From Verrucomicrobiota bacterium (GTDB taxonomy: Bacteria; Verrucomicrobiota; Verrucomicrobiia; Verrucomicrobiales; Akkermansiaceae): a DNA stretch of 52,488 bases. The stretch's first letter is position 1, and every line of letters begins with the position of its first letter. Location of the stretch: contig RDZR01000039.1 of NCBI GenBank assembly GCA_004294095.1, positions 1 to 52,488 on the forward strand, read 5' to 3'. This document shows, piece after piece, positions 1 through 52,488 of this stretch. Below the pieces are notes generated by a model, which made no database searches, was not told the DNA's origin, and was given only the letters and a program-made list of their open reading frames with translations. The position numbers and the translations under genes are program-made.

Positions 1-824
1 GGAATGATCAGATATTCCGCCGCCATGTAGAAATGACCTGCTAGATAAGCAAGCACCGCGTAGGACAGCGCCACGCTAATCGTCGTGCCAATGGCCAAGC
101 CATCCAATCCATCTGTTAGATTCACAGCGTTGGAGCAGCCAATGATGACGATTGCGAAAAATGGAATGATCATCCATTGCAGATCGATGAGAGCTTCTTT
201 GAACAAAGGAAAAGTAATCGCGCCGATTCCAATTTGTTGGTCGCCGAGGCGATATCCAGCTAGCCCTTCTGCGAGTTGCTCCGAGCTCGCACCAAAGCCG
301 GATATTTCGGTTTTAAAATAAATAAAGCACGAAGCAATCAGCGCGATGATGAATTGCCAGCCCATCTTTTGGCGGCTGCTGATCCCGTCTGATTTCTTTT
401 CTTTGACCTTTTTGTAATCATCGCAAAATCCTAACAGCCCGCAAGCTGCCATGGTGCAGGCACAGACTGCGATAAATGGATTGAGCGGGCGGGCGCAGAC
501 CAACGTCGCAATGATTACCGAGCCAATGATTAGCACTCCGCCCATCGTGGGAGTGCCAATTTTTCCACCGTGAAGCTCGGCCAATTTATGCACCTCATCT
601 GCGGTGCGAATCGGCTGGCCTACCTTGAGGGAAATCAATCGGCGAATCACTCGCGGCCCAAAAATCACCGATAAAATGAACGCCATCAGTCCCGCACACG
701 CAGCGCGAAACGTCACGTATTGAAATAAATTTAAAAATGAACATGCGTGTGCCCAGCCGTGCTGACCACTCGCCAACTCGGCTTGAAATGCTTGATGCCA
801 GAAATCGTAAATTGCGGGTAACAT
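1..824 (-). CDS. mraY: MraY, phospho-MurNAc-pentapeptide transferase (3' end cut by window)
   Basis: Integral membrane enzyme that transfers phospho-MurNAc-pentapeptide from UDP to undecaprenyl phosphate, giving lipid I. The frame opens with ATG at 824-822 and stays open to the window edge. It reads through the family motifs KIGTPTMGG, the paired aspartates in GFCDDYKK, and NLTDGLDGLA, separated by several hydrophobic segments. About 274 residues are present of a usual 320-370, so the C-terminal part lies outside the window. The start overlaps the murF stop by one base (TGATG), as expected for translational coupling at the end of this dcw operon. A Met-rich start followed by a long pre-helix stretch is normal for this group. 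Identity is secure; only completeness is missing. Confidence 0.93.
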   Translation of the reverse strand, partial: MLPAIYDFWHQAFQAELASGQHGWAHACSFLNLFQYVTFRAACAGLMAFILSVIFGPRVIRRLISLKVGQPIRTADEVHKLAELHGGKIGTPTMGGVLIIGSVIIATLVCARPLNPFIAVCACTMAACGLLGFCDDYKKVKEKKSDGISSRQKMGWQFIIALIASCFIYFKTEISGFGASSEQLAEGLAGYRLGDQQIGIGAITFPLFKEALIDLQWMIIPFFAIVIIGCSNAVNLTDGLDGLAIGTTISVALSYAVLAYLAGHFYMAAEYLII

Positions 825-2188
825 CAGTTTTTTGGAAATGCGGCGTGCATGACTCGCTCAACGGCCGCCGTGCGGCTTCCTTTGAACAAAACGGCATCGC
901 CTGAGATTACATGTTGCTTGAGCCATTTGCTGGCATCTTCTAATTTCGGAAAATAAATTGCTTCATCTAACTGTTGGAGATAGGCCTCTGCGCCATCGCC
1001 TACCGCGATTAATTTTAGGCCGCGCTGCTGCGCATACGTCCCGATTTTTTGATGAGCCTCGGCACTGAACTCGCCCAGCTCTGCCATGCGGCCCAAAACG
1101 GCATAGCGCGTGGCATCAGGCTCCAGAGGAAATTCAGCCAAGGTATCAATCGCTGCCGCCATCGATTCAGGATTTGCGTTGTATGAATCATCGATGATTT
1201 GAATGCCCTCGCAGGAGTAGCGTCCCAAGCGGCCGTGAGTGAGTTGGATGGATGCCAGCCCGGCAGCGATCATTTCCAAGCTCAGCCCAAATTTCCAGCC
1301 GACCGCTGCTGCTAACAGCGCGTTGGTCACCATGTGTTTTCCCGGCACGGGAAGAAAAACTGGGATCGATCCTAGGCCGTGGATGACTAGATCAAATTGG
1401 CTGCCGCCATCGCATGCGGTGAGTTGTTCTGCGCGCACTGCGCCTCGGCCATTTCCCACACTCACGAGGGTGGCTCGGCAGCGCTGGCGCAAGTAATCAT
1501 GATAGTCACAGCTTGCTGGCAGAAACAAATATCCGTCTGCGGGCAAGGCGCGGCCGAGCATACCTTTTTCTTCAGCGATGGCATCTCGTGAGCCAAGATT
1601 CTCAATGTGGGCCGAGCCGATATTGGTGATGATTCCGAATTTTGGCCGCGCGATTTCGCACAGTGGGGCAATTTCTCCGGAGTGATTCATGCCCATTTCC
1701 CAGACCGCTGCCGTGTGCTCCATCGTCGTCGATAAAACAGTGAGTGGAACGCCGATGTGGTTGTTTAAATTGCCTTGCGTGAAGGAAACTTGGTGCTGTT
1801 GGGAAAGCACGGCGGTGGTGAAATCTTTGGTGCTGGTTTTTCCGTTAGATCCAGTGATGCCTACGACTGGAATATCTAACAAACGCCGCCAATAAAGCGC
1901 GAGCTTCTGCAATGAGTGCAATGTGTTAGACACACAAATCACGGCACAACCAGTGGGAACTTCTCCCGTCCATTCTTGCACCACAGCAACGCGCGCCCCG
2001 CCAGCCAATGCCGCAGCAGCAAAGGCATCGCCATTGAACGACTCGCCGCGCAGAGCAAAAAAGACTGAACCGAGCGGCAGCTTGCGCGTATCTGTCGATA
2101 CTCCACCGACGATCATTGCCGAAGGATCCCCGGCAGCGATCGCAGCACCGAGTATCTGAGCAAGTTCTTGTGCGGAGAGGGGATTCAT
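824..2188 (-). CDS. murF: MurF, UDP-MurNAc-tripeptide--D-Ala-D-Ala ligase
   Basis: Cytoplasmic ATP-dependent Mur ligase adding D-Ala-D-Ala to UDP-MurNAc-tripeptide. It has 454 residues, normal for MurF. The Mur ligase order is visible: an N-terminal substrate domain (about 1-105), the P-loop TGSNGKT at 112-118 with the MurF-type continuation STKDF, a central domain with NNHIGVPLTVL, and a C-terminal domain with the DDSYNANPESM motif near 315. The start overlaps the murE stop by 4 nt, and the stop overlaps the mraY start by 1 nt, indicating a single transcript. Confidence 0.95.
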   Translation of the reverse strand: MNPLSAQELAQILGAAIAAGDPSAMIVGGVSTDTRKLPLGSVFFALRGESFNGDAFAAAALAGGARVAVVQEWTGEVPTGCAVICVSNTLHSLQKLALYWRRLLDIPVVGITGSNGKTSTKDFTTAVLSQQHQVSFTQGNLNNHIGVPLTVLSTTMEHTAAVWEMGMNHSGEIAPLCEIARPKFGIITNIGSAHIENLGSRDAIAEEKGMLGRALPADGYLFLPASCDYHDYLRQRCRATLVSVGNGRGAVRAEQLTACDGGSQFDLVIHGLGSIPVFLPVPGKHMVTNALLAAAVGWKFGLSLEMIAAGLASIQLTHGRLGRYSCEGIQIIDDSYNANPESMAAAIDTLAEFPLEPDATRYAVLGRMAELGEFSAEAHQKIGTYAQQRGLKLIAVGDGAEAYLQQLDEAIYFPKLEDASKWLKQHVISGDAVLFKGSRTAAVERVMHAAFPKN

Positions 2189-3684
2189 CTTCTATCAGAA
2201 ATGGATTCGCTGCGGCTACGCAGTGCTTTGGACGCATGCTTGCGATCATCAAAATCAATCGTGCGATCGGCAAATTGCTGCGTTGCTTCATGGCCTTTTC
2301 CAGCAATCAAAATGATGTCGCCCGAGCGCGCTCCTTGCACCGCAAAATCGATCGCTTCGGCGCGATCAACGATGCTGTGCATCTGATTGCCGACCATGCC
2401 GGATTGGATTTCGCGGATGATTTCGCTCGGATCTTCCGAGCGTGGATTATCGGATGTGACGACGCAGACATCGCTCAACGTGCTCGCGGCCTCGCCCATC
2501 AGCGGGCGCTTGCCACGATCGCGATCTCCACCACAACCAAAAACAGTGATCAGCCGCCGCGGGCTAAGCTCGCGCAAAGTGCGGCATGCGTTGATGAGTG
2601 CGTCCGGCGTATGCGCGTAATCGATGAAGACAGTCGCGCCACCTGCATTGCCTGCATTTTCCATGCGCCCAGGGACTTGTGGAGTCTCTGCGATGGCGGA
2701 AATGACCTCGCGTGGACGGATGCCGCAAGCCGTGGCGGCGGCAATCGCTCCTAACAGATTGTAGGCGTTGAAGCGTCCGATGAGCGGCGAGCGGACGAGG
2801 TATGATTTGCCTTTCGCCGTTAGCTCAAAACTCATGCCACGGGCAGTTTGTTGGAAATTGTTTCCGCGAAAGTCGCAATGCACGCCAAAGCCGAAGCGAA
2901 TGACCGGCATTTTGCCATCGAGGGCATCGATCAATTTTTCGCCATAGGCATCATCACGGTTGATGATTGCGACTGGTTTTTTATCTAACGGATTTTGCGC
3001 CAGCGCGTGGAACCAATCCGCCTTCGCTTGAAAGTAGGCTTCCATGGTGCCGTGGTAATCGAGATGATCTTGCGTGAGATTGGTAAAAATACAGGCATCG
3101 AAACCAATCGCGGAAACCCGTTTTTGATGAATGCCGTGCGAGGAAACTTCCATCGCCACGCCTCGGCAGCTGTGATCTAACATGCGTTTGAGGATTTCTG
3201 ATAGCTCGATGGAGCCAGGTGTCGTGTGGCGAGCAGGTGCCATCGATTCGCCATCATCAACCAAGATCGTTCCTAACAGCCCGCTGCGGTGCCACACCTT
3301 TTTCATGACGTGGTGCAAAAGGTAGGCCGTGGTGGTTTTCCCATTGGTGCCAGTGACTCCTGCCATTTTCATCTCCCGCCATGGGTCGCCGAAAAAACGC
3401 GATGCCATTTTAGAAAGCGCGGCGCGGCTATCGCTCACATGAATCCAAACAGCTTGATCTTGGAAATCCTTGGGCGGTGCTTTTTCTGCTAGAATGGCGC
3501 AACATCCGGCAGCAATCGCTTGCTCGATAAATTGGTGGCCATCTAACTGCGTGCCGCGAATTGCAGCAAATAAAACGCCCGGTCCAACTTCGCGGGACGA
3601 AGCTGTAAGTTTCTCGATACTCGTGCCGGTGTCACCGCTGACGGTGGCACTGGATAAGTCGGCAATGAGTTCTCGAACGATCAT
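2185..3684 (-). CDS. murE: MurE, UDP-MurNAc-L-Ala-D-Glu--meso-DAP ligase
   Basis: Cytoplasmic Mur ligase adding the third residue of the peptidoglycan stem peptide. It has 499 residues. The ATP-binding loop TGTNGKTT is at 111-118. The DNPR tetrad at 412-415 is the signature that in known MurE enzymes selects meso-diaminopimelate rather than lysine, so the peptidoglycan is predicted to be DAP type. The FGCGGDRDRGKRP motif precedes it. Start and stop overlap ftsI and murF by 4 nt each. Confidence 0.95.
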   Translation of the reverse strand: MIVRELIADLSSATVSGDTGTSIEKLTASSREVGPGVLFAAIRGTQLDGHQFIEQAIAAGCCAILAEKAPPKDFQDQAVWIHVSDSRAALSKMASRFFGDPWREMKMAGVTGTNGKTTTAYLLHHVMKKVWHRSGLLGTILVDDGESMAPARHTTPGSIELSEILKRMLDHSCRGVAMEVSSHGIHQKRVSAIGFDACIFTNLTQDHLDYHGTMEAYFQAKADWFHALAQNPLDKKPVAIINRDDAYGEKLIDALDGKMPVIRFGFGVHCDFRGNNFQQTARGMSFELTAKGKSYLVRSPLIGRFNAYNLLGAIAAATACGIRPREVISAIAETPQVPGRMENAGNAGGATVFIDYAHTPDALINACRTLRELSPRRLITVFGCGGDRDRGKRPLMGEAASTLSDVCVVTSDNPRSEDPSEIIREIQSGMVGNQMHSIVDRAEAIDFAVQGARSGDIILIAGKGHEATQQFADRTIDFDDRKHASKALRSRSESISDRR

Positions 3685-5606
3685 CTGGAAGCAGTCGAAT
3701 TCACGGTGGGTGGGATTGGCTCGGTTGGTTGCAAATTCATGTAAGCAGCCGCGCGGGTAGCGATTTTTTGAAAAATAGGTGCGGCAATGGTGCCTCCGTA
3801 GCGCGTGATTTTTTTGGTCTGCGGATCATCGATGACCACCAAACAAACGAACGCAGGATTTTCCGCAGGCATGATGCCAGCGAAGGATACGATGTAACGG
3901 TTTTCATAGTAGCCGCCACCCGGATGGTGCTTTTGCACGGTTCCCGTTTTGCCTGCGACTTTGTATCCGGGAACGGCTGCACGCGTTGCGGTGCCGCCGA
4001 GCTCGGTGACGGTTGCTAATGCCTTGCGCATTTGCCGAGCTGTATTTTCAGATAATACTCGATGAACGATTTCTGGTTCGTGCTGCTCCACGATGGTGCC
4101 GTCATTGGCGATTAAGGCTTTGACGATGCTCGGCTTTCTCAAATTTCCATCACCGGCGATGACTGAGTAGGCACACGCGAGTTGCAAGGGCGTGACACTC
4201 GTTGCATAGCCATAGCTGGCTCGGGAGAAATCTACTGCATTTCCAGTATTTCGAGCAACGCCTCGGCTCTCTCCACTCAATTGAATACCGGTTTTTTTGC
4301 CAAATCCGAATTTTGATAAGTAATCGTAAAAACGCTTTTGCCCTAGCTGACGGGCCATTTTATAAGTGCCGATGTTGTTAGATTTTTGCAGCACTTGGGT
4401 GAATGAAAGCGAGCCAGCTGGATGATCATCTCGCACGTTAAGCGAGCCTTCAGAGAACGACCCATTGTGGCAAAAAATTGAACTGTTAGGAGTCACTAAC
4501 TTTTCATTCAATGCTCCGGCGGCGGCCACCACTTTGATCGTCGAGCCAGGTTCGTAGATCGCTTGGATCGCATAGCTCTTGCCCGTTTCCTGCATGTCAT
4601 TGCGCAAGTTTAAATCAAAATGAGGACGGCTCGCCATCGCCATCACTTCTCCATTCGATGGATTGATCATCACCACAGCACCTCGAATGGATTCAAATTC
4701 CTTAAGACCCGCATCCAACTCCTCTTCGACGATGGCTTGAAGGCCCATATCCACGGTGAGCTGCACATTGAGCCCGGAGCGGGGTGGCTTCAAGCTCGAC
4801 TCAGTGCCCGGAACCAGCATGCCGCGCGCGTCTCGTGTGTGCTTCCGATAGCCATCCGAACCTGCTAGATATTCTTCCATCCATGATTCAATTCCAAATT
4901 TACCGACCGTTTTGGAAATCATTTCCCCTGTGGCAGATTCTGTTTCATCCAAGCCGACAAAGCCGGTGAGGTGTGTTGCTAGATTGGGTGCCGCATACCA
5001 GCGTTTAATCGAGTTCTCGAATATGAAGCCTTGGATGTAGTTTTTGCCAATGATTTCACGGAGTTGATCGGCCTCGTCTTGCGGGATGTCTTTGGCGATT
5101 GCCACCCATTTGCTCTTGCTCTGCTCGATCCGTGCGCGCAATTCCTCACGGCGCAACGCGAGCGGCCTGGCAAGCACGCTCACGGCATAGGCCATGTGCC
5201 GAGAAATGATCATCTCGGGCGTTTCTTGCTCAAGAATATCTCCTCTAATTTGATGGATGAGTTGCCGTTTTTTGTTAGAATCTAACGAATTCCAAGTGGG
5301 TTCTTCAACCGCTTTCTGATAGGCTAATCCAAAGGCCGCCATCTTCGGATCTTGAAGGTGGGTTTTATCCACAACCAAGGTAGAGACGGGAACGCTGCTG
5401 GCGATTGGCTCTTCCCGGCGATCCACGATCATGCCGCGCATCGCAGGAATTTTTTCCGTGCGTAAAAATGAAACGCGAGATTTCTCAGCGTAGTGTTTGC
5501 GATCCACCCATTGGATTTGAATCAAGCGCACCGAAAGCCCACTGAGTAGAGTGACTAGCACCACGCAGACTAGCAGACATCGGTTTTGAAATGCTCGATT
5601 CATCAA
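3681..5606 (-). CDS. ftsI: FtsI-type class B penicillin-binding protein (PBP3)
   Basis: Septal transpeptidase anchored in the inner membrane. It has 641 residues: one membrane segment at about 10-30, a PBP dimerisation domain (about 55-240), and a transpeptidase domain with S355-T-I-K358 (acylated serine), S409-N-N411 and K553-T-G555. All three penicillin-binding motifs are intact. No PASTA domains are visible. It begins one base after the ftsL stop and overlaps murE by 4 nt. The position between ftsL and murE supports FtsI rather than a sporulation-type SpoVD. Confidence 0.94.
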   Translation of the reverse strand: MMNRAFQNRCLLVCVVLVTLLSGLSVRLIQIQWVDRKHYAEKSRVSFLRTEKIPAMRGMIVDRREEPIASSVPVSTLVVDKTHLQDPKMAAFGLAYQKAVEEPTWNSLDSNKKRQLIHQIRGDILEQETPEMIISRHMAYAVSVLARPLALRREELRARIEQSKSKWVAIAKDIPQDEADQLREIIGKNYIQGFIFENSIKRWYAAPNLATHLTGFVGLDETESATGEMISKTVGKFGIESWMEEYLAGSDGYRKHTRDARGMLVPGTESSLKPPRSGLNVQLTVDMGLQAIVEEELDAGLKEFESIRGAVVMINPSNGEVMAMASRPHFDLNLRNDMQETGKSYAIQAIYEPGSTIKVVAAAGALNEKLVTPNSSIFCHNGSFSEGSLNVRDDHPAGSLSFTQVLQKSNNIGTYKMARQLGQKRFYDYLSKFGFGKKTGIQLSGESRGVARNTGNAVDFSRASYGYATSVTPLQLACAYSVIAGDGNLRKPSIVKALIANDGTIVEQHEPEIVHRVLSENTARQMRKALATVTELGGTATRAAVPGYKVAGKTGTVQKHHPGGGYYENRYIVSFAGIMPAENPAFVCLVVIDDPQTKKITRYGGTIAAPIFQKIATRAAAYMNLQPTEPIPPTVNSTASR

Positions 5607-5951
5607 TCACGGGACCACAGTTGCGACGCTTACATCAGCCTCAGCGGATGCCTCCACCTCCTCGACCACATCCAACGAGATCGGTCTTAAGGCCGATCCA
5701 TTTTCTTGAATTTTTTTACGAATCACAAATCGGTTGAGCAATTGATCCATCCGCATATCGACCATCCGCATATCGAGCCGGTATTGATCGATCCGCCGCT
5801 CGATGGCATCGGTTTGGCGTTTGGCATCAATCTGACGATTTTTGTAATACGCGTGCAATACACCTCCAGATCCCGCTAATAACATGCCGAGACCTAAAGC
5901 GATGATCGTGCTTAAGCGAATTTTTGGCTGTTCGTTGCGGCGATGATTCAT
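5607..5951 (-). CDS. ftsL: FtsL-like cell division protein
   Basis: Small bitopic protein of 114 residues. It has a basic N-terminus (MNHRRNEQPKIRLST), a membrane segment at about 14-34, then a charged heptad-like region (about 38-85) able to form a coiled coil. The C-terminus is acidic and Val-rich. Sequence is poorly conserved in this family, so the call rests on size, topology and position between rsmH and ftsI. In known systems FtsL forms a complex with FtsB/FtsQ that recruits and activates FtsI/FtsW. Its start overlaps the rsmH stop by 4 nt (ATGA). Confidence 0.8.
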   Translation of the reverse strand: MNHRRNEQPKIRLSTIIALGLGMLLAGSGGVLHAYYKNRQIDAKRQTDAIERRIDQYRLDMRMVDMRMDQLLNRFVIRKKIQENGSALRPISLDVVEEVEASAEADVSVATVVP

Positions 5952-7414
5952 GAGGCGAGGTCTAAAAGCTGAGCAACCCGTAGCTTAGCGCTGCGGGCTC
6001 GTGGGTTCATTCTGATTTCCTGTGGTGTGGGCGCGATGGCTTTCCTTGCCAGCCATTGAAATTGATATTGAGGATTCGGCCGAGGTTCAGGCCAGCCTGG
6101 CTCATCCAGCAGCGCCGTCGTGCGGTGCTTGAGAAATCGCTTCACCATGCGGTCTTCCAAACTGTGAAAGGTGATGATCAGCAGCCGCCCGCCGGGTTTG
6201 AGAATCCGAGGCACGGCATCTAACACTTCACGCAAGGAGGCCAGCTCGTCATTCACCGCCATGCGGATGGCTTGGAATGTTTTTGTCGCCGGGTGTGTGC
6301 GTCCGTGGCGGCCGGTGGTTCGCTCGACACAATCTGCGAGTTCTAAAGTTGTAGTAAATGGTTTTGAATGACGCGCTTTGACGATTGCCGCAGCGATTTT
6401 CCGTGCGCGTGATTCTTCGCCATACTCAAAAAGAATACTGGTCAACTCAGCCTCGCTCCAGTGGTTCACCACATCCGCCGCCGTCACCGACTGCTTGGGG
6501 CTCATTCGCATGTCCAATGGTCCTTCGCGTTGGAAGGAAAATCCACGGCTCGCCAAATCTAACTGGCGTGAAGAAACTCCCAAATCTAACAGTAATCCAT
6601 CAGCCCGCGATCCATCTGTTAGAAGTGCGGAGTCGGCTATTTCAGAAAAATTGCCTTCCCATGTGGAAAAATTTTCACCGTAAGCTGCAAGTCTAGCTGA
6701 AGCGAAGTTGAGTGCTTCCGGATCGCGATCCACGCCCGTGACTCGCGCTCCTGCGCGTAAGAATAATTCGCTATGGCCGCCGCCGCCCAGGGTGCCATCA
6801 ATAATCCAATTTCCCTCGGTGGGCTTCATCCAATCGACGACTTCTTCCGGGAAAACCGGCAAGTGGTAAAATGAAGCGTCTTCATTTTTTACTGAAAAAT
6901 TTACAGGAGCCTGCGCTGACAACCAGCCAGGAGCAGCGCAGGCATCCGGATAAATGGCAATCTGCCGTGCTGTCCCGAGCGCGATAGATTGCTTTGGAAA
7001 ATGAGGTGAGTTCAGACCCTGCACTGACAACCAGCCAGGAGCAGTGCAGGGTTCTGATCGATTCGTTGCCAGTGGTGCTGTCCCGAGCGTCACTGGCGGT
7101 GAAATGAAAGTGTTTCCAGATGGGCGCACAGACAACCAGCCAGGAGCTGTGCGCACCATCTTTTGAAACCACGCTTGAAGCTCTGTCCCGAGAGACTTCA
7201 TGCGGGGGGATAGGAAAGGGTGCAATGGATGCTTAGCCGACAACCAGCCAGGAGCGGTGGGCAGTGCCATTGCGGATGCGGTCAAGTTTCCTGTCCCGAG
7301 GAAACTTTGGCATCTCGATGAAATAGGTGCCCACTCCAGAACACCAGCGAAAGCGGACCGTGCCGCTGAATTGCGGACCGCTGAGTGGTTTGGAGTGGGT
7401 TGGGTGAACAACAT
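5948..7414 (-). CDS. rsmH: RsmH (MraW), 16S rRNA C1402 N4-methyltransferase, with unusual N-terminal repeat extension
   Basis: SAM-dependent methyltransferase of the 30S subunit. The conserved enzyme begins around position 6,871 (YHLPVFPEEVVDW, then DGTLGGGGHSELFL for SAM binding) and runs about 307 residues, a normal RsmH length, with LLLDLGVSSRQLD, FQAIRMAVNDEL and HSLEDRMVKRFL. No ATG, GTG or TTG lies in frame just before the core. The frame stays open upstream through four repeats reading LGT...APGWLS back to ATG at 7414, the first ATG downstream of the mraZ stop; an earlier ATG at 7528 lies inside mraZ. Later in-frame ATGs occur at 7270, 7201 and 7159. Translation therefore either includes the repeats or uses an unrecognised start. 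The core identity is certain; the start is not. Confidence 0.9.
   Translation of the reverse strand: MLFTQPTPNHSAVRNSAARSAFAGVLEWAPISSRCQSFLGTGNLTASAMALPTAPGWLSAKHPLHPFLSPRMKSLGTELQAWFQKMVRTAPGWLSVRPSGNTFISPPVTLGTAPLATNRSEPCTAPGWLSVQGLNSPHFPKQSIALGTARQIAIYPDACAAPGWLSAQAPVNFSVKNEDASFYHLPVFPEEVVDWMKPTEGNWIIDGTLGGGGHSELFLRAGARVTGVDRDPEALNFASARLAAYGENFSTWEGNFSEIADSALLTDGSRADGLLLDLGVSSRQLDLASRGFSFQREGPLDMRMSPKQSVTAADVVNHWSEAELTSILFEYGEESRARKIAAAIVKARHSKPFTTTLELADCVERTTGRHGRTHPATKTFQAIRMAVNDELASLREVLDAVPRILKPGGRLLIITFHSLEDRMVKRFLKHRTTALLDEPGWPEPRPNPQYQFQWLARKAIAPTPQEIRMNPRARSAKLRVAQLLDLAS
6868..6888. other. A/T-rich hairpin at the edge of the rsmH core
   Basis: The nine bases AAAATGAAG (6868-6876) pair perfectly with CTTCATTTT (6880-6888) around the loop CGT. 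On the plus strand more T residues follow. On the minus strand, the rsmH sense, the hairpin sits between the repeat array and the conserved methyltransferase core. It looks like a weak intrinsic-terminator or attenuator structure, but lacks a GC-rich stem, so its role is only a guess. Confidence 0.4.
6909..7307 (+). repeat. Four-unit array of paired hairpins with constant loops (candidate structured RNA)
   Basis: Hairpin A has the constant loop ACAACCAGCCAGGAG at 6919, 7027, 7132 and 7240. Hairpin B has the constant loop TGTCCCGA at 6971, 7079, 7184 and 7292. The A-to-B distance is exactly 52 nt in all four units; unit periods are 108, 105 and 108 nt. The stems differ in sequence but keep pairing: A stems GCCTGCGCTG/CAGCGCAGGC, CCCTGCACTG/CAGTGCAGGG, GCGCACAG/CTGTGCGC and a weaker fourth; B stems GCAATCT/AGATTGC, GCCAGTG/CACTGGC, TGAAGCTC/GAG(A)CTTCA and AAGTTTCC/GGAAACTT. 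This covariation indicates selected secondary structure. Non-Watson-Crick pairs are mostly G-T on the plus strand, so plus is given as the likelier structured strand. On the minus strand the array is open in the rsmH frame. Confidence 0.8.
7330..7399. other. Additional stem-structured domain next to the hairpin array
   Basis: CCCACTCCA (7330-7338) is perfectly complementary to TGGAGTGGG (7391-7399). Inside this closing helix, AGCGG-A-CCG (7352-7360) pairs with CGG-A-CCGCT (7374-7382) around an A/A mismatch. The domain abuts the four-unit array and ends about 47 nt from the mraZ stop. It contains neither constant loop, so it may be a separate domain of the same RNA or an independent hairpin after mraZ. 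Confidence 0.5.
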
Positions 7415-7446
7415 GTCTGTCGTTGGTGTGAATCTTAAAAAATTGC

Positions 7447-7902
7447 TTAGTAGATATCGTAGCGGTCTGGAAACAACGGCGCCTCGCGCTCTTTCTCCAT
7501 CATCTCGGCGTGATTGGCCTTGCTCCAAATCTCGAAATACGTTTCGCGGCCTGCGAGAATCACTTCTGCCTCTGGCTCAATCCCGCACAAATCGCTCAGA
7601 TCCTTCGGAATCAGTAATTTGCCTTGCTCGTTGAGCGTTGCCTCGCGGCACAACATCGCAAGTTTCCCCACGTGGTAGTTCTTCTCTTCGATGGAACCCT
7701 CGCCATTTTCCACATTCGAAATCTTTGTCTGATAAGCAGCTTCGGTCAGCACTTTAACAATTGGCCAACCGCGTTTGTTTGAAAACTGCAGGTGAAAGTC
7801 TTCCCCTTTTTCGGTCCGCCAAGCCACAGGGATGGACACCCGATACTTCGGGTCCATCTTGTAGGTCGAAAAACCTTTGCGGCTGACTTTTCCGGTGATC
7901 AT
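7447..7902 (-). CDS. mraZ: MraZ, dcw-cluster transcriptional regulator
   Basis: First gene of the dcw cluster, 151 residues, within the normal range. It has two SpoVT/AbrB-like beta-barrel halves: the first covers MDPKYRVSIPVAWR (about 16-29) and the second VNEQGKLLIPKDL-type sequence (here TLNEQGKLLIPKDL, about 90-103). Known MraZ proteins bind direct TGGGN repeats upstream of their own gene and repress the cluster. I do not see such boxes here. The ATG at 7902-7900 is preceded by a small hairpin in the leader. It is separated from the rsmH core by the hairpin array. Confidence 0.93.
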   Translation of the reverse strand: MITGKVSRKGFSTYKMDPKYRVSIPVAWRTEKGEDFHLQFSNKRGWPIVKVLTEAAYQTKISNVENGEGSIEEKNYHVGKLAMLCREATLNEQGKLLIPKDLSDLCGIEPEAEVILAGRETYFEIWSKANHAEMMEKEREAPLFPDRYDIY

Positions 7903-8016
7903 GAATATTCTTGAGCATTTTTATTGCTCAGACATGATCAAAATACACTCAAACACACTTGTGTCGAGAAAATTATTTTTTAAAAATTATAAACTGATTT
8001 AATACATGATCATCAA
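7903..8016 (-). promoter_or_regulatory. Probable mraZ promoter and leader
   Basis: On the minus strand a TATAAT (7991-7986) lies 19 bp after TTGATG (8016-8011), a plausible sigma-70-like promoter about 85 bp before mraZ. The leader contains a 6-bp hairpin TGAGCA/TGCTCA (7912-7930). CATGATCA, or its complement, occurs at 7896-7903, 7933-7940 and 8005-8012. TTGAGTGT/ACACTCAA form an inverted pair at 8034-8041 and 7945-7952. These repeats could be operator sites. The classic TGGGN MraZ boxes are not seen. Confidence 0.4.
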
Positions 8017-8315
8017 GGGTTTATTAGGTGAACTTGAGTGTGTTTTTGTTTTGCAAAAGTGTCTTGGCCTCGCTTTTTTTAAAATTAAGCATCATAAAAC
8101 AAGTGAGGCAAATTGATGATTTAACTTACCTAACAAATGGCAAGAAGTCCAGCAATAAAGCGAGCTTTGAGCTTACAAAGACCCTATTTTTTGAGGCAAT
8201 TGCAATTTTTACAGAATCGATCCGTATTACTAAAAGGCCTCCCTTCATCTTTGGAAAACTTGCTTAGTTTTTGATTCCCCACTGGAAATTTCTTAAAATC
8301 AACGCATAATGATGG
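8017..8315. other. AT-rich divergent intergenic region
   Basis: This stretch separates the minus-strand dcw cluster from a plus-strand TPR gene. It is visibly more AT-rich than its surroundings and must carry promoter signals for the TPR gene. A 79-codon open frame within it (8028-8267) has no recognisable motif and is not called. No tRNA, repeat or terminator is evident beyond the TTGAGTGT site at 8034. Confidence 0.4.
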
Positions 8316-9068
8316 ATGATTAATTACATGCTTTTAAGCATCTTGTGTTTGCTGACGCTGCCGTTGGCGGCCTCAGAATTTACGCAGTTAATGCAAAAGG
8401 GCGATGTGCACGACCGAAAATCAGAGACGCAACTGGCACTCAAATACTACCTTCCTGCTGAAAAATTAAAGCCAAACGACGCCGAGTTATTAGTCAAAAT
8501 TGCCCGTCAATACGCGCTAAGCATGCCGGATTTGAAGGGTCGCGCCGCCAAGCAGGCGGCTGGGGAATCGGCACTTGCTTATGCACGACGCGCCGCCAAG
8601 GCCAACTCGCGGCTGGCGGAAGCGCATCTCGCGGTGGCGATTGCACTTGGCAAACTCGCGCCCTACCGCAGCAATCGAGAGAACATCGAAGCCTCGCGTG
8701 AAATCAAATCTTCCGCGGAAAAAGCCACGCAACTGGACCCTAAAAATGATTATGCTTGGCACATTCTTGGGCGCTGGCACCAAGCACTTGCCAATCTTGG
8801 AGGCACCAAGCGCGCACTTGCGGAGGCGATTTATGGCAAGCTGCCTGCTGCCTCGAATGAAGAAGCGATCAAGTATTTTCGCAAAGCAATCGCGCTCAAA
8901 CCCAAGCGTCTTGTGCACACCATCGAGCTTGGCCGCACGTATGCGATGATGAAGCGCTATGACGAGGCGATTCCTTTGCTCAAGCGTGGGCTCGCGATGC
9001 CCAACCGCGAGAAGGATGATCGCGAAACGAAAGCTCGCGGTAAAAAAACGTTGGATGAAATTTCCTAA
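8316..9068 (+). CDS. Secreted TPR-repeat protein
   Basis: Protein of 250 residues with an N-terminal signal-like segment (MLLSILCLLTLPLAASEF, cleavage probably after AAS), so periplasmic or envelope-associated. The rest is helical with tetratricopeptide-type repeats, for example LALKYYLPAEKLKPNDAELL, DPKNDYAWHILGRWHQALA and EAIKYFRKAIALKPKRLVH. TPR domains mediate protein-protein contact; the partner is unknown. An alternative ATG at 8328 would shorten the signal by four residues. It stands alone between the divergent dcw cluster and ispG, with 61 bp to the ispG ATG. Confidence 0.75.
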   Translation: MINYMLLSILCLLTLPLAASEFTQLMQKGDVHDRKSETQLALKYYLPAEKLKPNDAELLVKIARQYALSMPDLKGRAAKQAAGESALAYARRAAKANSRLAEAHLAVAIALGKLAPYRSNRENIEASREIKSSAEKATQLDPKNDYAWHILGRWHQALANLGGTKRALAEAIYGKLPAASNEEAIKYFRKAIALKPKRLVHTIELGRTYAMMKRYDEAIPLLKRGLAMPNREKDDRETKARGKKTLDEIS

Positions 9069-9129
9069 CAAAAAATGGCGGGATCATCGCCGCCTTGCCG
9101 AGTGAGCGATCGTGATTTATAAAAGCGCC

Positions 9130-10914
9130 ATGTCCGCTGCCGCATCCATGCGTTACTGCCCAAGCCTCGTGAATTTTGTGAAACGCCCAACCCGCGAGGT
9201 GATGGTCGGCCACGTTGGCTTTGGGGGACATCACCCGATTCGCGTGCAATCGATGATCACGGCCGATACTCGCGATACGGCGGCTTGTGTGGCAGAGATC
9301 ATCGCCCTCGCGGATGCCGGATGCGAGATCGTGCGAGTGACGGCGCAGACAAAAATTTACGCGGCAAATTTAGAACACATCGTGCGCGGCGTGAGAGAGG
9401 CAGGATATCAAGTGCCGATCGTGGCCGATATTCACTTCAAGCCAGATGCCGCGATGGAAGCTGCGAAGTGGGTGGAGAAAATTCGCATCAATCCGGGCAA
9501 TTACGTGGATAAAAAGAAATTTGAAATCCGCGAGTATAGCGATGCTCAATACGCTGAGGAGTTAGAGCGCATCCGAGAAGAATTTGTGCCATTGGTCCAG
9601 TTATGCAAAAAATTGGGACGGGCGATGCGCATCGGCACCAATCACGGGTCTCTATCAGATAGAATCATGAATCGTTATGGCGATACGCCTCTCGGCATGT
9701 GTGAGAGCGCGTTGGAATTTGCGCGAATTGCCCGCGATGAGGGCTACCATCAATTTGTTTTTTCCATGAAGGCTTCCAATCCGAAAGTGATGATCGAAGC
9801 CTATCGTCTGTTAGTTGCTAGACTCGATGCGGAAGGGGCCGATTGGAATTATCCGATTCACCTCGGTGTGACTGAGGCGGGCGATGGCGAAGATGGCCGC
9901 ATCAAGAGCGCGATTGGCATGGGCTCATTGCTTGCGGATGGCATCGGCGATACGGTGCGGGTTTCTCTAACAGAAGACTCCATTCATGAAATTCCGGTGG
10001 CTCGCGCACTTGCACTCAAGCATCCGCAGGAGGGCGCACATGCCATGCCAGAAATTGCTCCGCCGTATGATCCATTTTCCTATCAGCGCCGCGCGAGCGA
10101 AGTGATTACCATCATGGGCCACGCGCTGGGTGGAAGCGAAGTGCCACGCGTGGTGACAACCCAAGAACGCTGGAATGCGCTGGCTCATAAGATCGCGCTG
10201 ATGGGCGATTATAAGCCGGAAATCATTTGGGAAAAATCTGGGGTGTTAGAAATTAACCCGCTCAACCTAACAGAAATTGAGGAGTTGAATCAATTGCTCA
10301 ACCCGCGCTTCATCACGGTGCGAGATGGGCTGGAAATGGAAGTGATCCACGCCTTTCGTTTACTCGCTAGCCGCGCCCAAGCACGCCACCCGATTTTACT
10401 CAAAGACACCCTGCACCCGCAGCGAGCGGGCGATGATTATTTAGACGCGCTGCTGACGGCTTCGCAAAACATCGGCAGCCTGCTTTGCGATGGAATTGGC
10501 GATGCGGTGATGGTGCGCAGTGCGCTCGGTCCGGGCCAATCGCTGGGCCTCGCCTACAACATTTTACAAGCCGCGGGAGCACGCATTTTCAAGACGGACT
10601 ACGTCGCCTGCCCTAGCTGTGGACGCACGTTGTTTAACCTCCAGCACACCACGCAAAAAATCCGCGATGCGACTTCTCATCTCAAAGGCGTGCGCATCGC
10701 GGTGATGGGCTGCATCGTCAATGGGCCCGGCGAAATGGCGGACGCAGATTTTGGCTATGTGGGCGGCGCGCCTAACAAGATCAATCTCTACGTCGGGAAA
10801 AAAGCCGTGCGTTTTAACATTCCAGAAGACCAAGCCGTGGAGCAACTGGTTGACCTGATCCGTGAACATGGGCGATGGGTCGATGCTCCGGAAGCCCAGC
10901 CAGTTATTTTCTAA
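9130..10914 (+). CDS. ispG: IspG (GcpE), 4-hydroxy-3-methylbut-2-enyl diphosphate synthase, long form
   Basis: Penultimate step of the MEP isoprenoid pathway: a [4Fe-4S] enzyme converting methylerythritol cyclodiphosphate to HMBPP. The protein is about 594 residues, much longer than the roughly 370 of E. coli IspG. This matches the long form, with an extra central domain, known from plants, Chlamydiae and Bacteroidetes. The N-terminal TIM-barrel half has HPIRVQSMITADTRDT and VPIVADIHFKPDAA. The C-terminal cluster domain has ACPSCGRTLF (codons near 10,609 and 10,618) and GCIVNGPGE (near 10,711), supplying three Cys and a Glu. An in-frame GTG at 9112 is possible; ATG at 9130 is preferred. Confidence 0.94.
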   Translation: MSAAASMRYCPSLVNFVKRPTREVMVGHVGFGGHHPIRVQSMITADTRDTAACVAEIIALADAGCEIVRVTAQTKIYAANLEHIVRGVREAGYQVPIVADIHFKPDAAMEAAKWVEKIRINPGNYVDKKKFEIREYSDAQYAEELERIREEFVPLVQLCKKLGRAMRIGTNHGSLSDRIMNRYGDTPLGMCESALEFARIARDEGYHQFVFSMKASNPKVMIEAYRLLVARLDAEGADWNYPIHLGVTEAGDGEDGRIKSAIGMGSLLADGIGDTVRVSLTEDSIHEIPVARALALKHPQEGAHAMPEIAPPYDPFSYQRRASEVITIMGHALGGSEVPRVVTTQERWNALAHKIALMGDYKPEIIWEKSGVLEINPLNLTEIEELNQLLNPRFITVRDGLEMEVIHAFRLLASRAQARHPILLKDTLHPQRAGDDYLDALLTASQNIGSLLCDGIGDAVMVRSALGPGQSLGLAYNILQAAGARIFKTDYVACPSCGRTLFNLQHTTQKIRDATSHLKGVRIAVMGCIVNGPGEMADADFGYVGGAPNKINLYVGKKAVRFNIPEDQAVEQLVDLIREHGRWVDAPEAQPVIF

Positions 10915-10923
10915 CCATTCGTC

Positions 10924-11205
10924 ATGAGCGAGCCTGGAACGATTACAAAGACACGCCAAAAGGTAGAGCATGAGGTGCCCTATGCCGTCATCGTGCATGA
11001 TGATCCCGTCAATTTAATGATGTATGTGACCCACGTCTTGATGAAAATTTTTGGCTATCAGGAAAAAAAAGCCAAAGTGCTTATGCTTGAAGTGCACCAG
11101 CTTGGCCGCTCCACGGTGTGGGCCGGAGGTAAGGAAAAAGCTGAATTTTACGTCCAGCAATTGCATGCACATCAGCTCAAAGCCTCTCTGGAAAAAGCGT
11201 CATGA
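10924..11205 (+). CDS. clpS: ClpS, ATP-dependent Clp protease adaptor
   Basis: Adaptor of 93 residues delivering N-degron substrates to ClpAP. The core reads VPYAVIVHDDPVNLMMYVTHVL, containing the family (N/H)DD and MxxVxxVL pattern, followed by the conserved GRSTVWAGGKEKAEFYVQQL, equivalent to G.a.v..g..e.Ae.k. The N-terminal extension is short. It begins 7 bp after the ispG stop and overlaps the next gene by 4 nt (ATGA). Confidence 0.88.
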   Translation: MSEPGTITKTRQKVEHEVPYAVIVHDDPVNLMMYVTHVLMKIFGYQEKKAKVLMLEVHQLGRSTVWAGGKEKAEFYVQQLHAHQLKASLEKAS

Positions 11206-11684
11206 AAGTGGTTCCCACACTGGCCAAAGGCCTGCGGTTAGAAGCGGAAGATGCATCAGACTGGGAGTTGCTGCGCTACATCATTTACGATGCAACGATG
11301 GCTTCGCGCGATCTCGCAGAGAGCCTGAATTGCACTGCGCAGGAAACGGATGCCGCCGATGATTGGCGAGAATACGTGATGCCAGATTTACGCGAAGCAT
11401 TTCAGGAAGATCTGGCCATCGTCGCTGCGGCAGTAGAGACGGCCATTCATCATGCGAAAGGAGAAGCAGGGCCGCTGTGGATTCAAGCTGAGCAGAGTTT
11501 TTTGTGGTATAGCGCGTTGAATCAAGCGCGGCTATCGATCGAGGATGTGCATCATTTTGCCACGGTCGATGAATTTTCAGAAGATTGGTTAGATTTTTCT
11601 AACAGTTCTGACCTGTTAGGTTTTTTTCGGCGTAATCAATTTTACGGTGTGCTGCAAACGCTTTTGTTAGAATACGTCATGTGA
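11202..11684 (+). CDS. DUF2017-like protein coupled to clpS
   Basis: Helical acidic protein of 160 residues with no signal peptide or membrane segment. It starts within the clpS stop (ATGA overlap), implying coupled translation. In actinobacteria a DUF2017 gene commonly follows clpS; size, acidity, the LRLEAEDASDWELLRYI opening and this neighbourhood suggest the same family. The function is unknown, but the linkage points to protein turnover through Clp. The family call is from pattern and context only. Confidence 0.5.
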   Translation: MKVVPTLAKGLRLEAEDASDWELLRYIIYDATMASRDLAESLNCTAQETDAADDWREYVMPDLREAFQEDLAIVAAAVETAIHHAKGEAGPLWIQAEQSFLWYSALNQARLSIEDVHHFATVDEFSEDWLDFSNSSDLLGFFRRNQFYGVLQTLLLEYVM

Positions 11685-11701
11685 GGCTTCACGCGAGCCA
11701 A

Positions 11702-13372
11702 TCAATCATCTGCTAGATGCTTGATTTGTTCATCGATGCGCTTTGCGTCTTCTTCTTTGCCTGCGGAGAGGTAGATCTTTTTCAATGATTGGAGAATGCG
11801 TTCATGATTTGGCTCCATCTCAAGTGCGCGCAGGTAGGCATCAGTGGCATCGTCTGCTTTCCCGATCTTGGTAAAATACTCGCCAATGCGGCCAGCCATC
11901 GGATAGAGCACCATCGGTGGCATCAAGACCGAGGCTGGTTGTTGGCGATCCGCTGCCGAGCTAAACCAATTGTAGGCGGAGCCGATGCCGCTTTGGGGGC
12001 CGGCCATGGCAGCCAATCCACGCAGCTCGCTGGCGTAAACTTCCAAGGCGCGGAATGCGCGCGTCCAAGAAGAACGCTCGCCGCTTTCTGCCGCCGCGTT
12101 TTGAGTTCTGCTCATCGCTTCGCCATGTTGTGCGATGGCGGCTAAGACGTGCTGAGTTTCCTCCAATTTCCCCTCATCGATCAACCGCCTACCTTCTAAC
12201 ACAAGGCGCAAGCCATCGATCCACCAGTAGGCGAGTGAGTGGGCATGTGTTGGCTTGAGCGTAGCGGGCGGTGCGAGTGATGCGATTGCTTTCTTGATCG
12301 AGTCTGGTTCAGATTGTGAGAGGTGAATTCTAGCAGGTAGCGTCGTCGCCTCCCACAGCATGAGGCGCATTCCCGCAGAGCTGGTGCGGCCTTCGACGAG
12401 TGGCAGCTTGGCCAATTTGTTTGCAGCCGCCAATGCATTGGCAGCATCGCCCATGGAATTTAATGCGGTAATTCGGTAGCACTCGCTGCGCACCCATTCA
12501 GGACAATCTGCGTTGGTGGCATTGTTTTGCTGCATCCATTTCTCGAAGGCTGATGCGGCTTTTCCGAATGCACTTGCCGCTTTGCCATGATTGCCGCAGC
12601 GCCATTCGTAATGACCTAACAGATGGAAATACGGCGGGTAATTCGGCACCAGTTGCACCAGCTTTCTCGCGAGAGGCAGTGAGGCACTTAGATCGGGTGC
12701 TTCGGCGCGGATGGTGAGCAATGCATTGAGAAGAACGGGATGGTCCGGATTTTTTTCTAACAGCTTTGTCAGTATCTCTTCCGCAGCTTGTTGGTCCGGC
12801 GTGGGCGAGCCGATAATATCGTATCCGCTGCGGGAGAAGAGGCAGATAAAAATGGGAGCTTGCAGATCATTCGGTGAATCACGCGCGACTTTGCGAAAGG
12901 CATTCGCAGCGGCTTGTGGTCCTTCTTGAATGTATTTGATCAACGCGTAGCAAAGCCCGCGCTCTAATTCACTGCCGATGCCTTGATCGACTAAATCTAA
13001 CATCCTCTCGGTGGCGATGTTGCGAGTTGGTCCTGTTTCTGGTGAAGGCGTGAGCGTGGACATGATGATGCCCCAATAGGCCATTAAACAATTTGGATCT
13101 TCTTTGAGCGCGTGGGCGAAGTGCCGAGTGGCTTCCATTTCCCAACCGCCGTGAAGGTGATTGATGCCTTGAATGACGGCATTTTGCGCAGCCTCGTTTT
13201 TCGCGGTGATGGCCATTTGCAAGCCATTTGGAAAGTCCTGAACTTTCGGCTGCGGGAGAGCCCGCACCACCGCCGGTATGGCATCATCAACGGTGGTCGC
13301 ATTTTCTGCAAAGAGATTGGCCGCAAGCAACCATGGGATAAGGCATTTTAAAAACATCCAACGCATGGGCAC
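11702..13372 (-). CDS. Large secreted TPR protein
   Basis: Protein of 556 residues starting with a signal peptide (WMFLKCLIPWLLAANLFA), so exported. It has many TPR-like helical pairs, for example AVIQGINHLHGGWEMEATRHFAHALKEDPNCLMAYWGIIMS and KIGKADDATDAYLRALEMEPNHERILQSLKKIYLSAGKEEDAKRIDEQI in two separate parts. The middle part resembles large tetratricopeptide proteins of unknown role in PVC and planctomycete genomes. It is convergent with the DUF2017-like gene (17 bp gap). No catalytic motif is seen. Confidence 0.7.
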   Translation of the reverse strand: MPMRWMFLKCLIPWLLAANLFAENATTVDDAIPAVVRALPQPKVQDFPNGLQMAITAKNEAAQNAVIQGINHLHGGWEMEATRHFAHALKEDPNCLMAYWGIIMSTLTPSPETGPTRNIATERMLDLVDQGIGSELERGLCYALIKYIQEGPQAAANAFRKVARDSPNDLQAPIFICLFSRSGYDIIGSPTPDQQAAEEILTKLLEKNPDHPVLLNALLTIRAEAPDLSASLPLARKLVQLVPNYPPYFHLLGHYEWRCGNHGKAASAFGKAASAFEKWMQQNNATNADCPEWVRSECYRITALNSMGDAANALAAANKLAKLPLVEGRTSSAGMRLMLWEATTLPARIHLSQSEPDSIKKAIASLAPPATLKPTHAHSLAYWWIDGLRLVLEGRRLIDEGKLEETQHVLAAIAQHGEAMSRTQNAAAESGERSSWTRAFRALEVYASELRGLAAMAGPQSGIGSAYNWFSSAADRQQPASVLMPPMVLYPMAGRIGEYFTKIGKADDATDAYLRALEMEPNHERILQSLKKIYLSAGKEEDAKRIDEQIKHLADD

Positions 13373-13451
13373 GATTGAACTTCGCGGGGATCATGGAGTC
13401 GATGAAAAATCGCGCTCGCCTCCGCGAGTGACCATCGCTTAATCTCAGCGC

Positions 13452-14255
13452 ATGAAGTTAGGCGTGATTGGTTGCGGGCAAATGGGCACAGCACTGGTGG
13501 GCGGGGCGATCCGCAGTGGAGTGATCCAAGCGGAAGGTCTATTGGGATGCGATCCTTACGCCCCGGCACGCGAGTCATTCGCGAAGGCAACTGGGGCCGC
13601 TGTTTTCGCCACCGTTGAGGAAATGAGTGCGGGGTGTGATGTATTTTTGCTCAGCACCAAACCGCAAGACGCGCTGCTGGCTCTAGCGGCGGTGAGGCAA
13701 GCGCGCGGTGAGCAGGCGACGTTGATTCTCTCGATCGCGGCCGGATTGCGACTCGCGGCCATGCAGGATGCCGCTGGCGCTCACGCACGCATCATCCGAG
13801 CGATGCCGAACACACCCGCGCTGGTGGGCCATGGTGCTGCTGCCTTTTGCCGCGGGGAAAAGGTGACCAATGAAGATGCTGCGTGGGCTCAATCTCTGCT
13901 AGCCGCAGTTGGCATCGCGCTGGAAGTTCCTGAAAAATTGATGGATGCGGTGACGGGACTTTCTGGCAGCGGCCCCGCATACGGTTATCTGATGATCGAG
14001 GCGCTGGCCGATGGCGGAGTGAAAGCCGGGCTTGCTCGAGCGGATGCCTTAAAATTGGCGGCACAAACGATGTTAGGCGCGGCGGCGATGGTGTTAGAAA
14101 CCAATGAGCATCCTTCTGTGCTGAAAGACCGCGTCACCTCGCCTGGTGGCACCACGATCGCCGGACTGGCAGCACTCGAGCGCGGCGCAATCCGCTCGTG
14201 CTTGATCGATGCGGTTGCGGCTGCTACCGCGCGTTCGCGCGAGCTTGGGCAATGA
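13452..14255 (+). CDS. proC: ProC, pyrroline-5-carboxylate reductase
   Basis: Last step of proline biosynthesis, NAD(P)H-dependent reduction of P5C. It has 267 residues, normal length. The N-terminal Rossmann motif [12 protein letters not shown] is at 8-19. [20 protein letters not shown] is the P5CR midsection, and the signature [22 protein letters not shown] with [11 protein letters not shown] closes the C-terminal domain. It is divergent from the TPR gene with an 80-bp gap, and followed 25 bp later by rfbB, where the glycan island begins. Confidence 0.94.
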
Positions 14256-14280
14256 GCGGCCTTTTCCTCTTATTATTATT

Positions 14281-15342
14281 ATGGTTATTCTCATCACTGG
14301 AGGCGCTGGATTTATTGGTTCCAATTTAGTCCGCAAAATTATTCGCGAAACTGAGCATTATGTCGTGAATTTGGACAAATTGACCTATGCCGGAAATCTT
14401 GCTTCATTGGAGGATTGTTTATCGAACCCACGCCATACATTGATAAAAGGGGATGTTGGTGATCCTTTAGCTGTCGCTAACATTTTTGAAACACATCGGC
14501 CCGATATGGTCATCCATCTGGCAGCGGAAAGTCATGTGGATCGCTCCATCGACGGTCCAATCAATTTTATCGAGACAAATATCCTCGGCACATATCATTT
14601 GCTGCAAGCTGCGCTCGTTTATTTTCGCAAACTTTCAGATACAGGGCAGAAGGCGTTTCGTTTTTTACATGTATCTACGGATGAAGTTTATGGATCTCTG
14701 GGATTGGGTGAGTCTGGGTTCACGGAAGCGACACCTTATTCACCGCACTCGCCATATTCTGCGAGTAAGGCATCGTCAGACCATATTGCTCGTGCATGGC
14801 ATCACACGTATGGATTGCCGGTGATCGTTACCAATTGCTCTAATAATTATGGCCCCTATCAATTTCCAGAAAAGCTCATTCCTGTGATGATTTTGAAGGC
14901 GCTTCGAGGTGAAGCACTCCCTGTGTATGGGAATGGAGAGAATGTTAGAGATTGGCTACATGTTGAAGATCATGCCTCAGCTCTCCTTGCCGCTGCCTTT
15001 TCTGGAAGACCCGGTGAGACCTACAACATTGGTGGCGATAATGAATTGCGAAATATAGATCTCGTTCGGCTATTATGCCAGATTCTGGATGCTCTCCGGC
15101 CCAGAGCTGACGGTTTATCCTACTCAAAACAAATTACGTTCGTGACTGATCGCCCAGGGCACGATTTCCGCTACGCAATAGATGCAACTAAGATCAAAAA
15201 CGAGCTTGGATGGTTGCCGATGATGGATCAACAATCCGGTTTTTACGGCACGGTAAAATGGTATCTAGAGCACGAAGCATGGTGGCAAGCAATTCTCGAT
15301 GGCTCCTACCAATTTGAACGTCTCGGGAAATCATCGCTCTGA
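14281..15342 (+). CDS. rfbB: RfbB/RmlB, dTDP-glucose 4,6-dehydratase
   Basis: Makes dTDP-4-keto-6-deoxyglucose, the branch point for dTDP-deoxysugars. Extended SDR fold with [10 protein letters not shown] for NAD binding near the N-terminus, [24 protein letters not shown] carrying the catalytic Thr-Asp-Glu, and the YSASK Tyr/Lys pair. From ATG 14281 the protein is 353 residues, the usual size. The open frame extends upstream into proC, but those residues are not RmlB-like. rfbC and rfbD are absent here, so the product is not committed to rhamnose. Confidence 0.95.
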
Positions 15343-15353
15343 ATTTTATACCC

Positions 15354-16214
15354 ATGAAAGGAATACTTCTAGCAGGCGGCTCCGGCACTCGCCTTTACCC
15401 AATCACCATCGCGATAAGCAAGCAACTGCTGCCGGTGTATGATAAGCCGATGATCTATTATCCACTATCGGTGCTCATGCTGGCGGGAATTCGGGAGATT
15501 CTCTTAATTTCGACTCCAGAGGATCTTCCTCTCTACCGCCGCCTTCTGGGCGATGGCTCTCGCTTCGGGATTTCTCTCGCATACGCAGAGCAGGCCCGCC
15601 CCGAAGGCCTAGCGCAGGCATTTCACATCGCAGAGAGCTTCATCGCCGGAGACCATTGCGCCTTGATTTTGGGTGACAACATTTTCTACGGGCAAGGTTT
15701 TTCTCCGAAGCTCAAGGCTGCGGCTAATCGTAAAACCGGAGCCACCATCTTCGGCTACGAGGTTCATGATCCGCATCGCTTCGGCGTGGTTGAGTTTGAC
15801 GATCATGGCAAAGCCATCTCGGTGGAGGAAAAGCCGGCTAACCCGAAGTCAAATTTTGCCGTTACCGGACTCTACTTCTACGACCGCGATGTCGTGGCCA
15901 TCTCCAAGGAAGTCAAACCCTCGCCACGCGGCGAGCTTGAGATCTCCTGCATTAACCGCGCCTACCTCGAACGCGGCGACCTCCACGTAGAAATCCTCGG
16001 GCGCGGCCACACTTGGCTGGATACTGGAACTTATGAGTCGCTGTTAGAAGCATCTCAATTCGTCCGCACCATTGAACACCACCAAGGGTTTAAAGTCGCA
16101 TGTCTCGAAGAAATCGCTTGGCGGAACGGCTGGCTCAGCCACGGCGAACTCTGTGATTCGATCACGCGTCTTGGCAAGACTTCCTACGTCGAGTATCTAA
16201 AGACGTTGATTTGA
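15354..16214 (+). CDS. rfbA: RfbA/RmlA, glucose-1-phosphate thymidylyltransferase
   Basis: Makes dTDP-glucose from glucose-1-phosphate and dTTP. It has 286 residues, the normal RmlA size. [16 protein letters not shown] is the nucleotide-binding loop; [20 protein letters not shown] and [11 protein letters not shown] follow, then [21 protein letters not shown] and WLDTGT. It follows rfbB by 11 bp and supplies it with substrate. Confidence 0.95.
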
Positions 16215-16257
16215 TTTCCGGTTGCCATTATCCCGAAATATTCCTTCACTCACTGGT

Positions 16258-16737
16258 ATGCCCTTCATTCATCCTTTATCCGACGTCCAAACGTCCTGCA
16301 TAGGCGAGGGAACTCGCATCTGGCAATTTTGTGTGGTGCTGCCAGGGGCGAGGATCGGTGAGCAATGCAATATTTGTTCCCATGTCTTCATTGAGAATGA
16401 CGTGGTGATCGGCGACCGAGTCACCATCAAATGCGGAGTTCAGATTTGGGATAGCATTCGTATTTCCGACGATGTCTTCATCGGTCCTAACGTCACCTTC
16501 ACCAATGATCCTTTTCCCCGCTCGCGCGAGGCGCTCGCCAAATACCCAGTCACCACCCTTGGTAAGGGCGCGTCAATCGGCGCCAACGCCACCATCCTGC
16601 CTGGCATTCTCGTCGGCAGTGGGGCCATGGTCGGTGCCGGCGCCGTGGTGACGCGGAATGTGCCGGACAACGCCATTGTCAAGGGGAATCCAGCAGTGGT
16701 TTCAGGATTTGTCGATACATCATCAAAAAAGCTATGA
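16258..16737 (+). CDS. Hexapeptide-repeat sugar N-acetyltransferase (FdtC/QdtC-like)
   Basis: Left-handed beta-helix acyltransferase of about 159 residues with successive hexapeptide turns ([62 protein letters not shown]). Between 3,4-ketoisomerase and rfbA genes, the family member expected is the 3-N-acetyltransferase that acetylates a dTDP-3-amino-3,6-dideoxyhexose using acetyl-CoA. ATG at 16258 fits the family N-terminus ([11 protein letters not shown]); an in-frame TTG at 16222 is possible. The stop overlaps the next start by 4 nt. The exact sugar, Fuc3N or Qui3N, cannot be decided by eye. Confidence 0.75.
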
Positions 16738-17150
16738 AAAAGTTCACTCTCGACTCATGTTGCGTCATTGAGTTACCGAAGGTAACCGACATACGGGGCA
16801 ATCTCACGTTCGTGGAGGGAGGTCGCCACATTCCTTTCGACATTAAGCGCACTTATTATCTATACGACGTGCCCGGCGGAGCCGAGCGGGGAGGGCACGC
16901 GCACAAAGAACTTCATCAGTTAATCATCGCCATCTCGGGCGCCTTCGACATCGTGCTTGATGACGGCCGTGCAAAGAAACGCTTCCATCTCAATAAATCA
17001 TACTTCGGGCTTTATGTGTGTCCAATGATCTGGCGGGAAATGGACAATTTTTCGTCAGGCGCAGTTTGTCTCGTTCTTGCCTCGAACTATTACGACGAAT
17101 CTGACTACTACCGGAAGTATGATGATTTTATTGCCGCGGCAACTACCTGA
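16734..17150 (+). CDS. dTDP-4-dehydro-6-deoxyglucose 3,4-ketoisomerase (FdtA/QdtA-like cupin)
   Basis: Small cupin of 138 residues. The motif [10 protein letters not shown] holds the histidines that act in FdtA/Qdt[12 protein letters not shown] opens the barrel. It would move the keto group of the RfbB product from C4 to C3, preparing it for transamination. It overlaps the acetyltransferase by 4 nt. FdtA and QdtA differ in C4 stereochemistry of the product, which cannot be told from sequence inspection. Confidence 0.82.
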
Positions 17151-17305
17151 GCATGCTCGAAGCGATCATTAGGGTGTGATCGGCCATACCTTGCTCTTAC
17201 TTTGAACCTCCCGCGCTTTTTTTACCGCCAGCCAACATTCTTCCCCTTAATCCCTCCGCGACGGCAACCTATTTTATTTTGAATTTCCGTTTTCTAATTT
17301 TCCCC

Positions 17306-18421
17306 ATGCAAGTTCCCATTCTTGAACTCAAGCCCACCTACCTCGAACTCAAGGACGAGCTCGATGCCGCTTACCACCGAGTTATGGACTCCGGGTGGTA
17401 TCTCATGGGCCGCGAGGTCGAGGCGTTTGAAGAAGAATATGCCGGCTATGTCGGCACCAAGCACTGTGTTGCGGTTGGAAACGGTCTCGATGCCATTCGC
17501 CTCGCATTGGAAGCCCATGGCATCGGTCCTGGCGACGATGTGATCGTCCCAGCACATACGTTCATCGCTACCTGGTTAGCAGTTAGCCAGACTGGCGCAA
17601 CGCCGGTAGCTGTCGATGTCTGCTTGGATACCGGCAATCTTGACCCAAGCCTCTTGGCGAGTGTCCTAACCTCCCGCACTAAGGCAATCGTTCCAGTGCA
17701 TCTTTACGGCCAACCCGCTGATATGGATCCGATCAATGAATTTGCCAAAGCGCACAATCTGATTGTCATCGAAGACAGCGCCCAAGCCCACGGCGCGCGC
17801 TACAAGGACCGCGCATGCGGCACCCTCGGACACGCCGCTGCATTCAGCTTTTACCCTGGCAAAAATCTCGGTGCATTCTCAGACGGTGGGGCTATCACCA
17901 CCAACGACGACGAAGTCGCTCGCAAAGCCAGACTACTCCGCAACTACGGCTCAGAAAAGCGTTACTATCATGACGTTCCCGCCATCAACTCCCGCTTGGA
18001 CGAGCTCCAAGCAGCCTTCCTCCGAGTTAAACTCCGCCACCTCGACGAATGGAACTCCCGGAGGTCAGTGATCGCGCAGCACTATCTTTCTCAACTTTCC
18101 GCTTTAAACTCTCAACTTTGTCTTCCAACTGTCCGCGAATGGGCAAAACCCGTCTGGCACCTCTTCGTCATCCGCCATCCGCGACGAGATGCGTTCCAAC
18201 AGCACCTTGCCAACAAAGGCATCCAGACGATCATTCACTATCCAATTCCTCCGCACCTGAGTGGGGCTTATACCAAAGTAGAAAGCGGAAAGCAGAAAGT
18301 TGAAATGAAGATTGCCGAGCAATTAGCGAACGAAGTTTTAAGTCTCCCCCTCGGTCCCCATATGTCGGTTCTTTCCGGCAACCTAGTCCGTAACGCCATC
18401 AACTCCTTCCTTTCATTCTAA
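17306..18421 (+). CDS. PLP-dependent sugar aminotransferase (FdtB/QdtB-like, DegT/DnrJ/EryC1 family)
   Basis: Adds the 3-amino group to the dTDP-3-keto-6-deoxyhexose. The protein is 371 residues from ATG 17306; the few codons upstream are not family-like. Motifs: [39 protein letters not shown], and [18 protein letters not shown] with the PLP-binding lysine. The C-terminal part has [21 protein letters not shown], as usual. It completes a dTDP-3-acetamido-3,6-dideoxyhexose pathway with the four preceding genes. A decayed copy lies at 26,847-27,797. Confidence 0.88.
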
Positions 18422-18436
18422 ACCATCTATATACCT

Positions 18437-19222
18437 ATGAAAGTCGTCATTCTCTGCGGTGGTAAAGGCACTCGTCTTCGTGAGGAAACTGAGTATCGCC
18501 CGAAACCGATGGTGCCCATAGGCAACCGGCCCATTCTGTGGCACATCATGAAAACCTACGCCCACTATGGACACAAGGATTTCGTGCTCTGCCTCGGTTA
18601 CAAGGGCGATATGATCAAGGAATACTTCCGGAACTACTTCTGGAATACTTGCGACATCACACTGAAACTGGGACGCGAAACGGAAATCACCTGCCATCAC
18701 GGGCACGATGAGGAGGACTGGAATGTCACACTGGCCGATACCGGCGAAGACTCGATGACAGCCTATCGAGTCAAGGCGATACAACGTTACATTCCTGAAG
18801 GGAGCCCTTTTTTGCTCACCTACGGGGATGGACTCGCAACAATAGATATCAACGCCAGCATCGCCTCTCACCGAGCAGTCGGAAAGGTCTGCACACTTAC
18901 CGCCGTTCATCCTGCGGGCCGCTTCGGGGCATTGCGTATCGAGGCAGACGGGAACATTCATTCCTTTGCTGAAAAGCCTCAATTCGAGGAATCCCTCGTC
19001 AATGGAGGTTACATGATATGTGAACATCAAATGTTTGATTACCTTCCGGCAGATCCCAATATGATGCTAGAGCGCGAACCGATGGATCACTTGGTGAGAG
19101 ATAGACAACTGCATGCTTTTCATCACAATGGCTTCTGGCAACCAATGGATACCTATCAAGAAAACCAATATTTGAACCGACTCTGGGACCAGGGCACGGC
19201 TCCTTGGAAGATCTGGGCATGA
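18437..19222 (+). CDS. rfbF: RfbF/DdhA, glucose-1-phosphate cytidylyltransferase
   Basis: Makes CDP-glucose, the entry to CDP-3,6-dideoxyhexoses. It has 261 residues. VVILCGGKGTRLREET is the nucleotide-binding loop; EYRPKPMVPIGNRPILWHIMK and LTYGDGLATIDI follow. It ends with the family's WQPMDTYQENQYLNRLWDQG. It starts a second nucleotide-sugar block and its stop overlaps the rfbG start (ATGA). Confidence 0.95.
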   Translation: MKVVILCGGKGTRLREETEYRPKPMVPIGNRPILWHIMKTYAHYGHKDFVLCLGYKGDMIKEYFRNYFWNTCDITLKLGRETEITCHHGHDEEDWNVTLADTGEDSMTAYRVKAIQRYIPEGSPFLLTYGDGLATIDINASIASHRAVGKVCTLTAVHPAGRFGALRIEADGNIHSFAEKPQFEESLVNGGYMICEHQMFDYLPADPNMMLEREPMDHLVRDRQLHAFHHNGFWQPMDTYQENQYLNRLWDQGTAPWKIWA

Positions 19223-20328
19223 CAGCTTTCGGAGACATCTATCGTGGAAAGAGGGTCTTAATTACCGGTCATACCGGTTTCAAGGGTTCATGGCTGTCCG
19301 AATGGCTGCTTGCACTCGGGGCAGAAGTCACAGGTTTAGCTCTGCCTCCGGAGACCACCCCAGCGCTCTTCGACGATCTGGGATTGGCTAATCGCTTGCA
19401 GCATCATATCGGGGACATACGGGATCTCTCAACAGTCCGGAAGGTAGTTGAGATGGCCCGTCCCGACTTTATTTTTCACCTCGCCGCACAACCGCTGGTC
19501 CGCCTGTCTTACGAGCAACCGGTTGAGACCTACGCCACCAACGTCCTTGGCACAGTTCATGTCCTCGAAGCCGTTCGCCTAGCCCGTCAACCCTGCACTG
19601 TTGTTGCGGTGACGACCGACAAGTGCTACGAAAACCGGGAATGGGTAAACAGCTACCGGGAAGATGATGCGTTGGGCGGCTATGATCCCTACAGCTCTTC
19701 GAAGGGTGCGGCGGAACTTGCGATCAGCGCTTATCGGCGCTCTTACTTTTCTAGACCCGATTCTATCGTCAAACTGGCATCCGCCCGCGCGGGAAATGTG
19801 ATCGGCGGTGGCGACTGGGCATTGGATCGCATCGTGCCTGACTGCATCCGAGCATTGCAAATCGGAAACACTATCCCTGTCCGTAATAAAGTGGCAATAC
19901 GGCCATGGCAGCATGTTCTGGAGCCCTTGAGTGGTTATCTTCTACTCGGCGCATCCCTTCACTATGCAACAGCGGCGGATGCTCTCCTTCAGCTATGCAG
20001 CGGCTTCAACTTCGGGCCTGCTCTAACATCAAACAGGACGGTTGAAGATCTGGTCAAGGAGATCCTCAAACACCTACCGGGGCATTGGGTGGATCGTAGC
20101 GATCCGCAGGCAGTGCACGAGGCCACCCTGCTAAATCTTGCCACGGATAAGGCATTCAGTTTCCTCAAGTGGCAACCGGTCTGGGACTTTCCCCGGACGG
20201 TTCAGCAGGCTGTTTCTTGGTATAGCCGTTATTCAGCCGATTCGGCAGCAGCCATCGACTCGACTACTTTTCAAATCTCTGACTACACCGCCGAAGCAAA
20301 GCGACTTGGCATTCCTTGGGCGCAATAA
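19219..20328 (+). CDS. rfbG: RfbG/DdhB, CDP-glucose 4,6-dehydratase
   Basis: Extended SDR that makes CDP-4-keto-6-deoxyglucose. From ATG 19219 it has 369 residues. The Rossmann motif reads GHTGFKGSWLSEWLLALGA, typical of CDP- rather than dTDP-glucose dehydratases. TTDKCYENREW supplies the catalytic Thr-Asp-Lys variant of RfbG, and YDPYSSSKGAAEL the Tyr/Lys pair. It overlaps rfbF by 4 nt. Confidence 0.94.
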   Translation: MTAFGDIYRGKRVLITGHTGFKGSWLSEWLLALGAEVTGLALPPETTPALFDDLGLANRLQHHIGDIRDLSTVRKVVEMARPDFIFHLAAQPLVRLSYEQPVETYATNVLGTVHVLEAVRLARQPCTVVAVTTDKCYENREWVNSYREDDALGGYDPYSSSKGAAELAISAYRRSYFSRPDSIVKLASARAGNVIGGGDWALDRIVPDCIRALQIGNTIPVRNKVAIRPWQHVLEPLSGYLLLGASLHYATAADALLQLCSGFNFGPALTSNRTVEDLVKEILKHLPGHWVDRSDPQAVHEATLLNLATDKAFSFLKWQPVWDFPRTVQQAVSWYSRYSADSAAAIDSTTFQISDYTAEAKRLGIPWAQ

Positions 20329-20344
20329 TCCCTCTAATCTGATC

Positions 20345-21835
20345 ATGACCCGTACCCCTACCGAACTCAAAGCAGAGATTCTCCACCTGACCCGTGAGTA
20401 TTCATCACTAATGCACAAGGCCAACCGCCCCGGAAACGATCCGCATCGCTCTCCGTTCACACTTGGTCAAACCATCCCCTATGCGGGAAGGGTTTTCACC
20501 GAGGACGAAGTGGAAGCCGCCGTCGGCTCTACGCTCGATTTCTGGCTCACGCTCGGACTCGAAGGCGAGGCGTTCGAAACGGAACTTGCCGCCCTGCTCG
20601 GCGTGAAGCACTCACTCCTCGTCAACTCCGGTTCCTCCGCCAACCTGGTGGCCCTCAGCACCCTCACCACCCACAAGCTCCCTGCCCACAAGCGACTCCA
20701 GCCCGGCGACGAGGTCATCACCGTCGCCGCCGGTTTTCCGACGACTGTAACTCCAATACTCCAAAACGGCCTCGTCCCAGTTTTCATCGACAACAATCCA
20801 GTCACCGGAAATCTCCGATCAGAGCAACTTCAATCTGCCTTTGTCTCCGGCAAGACCAAAGCGGTGATGATCGCCCATGCCCTCGGTAATCCCTTCGACA
20901 TCGGAGCTGTCATCGAGTTTTGCCGCGAACACGACTTATGGCTCATCGAGGACAATTGCGATGCGCTCGGCTGCACCTACTCGATGCCCATTGCCCGCGC
21001 CCATGCGTTGGGTTTCAAGGAAAACTCCCCCGGTATCTCGGCGGATGGCACCCACGTAACCCGCTATACAGGCGCTTGGGGTGACATCTCGACCCAGTCT
21101 TTCTATCCTCCCCATCATCTCACGATGGGAGAAGGTGGCGCTGTCAACATCATCCATCGTCCGCCGCTTAAGACCTACGCGGAAAGTTTCCGTGATTGGG
21201 GCCGCGACTGTTGGTGTGCTTCGGGTAAGGATAATACCTGCAACAAGCGCTTTCAATGGCAGCTCGGCGAATTGCCCGAAGGATACGACCACAAGTACAT
21301 TTACAGTCACCTCGGCTACAACCTGAAGCCCCTCGATCCCCAAGCCGCCATCGGCCGACAGCAGCTCAAAAAGCTCCCTGCTTTCATCGAAGCACGCAAA
21401 CAGAATTGGGAGCATCTCCGCGCAGGTCTAGCGGATCTCGATGAGTTTTTGGATTTCTCTCTCCCCACCCACGCCACCCACTGGACCCCGAAGGGCTTCA
21501 TGTGGGATGATAGCGGCTGCCGCACTGACTGTTCGTGGTTCGGCTTCATGATCCGCGTGAAGCCCGATGCTCCATTCACCCATTCTCAGCTAGGCCGCCA
21601 TCTCGACGAACATAAGATCGGCAACCGCATGCTCTTCGGCGGGAACCTCCTCCGCCAACCCGTCTTCGTGCAGCTCAGGAAAGACCGGCCGGAATCATTC
21701 CGCGTCGCCGTCCCGCTCGACGGGGCCGACACCATCATGAATACTGCGCTCTTCCTTGGCACCTATCCAGGCCTTACCAAGGCCATGATGGACTACGAAA
21801 TCGAAACCATAAATCGCTTCATACTCGGAAATTAA
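20345..21835 (+). CDS. rfbH: RfbH/DdhC, CDP-4-keto-6-deoxyglucose 3-dehydrase (E1)
   Basis: PMP/[2Fe-2S] enzyme that removes the C3 hydroxyl of CDP-4-keto-6-deoxyglucose. It has 496 residues from ATG 20345. In FYPPHHLTMGEGGAV a histidine occupies the place of the usual PLP lysine, the hallmark of this dehydrase family. Downstream, GRDCWCASGKDNTCNKRF and later CRTDCSW carry the cysteines for the iron-sulfur cluster. It is longer than the roughly 437 of Salmonella RfbH, partly from an insert around SMPIARAHALGFKENSPG. The partner reductase E3 (RfbI/DdhD) is not in the window. Confidence 0.93.
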   Translation: MTRTPTELKAEILHLTREYSSLMHKANRPGNDPHRSPFTLGQTIPYAGRVFTEDEVEAAVGSTLDFWLTLGLEGEAFETELAALLGVKHSLLVNSGSSANLVALSTLTTHKLPAHKRLQPGDEVITVAAGFPTTVTPILQNGLVPVFIDNNPVTGNLRSEQLQSAFVSGKTKAVMIAHALGNPFDIGAVIEFCREHDLWLIEDNCDALGCTYSMPIARAHALGFKENSPGISADGTHVTRYTGAWGDISTQSFYPPHHLTMGEGGAVNIIHRPPLKTYAESFRDWGRDCWCASGKDNTCNKRFQWQLGELPEGYDHKYIYSHLGYNLKPLDPQAAIGRQQLKKLPAFIEARKQNWEHLRAGLADLDEFLDFSLPTHATHWTPKGFMWDDSGCRTDCSWFGFMIRVKPDAPFTHSQLGRHLDEHKIGNRMLFGGNLLRQPVFVQLRKDRPESFRVAVPLDGADTIMNTALFLGTYPGLTKAMMDYEIETINRFILGN

Positions 21836-21912
21836 TGCAATTCCACGAGGGAGTCTTGAACCTTCGCCGGGATATGATAGGCAATCTTGTTTGTTGCACC
21901 AACAGAGTCAAA

Positions 21913-22956
21913 ATGACAGTTCTTAACCAAGACCTTCGTGAAATCCTAGACAGAACTCGGCCGCTTTGGGAAGAGCTTAAAGGGGGAAGGCTTTTCATAA
22001 CGGGAGGCACGGGCTTCTTCGGTCGTTGGCTGTTAGAAAGTTTCCTCTTCGCCAACCGGAGTTTGCGTTTGAACGCCAAAGCGGTGGTTCTGACTCGGAA
22101 TCCCGAGAATTTTCACCGCATTGCGCCGGAGCTAGCCGGATCACCTTTAATTACACTCGTGGTAGGCGATGTGACGGGATTCCGGATTCCAAGGGGTAGT
22201 TTTACCCACCTAATCCACGCCGCCAGTGAACTAAGCGTCGCAAATCCCAAGAATCCTCTTGGGCTTATTGAAACCACATTAACAGGCTTACGACGGGTAT
22301 TGGAGCTTGGGAAGAATAGCGGTGCCAGCAAGCTTTTGTTTACCAGTTCCGGAGCAGTTTATGGGCCCATGGTGGAAGGAAGGTGGATGATCTCCGAAAA
22401 GAGTCCTGTGTCGGCGCTTACTCTAGACGCACGGGGTGCTTATCCAGAGGCAAAGCGGCTCGCTGAACTCGTATCTTGCATTTCAGGCAAGGAACACGGG
22501 CTAGACGTTAAAATCGCACGGGGATTCGCATTCATTGGTCCCTTCCTTCCCCTCGATTCGCATCTTGCCGCTGCATGCTTTCTTCGCTCTGCTCTGGATG
22601 GCAACCCGATCGCGATTAAGGGACATGGCAAGACGATTCGATCCTATCTTTATGGGGCGGATCTCGCGGTCTGGCTTTGGACGATTCTGTTCAAGGGACA
22701 ACCCGCCGAGCCATACAATCTCGGATCAGATATTCCCGTGACGATCGCGGAACTCGCTCAACAGATTTCCGGAACCTCTGCCGCCAGTGTGGAGGTCCAA
22801 GTCCTCGGACAGGCACGAGACGGAGAATTGATTGACGTTTATCTCCCTGACATCTCAAAAGCCAAACATGAGCTTGGTCTGGATGTTTTCACCCCACTAC
22901 CCGAGGCAATCCGAAGGACAATGCTCAGCCACGCGAACAACAACAAAAAATCATGA
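21913..22956 (+). CDS. NAD-dependent epimerase/dehydratase-family sugar reductase
   Basis: Extended SDR of about 347 residues. LFITGGTGFFGRWLLESFL binds the dinucleotide, LLFTSSGAVYGPM is the active-site strand, and YPEAKRLAE gives YxxxK. It follows rfbH, where 3,6-dideoxyhexose clusters carry the final C4 reductase (abequose, paratose or yersiniose type). The substrate may be CDP-4-keto-3,6-dideoxyglucose or a branched derivative made by the nearby transketolase. An upstream ATG at 21835 overlaps the rfbH stop (TAATG) and would add 26 residues not typical of SDRs; 21913 is preferred. Confidence 0.75.
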   Translation: MTVLNQDLREILDRTRPLWEELKGGRLFITGGTGFFGRWLLESFLFANRSLRLNAKAVVLTRNPENFHRIAPELAGSPLITLVVGDVTGFRIPRGSFTHLIHAASELSVANPKNPLGLIETTLTGLRRVLELGKNSGASKLLFTSSGAVYGPMVEGRWMISEKSPVSALTLDARGAYPEAKRLAELVSCISGKEHGLDVKIARGFAFIGPFLPLDSHLAAACFLRSALDGNPIAIKGHGKTIRSYLYGADLAVWLWTILFKGQPAEPYNLGSDIPVTIAELAQQISGTSAASVEVQVLGQARDGELIDVYLPDISKAKHELGLDVFTPLPEAIRRTMLSHANNNKKS

Positions 22957-23732
22957 AGAAGAAGAGTAGTTTAAAGTCAATGGGACACCATGAAGCGAAG
23001 CACACCCCGACGGAGAAAGGCAATGTTGAGGGCTTTATCGATGCATTTGAATGTTCCGCGTTGCCACTCGGCCAGCGCCTGCAGAACTTCCCAAGACATG
23101 TCCGCCGTCAGGACATCGCTCGATTTCTAACAAAATATGAGATCTTTCAGCGTGTTCTTACGGTGAACGGAAATATCGTCGAATGCGGGGTATTTGCTGG
23201 TGGCGGACTCGCCAGTTGGCTCCACTTCTCCAGCATCCTGGAACCATTCAATCATACGCGAAAGATCATCGGTTTCGATACATTCGATGGGTTTCCAGAA
23301 ATCCACGCCAAGGACCTCCAAGGGGGAACCTCCGATCATTTGCATAAAAACGCCTTTAGAATCAACACAACGATCAAAGATGAAATCAAGGGCCTCGCCG
23401 CTCTCCACGATAGCAATCGGCCACTGGGCCACCTCCCTAAGGTCGAGCTGATCGAAGGAGATGCCTGCAAGACGATTCCTCAGTATGTAGATGACAATCC
23501 AAGCCTGTTGATCAGTCTGCTTTACCTTGATTTCGATATCTATGCCCCAACAAAAGTCGCACTGGAACACCTCTATCCGCGGATCGTTAAAGGCGGAATC
23601 GTTGCCTTTGACGAGCTGAACTGTCCGGAGTTCCCGGGTGAAACCGTAGCCCTGCTGGAACACTTCGATCTGGAACGGATTGAGCTTCGGCGCACCGTTA
23701 TGGATCCTCACATCTCCTACTTTATTAAATGA
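22953..23732 (+). CDS. TylF/MycF-like SAM-dependent sugar O-methyltransferase
   Basis: Protein of 259 residues. VNGNIVECGVFAGGGLASWL is the SAM-binding loop and RKIIGFDTFDGFPE the acidic loop of the TylF family, which O-methylates hydroxyls of deoxysugars in a metal-dependent way; SLLYLDFDIYAPTKVALEHL and GGIVAFDELN hold probable metal-binding acids. It overlaps both neighbours by 4 nt, so it belongs to the same operon and probably methylates the island's sugar or chain end. Confidence 0.78.
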   Translation: MKKKSSLKSMGHHEAKHTPTEKGNVEGFIDAFECSALPLGQRLQNFPRHVRRQDIARFLTKYEIFQRVLTVNGNIVECGVFAGGGLASWLHFSSILEPFNHTRKIIGFDTFDGFPEIHAKDLQGGTSDHLHKNAFRINTTIKDEIKGLAALHDSNRPLGHLPKVELIEGDACKTIPQYVDDNPSLLISLLYLDFDIYAPTKVALEHLYPRIVKGGIVAFDELNCPEFPGETVALLEHFDLERIELRRTVMDPHISYFIK

Positions 23733-24541
23733 AGAGCAAATCGATGGTTCTAGCAGGAGAGATCCGGGCCGAGGCTCTCCGAATGGTGGCACGGGCCAGC
23801 GCCTCCCACATCGGGGGCGCACTGTCGATGGCAGATTTGCTGGCGGTGCTATACGATGAAACAATGCGTGTGAAGCCGGACCAGCCGGAGTGGCCTGACC
23901 GCGACCGCTTCATCTTGAGCAAGGGCCACAGCTGCACCGCAGTTTACGCTACGCTGGCATTACGCGGCTTCTTCCCATTAGCGGAACTGGAGACCTATGG
24001 GCAGGATAACTCACGCCTTATGTCGCACGTAAGCCACAAGGTTCCGGGCATCGAGTTTTCTACCGGCTCGCTTGGTCACGGTTTGCCGTTCGGCTGTGGC
24101 AAGGCCTTGGCAGCCAAGCGTCTGAAAAAATCTTGGCGCACGTTTGTAATGCTAAGCGATGGTGAACTGGACGAAGGCTCCAATTGGGAGGCCATTCTCT
24201 TTGCCCCGCAACATCGCTTGGACAATCTGGTTGCCATCGTGGATTACAATAAAATCCAGAGTCTTGGCAACGTGAAGGAAGTTTTAGATTTGCATCCGTT
24301 GGCAGACAAATTCCGTGCGTTCAAATGGGCTGTAAAAGAAATCGACGGGCATGACCACGAGGAAATCCATTCCGCACTTGCTGTGTTACCATGGGAACCC
24401 AGCAAGCCAAACTGTCTTATCGCCCATACGGTCAAAGGCAAAGGTGTCAGTTTTATGGAAAATCAATTGCTTTGGCATTACCGCTCGCCAGGTATTGATC
24501 AATTGAACCAAGCATTACGAGAATTGAATTGTGAGCCATGA
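23729..24541 (+). CDS. Transketolase-like protein, N-terminal (TPP-binding) subunit
   Basis: It has 270 residues. RASASHIGGALSMADLLAVLY, DRFILSKGHSCTAVYATLA, GSLGHGLPFGCGKALA and the TPP motif LSDGELDEGSNWEAILFA...VDYNKIQSLG match the first half of transketolase. The second half is the next gene, overlapping by 4 nt. Two-subunit transketolases occur in many genomes; inside a deoxysugar operon the pair may transfer a two-carbon ketol unit to a 4-keto sugar. That role is inferred from context only. Confidence 0.88.
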   Translation: MKSKSMVLAGEIRAEALRMVARASASHIGGALSMADLLAVLYDETMRVKPDQPEWPDRDRFILSKGHSCTAVYATLALRGFFPLAELETYGQDNSRLMSHVSHKVPGIEFSTGSLGHGLPFGCGKALAAKRLKKSWRTFVMLSDGELDEGSNWEAILFAPQHRLDNLVAIVDYNKIQSLGNVKEVLDLHPLADKFRAFKWAVKEIDGHDHEEIHSALAVLPWEPSKPNCLIAHTVKGKGVSFMENQLLWHYRSPGIDQLNQALRELNCEP

Positions 24542-25470
24542 GAACAGCATTCATCAATGAACTGATCGTACAGGCTCGACAGCATCCCGAAATCTTTCTG
24601 ATCGTGGGTGACCTCGGATTTTCTGTCATCGAGCCGTTCGCTTCGGAGTTTCCGGACCGGTTTCTCAACGCCGGTATCGCTGAGCAAAACATGACCGGGG
24701 TGGCAGCAGGTCTTGCCTCCGAGGGGTATCACGTTTTCACCTATTCCATCGCCAACTTCCCCACCTTGCGCTGCCTAGAGCAGATCCGCAATGATATCTG
24801 TTATCACAATTTACCAGTGACTGTTGTCGCAGTTGGTGGCGGTTTAGCATATGGTAACTTGGGATATTCTCACCACGCCGTGCAAGACATCGCCATTCTC
24901 CGAACAATGCCGAACCTTACATTACTGGCCCCCGGAGATCCTGGGGAGACAAAAGAGTGCGTTTCATGGCTCTCCATAAATCCAAGACCTTCTTATTTAC
25001 GCATCGGTAAAGCTGGGGAGAAATCACTTCACGAAGTCCGAGGCATAGACGGAATCCCGTTGCTTGTTAGGCCTGGCACGACAGACATTGCTCTTGTCTC
25101 GACAGGAGGCATTCTAGATGAGACACTCGCGGCGGCGGATATTCTCTCTAAGGATGGTCTGATGGCTCCTGTTTACTCGATGCCATGGCTCAAGCCGCTC
25201 AGCCCAAGCAGTCTATCTATCCTAGCACCTTATCGTGCGCTGGTTGCAGTTGAAGAGCACGTTCCGCAGGGCGGCCTTGCAGGAGCCTTGCGGGAAAATC
25301 TCCCGCACTCTGTTCCGATACATTCGATCTCTGTCTCAGAATCGATCTCATCTATGGTAGGTAGCCAGTCTTTCCTCCGGAACGAGTCCGGCATCACATC
25401 AAATCATATCGAGTCCGTATTTAGGCATGCACTGATCCAATGGCGCAGTTTCCAGTTACCTACCCCATAG
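24538..25470 (+). CDS. Transketolase-like protein, C-terminal subunit
   Basis: It has 310 residues carrying the pyrimidine-binding and C-terminal domains. VGDLGFSVIEPF, FLNAGIAEQNMTGVAAGLA with the conserved catalytic Glu, and YGNLGYSHHAVQDIAILRTMP are diagnostic. It forms the functional enzyme with the preceding subunit. A 114-bp AT-rich gap follows, so it may be the last gene of the rfbF-led operon. Confidence 0.88.
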   Translation: MRTAFINELIVQARQHPEIFLIVGDLGFSVIEPFASEFPDRFLNAGIAEQNMTGVAAGLASEGYHVFTYSIANFPTLRCLEQIRNDICYHNLPVTVVAVGGGLAYGNLGYSHHAVQDIAILRTMPNLTLLAPGDPGETKECVSWLSINPRPSYLRIGKAGEKSLHEVRGIDGIPLLVRPGTTDIALVSTGGILDETLAAADILSKDGLMAPVYSMPWLKPLSPSSLSILAPYRALVAVEEHVPQGGLAGALRENLPHSVPIHSISVSESISSMVGSQSFLRNESGITSNHIESVFRHALIQWRSFQLPTP

Positions 25471-25584
25471 TCGCTGTAGTTTAAGATCTCACACGCAATA
25501 CTCAATGGCTGCGAGTTTCTAGTCAAACTGGACACGCCGCATTTATTGCTCTAATATGTTCACTCGAAATACCAAATTTATCAT

Positions 25585-26781
25585 ATGTTGAAACGTTTCA
25601 TTAGGAGAATTAAAAAGAAAATTCATAACCGGCACCGAAAAAAAGTCAATGAACAAAATCTCCAGAATTCTCATAAACTAAAAATAATCAATCCCAAAAA
25701 TTTCGGCGATTTGGCATGCTTGGTGAAAGAGAAATCGAAAGAAACTGTTTCATTCCCGAAATTGTATGATCTCGCGGATAAATGTTCGATTGATTTTATA
25801 TATCCAGAAATTGAAGTCCGTAGATATTCTGACGCACAAGTATATTCTGACTCGGATTTCGTCGTGATTCCAGACGGAGCAATGTGGGAAAAATTCTACA
25901 AACCACAGTGGACTAAATGTCTTCCCCTCGATAAAGATCTATTAAAAGTAGAAGATCAAACGATCTACATCAAAAATTCCAAACGATTCATTTCTGTTGA
26001 TGTAGGATTTTCCTTGTGTGGTGTTTGTAGTGCGGTATGGGCCCATTTTATTGTTCAGTATCTACCAAAGATTTACTATATTCAAAGATTAGGGAGTGAT
26101 ATAAATTCAATAACCCTAATTGTCCCTCGTTATACGGATTCGCAAATAATCGAAATCGTTGATCCCATAGTTAAATCCTTAGTCGGTATTAAAATTCTTG
26201 TGCTTCAACCTGATGAAGTCGCCAATTGCAAGATTTTATATCATATCGGAAACACGTCATACATTACGGACCACGCGAATTATATCAACCCATCGGATAT
26301 TATTATTCCACGTTTTGTTCTTGATCTTCTGAAAGAAAAGCTGGTCAAATTTCCCCCTAGAGCTCTCTCTATCGAAGAGGGTAAACCTGTAATTCCATAC
26401 AAGAAAATATATATCGGAAGAACGGGATATCGCAATATCATAAATCATGATGAAATTGAAAATTATTTCATCGAGCTTGGATTTGAAATAGTTTTTCCAC
26501 ACAAAGTCAATCTTGCTGAAAAAGTAAAAATGTTCAGAGATGCTGCTATCGTCGTTGGCCCTTTTTCCAGCGGATTTACTAACATTATTTTCTGTCACCC
26601 CGGCACAAAAGCCCTTGGCTTCATCAATTTTCAAAGGGCATATGATGGCTACGTTGGGACCATCGCTGATTACTTCGATATCAATCTGATGCTTGTTAGT
26701 GGTAATGATCAGGATGACACAATACATAGCTCATATTCTGTGCCGCTTGATCGAATCAAAGAAGCATACTTAACATTATAA
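25585..26781 (+). CDS. Family 61-like glycosyltransferase (DUF563)
   Basis: Protein of 398 residues with a very basic N-terminus (LKRFIRRIKKKIHNRHRKK) and no membrane segment. Its C-terminal half has KKIYIGRTGYRNI and VVGPFSSGFTNIIFCHPG, matching the R..ARR/G.hGA.htN..F..pG pattern of GT61/DUF563 capsule transferases. It is strikingly more AT-rich and Lys/Ile-rich than its neighbours, consistent with separate recent acquisition. Donor and acceptor cannot be predicted. Confidence 0.62.
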   Translation: MLKRFIRRIKKKIHNRHRKKVNEQNLQNSHKLKIINPKNFGDLACLVKEKSKETVSFPKLYDLADKCSIDFIYPEIEVRRYSDAQVYSDSDFVVIPDGAMWEKFYKPQWTKCLPLDKDLLKVEDQTIYIKNSKRFISVDVGFSLCGVCSAVWAHFIVQYLPKIYYIQRLGSDINSITLIVPRYTDSQIIEIVDPIVKSLVGIKILVLQPDEVANCKILYHIGNTSYITDHANYINPSDIIIPRFVLDLLKEKLVKFPPRALSIEEGKPVIPYKKIYIGRTGYRNIINHDEIENYFIELGFEIVFPHKVNLAEKVKMFRDAAIVVGPFSSGFTNIIFCHPGTKALGFINFQRAYDGYVGTIADYFDINLMLVSGNDQDDTIHSSYSVPLDRIKEAYLTL

Positions 26782-26846
26782 ATTCGGCGATAAAATCCTT
26801 CCAGACTAGGTATTCAACCTCATCAATCCAAAGAAATTGCTCTGCC

Positions 26847-27797
26847 ATGACTCCTTTTCTTAAACTCAAACCCACCTCCTTAGAACTCAAGGAAGAAATG
26901 AACGCCCCCTATGTGGGCGCCAAGCATCGCGTGACTGTCGGCAACGGGTTGGATGCACTTCGGATCGCCCTTGTGGCACATGATATCGAGCCAAGCGACA
27001 AGGTCATCGTTCCGGCCCACATGGATGCCTCGCCGCTGGAGGGCGCCATGACCCGCACGACGAAGGCGATCATTCCGGTGCATCTCTATGGCCAGTCGGC
27101 AGACATGGATCCGAGTTGTGAGTTTTCCCCTCGCCACGGGCTGGTCGTCATCGGGGATACCGCGCAGGCTCATAGAGCCTGCTTCCGAGGGAAGATGTGC
27201 GGCGCTCTCAGGCATGCGGCGGCTTTTAGTTTTTATCCCAGGAAAAACCTTGGTGCTTTTTCCGTCGGCGGGGCCATCACTACCAACGACGATGCGGTCG
27301 CAAGAAGGGCCTGCAAGCTGCGCAATAACGGCTCGGAAAAATGTTATCATCACCAGGTGGCGGGCACCGACTCCCGTCTTGATCAACTCCAAGCCGTTTT
27401 TCTCCGGGTAAAGCTCCGTAACCTTGCCGAATGGAACCTCCGCCGCGCCGCTATTACAGAGCGGTATCAATTTCAACTTTCAACTTTGAGGTCTTGGCTT
27501 TCCCTCTCATTCGTCCACCAATGGTCGGCGCCCGTCTGGCAACTCTTCATGATCCGCAGCAACAAGCGTGACCTCCTTCAGCAGCATTCGGTGGACCGCG
27601 GGATTCAAACGGTCATTCATTACCCGATGCTACCCTACCGAGGGCCCGCGTATCAATCCCATCGGGAGTTGAGTTTTGCACTCACGGAGGAGATCATCAG
27701 AAGAATTCTCAGCCTGCTTTGTGGTCCGCACTTCACAACGGAGCAGATTGAGGCATGTGCGAATCAGATCAACTCTTCCATGGAATTTCAGCGATGA
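26847..27797 (+). pseudogene. Internally deleted copy of the sugar aminotransferase
   Basis: An open frame of 316 codons closely resembling the aminotransferase at 17,306 but missing two internal stretches. About 27 residues are lost after LKEEMNAPYVG, removing the [13 protein letters not shown] region. About 28 are lost between VIVPAHMDAS and RTTKAIIPVHLYGQ, removing the cofactor-adjacent TFIATWLAV segment. GDTAQAHRA and FYPRKNLGAFSVGGAI keep the lysine but alter neighbouring conserved glycines and aspartate. Both deletions keep frame. It is probably an inactive relic; a changed function cannot be excluded. The stop overlaps the following glycosyltransferase start (ATGA). Confidence 0.7.
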
Positions 27798-28834
27798 AAG
27801 CGAGCATTCTGTTCATTACCTACCAGCATGAGGCGTTTATTGCTGAGGCGATTCGCTCGGCAATGGCTCAGGACTATCCTGATCTCGAATTGGTCCTTTG
27901 CGATGACGGGTCAACCGATCGCACCCGCAGCATTCTCGAAAAGGAGCTTGAAAGCTGCCCCACGCATATCGAGGTATTGTGGGCTAGTTCGGAGAAAAAT
28001 CTCGGATTTCATGCTAATTTCAACCGGGGACTAGCGGCCTGTACGGGTGATGTGATCATAGCTATGTCTGGTGACGATATATCGGTGCCGAATCGCGTTT
28101 CTTTGATATGTAGAGAATTTGCTGCGGATTTAAACTGTATGTTAGTTTGTTCAAGCTGGATCCGCATCGATGAGTTTGGTAATGTTATAAGTAATAAAGG
28201 AATTGATTTAAAGCATAATAAGAATAGGTTTTTTTCGTATTCTATCTCTAAGGACCAAATATACGCCGGTGCACCTGTCTGTGGTGCGGTGGCGGCCTAC
28301 CGAGTGGAATTGCGTGAGCTCTTTCCACCGATGCATAAAGGACCACATGGGGAAGATAACTGCTTTTGGGTTAGGGCGCTGCTGGTCGGTAACATCCGAT
28401 ATTTGTCTGAGCCGCTCGTTTTTTGGAGATCTCATGAGAGTAATCAATCAAACTGGTCTCAAGAAATTGAGTTTACTGTGGCGATGGCCAGGCACTTAAA
28501 ATTTCTGCGCGCCCATGAGCGCATGGTTCGCCAATGGATGCGTGACATTACCCAAGCTCTGGAGACAAAGCTCATCGCCCAAAGTGCCTTTGAAGAGTAT
28601 CAGACCACAGCCCGTATCAAATGTGAGTGGCATCGCCTCCGCCGTCTTTCCGTCACACGGGCTTTGTGGAAATTATGGTTTAGCTCCGCTATTAAGCTGC
28701 TTCGTGCAAGCGGCTCTCGTAAGATATTCTTTAGATCCTGCAGAAGAATACTGCGGTGGCATTTGCCGTTGATGCTTTCCGCTAAGCGGCGTGAAGCATA
28801 CTGGCGTTCCAACACCGGACACAGTTCTGTTTGA
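27794..28834 (+). CDS. Family 2 glycosyltransferase
   Basis: From ATG 27794 the protein has 346 residues. The GT-A N-terminus reads ASILFITYQHEAFIAEAIRS, LVLCDDGSTDRTRSILE and, for the metal site region, IIAMSGDDISVPNRV. The C-terminal third is basic and helical without clear membrane segments. It is a paralogue of the next gene (same opening MKASILFITY and similar layout). It overlaps the aminotransferase relic by 4 nt. Donor sugar unknown. Confidence 0.82.
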   Translation: MKASILFITYQHEAFIAEAIRSAMAQDYPDLELVLCDDGSTDRTRSILEKELESCPTHIEVLWASSEKNLGFHANFNRGLAACTGDVIIAMSGDDISVPNRVSLICREFAADLNCMLVCSSWIRIDEFGNVISNKGIDLKHNKNRFFSYSISKDQIYAGAPVCGAVAAYRVELRELFPPMHKGPHGEDNCFWVRALLVGNIRYLSEPLVFWRSHESNQSNWSQEIEFTVAMARHLKFLRAHERMVRQWMRDITQALETKLIAQSAFEEYQTTARIKCEWHRLRRLSVTRALWKLWFSSAIKLLRASGSRKIFFRSCRRILRWHLPLMLSAKRREAYWRSNTGHSSV

Positions 28835-28904
28835 ATTGACGTGTCACCCCTCGCTCAAAGATATTTTATGATCTTCTCCAAAAAAAAACGCCGATTTCCA
28901 AGAT

Positions 28905-29924
28905 ATGAAAGCAAGTATCCTTTTCATTACCTATAATCATAGGCGTTTCGTCGCTGAGGCGATTCGCTCGGCCATAGCGCAGGATTACCCGGAGCTGGAG
29001 CTGGTGGTCTGTGATGACGGTTCTTCGGATGGCACTTTGGCGATTATCGAAGAAGAGTTAAGAAATTGCCCGGCACATATCACAATTGTTAGGGCGAGTA
29101 TGATCAAAAACATCGGTCTTCTTCCAAATTTCAACCAAGGTGTGGCGGCCTGTTCTGGGGATATCATCATTCCTATGGCTGGTGATGATATTTCCCTACC
29201 TCACCGAGTATCAAAAATAGTTGCAGAATTTGCAGCCAACTCGAAGTGCACCCTTGTTTACTCCAATTGGACTCGTATTGACGAAGTTGGAGATGTGTTA
29301 GCAGGATCAAGCAAACATAAAAAGGACATGACCTTTTCTTACGGCTTAGAGCCGAATTGCATTTATGCCGGTGGTAAAGGAGCCGGCTGCGCAGCGGCTT
29401 ATCGGGCGGATGTGTTCCGGATTTTCGGCCCGTTGGATGTTGCAAATAGACCTGAGGATCGAAGTTGTTGGGTTCGGGCGCTGTTGTTGGGAGAGATCCG
29501 TTATTTGGCGGAGCCGCTGCTAAAGTGGCGCTCACATTCCTCAAACGTCAGCAATTATAGAGTGGGAGCGGACACCCCTTCCGCCCGCAAGCGCACCATA
29601 CATGATCTTCTTGGACGCCAGAACTACGTTCGCCAATTTTCCAAAGACATCAGATTAGCCGTCGAGGCATCAATCATCTCGCCAAAGACCGAGCAGCACT
29701 TATTGCTTATGATTCGCCGTGATCGTGAAACCCAGAGGCTGCGGCGATTTTCGCTGGCCGAAGCCCCATGGCAGCTCTGGTTTGGCTCCTCGTTGCGCTT
29801 GGTGACGGCTTCTCCATCGTTCAAGACATTGAGAAGGATCATTTTTGGGGATTTGATGATACGCGTTTCTGATCGGCGAAGAGAGCGTAGGTGGAAAAAA
29901 AGAATCTACAAGGGAAGAAGCTAA
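28905..29924 (+). CDS. Family 2 glycosyltransferase, paralogue of the preceding gene
   Basis: It has 339 residues. MKASILFITYNHRRFVAEAIRS, LVVCDDGSSDGTLAIIEEEL and IIPMAGDDISLPHRV parallel the upstream gene over most of its length, indicating tandem duplication and divergence. The C-terminal tail is strongly basic. It is probably a second transferase of the same glycan repeat. A 70-bp gap separates the pair. Confidence 0.82.
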   Translation: MKASILFITYNHRRFVAEAIRSAIAQDYPELELVVCDDGSSDGTLAIIEEELRNCPAHITIVRASMIKNIGLLPNFNQGVAACSGDIIIPMAGDDISLPHRVSKIVAEFAANSKCTLVYSNWTRIDEVGDVLAGSSKHKKDMTFSYGLEPNCIYAGGKGAGCAAAYRADVFRIFGPLDVANRPEDRSCWVRALLLGEIRYLAEPLLKWRSHSSNVSNYRVGADTPSARKRTIHDLLGRQNYVRQFSKDIRLAVEASIISPKTEQHLLLMIRRDRETQRLRRFSLAEAPWQLWFGSSLRLVTASPSFKTLRRIIFGDLMIRVSDRRRERRWKKRIYKGRS

Positions 29925-29955
29925 TCCATTTGGAAACTCGAAAATGGCCTTGACG

Positions 29956-29987
29956 GCCAGACTTGAGTGGGAATCAAATTGTCTGGC
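29956..29987. repeat. Inverted repeat downstream of the tandem glycosyltransferases
   Basis: GCCAGAC (29956-29962) pairs with GTCTGGC (29981-29987) around an 18-nt loop. It overlaps an alternative small hairpin TGGCC/GGCCA just upstream. There is no clear T-run, so it is at best a weak transcription stop or a regulatory hairpin ahead of the HAD gene at 30,015. Confidence 0.3.
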
Positions 29988-30014
29988 TGAAATTTCCTGT
30001 AATACTGTAATATT

Positions 30015-30623
30015 ATGAAACGCCTCGTGCTCTTCGATCTAGATGGCGTCCTTCTCCACTCTAAGGAAAATATGCGTCAGGCGTGGGACGTGGTGTTGAA
30101 GAAAACGTCGATAGATCAGCCGTTTGAAGCTTATTTCGCCCTCATTGGCAGGCCGTTTAAAGACATCATGGCACATTTGGGGGTGACTTCTGACGTTGAG
30201 CGGATCGAGAAAATATACATGACGGCTTCTTTTGATTTTTTGTCCCAAGCCACTTTTTTTCCTAAGGTGAAAGATACCTTGGAGGAGATCCTCGACATGG
30301 GAATTAAGCTGGGAGTCGTCACTTCCAAAGATGCCCCACGCACCAAGGCAGTGCTTGCTCAACTCGAGATTCGATTTGTTTCGATTCAATGTCCCAGCGG
30401 GCGATTTCGAGGTAAGCCAGCACCGGACCATCTTTTAATCGCCATGGCGGAGGCGGGTGAAGATCCTGCTGATACCTTGTTTGTCGGAGATATGGAAACT
30501 GATTGGCAGGCTGCGTGCAGAGCTGGTATCGATTACGTCCATGCAAGTTGGGGGTATGGTGAGCCACTCAAATCCGTGCCTGCTCTTGAGTGCGTTTCAC
30601 AACTTCCTAACCACCTAAAATAG
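30015..30623 (+). CDS. HAD-family phosphatase
   Basis: It has 202 residues with the four HAD motifs: LFDLDGVLLHS (nucleophile Asp), VVTSKD (Ser/Thr), RGKPAPDHLL (Lys) and FVGDMETDWQAA (acidic). The helical cap follows motif 1 as in phosphoglycolate-phosphatase-like enzymes. It lies 9 bp before the KdsB-like gene, so it may dephosphorylate a sugar-acid phosphate ahead of CMP activation, but the substrate is not predictable. Confidence 0.8.
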   Translation: MKRLVLFDLDGVLLHSKENMRQAWDVVLKKTSIDQPFEAYFALIGRPFKDIMAHLGVTSDVERIEKIYMTASFDFLSQATFFPKVKDTLEEILDMGIKLGVVTSKDAPRTKAVLAQLEIRFVSIQCPSGRFRGKPAPDHLLIAMAEAGEDPADTLFVGDMETDWQAACRAGIDYVHASWGYGEPLKSVPALECVSQLPNHLK

Positions 30624-30632
30624 CCCAATCCC

Positions 30633-31367
30633 ATGAAAACCGCAGCTGTCATTCCGTGCCGCTTCCAGTCTTCTCGCTTTGAAGGAAAGCCACTCGCAAC
30701 CATCGGTGGTAAGCCGATGATGTGGCATGTTTACCAACAAGTTTGCAAAGCTTGCTCCATCGAGGTGGCCTACATCGCGACGGAGAGCGAAGAGATTGGC
30801 AAAGTCTGTGACGAGCTTGGAATGAGGTGGATCATGACGTCCGACCAGCACTTGACGGGGACCGATCGTGTGGCCGAGTGCGCACGAAAATTGGATGCGG
30901 ATGTGATCGTCAACGTTCAAGGTGATGAGCCGTTTATTTTGCCAGAATCAATCGATGCGGTGACCAATGCGCTCATTGAAAGCCGGATTGAAGGACTGGC
31001 GGCGACGAATGGCTATGGTAAAATCGATTCCGAGGAGGACGAAAGTGATCAAGGTGTGGTGAAGGTGATTTTTTCGCAATCTTACCTTGCACTTGCCTAC
31101 TCGCGGTTGCCCATTCCTCTCGCATTTCGCCAGCCGAGCAAGCGCTACCGTCAGCTTGGTTTGTATGCATTCCACCGCAAGGAACTGGATTTTTTTGCGA
31201 CAACCAAGCAGGGGCCTCTCGAGGCATCTGAGTCTGTTGAGATGTATCGTTTTGTCGAGCATGACCGGCCAGTATTGATGGTAGGAGTGGAGGAATCAGG
31301 CGTTGCCGTTGATACGCCCGCGGATCTTTTTGAGGCGCGTAAAATTTATGAAAAAATGCACTCCTGA
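30633..31367 (+). CDS. KdsB-like CMP-sugar synthetase (3-deoxy-manno-octulosonate cytidylyltransferase family)
   Basis: It has 244 residues, the KdsB size. IPCRFQSSRFEGKPLATIGGKPMMWHVY is the nucleotide loop in two parts, followed by HLTGTDRVAE, the hallmark IVNVQGDEPFI, and LGLYAFHRKELDFF. KdsB activates Kdo as CMP-Kdo. Being inside a glycan island, it could be an extra capsule-type copy (KpsU-like) or activate another ulosonic acid. The housekeeping Kdo genes are not nearby. Confidence 0.85.
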   Translation: MKTAAVIPCRFQSSRFEGKPLATIGGKPMMWHVYQQVCKACSIEVAYIATESEEIGKVCDELGMRWIMTSDQHLTGTDRVAECARKLDADVIVNVQGDEPFILPESIDAVTNALIESRIEGLAATNGYGKIDSEEDESDQGVVKVIFSQSYLALAYSRLPIPLAFRQPSKRYRQLGLYAFHRKELDFFATTKQGPLEASESVEMYRFVEHDRPVLMVGVEESGVAVDTPADLFEARKIYEKMHS

Positions 31368-31372
31368 TAGTA

Positions 31373-32347
31373 ATGTTACCCCTTGAGGCCTACATATGCG
31401 ATCGAATGGGTAAGAGCATTTGCAAGCGTTTAGCATTTTCACAAGCAAGCCTGAAATTACCCGCGTGTTTGGGAAATCTTGTCCGCAAAAAATTATGGAG
31501 TTGGCCGTATCGCCACATGAGCGGATTCCCGCATTCTGTCATATTTGAGCCGACCTCTGATGGAACATGGAGGCTTGCTAATGCTGGCTTGCACCTCACT
31601 GAGACGGTTCCTCTTAAGGACTGGATCGGGCCGATTGATCGGCCAGTGACGATCGTCGCCGGAGGCCCATCTGCGCGAGAATATCCGATGCAAGAACTCG
31701 CTTCTGGCAAGCGATTGCTGATCGCTGTGAATGGCGTTCCGACGATTCTAGCAGAACACGGAATCCGCCCAGATGCTTGGGTTGTTTCAGATGCTCGCCT
31801 TGCACCGCAGATTCAAGCAAATGCGGTGCATGCTAACGGCGTGCCTTTGGCGATCACTCCCAAGCTAGCGGCATTTCTCGCTGTGAGTTCACCAGCCTTG
31901 CTCTCTCATCACAGGATATGTCTTGTCGAGCGAGTGAATCAGTGGCATGGAGTTTCTTCTTTAATATCTACACAGCTCGAGGATATGAACAAAGAATCAG
32001 GGTCTCCGTTTTTGTTCCCAACAACGGGTCAAGGGAAATCGGTGATTGGCTGGAGTAAGCGGCCTGAATTGGGATTCTTTTCTGGTGCCACGGTAACCTT
32101 CACCGCCCTGCAGCTTATGGTAGGATTGGGGGCGCGTGATATAGAAATTATCGGCATGGATTTGAGCGGCAAAGGTCACTCCTACGTGGATCTGCCAGAC
32201 GCGATACCAAGTTCCCTCATGGATGATTTCGAAGTCAAAATTTTGCCAGCATTTGAGCAGATGCACCAAGGGTTACTTGGCACAGGCGTTGTGATTAAAA
32301 ACCTTTCGCCTGTGTGTCCGCTTCCGCAGCGGCTATTTGCCTCCTGA
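31373..32347 (+). CDS. DUF115-like Rossmann protein, possible glycosyltransferase
   Basis: It has 324 residues. The central part, PVTIVAGGPSAREYPMQEL, GVPTILAEHGIRPDAWVVSDARLA and GARDIEIIGMDLSG, resembles the DUF115/MptE-like domain, which also occurs in Maf-type nonulosonic acid transferases. It lies 5 bp after the CMP-sugar synthetase. The gene at 32,333-33,298 on the opposite strand is a clear paralogue, and the two overlap tail to tail by 15 bp. Function as a transferase is inferred. Confidence 0.55.
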   Translation: MLPLEAYICDRMGKSICKRLAFSQASLKLPACLGNLVRKKLWSWPYRHMSGFPHSVIFEPTSDGTWRLANAGLHLTETVPLKDWIGPIDRPVTIVAGGPSAREYPMQELASGKRLLIAVNGVPTILAEHGIRPDAWVVSDARLAPQIQANAVHANGVPLAITPKLAAFLAVSSPALLSHHRICLVERVNQWHGVSSLISTQLEDMNKESGSPFLFPTTGQGKSVIGWSKRPELGFFSGATVTFTALQLMVGLGARDIEIIGMDLSGKGHSYVDLPDAIPSSLMDDFEVKILPAFEQMHQGLLGTGVVIKNLSPVCPLPQRLFAS

Positions 32348-32377
32348 AAATAACGAGCTAGGCAATGGGCACACAGG
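32309..32377. terminator. Inverted repeat in the convergent 3' ends
   Basis: CCTGTGTGTCC (32309-32319) is nearly complementary to GGGCACACAGG (32367-32377). Both arms encode the shared C-terminal SPVCPLP of the two convergent paralogues, so the inverted repeat arises from the duplication itself. It could help end both transcripts, but it lacks a T-run and has a long loop. Confidence 0.3.
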
Positions 32378-33298
32378 TGAGAGATTGCGGACCGAGATGT
32401 TTCTATTGGCCAGCGCATGATGCATCATACGGAATGATGGTAGGATCACCGGTTCATAATTTGCACCAAGCGTGTTCCTAACCGGTTTATCTCCTTCATC
32501 GTAGGCTCTATTCCCACCGCTGAGATCCATGCCGATAATTTCTATATCACGTGCACCTAGGCGAACGGCGATCTGCAAAGCTACAAAGGCAACTGTGCTA
32601 CCAGAAAAAAAGCCATGCTCCGGCACATCGCTCCACCCAATGCGGAAAGCAAGGTCTGGCGGTTCTGAGAAATGAAATGGACTGCCCGACTCTTGATTAA
32701 GTGCGCGTAATACATCGTATGGCAGCTGCGGGAGACCATACCAAGAATTCACGTGCTCGATCAATGAAAACGGCCGGCTCACTAGCTCATTGCGGGATTC
32801 TTTCGCAAGAAATGAGGCACCGCGCAACACGGTGACAAGTGGCACGCCCGGCGCGTTGCGGAAGTGCTCAATACCATAGCGGGCGAATCTGCTGTCGCTA
32901 ACGACAAGCAAATCCGGCCTCACGCCTTTCTCCTTCAGCAACGTCGGCGCACCTGCGACGGCAACGATGTATCTGCTTCCATTTCGGATTTTGTCCCAGC
33001 AGTAATCCTTGGCAGAAGGCCCAGTCGCTACGATTGTCACGGGGCGATCAATCATTCCGCAAAGGCCTTGGAGGGAAAGGCCGTGCGCTACGATTTTCGT
33101 CCGATCTCGGACAGTCCATCCGCCTTCCGCATTTTTTAAAAAAGAAACCCCAGCAGCGATTGACCGCATGTGCCGCGGCCGCTGGCTTCTCTCCACCAAA
33201 CGCGCGAGCGAGTGAGGCAAGAACCGATAAAGGCACTCCACAAGCGGCGCAAGGTCACGCGGATCTCGATTCTTAAGAAATTCTTGCAGAGATGGCAC
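32333..33298 (-). CDS. DUF115-like Rossmann protein, paralogue of the facing gene
   Basis: It has 321 residues. RPVTIVATGPSAKDYCWDKI, GAPTLLKEKGVRPDLLVVSD, GFFSGSTVAFVALQIAVRLG and ARDIEIIGMDLSGGNRAYDEG align along the whole length with the convergent gene at 31,373. The ends share NLSPVCPLP. It is probably the last gene of the minus-strand glycosyltransferase operon (69 bp after the previous stop). Probably a second transferase or sugar-binding enzyme of the same kind. Confidence 0.55.
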   Translation of the reverse strand: MPSLQEFLKNRDPRDLAPLVECLYRFLPHSLARLVERSQRPRHMRSIAAGVSFLKNAEGGWTVRDRTKIVAHGLSLQGLCGMIDRPVTIVATGPSAKDYCWDKIRNGSRYIVAVAGAPTLLKEKGVRPDLLVVSDSRFARYGIEHFRNAPGVPLVTVLRGASFLAKESRNELVSRPFSLIEHVNSWYGLPQLPYDVLRALNQESGSPFHFSEPPDLAFRIGWSDVPEHGFFSGSTVAFVALQIAVRLGARDIEIIGMDLSGGNRAYDEGDKPVRNTLGANYEPVILPSFRMMHHALANRNISVRNLSPVCPLPSSLFSGGK

Positions 33299-33367
33299 AC
33301 CCTCAAAAGAGACAAGTCTGTAGATCTTAACAAGGCCTAAGCACTTAATTTTTACGCGCCGTTTGAA

Positions 33368-34402
33368 TTAGGATTTTGCAGAGGCGACTACCGGCCAAAA
33401 GTCTGCCGGCAGCTTACTTTCGATGAACGATGGAATCGACAGATCTTTGATATCACCTGCGAAGCAATATACACGCACCCCGCTCAAAGCGGCGTAATAG
33501 CCCAATGCAGTATAGGAGAACAACACTAAATCACGAGCGGTCAGGTTTTGCTCAACGGCATAGCTCGCTCCGAGCAAGCGCAGTGGTGGGGTGCCTCTCC
33601 CCACCAATTTTTGACATAGTGATTGGTATTTTTCAGCAGAACCGGCATCGGCAAAATGGAACTTGATGAGCATCTCGCCGTCTGGCAGCTCTTGGCTAAG
33701 CAATGCTTTGACGAGCGCATTTTCATAATCCTCCCAGTGGATGCCTTGGAAAAGATAGAGTGCATCGAGGATAATGTAGGTATGTCCTGCGAGGCCGTCG
33801 CCGGTTGGGAGTGGGGGTAAATAAGCCACCACGTCTTGCCGTCCCGGCATATTTTTAAAAGCCGAATCGGAGATCGCGTATGCCGCTTGGTAGCCCGGTA
33901 ACGTATGATCGAACATCGGCCTGCTAAAGCGGTAGTGCGAGCCGACTCGCCAAGATCGAATAGAGCTTCGTAATATTTTTGCCCAACTAGTCCTTGCGTT
34001 ACGCTGGGTGCTCCACGCCATCGACGTAAATCCTTCTTCAAGATACGAATAGCCCACACAATTCGGGCGGAAGATGATTTCTTGGTAAAGTATTTTATTC
34101 GCGTGCGGAATATATGCCTCAAACGGCCGCCCCTCAGTAAGCTCAGAAAGAGTGTGATCTAATCGATTTAATAGAGCCTGAAATCCTTTCCGATCATAGC
34201 TCTTAAAGCAGTCTTCCATCTCATCCGAGAGGTCATCGACGCTCAAGCCAATGCCACATACCGGCGCGCTGCGTCTTGACAGCGAGCGAGTTTTCTCGGT
34301 TGGAATGCAGCGTTGGCTCATCGCTGCTTCGAAAACACGCGTCACGAGCGCGGAATGGGTCACGCACAACTGGCATGGGATTTCGCGAGTCATGACTTCC
34401 AT
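33368..34402 (-). CDS. Putative glycosyltransferase, polysialyltransferase/GT52-like
   Basis: It has 344 residues without signal or membrane segment. IIFRPNCVGYSYLEEGFTSM resembles the EEG-containing motif of GT52/polysialyltransferase-type enzymes. GEMLIKFHFADAG could correspond to their K.HP region, and LVLFSYTALGYYAALSG to the donor-binding Ser region. The similarity is by eye and weak. It overlaps the ELM1-like gene by 13 nt, indicating the same operon. With a CMP-sugar synthetase nearby a CMP-ulosonic acid donor is plausible but unproven. Confidence 0.38.
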   Translation of the reverse strand: MEVMTREIPCQLCVTHSALVTRVFEAAMSQRCIPTEKTRSLSRRSAPVCGIGLSVDDLSDEMEDCFKSYDRKGFQALLNRLDHTLSELTEGRPFEAYIPHANKILYQEIIFRPNCVGYSYLEEGFTSMAWSTQRNARTSWAKILRSSIRSWRVGSHYRFSRPMFDHTLPGYQAAYAISDSAFKNMPGRQDVVAYLPPLPTGDGLAGHTYIILDALYLFQGIHWEDYENALVKALLSQELPDGEMLIKFHFADAGSAEKYQSLCQKLVGRGTPPLRLLGASYAVEQNLTARDLVLFSYTALGYYAALSGVRVYCFAGDIKDLSIPSFIESKLPADFWPVVASAKS

Positions 34403-35430
34403 TGGAGGCGAGCGAGAAGCTGGTGAATGGCGGCGGTGTAATCGATCGTCGGGCGCACCTCCAGCGAGGACGGAAGTGTGCCATGAGTTTCATTTTGAAT
34501 CAAGGTAATGAAGTGATTTCCGGCTAAATGGCGCACATATTCAAGATGAGTGTTAGAACGTTCTCCTAAATTTTCGGCAGGGCATAGCGCGTAAGTTTTC
34601 CGTCCCGATGCCACCGCTTCCGTCAACATCGTCAGACTATCCATCGTCACGAAAACGCGCTCTGAAAGACCAAGGAAAGCTTTGGTCACCTTGCGAGGGC
34701 TTTCCGAATACCAAACCGCATCTAAAATTGCATCTGCTTCGATTCCTTGCTTAAAGAGCGACTCCAGTTCCCTCCCAGTGCGGCTCGAGGTGCTGATCAA
34801 CCACTGGCGGCCTTCTTTTTTCCATAGCTCATTCACCATGCCAACGATATTTCGCCAATCCTGCTCGGAGAAAGCAATCTTCGCCGACGAATTGCCGATC
34901 AATAGCAAGTTCAACGGTCCGTGAATCGATAAATGATTCTCTGTCAGGAAATCTTGCCCCGCATGCCGGACGATCTCAGGTGTGATCTCGGTAAATAGCA
35001 GCGGGATGAAAATGAAATCCTCGCGCTCTTCACCTTCAAATGGCCGCATGACGACGGACACCGCTCCCATGGGAACTGCGATGGTGCCTTGCACGAAAAC
35101 ACTCGGGCACTTGTGATGCTTGGCGAGAAATTCGAGTGCTGCCAGAGAGTGCGGCCCACTGGCAATGATCAAGTCTGGCGGCACTGCGGGAAGTTCCATC
35201 CTCGGATGCAGCAGGCGGAACATCCATTTTTTCCTGATCAAGCGGAGCAGTCGCTTCACCAGCGAGCGGCTGACCCTGCGTGGGAGAATGCAGAAGATGG
35301 GCACTTCCACCACCGTGATTGGGATGACTTTCGATAGTTCGCGGATCAAGCCACGCGATTGCACAAGATGCCCTTGGCTCCCCTCGTCAAGAATCCAGAC
35401 ATGCCGAGCTCTCGTAGAATTAGGCTTCAT
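34390..35430 (-). CDS. ELM1/DUF1022-family GT-B protein, putative glycosyltransferase
   Basis: It has 346 residues. WILDEGSQGHLVQSRGLIREL is the family's opening glycine motif, PDLIIASGPHSLAALEFLA the end of the first Rossmann half, and VTMDSLTMLTEAVASGRKTY the C-terminal nucleotide-sugar site (DS.SM..EA..G). The family contains the plant ELM1 proteins and bacterial LPS-associated transferases. Overlaps of 4 and 13 nt tie it to its neighbours. Confidence 0.65.
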   Translation of the reverse strand: MKPNSTRARHVWILDEGSQGHLVQSRGLIRELSKVIPITVVEVPIFCILPRRVSRSLVKRLLRLIRKKWMFRLLHPRMELPAVPPDLIIASGPHSLAALEFLAKHHKCPSVFVQGTIAVPMGAVSVVMRPFEGEEREDFIFIPLLFTEITPEIVRHAGQDFLTENHLSIHGPLNLLLIGNSSAKIAFSEQDWRNIVGMVNELWKKEGRQWLISTSSRTGRELESLFKQGIEADAILDAVWYSESPRKVTKAFLGLSERVFVTMDSLTMLTEAVASGRKTYALCPAENLGERSNTHLEYVRHLAGNHFITLIQNETHGTLPSSLEVRPTIDYTAAIHQLLARLQWKS

Positions 35431-36563
35431 CTGGGAACTCGGTAAGCGTTCATCAGCAGCGTGTGATGTCCGTTGAAAAGAACCTTGGCGAAGCGACCGG
35501 GTGCTAAAAAGTCATCAAAATACTTTTGCACGTTGGCTCGCAGAAATTGAGTTTCTTCCGGCTTCATGGCCAACACTCTAGCGATTAACTTCCGTAAATC
35601 CTCAGCATGGGTAAAAGTCAAACAATTCACCTCGTTTTCCAAAGGTGGTGAGAGATATTCCGCATATTGTAAGATTGGGATCGCGCCCGCAGCAAGCGCT
35701 TCGATCAAATTATGGCAAAGCGGCATGCCCACGCCCGGGCAAGCGAGGAAAAAATCCGCTTTGCCTAGCGCCTCGAGCCAGCGCTCTTGCGGTATTTTGC
35801 AGTGCTGTGTTTCGCACAAAACAAAGGCCTGAAAGTCCGCCGATGCTAGCCAGAACTCCGCATCTTTCGGATAATATGCCGGAACTACCGCACTCGCCGC
35901 TTCGAGCATCTCGCGGCGAGTGAGCACCCGGTAAACATCTCGCAGAGCTTCTTGATCATACTTCCCTCGCTCAGTATTTCCGCCGAAAAAAATACGGACC
36001 TGGCGTGCTTTCCCGACTTCATAAAATGGCGGCAATTTCACCTTGGTGGTGATTTGTGGATGCACGAAAAACGGAAATGCCAATTCATCCTCAGACCCGC
36101 AGAGCCTTTGCTCATATCTCACTCTAACCACTCGCTCGGCATGGGCGGGAGCTGGTCCGTCAGAATCAGTGATCAGATCATACAGTTCATTCAGCTCATC
36201 GAATGACTGAACGACGCCCAATCGTTCCTTCAGCAGCAGTGACTTCATCCGGCTGGTGCCGAAAGTGGAAAGCGTGGCGCGTCGGGCGGTGAAAACTGGG
36301 AAATACCCGGCATCGATCAGATCCCGCACGAGGCTGAAATAGTAGCGTCCACCGACCGCGTCGATCTCTGGATTGGAAAAATCACAACACACGATTCGCT
36401 CACCCGGCCGCCGCTCGCTGAGGCCACGGCTCACTAGCTCTGAAAATGCGCGGCGATACGCTGGCAACACATGAGGGCGAAGCTTGCGGACGAACTTTTC
36501 CAGAGATTTTCCGAGATTGAAGCTCAAGGATTCGGGCGCTTGTGGATTCCATGGGCACACCAA
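35427..36563 (-). CDS. Putative glycosyltransferase, exostosin-like C-terminal region
   Basis: It has 378 residues. RIFFGGNTERGKYDQEALRD, a KADFFLACPGVGMPLCHNL segment and IEALAAGAIPILQYAEYLSPP resemble the nucleotide-sugar-binding half of exostosin (GT47)-like or GT-B enzymes (E...G.iPi). The N-terminus overlaps the preceding family 2 transferase by 40 nt, and the stop overlaps the next start by 4 nt. Family assignment is tentative. Confidence 0.5.
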   Translation of the reverse strand: MVCPWNPQAPESLSFNLGKSLEKFVRKLRPHVLPAYRRAFSELVSRGLSERRPGERIVCCDFSNPEIDAVGGRYYFSLVRDLIDAGYFPVFTARRATLSTFGTSRMKSLLLKERLGVVQSFDELNELYDLITDSDGPAPAHAERVVRVRYEQRLCGSEDELAFPFFVHPQITTKVKLPPFYEVGKARQVRIFFGGNTERGKYDQEALRDVYRVLTRREMLEAASAVVPAYYPKDAEFWLASADFQAFVLCETQHCKIPQERWLEALGKADFFLACPGVGMPLCHNLIEALAAGAIPILQYAEYLSPPLENEVNCLTFTHAEDLRKLIARVLAMKPEETQFLRANVQKYFDDFLAPGRFAKVLFNGHHTLLMNAYRVPR

Positions 36564-37345
36564 ACGCTGCGAGTTGCGATGACCTCATCGCGGATAGCGC
36601 GGTTTTTTTTCATGGTTTCCGGGGTTTTGTAGCCGCGTTTGTGATCCAGGTGCAAGACAATCGCCTGGTGGCGAATTTGCCGCCCGGTGATGCCGTAATT
36701 CGCCAATCGCTCGCCCAGCTCGCGGTCTGCGCCGCCGTATTGCATTTGCTCATTGAAGCCATTGACTGCGATGAGATCCTTCGTCCAACCGGATGCATTG
36801 CAGTTATTCCAAGTGGCCTTGGTTGGCGAGATTTTGTCCATCACTGGCCCCAGAGCCCGCGGTAGGCCAATCTTGAAGCTGGGGGAAAATTCCTTCAGTT
36901 GGTGCTTGCGCAAGTAGCCGACATCGAAGGCCCTGCCAGTTTGGATGTCATCCAATGAGAGATGCAGACTGAGGTCCATCGGAAGCTTGCAATATCCACC
37001 TGATAGAAATCTACCAGGCCGCGCTTCCTTGGCGTGAATGGCCAAAAAATCCTCTCTCGGGATGCAATCACCATCGGTCATGATGATGTATTCGTGCTCA
37101 ACTTGCAGCAAAGTTTGGTTCAAAATCGTTTGGCGGCGGTAGCCCTCATCTGCGTGCCACATGTGACGCACTGGAAAGCCGGCCAGTCTGCGAAATTGGT
37201 CGATCACCTCGCGGGTCCGCTCGTCCGAGCCATCGTCAGCAATCAGTATTTCAAAATCCTTAAACGTCTGGTAGAGATAGCCATGCAATGTCTTCTCAAG
37301 CCATGCTGGTTGATTGTAGGTGCTAACAATGACTGACTGTTTCAT
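36524..37345 (-). CDS. Family 2 glycosyltransferase with galactosyltransferase-like C-terminus (WaaE/KdtX type)
   Basis: From ATG 37345 it has 273 residues; eight more residues are possible from 37369. SVIVSTYNQPAWLEKTLHG, ILIADDGSDERTREVI and IIMTDGDCIPREDFL give the GT-A metal site. The second half with WNNCNASGWTKDLIAVNGFNE and GGADRELGERLANYG matches the Glyco_transf_7C domain. Such proteins often add a hexose to the LPS inner core or O-unit. First gene of the five-gene minus-strand set. Confidence 0.8.
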   Translation of the reverse strand: MKQSVIVSTYNQPAWLEKTLHGYLYQTFKDFEILIADDGSDERTREVIDQFRRLAGFPVRHMWHADEGYRRQTILNQTLLQVEHEYIIMTDGDCIPREDFLAIHAKEARPGRFLSGGYCKLPMDLSLHLSLDDIQTGRAFDVGYLRKHQLKEFSPSFKIGLPRALGPVMDKISPTKATWNNCNASGWTKDLIAVNGFNEQMQYGGADRELGERLANYGITGRQIRHQAIVLHLDHKRGYKTPETMKKNRAIRDEVIATRSVWCAHGIHKRPNP

Positions 37346-37481
37346 CAATTTCAGAATTTCAAGCGCCAACGCGGATCAAGACTTTGCACGTTAGATTAAA
37401 TGTGACAATCGCAATTCGCCGCTCGCGGGCCATCCCAATGAATGTCTGTTCATCGCTGGGTAAAAAAATTAAATTCTTTGC

Positions 37482-40097
37482 ATGAAAGCGCGCTCGTTGA
37501 TCGCTCCACTTGCCATCTTGCTGTTGGTGGGAGTGTTGGCGTTGCCCAATTTTTTTTCAGGCAAGCGTGATCAAACGCAGGATGAATCGCGCATTGGTTT
37601 GCCGCGTGTGGAGCGGGTGGATGCGCAGCCGCTGGTGCTGCAGGTCCAACGCATGGCGGAGGCGATGCAAACGGTGGGAGCACCCCTCGCGCCAGATGAA
37701 ATCAAACAGTTAGATTCACTCAAAAATCTAACAACAGATGCCGAGGCCACTCTAACAGCTCAGGCCATTTTTGATCCGCACTGCATTGCGGCGGTGGAGA
37801 TTGCAGAGGACGGGAAAATGCTCGTCACGCCGGCTCGTGCGGTGACGGAGCTGGAAGAAAACGGCTGGCGCACTTTTTTGGTCAAAGTGATCAATCGCGC
37901 AGCCGTTCGTGGCCGCTTGCGGGTGGAAAGCCCAAATGCGCAGGCCTTGCCTAATGCGCTGCCGAGCGAATTGGCCTCGCGCTGGATGAGCATCAGCGCG
38001 TTTGATGGACGTCCGCTCTCGACGAATTTGAGCGGCCTCGGTCTTGAGTATCGCATGATTCAAATTTCTGCGATCGGCCAAGGCACGCGGCGTGGGCTGT
38101 TAGAATTTAACATCAGCGGCTTGCCTGGCCAAGCGGCGACGATGATTCGCCAATGGCGCTTCGATCGAGATGCGGATGGTTGGGGTGAGCCGAATCACGC
38201 GACTTTGGATGCCGGGCGCGGGTCATTGATTTTCCATGGCACTGGCGCGGATCCATTCATGATGACGGCCGTTCAAGCGCGGGCTGGAAATATGAAGGTG
38301 AAATTTTTCGCCATGGCCGAGCAAGCTGGCATCGCAGAACTGTATTGGGCGACAAAGGAGAAACCCGCGCCGGATGCGGTGCGCAAGGTGAGCTTCCCGA
38401 TCCATGCGGGCGCGGCGCAGGAGTATGAAGTCGAGTTCGCCTGCGAAGGTGAGTTGAGCATGCTGCGCATCGATCCCGCGAATGGCCCGGGCAAGGTGCG
38501 ATTTGATTGGATGGACCTGAGCTACGCACGCGGCGATCATGCGGATTGGACGACGGTGGAAATGGATTTCAAAACGATCCCGAGCACGTTGGTGCATTTT
38601 CAAGTGACCGATGCGGATGGCACGCCGTGCATGGGTGCTTTCGAAATTCGCGATTCACAAGGCCGCATTTATCCTGCGCAAACCAAACGCATCGCGCCGG
38701 ACTTTTTTTTCCAAACACAAATTTATCGTGAGTCTGGCGAGACGCTGCCACTGGCGCGCGGCACCTACACCATCAAATGCTCACACGGGCCGGAGAGCTT
38801 GCCGGAAATCAAAACGCTCATCGTAGGCGAGCAGCCGCTGACGCTGCGCTACCAAGTGAAGCGCTGGATCGATACCGATAAATTCGGCTATTGGAGTGGC
38901 GATCATCACATCCACGCGGCGGGTTGTTTGCATTACAATAATCCGACTCAAGGCGTGCATCCATCGGACATGTTGCGCCACATCATGGGCGAGGATGTCA
39001 AAGTCGGCAGTTGTCTGACATGGGGGCCGTGCTTCGATTATCAGAAACAATTTTTCACGGGAAAACCGGCGGACGTCAGCCGCTATCCGTATCTTTTGCG
39101 CTACGATATTGAGGTGAGTGGCTTCGGATCGGAAAATGCTGGGCACTTGTGCTTGCTCAATTTGAAGCAGCAATTTCCAGCAGGGGGAGACTCGATGGCG
39201 CACTGGCCGACCTTGGCATTGAGCACGCTGCGCTGGGCCAAGCAGCAAGGCGCGGTCGTCGGCACGGCGCATTCCGCGATTGGGCTGAGCGGTGCTGTTG
39301 GCAGAACTCCCGGCGTGGATGGTCCGCTGCGATTGCCGAATTATGATGTGCCGCCATTCGATGGCATTGGCGCGATGGAATACATCGTGGATGTGACGCA
39401 TCAAGTGCCGAATGAACACGGCACGATGGAGCGCGCGGTGGATTTTTTGGCGACGATGAATTCCGAGCGCGAACAAGAATGGAATATCTGGTATCACACG
39501 CTCAATTGTGGAATCGATATGGTGGTGAGTGGAGAAACGGACTTTCCGTGCATGAGCGGTGAGCGCGTTGGCAAGGGCCGCGTGTATGTGAAGTTGGATG
39601 GAAAGTTGGACTACGATGCGTGGGTGCAAGGAATCAAACAGGGCCGCAGTTACGTGAGCGATGGCACGGCTCATTTGTTAGACTTCGCGCGCTTGCAAGA
39701 TGGTTCATTTGCGGTAAGTGCCGCGATCCGCAGTGCTGATTTGTTAGAAAAAGAAGTGGAGCTCATCGTCAATGGCCTGCCGGTTGCGCGGCAAATGATC
39801 GCGGGCGATGGCACGCTGACGCATTGCGTTTTTCCAGCCCCCGAGATCAAGGAAACGAGCTGGGTGGCCGTTCGCACATTTCCAAACGCGCATAGCAATC
39901 CGCTCAAAGTCGTCATCGATGGCAAGCCGTTCAAACCGCGCAAGGAAAGTGCGATGTGGTGCTTGGCGGCGGTGGATCAATGCTGGAAATCGAAGCAAGG
40001 TTTTTATGCTCCAACAGAGCGCGAGGCTGCGATGGCTGCTTTTGATCATGCGCGGGAATACTATCGTCGATTGATCGCGGAGGCATCTGAGCCATGA
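37482..40097 (+). CDS. CehA/McbA-like PHP-domain metallohydrolase, exported
   Basis: Large protein of 871 residues. An N-terminal hydrophobic segment (LIAPLAILLLVGVLALPNFF) suggests export or anchoring. The first half is beta-rich, with carbohydrate-binding-like strands. The catalytic part starts near 467 with WSGDHHIHAAG, the metal-binding histidine motif of CehA/McbA hydrolases, followed by VVGTAHSAIG and, much later, VSGETDFPCMSG. Substrate unknown; family members hydrolyse esters or phosphoesters. It overlaps the permease gene by 4 nt. Confidence 0.75.
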   Translation: MKARSLIAPLAILLLVGVLALPNFFSGKRDQTQDESRIGLPRVERVDAQPLVLQVQRMAEAMQTVGAPLAPDEIKQLDSLKNLTTDAEATLTAQAIFDPHCIAAVEIAEDGKMLVTPARAVTELEENGWRTFLVKVINRAAVRGRLRVESPNAQALPNALPSELASRWMSISAFDGRPLSTNLSGLGLEYRMIQISAIGQGTRRGLLEFNISGLPGQAATMIRQWRFDRDADGWGEPNHATLDAGRGSLIFHGTGADPFMMTAVQARAGNMKVKFFAMAEQAGIAELYWATKEKPAPDAVRKVSFPIHAGAAQEYEVEFACEGELSMLRIDPANGPGKVRFDWMDLSYARGDHADWTTVEMDFKTIPSTLVHFQVTDADGTPCMGAFEIRDSQGRIYPAQTKRIAPDFFFQTQIYRESGETLPLARGTYTIKCSHGPESLPEIKTLIVGEQPLTLRYQVKRWIDTDKFGYWSGDHHIHAAGCLHYNNPTQGVHPSDMLRHIMGEDVKVGSCLTWGPCFDYQKQFFTGKPADVSRYPYLLRYDIEVSGFGSENAGHLCLLNLKQQFPAGGDSMAHWPTLALSTLRWAKQQGAVVGTAHSAIGLSGAVGRTPGVDGPLRLPNYDVPPFDGIGAMEYIVDVTHQVPNEHGTMERAVDFLATMNSEREQEWNIWYHTLNCGIDMVVSGETDFPCMSGERVGKGRVYVKLDGKLDYDAWVQGIKQGRSYVSDGTAHLLDFARLQDGSFAVSAAIRSADLLEKEVELIVNGLPVARQMIAGDGTLTHCVFPAPEIKETSWVAVRTFPNAHSNPLKVVIDGKPFKPRKESAMWCLAAVDQCWKSKQGFYAPTEREAAMAAFDHAREYYRRLIAEASEP

Positions 40098-41014
40098 GCC
40101 ATGCGAGCGCGTTAGGCCCTGAGGGAGATGTGTGGATGGCCTTTTTGGGGATTCTGTTAGAAGGCGCACCGTATCTTCTGTTAGGCACGGTGATTTCGGG
40201 ATTGATCGATGCATTTCTTCCCCGAGGTCTGTTAGAAAAATTTTTACCCCGCCAGCGAGTCCCGGCGCTGATGATTGCCGGGCTGTTAGGCTTAGTTTTG
40301 CCAGTTTGCGAATGTGCGGTGGTGCCGATCATCCGGCGGCTTTTAGCAAAAGGTCTGCCGCTTTCTTGCGGGCTGACGTATATGCTCGCCGCGCCGATCG
40401 TGAATCCGATTGTGGCGGTGAGCACGTGGTCTGCATTCCAGGGGCAAGATCCGTGGTGGATGGTCGGCTCGCGCTTAGGTTTAGGTTACTTGGTGGCGGT
40501 AAGTTGTGGCTGGATCGTCGGTCGCTTGCCGGTGAAAAAAGTTTTGTTAGAAAATGTCGTTTCGCCACTCGGATTTGCCGAGCACAGCTTCCAGCGGCTG
40601 AGTGATCGCCTGAGCCATGCGGCGACGATGGCGATGCATGATTTCATCGATACCGGAAAATATTTTGTCATCGGCGTATTGATCGCGGCGTTGTTCAACA
40701 CGCAAGTTTTGGTGCAGCCGAGTGTGCAAGAGGCTGTGATCAACTACGGCGCGATGGATGCGATTGCCATTCCCGGCATGATGCTGATGGCGCTTCTTCT
40801 CTCGTTATGCAGCACCACGGATGCGTTCATCGCAGCGAGCACGCAGGGCGTTGCGCTATCGGGAAAAATGGCGTTTTTAGTTTTTGGACCGATGATGGAT
40901 TTGAAGTTGCTGGTTCTTTACGCGACGATTTTCCAGCGTGGCTTCGTCGCACGTTTGGCAATCGGATTGTTCGGCCTCGTCGGCATGATCACTTACATTT
41001 GGAGTTGGCGATGA
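40094..41014 (+). CDS. DUF318/UPF0718-type permease (metal or metalloid efflux-like)
   Basis: It has 306 residues with about eight hydrophobic segments in two repeated halves. LGTVISGLIDAFLP, VLPVCECAVVPIIRRLLAKGLP and APIVNPIVAVSTWSAF are the conserved motifs of the DUF318 permease family, which includes ArsP-type and Cu/Zn efflux-associated members; CEC may bind metal. It overlaps both neighbours by 4 nt, indicating an operon with the hydrolase and DUF1980-type gene. Confidence 0.8.
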   Translation: MSHASALGPEGDVWMAFLGILLEGAPYLLLGTVISGLIDAFLPRGLLEKFLPRQRVPALMIAGLLGLVLPVCECAVVPIIRRLLAKGLPLSCGLTYMLAAPIVNPIVAVSTWSAFQGQDPWWMVGSRLGLGYLVAVSCGWIVGRLPVKKVLLENVVSPLGFAEHSFQRLSDRLSHAATMAMHDFIDTGKYFVIGVLIAALFNTQVLVQPSVQEAVINYGAMDAIAIPGMMLMALLLSLCSTTDAFIAASTQGVALSGKMAFLVFGPMMDLKLLVLYATIFQRGFVARLAIGLFGLVGMITYIWSWR

Positions 41015-41871
41015 ATCGGCAAATTACCACCACAGAAGATGAGCTTGCGTGCGCCTGCGGGGCGCGGCATCCAATGACGCACGGCGGGCGCATCGGCCAA
41101 CTATTGGCGATTGGCGTGCTCTTCATTTGGGGCGCGACGATGCTGCATTTCCACCATAGCCAGCGGGTGGAGCACTACCTCGCGGCGAGAGGTTCATTCC
41201 GTGAGCAATGCCTGATCTGCGGGGTGGGATTGATCATGCTGGCCGTGATTAATCTCGGATTTTTGTTAGGGAAAAAACGGCGGCCTGTCGCTGGATCTAA
41301 CAGATTTAAACTTGCGCCGTGGCTCGCAATCTTTGCGATCATGATCGTGCCCTTCGTCGCCGCCACGCTGCGTTCGCCGGATCGTTTTAGCGATGAATTT
41401 TTCCTCGCCAAAGTGCATGCAGCCGCTTTTCCCGTGCCACTAGCGCATGAAAAAAATCAGCGCGTGGATTTCTCGGTCGAAGAACTCGTTCGCCTCTGTG
41501 GCGGATTGAATGCCGAGGGCCATGTGGCGATGAAACTTTCAGACGTCTATCAGTTAGCAAGCCAATCGCGAGCAGTGATCGATGCCGCGCAATCCCTCAA
41601 AATTGAGATGACGGGCATGGCGGTGCACGATCCGCAAGATCCGACGTGTTGGCGGCTCTCGCGTTTGATGATCACCTGCTGCGCCGCAGATGCGCAGGCC
41701 GTTTCCGTGCCGGTTGATTTCTCTGGGGATCGCTCGGTTTGGCAGCAGCTCTCATGGTTCAAAACCATCGGCACCATCCAAATCGATTCGCAGCGGCAGC
41801 CGCAAATGGCCACATTTCGCGCTGAGCGGGTCGAGCCGGTGGCCGCGCCGGAAGTTTGGAATGTGGAGTGA
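41011..41871 (+). CDS. DUF1980/YcgQ-like membrane protein
   Basis: It has 286 residues from ATG 41011. There are two or three membrane segments near the N-terminus (about 30-48, 68-90 and 105-125) and a soluble C-terminal domain with ITCCAADAQAVSVPVDF. This CC-containing motif and the pairing with a DUF318 permease match the YcgR/YcgQ gene pair of Bacillus. Probably the accessory subunit of the permease. Codons upstream of 41011 in this frame belong to the permease overlap and are not used. Confidence 0.75.
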   Translation: MNRQITTTEDELACACGARHPMTHGGRIGQLLAIGVLFIWGATMLHFHHSQRVEHYLAARGSFREQCLICGVGLIMLAVINLGFLLGKKRRPVAGSNRFKLAPWLAIFAIMIVPFVAATLRSPDRFSDEFFLAKVHAAAFPVPLAHEKNQRVDFSVEELVRLCGGLNAEGHVAMKLSDVYQLASQSRAVIDAAQSLKIEMTGMAVHDPQDPTCWRLSRLMITCCAADAQAVSVPVDFSGDRSVWQQLSWFKTIGTIQIDSQRQPQMATFRAERVEPVAAPEVWNVE

Positions 41872-41958
41872 AAAAACGCCCACAAATTTTCTTATCATGA
41901 TATCCAGATATGAAGATTTGATTCTTGAATAGTCGGCGAACTCCTTTAATTTTAAGGC

Positions 41959-43053
41959 ATGTCAGTGATCGATGCCACCGCGGAGCTTGAGCAAGAATTG
42001 CGCAAGAGGATCATGGTATTGGATGGCGCGATGGGCACCACCATTCGGACCTATGGCTTGAAAGAAGAGGACGCGCGCGGCAGCCGTTTTGCCGGCCATG
42101 ACAAGGATTTGCTCAACAACGGAGATATTTTATCACTCACCCGTCCGGATGTGATTGCCGATATTCACAAGCGATTTTACGAGGCCGGATCGGACATTTG
42201 CGAGACCAACACCTTCTCGGCGACGGGCTTGGCGCAGAGTGAATTCTTCGTCGAAGATCCGCGGGAAAAAGGCGGACGCAAGGATCCTGAATTTTTCCAG
42301 AAAATTTTAGACGACCCGATGCTCAATGATTTGGCGTGGGAAATGAACGTCGTCTCCTCGCAGCTTTGCCGCAAATGGGCGGACAATATTGCCACAGACA
42401 CAGGCCGCAAGCGCTACGTGGCGGGTGCGATCGGGCCGCTCACCGTTTCCTTGAGCAACTCGCCGGATGCCAATGACGCGGGCTTCCGCGTGGTGACGTT
42501 CGATCAAGTGCTCGCGGCCTATCGCCACCAAGTGCTGGCGCTGATCGAAGGCGGATGCGATATTTTAATGGTTGAGACGATTTTTGATTCGCTCAATGCC
42601 AAGGCGGCGTGTGTGGCGATACAGGAAATTTTTGCCGAGCGCGAAATTCGCCTGCCGGTGATCATTTCTGCCGCCGTGGGCCTCGGTGGGGAGACGATGA
42701 TTTCCGCGCAAAAGGTGGAGGCGATGTGGATCGCTTTTGCGCACATGCACCCGTTGGCCGTGGGGCTCAATTGCTCGTTGGGGCCGGACTTGATGCGCCC
42801 GCATTTGGAAGAATTATCAAATTGTGCGGGGACATTTGTTTCTTGTTATTCAAATGCCGGCTTGCCCAATCCGCTGGCTCCCACGGGATTTGATTTGGAG
42901 CCGAAGCACATGCATGATTACATGGTCGAGTTTGCCAAAGCGGGCTTGCTCAACTTGGCTGGTGGCTGCTGTGGAAATACTCCCGAGCACGTTGCCGCCA
43001 TCGCCCGCGCCGTTTCTAACATACCGCCGCGCGAAGTGCCGGTATTGATCTAA
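41959..43053 (+). CDS. metH: MetH part 1: homocysteine S-methyltransferase domain
   Basis: It has 364 residues forming a complete BHMT-like barrel. IMVLDGAMGTTIRTYGL opens it; zinc ligands are C272 (GLNCSLGPD) and C337/C338 (GGCCGNTPEHV). It binds zinc-thiolate homocysteine and receives the methyl from methylcobalamin. In most bacteria this is the N-terminal third of MetH; here it ends with its own stop and a separate gene begins 13 bp later. Together the two reconstitute the enzyme. Confidence 0.92.
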   Translation: MSVIDATAELEQELRKRIMVLDGAMGTTIRTYGLKEEDARGSRFAGHDKDLLNNGDILSLTRPDVIADIHKRFYEAGSDICETNTFSATGLAQSEFFVEDPREKGGRKDPEFFQKILDDPMLNDLAWEMNVVSSQLCRKWADNIATDTGRKRYVAGAIGPLTVSLSNSPDANDAGFRVVTFDQVLAAYRHQVLALIEGGCDILMVETIFDSLNAKAACVAIQEIFAEREIRLPVIISAAVGLGGETMISAQKVEAMWIAFAHMHPLAVGLNCSLGPDLMRPHLEELSNCAGTFVSCYSNAGLPNPLAPTGFDLEPKHMHDYMVEFAKAGLLNLAGGCCGNTPEHVAAIARAVSNIPPREVPVLI

Positions 43054-43066
43054 CCATTAGAATTGA

Positions 43067-46000
43067 ATGAAAACGATTTCTCGCGCACTGCGACTTTCCG
43101 GCACCGATGCTTACAATCATACGGCGGACAAAGGTTTCCTGATGATTGGCGAGCGCACCAATGTGGCCGGCTCCCCGCAGTTTGCCAAACTCGTGCGGGC
43201 GGGCGATCTCGAAGCCGCCGTGGAAGTCGCGCGCCAACAAGTGAGCAATGGTGCCAACGTCATCGATATTTGTTTTGATGATGGATTGATCGATGGCAAG
43301 GCGATGATGGCGCGTTATTTGAGCTTGCTGCAGGGCGAGCCAGACGTTGCGAAAGTGCCGATCATGGTGGATTCCTCCAAGTGGGAAATCCTCGAAGAAG
43401 GGCTCAAATACCTTCAAGGAAAAGGCATCGTGAATTCCATTTCCCTCAAAGAAGGGGAGGAAAATTTCAAGAAACAAGCGCGCCACATCATGCGTTACGG
43501 CGCGGCCGTGGTGGTGATGGCCTTCGATGAAAATGGCCAAGCGGCGACCTATGAGGAGAAAATTCGCATCTGCGAACGCGCGTATCGAATCTTAGTCGAT
43601 GAAGTGGGATTCAATCAGGACGATATCATTTTTGATCCTAACATTCTAACAGTCGCCACCGGAATCGAAGAGCATAACAACTACGCGCTGGATTTTATCA
43701 ACGCCACTGCATGGATTAAACAAAATCTCCCCGGAGCCAAAGTTTCTGGCGGCGTCTCTAACATTTCCTTCTCCTTCCGCGGCAATAACAAAGTGCGCGA
43801 GGCGATGCACTCGGCCTTTCTCTATCACGCCGGAAAAGCGGGCATGGACATGGGCATCGTCAATGCAGGCATGCTCGAAGTTTATGACGATATTCCAAAA
43901 AATCTGTTAGATTGTGTGGAAGATGTGCTGCTCAATCGCCATCCGGATGCCACCGAGAAATTGTTAGATTTGGCGGAAAGCTTCAAAGGCCAAGGCGGCA
44001 AAAAAGTCGAAGAAGATCTCACCTGGCGCACGCAGCCGGTCGAGAAACGCCTCGAGCACGCCTTGCTCCGCGGCATTGACAAATACATCGATGAGGACAC
44101 GGAAGAAGCTCGCCTGAAATATCAGCGTCCGCTCAAAGTGATTGAAGGACCGCTGATGGATGGCATGGGCGTGGTCGGCGATCTCTTCGGCGCGGGGAAA
44201 ATGTTTTTGCCACAAGTGGTGAAATCCGCGCGGGTGATGAAAAAAGCTGTGGCATGGCTTTTCCCCTACATGGAGGCGGAAAAAGCAGAAAACCTCGCGG
44301 GCGATATTTTGGCCATCCAGGAAAAAAATCCGGGAATGTCCTATGCAGATGCCTTGAAAATCGCCGAGCGCGGGAACTCCGCCGGCCGTTTTCTGATCGC
44401 GACGGTCAAGGGCGATGTGCACGATATTGGCAAAAATATCGTCGGCGTGGTGCTTTCCTGCAATGGCTTCGAGGTCACGGATATGGGCGTGATGGTCTCT
44501 TGCGATAAAATTTTGGATAAGGCCGTTGAGCTTGGCGCGGACGTCATCGGGCTTTCCGGACTGATCACGCCATCGCTGGATGAAATGGTGCATGTGGCCA
44601 AAGAAATGGAGCGGCGTAAATTTACCGTTCCGCTGCTGATTGGAGGTGCCACCACTTCCGCCGCGCACACGGCGATCAAGATTGCCGAGCATTATTCGGG
44701 GCCGGTGGTGCATGTGCTCGATGCCTCGCGTTCGGTGCCAGTCACCACCTCGCTGCTTTCCAAAGATGGGCACGATGAATTTGTGAAAGAACTGCGCGAA
44801 AAACAACAAAAGGCGCGCGAAAATTTCCTCGGCGGGCCGAAAAAAGAGACCCTCACGCTCGCAGAGGCCCGCGCCGCAGCTCCGAAATACGATTGGCAAG
44901 CCTACACGCCGCCCGTTCCTTCTTTCATCGGCACCAGAACACTCGAACCCGCGATCCATGAGCTGGTGGATTACATCGATTGGACACCGTTTTTCCACGC
45001 TTGGGAACTCCGCGGCGTGTGGGATCGCGAGAAAAAAGAACTCAAAACCAAGAACGAAGGCGGCGCGGCAGAAGCCAAAAAACTCTACGCCGAGGCCTGT
45101 GTGTATCTCGACCAATTGATCGCCGAAAATCGCCTCCAAGCGCGCGGGATTTACGGATTTTTCCCCGCAAATGCAGATGGCGATGACATCATCGTTTGGA
45201 ACGAAGATGGAACCGAGCGCACCCGCTTCCACACCCTGCGCCAGCAACTCAAAAAAACCTCCGGCAAACCAAACGTCGCCCTCTCAGATTGGATCATGCC
45301 CGTGGCGGCGGATCGTGGCGGCGATCTTCGGTCGCCCTCTGTGAAATCAAGCAACGCAATCCAGAGAAACACGACCGGCAGCCTCCCTCATTGGTTTAAG
45401 CAGGGCGCAACATACGCTGTGGTTTTCCGCCTCGCTGATTCGATCCCACAATCCGCACTCAATGAATACAGCCGAGAAAAGCGGATGCTTGAGGAAATCT
45501 TAACGAATGCCGAAAAGCACGGAGAAGAAACTACTGCCAGAGATGCACGCGCGAAAATCGATTCACTCTATTCCCAAATCATGGAGGAAGCTCTCAGAGC
45601 CGGACATGGGGAGTGCCACATGCGCCGCCCAGAGATCGCGGCGATTGTGCGGGATGCGATTCTCCGTTATGAGGGCCAGCGTTTCGAACTCGGCGCTTGG
45701 TGCGTGATGCCGAACCATGTGCATCTCTTGATCAAGCCGCTTGAGGGGCACTCGCTGTCTTCGATTTTACAAGGCATGAAGTCGTTTTCCGCGAAGGAAG
45801 CGAATGCGCTCCTCGGGCGGAAAGGCGGGTTTTGGCAAAAAGAATCTTATGATCACATCGTCCGTGATGAGGAGGATTATGAAAATCAGAAGAGCTATGT
45901 GATGACAAATCCTGTGGTGGCGGGGTTGGATGGCTGGGAGTTTGTGGGCAGTGGGCGACCAAAGATCGCCCCCACGGTCGCTCACACGGACTTCATCGGC

Positions 46001-46495
46001 GGATTCGTCGTCGGCATTCATGGCGCAGACGAATATGCCAAGGAGCTGGATGCTGCGAATGATCCTTACGGCTCGATCATGGTCAAGGCGATCGCGGATC
46101 GGCTGGCCGAGGCATGCGCGGAAATGCTCCACCACAGGGCGCGCATCGAGTGGGGATACGAAGCAGAAGGCGAGCTAACCAAAGACGCGCTCATCCATGA
46201 AAATTACCAAGGCATTCGTCCAGCACCGGGCTACCCTGCGCAGCCGGATCATACCGAGAAGCCAATTCTTTTTGAGTTGTTAGATGCCTCCAAAGCAACC
46301 GGCGTCGATCTCACGGAAAGCTGCGCCATGCATCCGGGCGCGGCCGTCAGCGGGATCTATTTTTCCCATCCGGAGAGCCATTACTTCGCGCTTTCGGAGC
46401 TGCAAAAAGATCAGATTGAAGACTACGCCAAGCGCAAGGGCATGACCCTCGCCGAAGCCGAAAAATGGCTCGGCCCGTGGCTGGGATATGCATAA
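43067..46495 (+). CDS. metH: MetH part 2: folate, cobalamin and activation domains, with inserted transposase domain
   Basis: It has 1,142 residues. The pterin-binding domain (about 1-290) has [11 protein letters not shown]. The cap and cobalamin-binding domains follow, with [11 protein letters not shown] where H452 is the lower cobalt ligand, and [13 protein letters not shown]. The AdoMet activation domain starts near 620 with [12 protein letters not shown] and is interrupted after SDWIMPV (about 745) by about 225 foreign residues. It resumes with [11 protein letters not shown] (about 973) and keeps [16 protein letters not shown] and [18 protein letters not shown] for AdoMet binding. Without the insert it would be a normal length. 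Whether activation still works is unknown. Confidence 0.93.
45320..45336 (+). repeat. REP-like palindrome at 5' side of the transposase domain
   Basis: GGCGATCTTCGGTCGCC: GGCGA pairs with TCGCC around a 7-nt loop. It is translated as part of MetH. It matches the palindromes at 45,951 (inverted), 46,512 and 46,554 (inverted). Confidence 0.75.
45951..45975 (-). repeat. REP-like palindrome at 3' side of the transposase domain
   Basis: GGGCGA (45953-45958) pairs with TCGCCC (45966-45971). In reverse complement the hairpin reads GGCGATCTTTGGTCGCC, one base different from the 5' copy, so the two flank the transposase in opposite orientation. Confidence 0.72.
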
Positions 46496-46511
46496 GTAGC
46501 GGCAACCGTGG

Positions 46512-46570
46512 CGGCGATCCTCGGTCGCCGTTCTCTCCTCCAAAACCTTTCACGGCGACCTAACATCGCC
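46512..46570. repeat. Inverted pair of REP-like palindromes after metH
   Basis: The first (46513-46529) reads GGCGATCCTCGGTCGCC, preceded by GTAG 16 nt earlier, a tetranucleotide often at the foot of REP elements. The second (46554-46570) reads GGCGACCTAACATCGCC, the same palindrome inverted. Two REPs in opposite orientation resemble a BIME. They lie just after the metH stop (46495) and may also act as a transcription stop. Confidence 0.65.
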
Positions 46571-46875
46571 ACCATGAACCATCGCTGCGCGCACTCCACA
46601 TTCGTCCGCGAATCGCTTTCGTTCCGAGATTGCCTGCCATCTATTCTCCATTCCTTCGCGAATGATCAGATAGAGGCATGCCATTTTGCAAAAGTGCCAA
46701 TTAAGCGCTGACTAATCCACCATTTTCTGGTAGATCTTTTGACGGAGTCATTTTTTAAATCCACCCACTTCATGTTGTTTACAATGTAAGTAACTAAAAA
46801 TGAATGATTTAAAAAAATAAAAATAAATCTTGAATTGCCTAATTTAATTGCCTACTTTTTTATCAACATTAAGCG
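46571..46875 (+). promoter_or_regulatory. Intergenic region with probable promoter and operator for the sulfate operon
   Basis: About 300 bp without a gene, strongly AT-rich in its last 130 bp. TTTACAATGTAAG (46778-46790) contains an inverted TTAC/GTAA. AATTGCCTA occurs twice as a direct repeat at 46833-46841 and 46846-46854, 13 bp apart and ending 21 bp before the Rrf2 gene, where an autoregulator would bind. Consensus -35/-10 boxes cannot be assigned with confidence. Confidence 0.4.
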
Positions 46876-47442
46876 ATGAACTTATCCAAGAAAGCAGAAT
46901 ACGCACTACGGGCCATGATTCACCTCGGCATTGCTCACGAGATGGGCTTGAAGACGATTTCGGGCAATGATCTTGCCGAAGCAAATCGGCTGCCGTTGAA
47001 ATTTATTGAGCGAATTTTGTTAGAATTACGCGAGGCCGGTCTGATTACAACCAAGCGTGGCAAGTCAGGCGGCTATCAGCTCGGGATGGCAGCCTCGGAG
47101 ATTGGCATTGGCAGGATTGTGCGATTGATGGATGGGCGATTGGCTCCTATTTGCTGTGCGAGTGAAAATGCCTATCAGCGGTGCACTTGTCCGGATGAAG
47201 ACCATTGTGGACTCCGGATGTTGATGATCGATGTGCGCAATGCGATTGCCAATATACTTGATCGTTACACCTTGGCCAATGTGGTCGAAGTCACGCTGAG
47301 AAAAATCCGCCGAGATAATGCGCCGCATCCGTTTGCCTTTCTATCAGTGGCTGAAGTGTTTCAGGAATCCACGCGGAGCAAGGCTGATCCGGCTGACGGT
47401 TTCTTGGCCAGTCTCTCTGAAATGGCGACAACGCAACCATAG
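46876..47442 (+). CDS. Rrf2-family transcriptional regulator
   Basis: It has 188 residues. The N-terminal winged helix reads LSKKAEYALRAMIHLG with LPLKFIERILLELREAGLI and KRGKSGGYQLG in the wing. It carries five cysteines (C93, C94, C103, C105, C111) in the region where IscR/NsrR ligate Fe-S clusters, so it may sense Fe-S, redox or cysteine status. As the first gene before yezD-like, porin and sulfate transport genes, it probably controls them in the manner of CymR. The C-terminal tail is longer than in most members. Confidence 0.88.
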   Translation: MNLSKKAEYALRAMIHLGIAHEMGLKTISGNDLAEANRLPLKFIERILLELREAGLITTKRGKSGGYQLGMAASEIGIGRIVRLMDGRLAPICCASENAYQRCTCPDEDHCGLRMLMIDVRNAIANILDRYTLANVVEVTLRKIRRDNAPHPFAFLSVAEVFQESTRSKADPADGFLASLSEMATTQP

Positions 47443-47469
47443 TTATATATCAACAAAGGATGGATCAAA

Positions 47470-47676
47470 ATGACGCAGAATCAAAACAACACCACAAAGA
47501 TGCTTCATGATGAGCAGCAGGCTTGGATCGAGACGGTGCGGCGCAAGGTGCAGGCTGTGCGTTTTGGCTCGATTCAAATCACGATTCATGATGGACGAGT
47601 CACGCAGATAGAAAGCACCGAAAAAATGCGCATCGCGGATGTAAGTTCTCAGCCTCACGAAAAGGTATCACCTTAA
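47470..47676 (+). CDS. YezD/DUF2292-like small protein
   Basis: It has 68 residues. The core QAVRFGSIQITIHDGRVTQIESTEKMRI matches (in two parts) the small DUF2292 pattern (I.fGsv.i.ihdg.i.qie..EK.R). An AAGGA Shine-Dalgarno lies 9 nt before ATG. Genes of this family commonly lie in sulfate or cysteine loci controlled by Rrf2 regulators; the molecular role is unknown. Confidence 0.8.
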   Translation: MTQNQNNTTKMLHDEQQAWIETVRRKVQAVRFGSIQITIHDGRVTQIESTEKMRIADVSSQPHEKVSP

Positions 47677-47767
47677 AACAATTTTTTGCCACCTCATACG
47701 GGGAGCTTTTCTATCATTCTGAGGAAGCACACCAGACAACTGGATGCGGCCTTCTATCAGAAAAACA

Positions 47768-49003
47768 ATGTTTACACAAAAATATATCACACCGGGCAAT
47801 GATGCCCTACAATCAAGCAATCCTAAATCATTCATCATCGCTGGGGTAACTTTCAAGTTGGTTGCCTTAGCCACAGGGCAATTATATGCTTGGGAGCTGC
47901 CGCCAGAAGCCGAAAAATTATGGGACTCGGCCACTCTCTACAAAGATGCATCGAATCCTATTCTCCAAGAATTCAAGCTCCGTGGCCGCTATCATGGTCA
48001 ATACCATGATGTGAAAGCTGATGGCGGCGATTCGAGCGGTTGGGAGGACCGGCGATCGCGTATCGGCTTTGATGCTAAATTCCTTGAAAAACAACTCGAG
48101 CTGAGAGTCGATTTCCAGAGCAATGACCAGTTTGAAGATTTCTATGACGGGCTGGTGGATGCCTATTTGAAATGGAAGCCAAACAAGAATTTTGCCGTCA
48201 CTTTGGGTAAAACCAAAACTCTGATTGCATATGGTGACTGGATTCCATCCACCAATGAGACACCCACTTTCGAACGCTCACAAATTTTCAATCAACTCGG
48301 AATCAACCGCGCCACTGCGCTGACGCTCGAAGGCGACATTCAAGGACTGCTGTGGCAGGCAGGCCTTTATTCCAATGATACCCCGGCCACCACTAGAGGC
48401 TCGGGAGCATGGGGCGATGGAGAGTTCGGCGAACTTGGCGGAGGCCACGCGTTCAGTATCGGCTTCGGTTATGACTTTAATCAAGAATTGAATGTGGAGA
48501 AGGCTTTAGTGAGGCTCGACTGGTTGCACAGTGAGCGCGAGGCCTCCGATCTCGTGCTCAACCGCTACGACGATATAGTCAGCGCTACTTTGATACTCGA
48601 AGAGGGTGATTGGAATCTCACGGCTGAGGCGTTTGTTGCAAGCGGTGGGGACGGGGTGAACGGCGATGTTTTCGGACTCTATCTCCAGCCGACGTATGAT
48701 ATCATTCCTAAAAAACTGCAACTAGTAGGTCGCTACTCGTTTGCCACCGGCAGTGGGCCCGCAAGCGTGCTCGCACAAAGCCGCTACGAACGTGAGACTC
48801 CTATCACACCAATCCCTGGCGTGGCTGGAAGCGGCAATCGTGGTGACGAATACCACGCGATCTATCTCGGTGCCCAATACTTCATTTACGGTGATAAACT
48901 CAAACTGATGGCCGGAGCCGAATGGTCACGGCTCAGTCGTGAAGGCCACTCGACCGGCTACGATGGCATCACCACCTTCACTGGCATTCGACTATCATTC
49001 TAA
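47768..49003 (+). CDS. Outer-membrane porin, OprO/OprP-like, of the sulfate operon
   Basis: Protein of about 411 residues from ATG 47768; an in-frame ATG at 47744 adds eight. A hydrophobic signal-like stretch (SFIIAGVTFKLVALATGQLYA) is preceded by an unusually long polar N-terminus. The mature part alternates polar and aromatic strands, with RSRIGFDAKFLEKQLELRVDFQ in two halves, KNFAVTLGKTKT and a C-terminal Phe (TGIRLSF), typical of BAM-inserted barrels of the phosphate-selective porin family. Next to a sulfate-binding protein it probably admits sulfate or sulfonates. Confidence 0.78.
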   Translation: MFTQKYITPGNDALQSSNPKSFIIAGVTFKLVALATGQLYAWELPPEAEKLWDSATLYKDASNPILQEFKLRGRYHGQYHDVKADGGDSSGWEDRRSRIGFDAKFLEKQLELRVDFQSNDQFEDFYDGLVDAYLKWKPNKNFAVTLGKTKTLIAYGDWIPSTNETPTFERSQIFNQLGINRATALTLEGDIQGLLWQAGLYSNDTPATTRGSGAWGDGEFGELGGGHAFSIGFGYDFNQELNVEKALVRLDWLHSEREASDLVLNRYDDIVSATLILEEGDWNLTAEAFVASGGDGVNGDVFGLYLQPTYDIIPKKLQLVGRYSFATGSGPASVLAQSRYERETPITPIPGVAGSGNRGDEYHAIYLGAQYFIYGDKLKLMAGAEWSRLSREGHSTGYDGITTFTGIRLSF

Positions 49004-49047
49004 AATAAACATTACAAAATTAAATACCTATACTCATTTTTAATAAT

Positions 49048-50043
49048 ATGAAAACGACAACGATTTTCAGCACCTTTGCTCTCTCAGTTTTGACGACCGG
49101 CTTCGCTCATGCGGCGGAACTTCTCAACGTGTCTTACGACCCTACCCGTGAATTTTATACAGATTTCAACGATGCCTTCAAAACGCATTGGAAGGAAAAA
49201 ACCGGTGAAGTCGTCAAAATCAGTCAGTCCCATGGTGGATCGGGAAAACAAGCGCGCTCCGTGATCGACGGTCTGCCGGCAGATGTGGTTACTTTGGCAC
49301 TTTCCGGTGACATTGACATCATCGCAACCAAGACCAAAGCGATCCCGAAACATTGGCAAAGCAGACTGCCGAACAACTCGTCACCCTATACATCGACGAT
49401 TGTATTCGTCACCCGCAATGGAAATCCAAAACAGATCAAAGATTGGGCTGATCTGATCAAGCCGGGGGTTGAGGTGATTACACCTAACCCTAAAACTTCA
49501 GGTGGTGCGCGTTGGAATTATCTAGCAGCATGGGCATGGGCGGACAAGGAATACCAGGGAGATCGCAAGCAAGTGTTGGGTTATATTAAGCGCTTATTCG
49601 CGAATGTTCCCGTGTTGGATGCTGGTGCGCGAGCATCGACGACGACATTTGCACAACGCGGAATCGGCGATGTTTTTTTGTCTTGGGAAAATGAAGCTTA
49701 TTTAATCGAAAAGGAATTTCCTGGAAAAACGACGATTGTTTATCCATCCATTAGTATTTTAGCAGAGCCGCCAGTGGCCGTTGTGACAAAAAATACCGAT
49801 AAAAAAGGAACTACAAAAATCGCTCAGGCTTATCTGGAATATCTATATACAGATGTGGGTCAAGAATTGGCAGCTAAGCATTTTTACCGTCCGCGGAATG
49901 CACAGATTGCTGAGAAATACTCGAAGCAATTTCCAACGATATCACTGGTAACCCTCGATGAAAAATTTGGTGGCTGGAGCAAGGCTCAAAAGGAGCACTT
50001 CGATGACGGTGGAACTTTTGATCAAATATATAGTGTTAAGTAA
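49048..50043 (+). CDS. sbp: Periplasmic sulfate-binding protein (Sbp/CysP)
   Basis: It has 331 residues with signal peptide ([21 protein letters not shown]). [17 protein letters not shown] and [28 protein letters not shown] hold the sulfate-coordinating serine/glycine loops (second quoted motif spans about 57-84), followed by [17 protein letters not shown]. These are hallmark Sbp/CysP segments. It delivers sulfate to the CysT/CysW permease encoded downstream. Sbp versus CysP cannot be resolved by eye. Confidence 0.93.
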
Positions 50044-50076
50044 TTTGAGTAAATCAAACCTATTACATCTAAAAAT

Positions 50077-50844
50077 ATGAACGCCTCTTTGCCTCACATT
50101 CCCGATTATGTAAAAAGAGAATACCTCACTATGGGTCAGCTCGCCTCCAATCTCGGCTGGTCAGTTCGCTTTATCGAGGGACTGGTCCGCGGAGAAAAGC
50201 TGCCCGGGCTGGAAATTGGTGGGGTTTGGCATTTTCGGCGCGACGATGTCATCGATTGGTTGGAGCAAAAAATTCAAACGCTCGAATCCTCACGAGTCGT
50301 GCAAATGGAAAAGCGCATCGAGTCTTCGCTTGTGGCCGATGGGGTCTATCAACGGCCAGTCGCCGTCGATCGGATTTCCTCACGCTTTCCAGACGAGGGC
50401 ATTGCGCTTGATGTGGTGGTGCAAGATAAAGCCGATGTGTTGAGGGCTTTGGTGAGTCTGGCAGATCGCACTGGTTTGTTGTATGATCGAGACCATTTGT
50501 TGGCCGCGCTTTTAGACCGAGAAGCCTTGTGCTCCACGGCAATGCCCGGCGGGATCGCGCTTTGTCATCCACGCCGCCCAATTCCATCAGCCATTAGCAC
50601 CCAATTCGTATGCTTTTTGCGGACATCGCAACCGGTGAATTTTGGGGCGGAAAATGGCGAAGGAACATCCGCGTTTTTCTTGCTATGCGCGCCGGACGAT
50701 CGATCTCACTTGTATGGTCTGGCGCGGGTAGCGCGGATTCTTCACCACAGCGGCAGTGATCCATTGTTCAAAGCGCGCAGCGTGGGTGAGTTAAAAGAGA
50801 CATTCGCATGGTTGGAGAATTCAATTCAGAGCGATTCTGAATAA
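50077..50844 (+). CDS. HTH (excisionase-like) and PTS EIIA-like fusion protein
   Basis: It has 255 residues. The N-terminal MerR/excisionase-type helix-turn-helix (about 15-63) reads YLTMGQLASNLGWSVRFIEGLV and WHFRRDDVIDWLEQ. The remainder resembles a PTS EIIA(Ntr/fructose) domain with AMPGGIALCHPRRPIP, where H164 sits in the phosphorylation position. It lies between the sulfate-binding protein and cysT, so it is likely to tune sulfate uptake by carbon/nitrogen PTS phosphorylation. The EIIA call is from the His motif and overall fold pattern. Confidence 0.72.
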   Translation: MNASLPHIPDYVKREYLTMGQLASNLGWSVRFIEGLVRGEKLPGLEIGGVWHFRRDDVIDWLEQKIQTLESSRVVQMEKRIESSLVADGVYQRPVAVDRISSRFPDEGIALDVVVQDKADVLRALVSLADRTGLLYDRDHLLAALLDREALCSTAMPGGIALCHPRRPIPSAISTQFVCFLRTSQPVNFGAENGEGTSAFFLLCAPDDRSHLYGLARVARILHHSGSDPLFKARSVGELKETFAWLENSIQSDSE

Positions 50845-50862
50845 CTAAGGACCCAATTGAAA

Positions 50863-51681
50863 ATGTCTCGAAAACACAGAGTGATTCCCGGTTTTGGGCT
50901 TACCGCGGGCTTTACCATTTTTTATCTCAGCCTGATCATTTTGATTCCACTCATCGCCTTATTCATCAAGGCGGCTGGCTTGGGGTTGGATGATTGGTGG
51001 GATATTCTAACATCTCCGAGAGTGATGGCTGCTGCTAAATTGACCTTTGGTGCCAGTGCGGCGGCGGCGGTGGTTAGCACCATTCTCGGGCTGCTAGTCA
51101 CTTGGGTTCTCGTGCGATATTCGTTTCCGGGCAAGCGGCTGTTAGATGGCATGGTGGATCTTCCTTTTGCACTTCCCACCGCGGTGGCTGGCATCACGCT
51201 TACACAAATTTATGCGCCTAACGGATGGGTCGGCCAGTATTTGGATAAAATGGGTATTCAAGCGGCATACAACGCAACGGGAGTATTCATTGCGCTGACG
51301 TTTATTGGTTTTCCCTTCGTGGTGAGAACGGTGCAGCCGATCTTGGAAGATATGGGAAAAGAGATCGAGGAGGCGGCGGCCACTCTTGGCGCAAACCGTT
51401 GGACAACTTTCCGCCAGGTGATTTTCCCGATGTTAGTGCCGGCACTCATCACGGGCTTCACCTTGGCATTTGCTCGCGCGATCGGGGAATACGGTTCTGT
51501 GATTTTCATTTCAGGCAATTTGCCGATGAAAACGGAAATATTGCCGCTGCTCATCGTCTCGCAGTTGGAACAATATAATTATGAGGCGGCCGCAGTCATC
51601 GCGAGTGGGATGCTCCTTGTCTCCTTCGTCATGCTCATTCTGATCAATCTGTTACAACGCCGCCTTGATTGGCAAAAATAA
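50863..51681 (+). CDS. cysT: CysT (CysU), sulfate ABC transporter permease
   Basis: About 272 residues from ATG 50863; a TTG at 50857 is also in frame, and AAGGA at 50847-50851 fits either. There are six hydrophobic segments. [19 protein letters not shown] and the EAA loop [21 protein letters not shown] are diagnostic for CysT. It forms the membrane channel with CysW; the ATPase gene cysA is outside the window. Confidence 0.93.
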
Positions 51682-51690
51682 AATATTTTT

Positions 51691-52050
51691 ATGTCAGCTC
51701 AATCGCCTACTCAAGAGTCACCTACCGTGCGGAGGTTATGGATTACGGCCGCCGTGCTGGTGATGGTGTTATTTTTATTAATGCCACTCGCCGCTGTTTT
51801 TCTGGAAGCACTGCGCCGCGGATGGGAAGTATTTTTTACATCACTAGATGATCCGTATGCACTTTCTGCCATTAAGTTGACTCTCATCGCGGCGGCAGTT
51901 GCCGTGCCACTCAACACGTTATTCGGAATTTCTGCGGCATGGCTCATTACGAAATTTCGTTTCCGCGGGAGATCTTTCTTGGTTGCGCTCATCGATTTGC
52001 CATTTGCGGTCTCTCCGGTGATCGCTGGGCTGGTTTGGGTTTTGTTGTTT
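51691..52050 (+). CDS. cysW: CysW, sulfate ABC transporter permease, broken at a sequence junction
   Basis: The first 120 residues are CysW-like: one membrane segment near 20-42, SLDDPYALSAIKLTLIAAAVAVPLN in two parts, a second segment with NTLFGISAAWLITKF, and DLPFAVSPVIAGLVWVLLFG. After position 52,050 the sequence switches to unrelated AT-rich DNA and the frame ends at a stop at 52,069-52,071. A full CysW is about 280 residues. The break is more probably an assembly join than a true mutation. Confidence 0.85.
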
Positions 52051-52060
52051 GGGAAGAAAT
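52041..52060. other. Probable chimeric assembly junction
   Basis: Within about 20 bp the sequence changes from CysW coding with balanced base composition to an AT-rich frame encoding a different protein. The shared segment around TTTGGGAAGAAATTCC fits both the CysW motif (LLFGKK) and the GH2 motif (VWEEIP), as expected for a join through short identity. Confidence 0.65.
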
Positions 52061-52488
52061 TCCTGTGGTAAATACAGTAGGCAGGGCTGCATTTATTAGT
52101 AATGCAAAAATGATGATGCAAGAAACTATTGAAAGAGATTACAACCACCCAGCTATAATTTTCTGGGGAGTTGGCAATGAGTATTATAGAAACTTTTTTA
52201 CACAAGATGATGCTACCGCAGCTTTAGAATGTACCAAGCAAGTTGCAGCTGTGTGTAAAGCGTTAGACCCATACCGCTTCACCATACAAGCACAAAATGA
52301 TTTGGTTGATTACAGAATCTTTGACCTAACAGATATTCAAGGTCGTAACAGATACTATGGTTGGTACGAAAAAACATACAATGATTTTGAACATGAAATG
52401 GAAGAAGAACATAAAAAAAATCCTACTTGGAGATTATTAGTGAGTGAGTATGGTGCCGAAGGTAAATACGGTTACCATGTTCCTAAAC
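52050..52488 (+). CDS. Glycoside hydrolase family 2 (beta-galactosidase/glucuronidase-like) fragment
   Basis: An open frame of 146 codons with neither start nor stop in the window. WEEIPVVNTVG, ETIERDYNHPAIIFWGVGNE, where the Asn-Glu pair is the acid/base catalytic motif, and LVSEYGAEGKYG, carrying the likely nucleophile Glu, are GH2 TIM-barrel signatures. Base composition and codon use are much more AT-rich than the rest, resembling Bacteroidota. It is probably from another organism joined to this contig. Confidence 0.8.

Follow-up and report, generated by a model that had tools for sequence, protein, structure and literature searches.

RNAs of the CsrB and RsmZ type are built from numerous hairpins whose loops are constant and whose stems vary; they are untranslated and act via CsrA, which is the classical client of such sponges. 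The mraW RNA motif (RF01746) is listed for Actinomycetales and came from a pipeline in which intergenic regions were searched (PMC2864571). Palindromic sequences can also lie within coding regions: the Rickettsia palindromic elements (RPEs) are described as palindromes that lie within genes and are read in frame (PMC10969869), and the PARCEL elements as dyad-symmetric coding repeats that stand in tandem and keep the frame (PMC2996958). The EAR processive-antitermination RNA is described as a cis-acting RNA near the beginning of a long operon, in intergenic sequence of Bacillus (PMC7858274).

The window analysed here, a stretch of 52,488 nucleotides from an Akkermansiaceae genome, contains a four-copy array of alternating hairpins, A and B, that had been noticed in a first-pass annotation and was found as described. 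The A loop ACAACCAGCCAGGAG is present on the plus strand in four exact copies (starts at 6919, 7027, 7132 and 7240, periods of 108, 105 and 108), and each is followed at a distance of 52 nt by the B loop TGTCCCGA (starts at 6971, 7079, 7184 and 7292). With up to 3 mismatches allowed, the window holds 5 A loop matches where 1.09 are expected, a count of 5 was reached in none of 100 shuffles, and in the 3.0 Mb assembly exact copies of the loop occur only at the four array sites. The stems, claimed to be complementary, do differ in sequence from unit to unit and fold, with the exception that the A stem of unit 4 is interrupted. The geometry had been called fixed, which does not extend to the relatives: there the distance from B to A (sense strand) is 39-52 nt and that from A to A is 102-129 nt, or 210-222 nt where one copy was lost or has diverged. 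The coordinates are collected in Table 1.

Table 1. Features of the mraZ-rsmH region of the window
Feature	Position	Strand	Remarks
mraZ	7447..7902	-	Pfam PF02381, E 1.6e-07
mraZ-rsmH spacer	7415..7446	-	32 nt
rsmH (16S rRNA methyltransferase, MraW family)	5948..7414	-	open frame from conserved ATG 7414; 488 aa
RsmH N-terminal extension with array	6869..7414	-	residues 1-182 (about 180); open frame; predicted disordered
Hairpin B unit 4	7284..7307	-	sense loop TCGGGACA 7292-7299; model unit 7223-7316
Hairpin A unit 4	7222..7273	-	sense loop CTCCTGGCTGGTTGT 7240-7254; stem interrupted
Hairpin B unit 3	7176..7200	-	loop 7184-7191; model unit 7115-7208
Hairpin A unit 3	7118..7161	-	loop 7132-7146
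Hairpin B unit 2	7068..7097	-	loop 7079-7086; model unit 7010-7103
Hairpin A unit 2	7012..7057	-	loop 7027-7041
Hairpin B unit 1	6957..6992	-	loop 6971-6978; model unit 6902-6995
Hairpin A unit 1	6906..6947	-	loop 6919-6933
Canonical RsmH core (YHLPVF...)	5951..6868	-	Pfam and AlphaFold2

The array had been placed between mraZ and the rsmH core; it is not intergenic but sits inside the rsmH reading frame and is thus translated sequence. Since this frame is open through the array up to the conserved ATG, the array encodes an N-terminal extension of RsmH, of which Pfam PF01795 covers residues 182-482 (E 4e-102). The start is of the MLFTPP type and lies 32 nt past the mraZ stop; most of the array-bearing relatives that were read have the same type of ATG 24-56 nt past the stop of the ORF found at the place of mraZ (7 nt in L016). 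The leader preceding this ATG in the relatives is CA-rich and, judged by eye, has no evident Shine-Dalgarno site. The array is directly followed by rsmH in all 28 loci of one set, in 16 of the 20 of another and in 3 more. A second RsmH-like gene (36% identity) is present in the genome of the window (G000:C95:28366-29235), and such a gene was also seen in G006 and G010. Upstream of mraZ there are direct decamer repeats, AGTGTGTTTG and AGTGTATTTT (7940-7959, minus strand), and a further copy, GAGTGTGTTT, on the plus strand at about 8033-8046; the repeats resemble MraZ boxes.

Across 27 loci the array has no stop in 3972 codons when read in the rsmH frame; in the remaining five frames there are 71, 67, 113, 52 and 76. 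Moreover, all 133 A-to-A spacings from 51 distinct arrays are divisible by three, the commonest (83/133) being 105 nt, or 35 codons. Locus L025 was left out of both counts owing to an N run, and one of its A-to-A distances, 272 nt across the N-run gap, is no multiple of three; the diverged loops of L074 were left out of the spacing counts. The latter locus, from a draft of 950 contigs (G186), has at a contig end two units that carry diverged loops and do not share the frame of the RsmH core, owing either to a real frameshift or to an assembly error, and is the sole out-of-frame case seen outside an N run. Starts close to the core are scarce: an in-frame ATG within 11 codons of it was found in only 4 of the 27 loci (L011, L015, L019 and L029), L185 and L186 have one about 20 codons ahead, and between the last A loop and the core of the window there is neither ATG nor GTG. 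In some loci, such as L007, L008 and L018, a GTG stands 5 codons ahead of the core and may serve as an internal start. The stop-free frame, the spacing in threes and the scarcity of starts near the core make it very likely that ribosomes, in most species at least, translate the whole array. Translational bypassing was discarded as an explanation, since a bypassed sequence needs to be neither free of stops nor in frame.

The suggestion that the hairpins form a selected structured RNA was supported by strong covariation of the stems and by homologous arrays in relatives. The 100 distinct units were thinned to 61, which come from 23 loci. Their covariation score was 0.461, compared with 0.181 (sd 0.010) after shuffling, and slid controls did not exceed 0.150. 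Two of the outcomes that the first-pass annotation had named as counting against its reading, a lack of homologous arrays and a lack of covariation, are thus contradicted by the data. Paired cells made up 84.2% (67.8% shuffled, 36-45% slid), and double-sided changes were seen in 18 of 22 pairs (14.4 shuffled) and in 251 cells (100 shuffled). Against synonymous-codon shuffles the extension of the window has a structure z of -7.5 and a core segment of equal length -0.7; in the two loci of genus g7 that were tested, structure at the start of the core (-4.0 and -5.6) equals or exceeds that of the extension (-2.8 and -4.5). What marks a cis-regulatory mRNA element, a conserved covarying structure on the mRNA, was found, the strand being assigned with moderate confidence. 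Kissing between A and B loops could by eye involve about 5 bp, and as both loops are near-invariant covariation is uninformative on this point.

Regarding the strand, the loop sequences had been given correctly but for the plus strand, and the evidence moderately favours the minus strand, that is the rsmH mRNA. The better fold is that of the sense RNA for 80 of the 102 A hairpins, and of 98 B hairpins 54 fold better in the sense and 39 in the antisense direction. The G.U pairs of the sense strand outnumber the A.C mismatches by 118 to 39 in A stems and by 133 to 101 in B stems. The bias of the A stems persists after thinning at 80% identity (53 vs 19) and is gone when thinned to below 70% (12 G.U vs 12 A.C, n=22). 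The B hairpins of the window and its unit 4 A hairpin fold better on the opposite, plus strand. An antisense RNA was considered, and the total counts favour sense, though not after strict thinning; the RNA of the array is likely, though not proven, to be the sense strand of rsmH.

The strictly kept frame, and the MLF-type start conserved in most loci, could belong to a functional peptide, with APGWLS and LGT motifs every ~35 residues, in which the palindromes are incidental. The codons of the A loop speak against this. Among 193 distinct loops within 6 mismatches of the consensus (more distant ones were dropped), TTG encodes the Leu in 184, no other Leu codon being used in any loop, and GGC is kept in 185; the Pro codon is CCT in 98 and CCG in 1, and nonsynonymous swaps at this site are common (TCT 48, CAT 19, GCT 8). 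As the synonymous sites stay constant while the amino acids change, it is the nucleotides and not the residues that are kept. In addition, the B loop TCGGGACA is read in a second frame in 14 of 184 copies, lying one base off its usual frame in L007, L008, L012, L017, L023, L030, L032 and L033, where the overall frame is intact. The covarying stems also speak against a protein-level repeat, as does the extension itself, which in the window protein is without a separate Pfam match (E up to 1) and is predicted by AlphaFold2 (input of 17 aligned sequences) to be disordered: pLDDT is below 50 at residues 1-183, with block values of 23-33 across residues 1-180, whereas most blocks of the core lie at 60-93, a stretch near 281-310 excepted.

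Substitution rates agree in part with a functional peptide. In seven related pairs, not all of them independent, pN/pS was 0.76 in the linkers, 0.62 in the hairpins and 0.14 in the core, and pS rose from 0.123 in the hairpins to 0.188 in the linkers and 0.272 in the core. Rates at the three codon positions, from nine pairs, were 0.135/0.128/0.159 for linkers and 0.046/0.023/0.197 for the core. The linker dN/dS of two g7 pairs is 1.0-1.3, a value that the gapless comparison may inflate, and that of five g1 pairs is 0.27-0.66, so that the peptide is not wholly free. As a protein the extension nevertheless appears weakly constrained, and the shape of the RNA appears to matter more than the encoded peptide; a functional peptide with incidental palindromes is held to be improbable.

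Arrays homologous to that of the window were found with a covariance model (R1), a type of search that the first-pass annotation had proposed, in 58 of 190 genomes of the family, 41 of genus g1 and 17 of genus g7; the carriers are a group of Luteolibacter-like bacteria. These include all 41 g1 genomes sampled; G133 (g7, 72% complete) has no R1 match. The two genera are 2 of 16 in the family. With strict filters, by which weak matches may be lost, R1 was found in 23 of 239 genomes of the order (2 of 48 genera) and in 10 of 387 genomes of the phylum (2 of 197 genera sampled). From this limited range, rsmH does not generally need the array. Of 195 family genomes 31 have the exact loop, in a few cases as lone matches in other genera, and the two such loci that were read (L005 and L006) have no adjoining rsmH. 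When named genomes were scanned for the pattern, 37 stretches were obtained, 33 of them in Verrucomicrobiota records, among which are Luteolibacter pohnpeiensis KCTC 22041, a Luteolibacter sp. MAG and several otherwise-named MAGs of the order. The other 4, on contigs of Pantoea or Erwinia (L106, L113, L126 and L132), have paired CTGGCTGGTTGT matches at similar spacing; they are presumably unrelated repeat genes and were left aside on account of the organism.

Tandem arrangement and variable copy number (2 to 8 R1 matches per genome) are also what neutral or selfish palindromes would give, whether as mobile in-frame coding repeats like RPEs or PARCELs or as palindromes kept perfect by template-switch mutation, and in-frame palindromic coding repeats are known (PMC10969869, PMC2996958). 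However, in 54 of the 58 genomes the R1 matches all lie in a single cluster, and no dispersed copies of the array were found among the R1 matches of the 58. In the other four (G030, G120, G149 and G186) the matches are split over two contigs, and in the three checked (all but G120) one contig has the mraZ-like end and the other rsmH, the break thus falling within the array. One cluster per genome and presence in all 41 g1 genomes point to vertical and not scattered inheritance. Template switching, moreover, leaves unexplained why the loops are more conserved than the stems. An origin in neutral or selfish repeats seems improbable.

Hairpins were also found in the rsmH extensions of other genera. 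In genus g11 they are at the same place, with the loop AAGGGACG and stems that resemble those of the B hairpin. Most g11 extensions read (L145-L152 and L088) have two such in-frame hairpins with GC-rich stems, the second directly ahead of the RsmH core and diverged in L151 and L152, and the first followed, by eye, by a T-rich run in several loci. Strong single hairpins, with stem sequences specific to each lineage, are present in short extensions of g9 (L159, L161), g10 (L164), g13 (L089, L158) and g12 (L091). A z of -2.5 or lower against synonymous-codon shuffles was obtained for 15 of 28 rsmH extensions and for 3 of 28 core starts of equal length, two of these three belonging to the g7 loci mentioned above; ten rsmH loci of g3, g8 and g16, whose core was missed by the motif search, do not enter this test. 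Beyond g11 the homology of these hairpins to the array is at most a candidate relationship. Mimicry of, or pairing with, 16S rRNA by the loops was rejected, the longest shared stretches being 6-10 nt and not significant over six tests; the best was the g11 loop AAGGGACGGC (10 nt, equalled in 8 of 300 shuffles). The 16S sequences compared were those of two relatives, since none was found in the assembly of the window.

The reading that we favour, at about even chances, is that of a cis-acting structured RNA carried by the 5' portion of the rsmH mRNA, within translated sequence, as probably a multi-site platform for a putative factor that would tune rsmH. Ribosomes would start at the ATG just after mraZ and would have to cross the array to make RsmH, for which reason stops and frameshifting indels would be purged from it. 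Selection would mainly keep the two hairpin types, with loops fixed and stems free as long as they are complementary. A trans-acting factor that docks is suggested by the constancy of the loops, the freedom of the stems and the number of copies, and a role in cis by confinement to rsmH together with translation through the array, as far as sequence comparison can tell. The loops would be the docking sites, repeated for avidity, of a putative RNA-binding factor (protein or RNA) that would act on the rsmH mRNA and set the expression of rsmH, possibly also of the division genes downstream. Docking would be in competition with translation, since a ribosome that passes over the array would unfold its hairpins. 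The data show homology, covariation, constraint on the loop nucleotides, coding in frame, a weakly constrained peptide and a location at rsmH for each array that was read; a binding factor, the way in which it regulates and an effect that reaches into the operon are inferred.

Instead of serving such a platform, the hairpins may act on transcription, as attenuators relieved by coupled ribosomes or by processive antitermination across the long division operon, like that of EAR in the B. subtilis eps operon. The array lies early in the division cluster, a T-rich tract follows the B hairpins of one type, which are 66 of the 187, and by eye short T runs follow A hairpins in relatives and T-rich runs the g11 hairpins. 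On the other hand the T runs are short, plain terminators do not need invariant loops, and terminator-like sites in the window show no excess (2 vs 1.9 expected), on which count intrinsic terminators were rejected. Attenuation or antitermination is a serious rival of the translated platform, even if we consider it unlikely.

Many near-identical loops on one transcript, up to 8 matches in one genome, could also make the array a trans-acting sponge that titrates a protein or sRNA in step with transcription of the division operon and leaves rsmH itself unaffected. Such a sponge would need neither a single locus nor a coding frame, and the copy number varies between genomes. CsrA was rejected as the partner of the loops: it was absent from the search results in all 33 genomes, the control search being positive in 3 of 14 known genomes, including E. 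coli and B. subtilis, and this makes a sponge of the Csr/Rsm type unlikely. A trans-acting sponge in general is in our opinion improbable.

More tentatively, and with somewhat less confidence than in the platform as such, the array can be seen as one member of a class of translated structural RNAs, in which a platform lies in an ORF, the peptide is largely a by-product and rsmH and the division cluster are coupled to a putative loop-binding factor. A related form could be ancestral in Akkermansiaceae, given that other genera hold strong hairpins of their own in the rsmH extension. With good support, the array exemplifies stronger selection on RNA hairpins than on the peptide within a translated gene segment, here in a conserved rRNA methyltransferase gene at the head of the division cluster. 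A search limited to intergenic sequence would overlook such an element. As Luteolibacter pohnpeiensis KCTC 22041 carries the array, its role is testable by synonymous recoding, and the loops can be used as bait for finding a new RNA-binding factor.

A scan of window positions 6300-8100 with Rfam 15 gave no family above its gathering threshold and no match to RF01746 at E up to 5; the only two matches, to mir-486, are far below the gathering score of that family. No earlier description of the array was found in a literature search whose scope took in few subscription papers, and the translated array in rsmH appears to be without match in Rfam or in the literature found. It has in common with the mraW RNA motif that this too is a structured RNA motif named for mraW (= rsmH), and it differs in being translated, tandem and in Verrucomicrobiota. 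Like EAR it is a cis RNA early in a long operon and unlike EAR it is not intergenic, a possible link being checked by the Rfam scan only. RPEs are scattered over unrelated genes, whereas the array lies in one gene, is inherited vertically and has constant loops and covarying stems; dispersal of the RPE type was not found among the 58 genomes. PARCELs are described as amphipathic repeats of 25 residues with a punctate horizontal distribution (PMC2996958). Judged by spacing and disorder against that description, the array is different, with repeats of mostly 35 codons that are predicted to be disordered and are vertically inherited. From CsrB and RsmZ it is set apart by being translated and by the 33 genomes in which CsrA was not found, and it resembles them in its many hairpins, the loops of which are constant and the stems variable.
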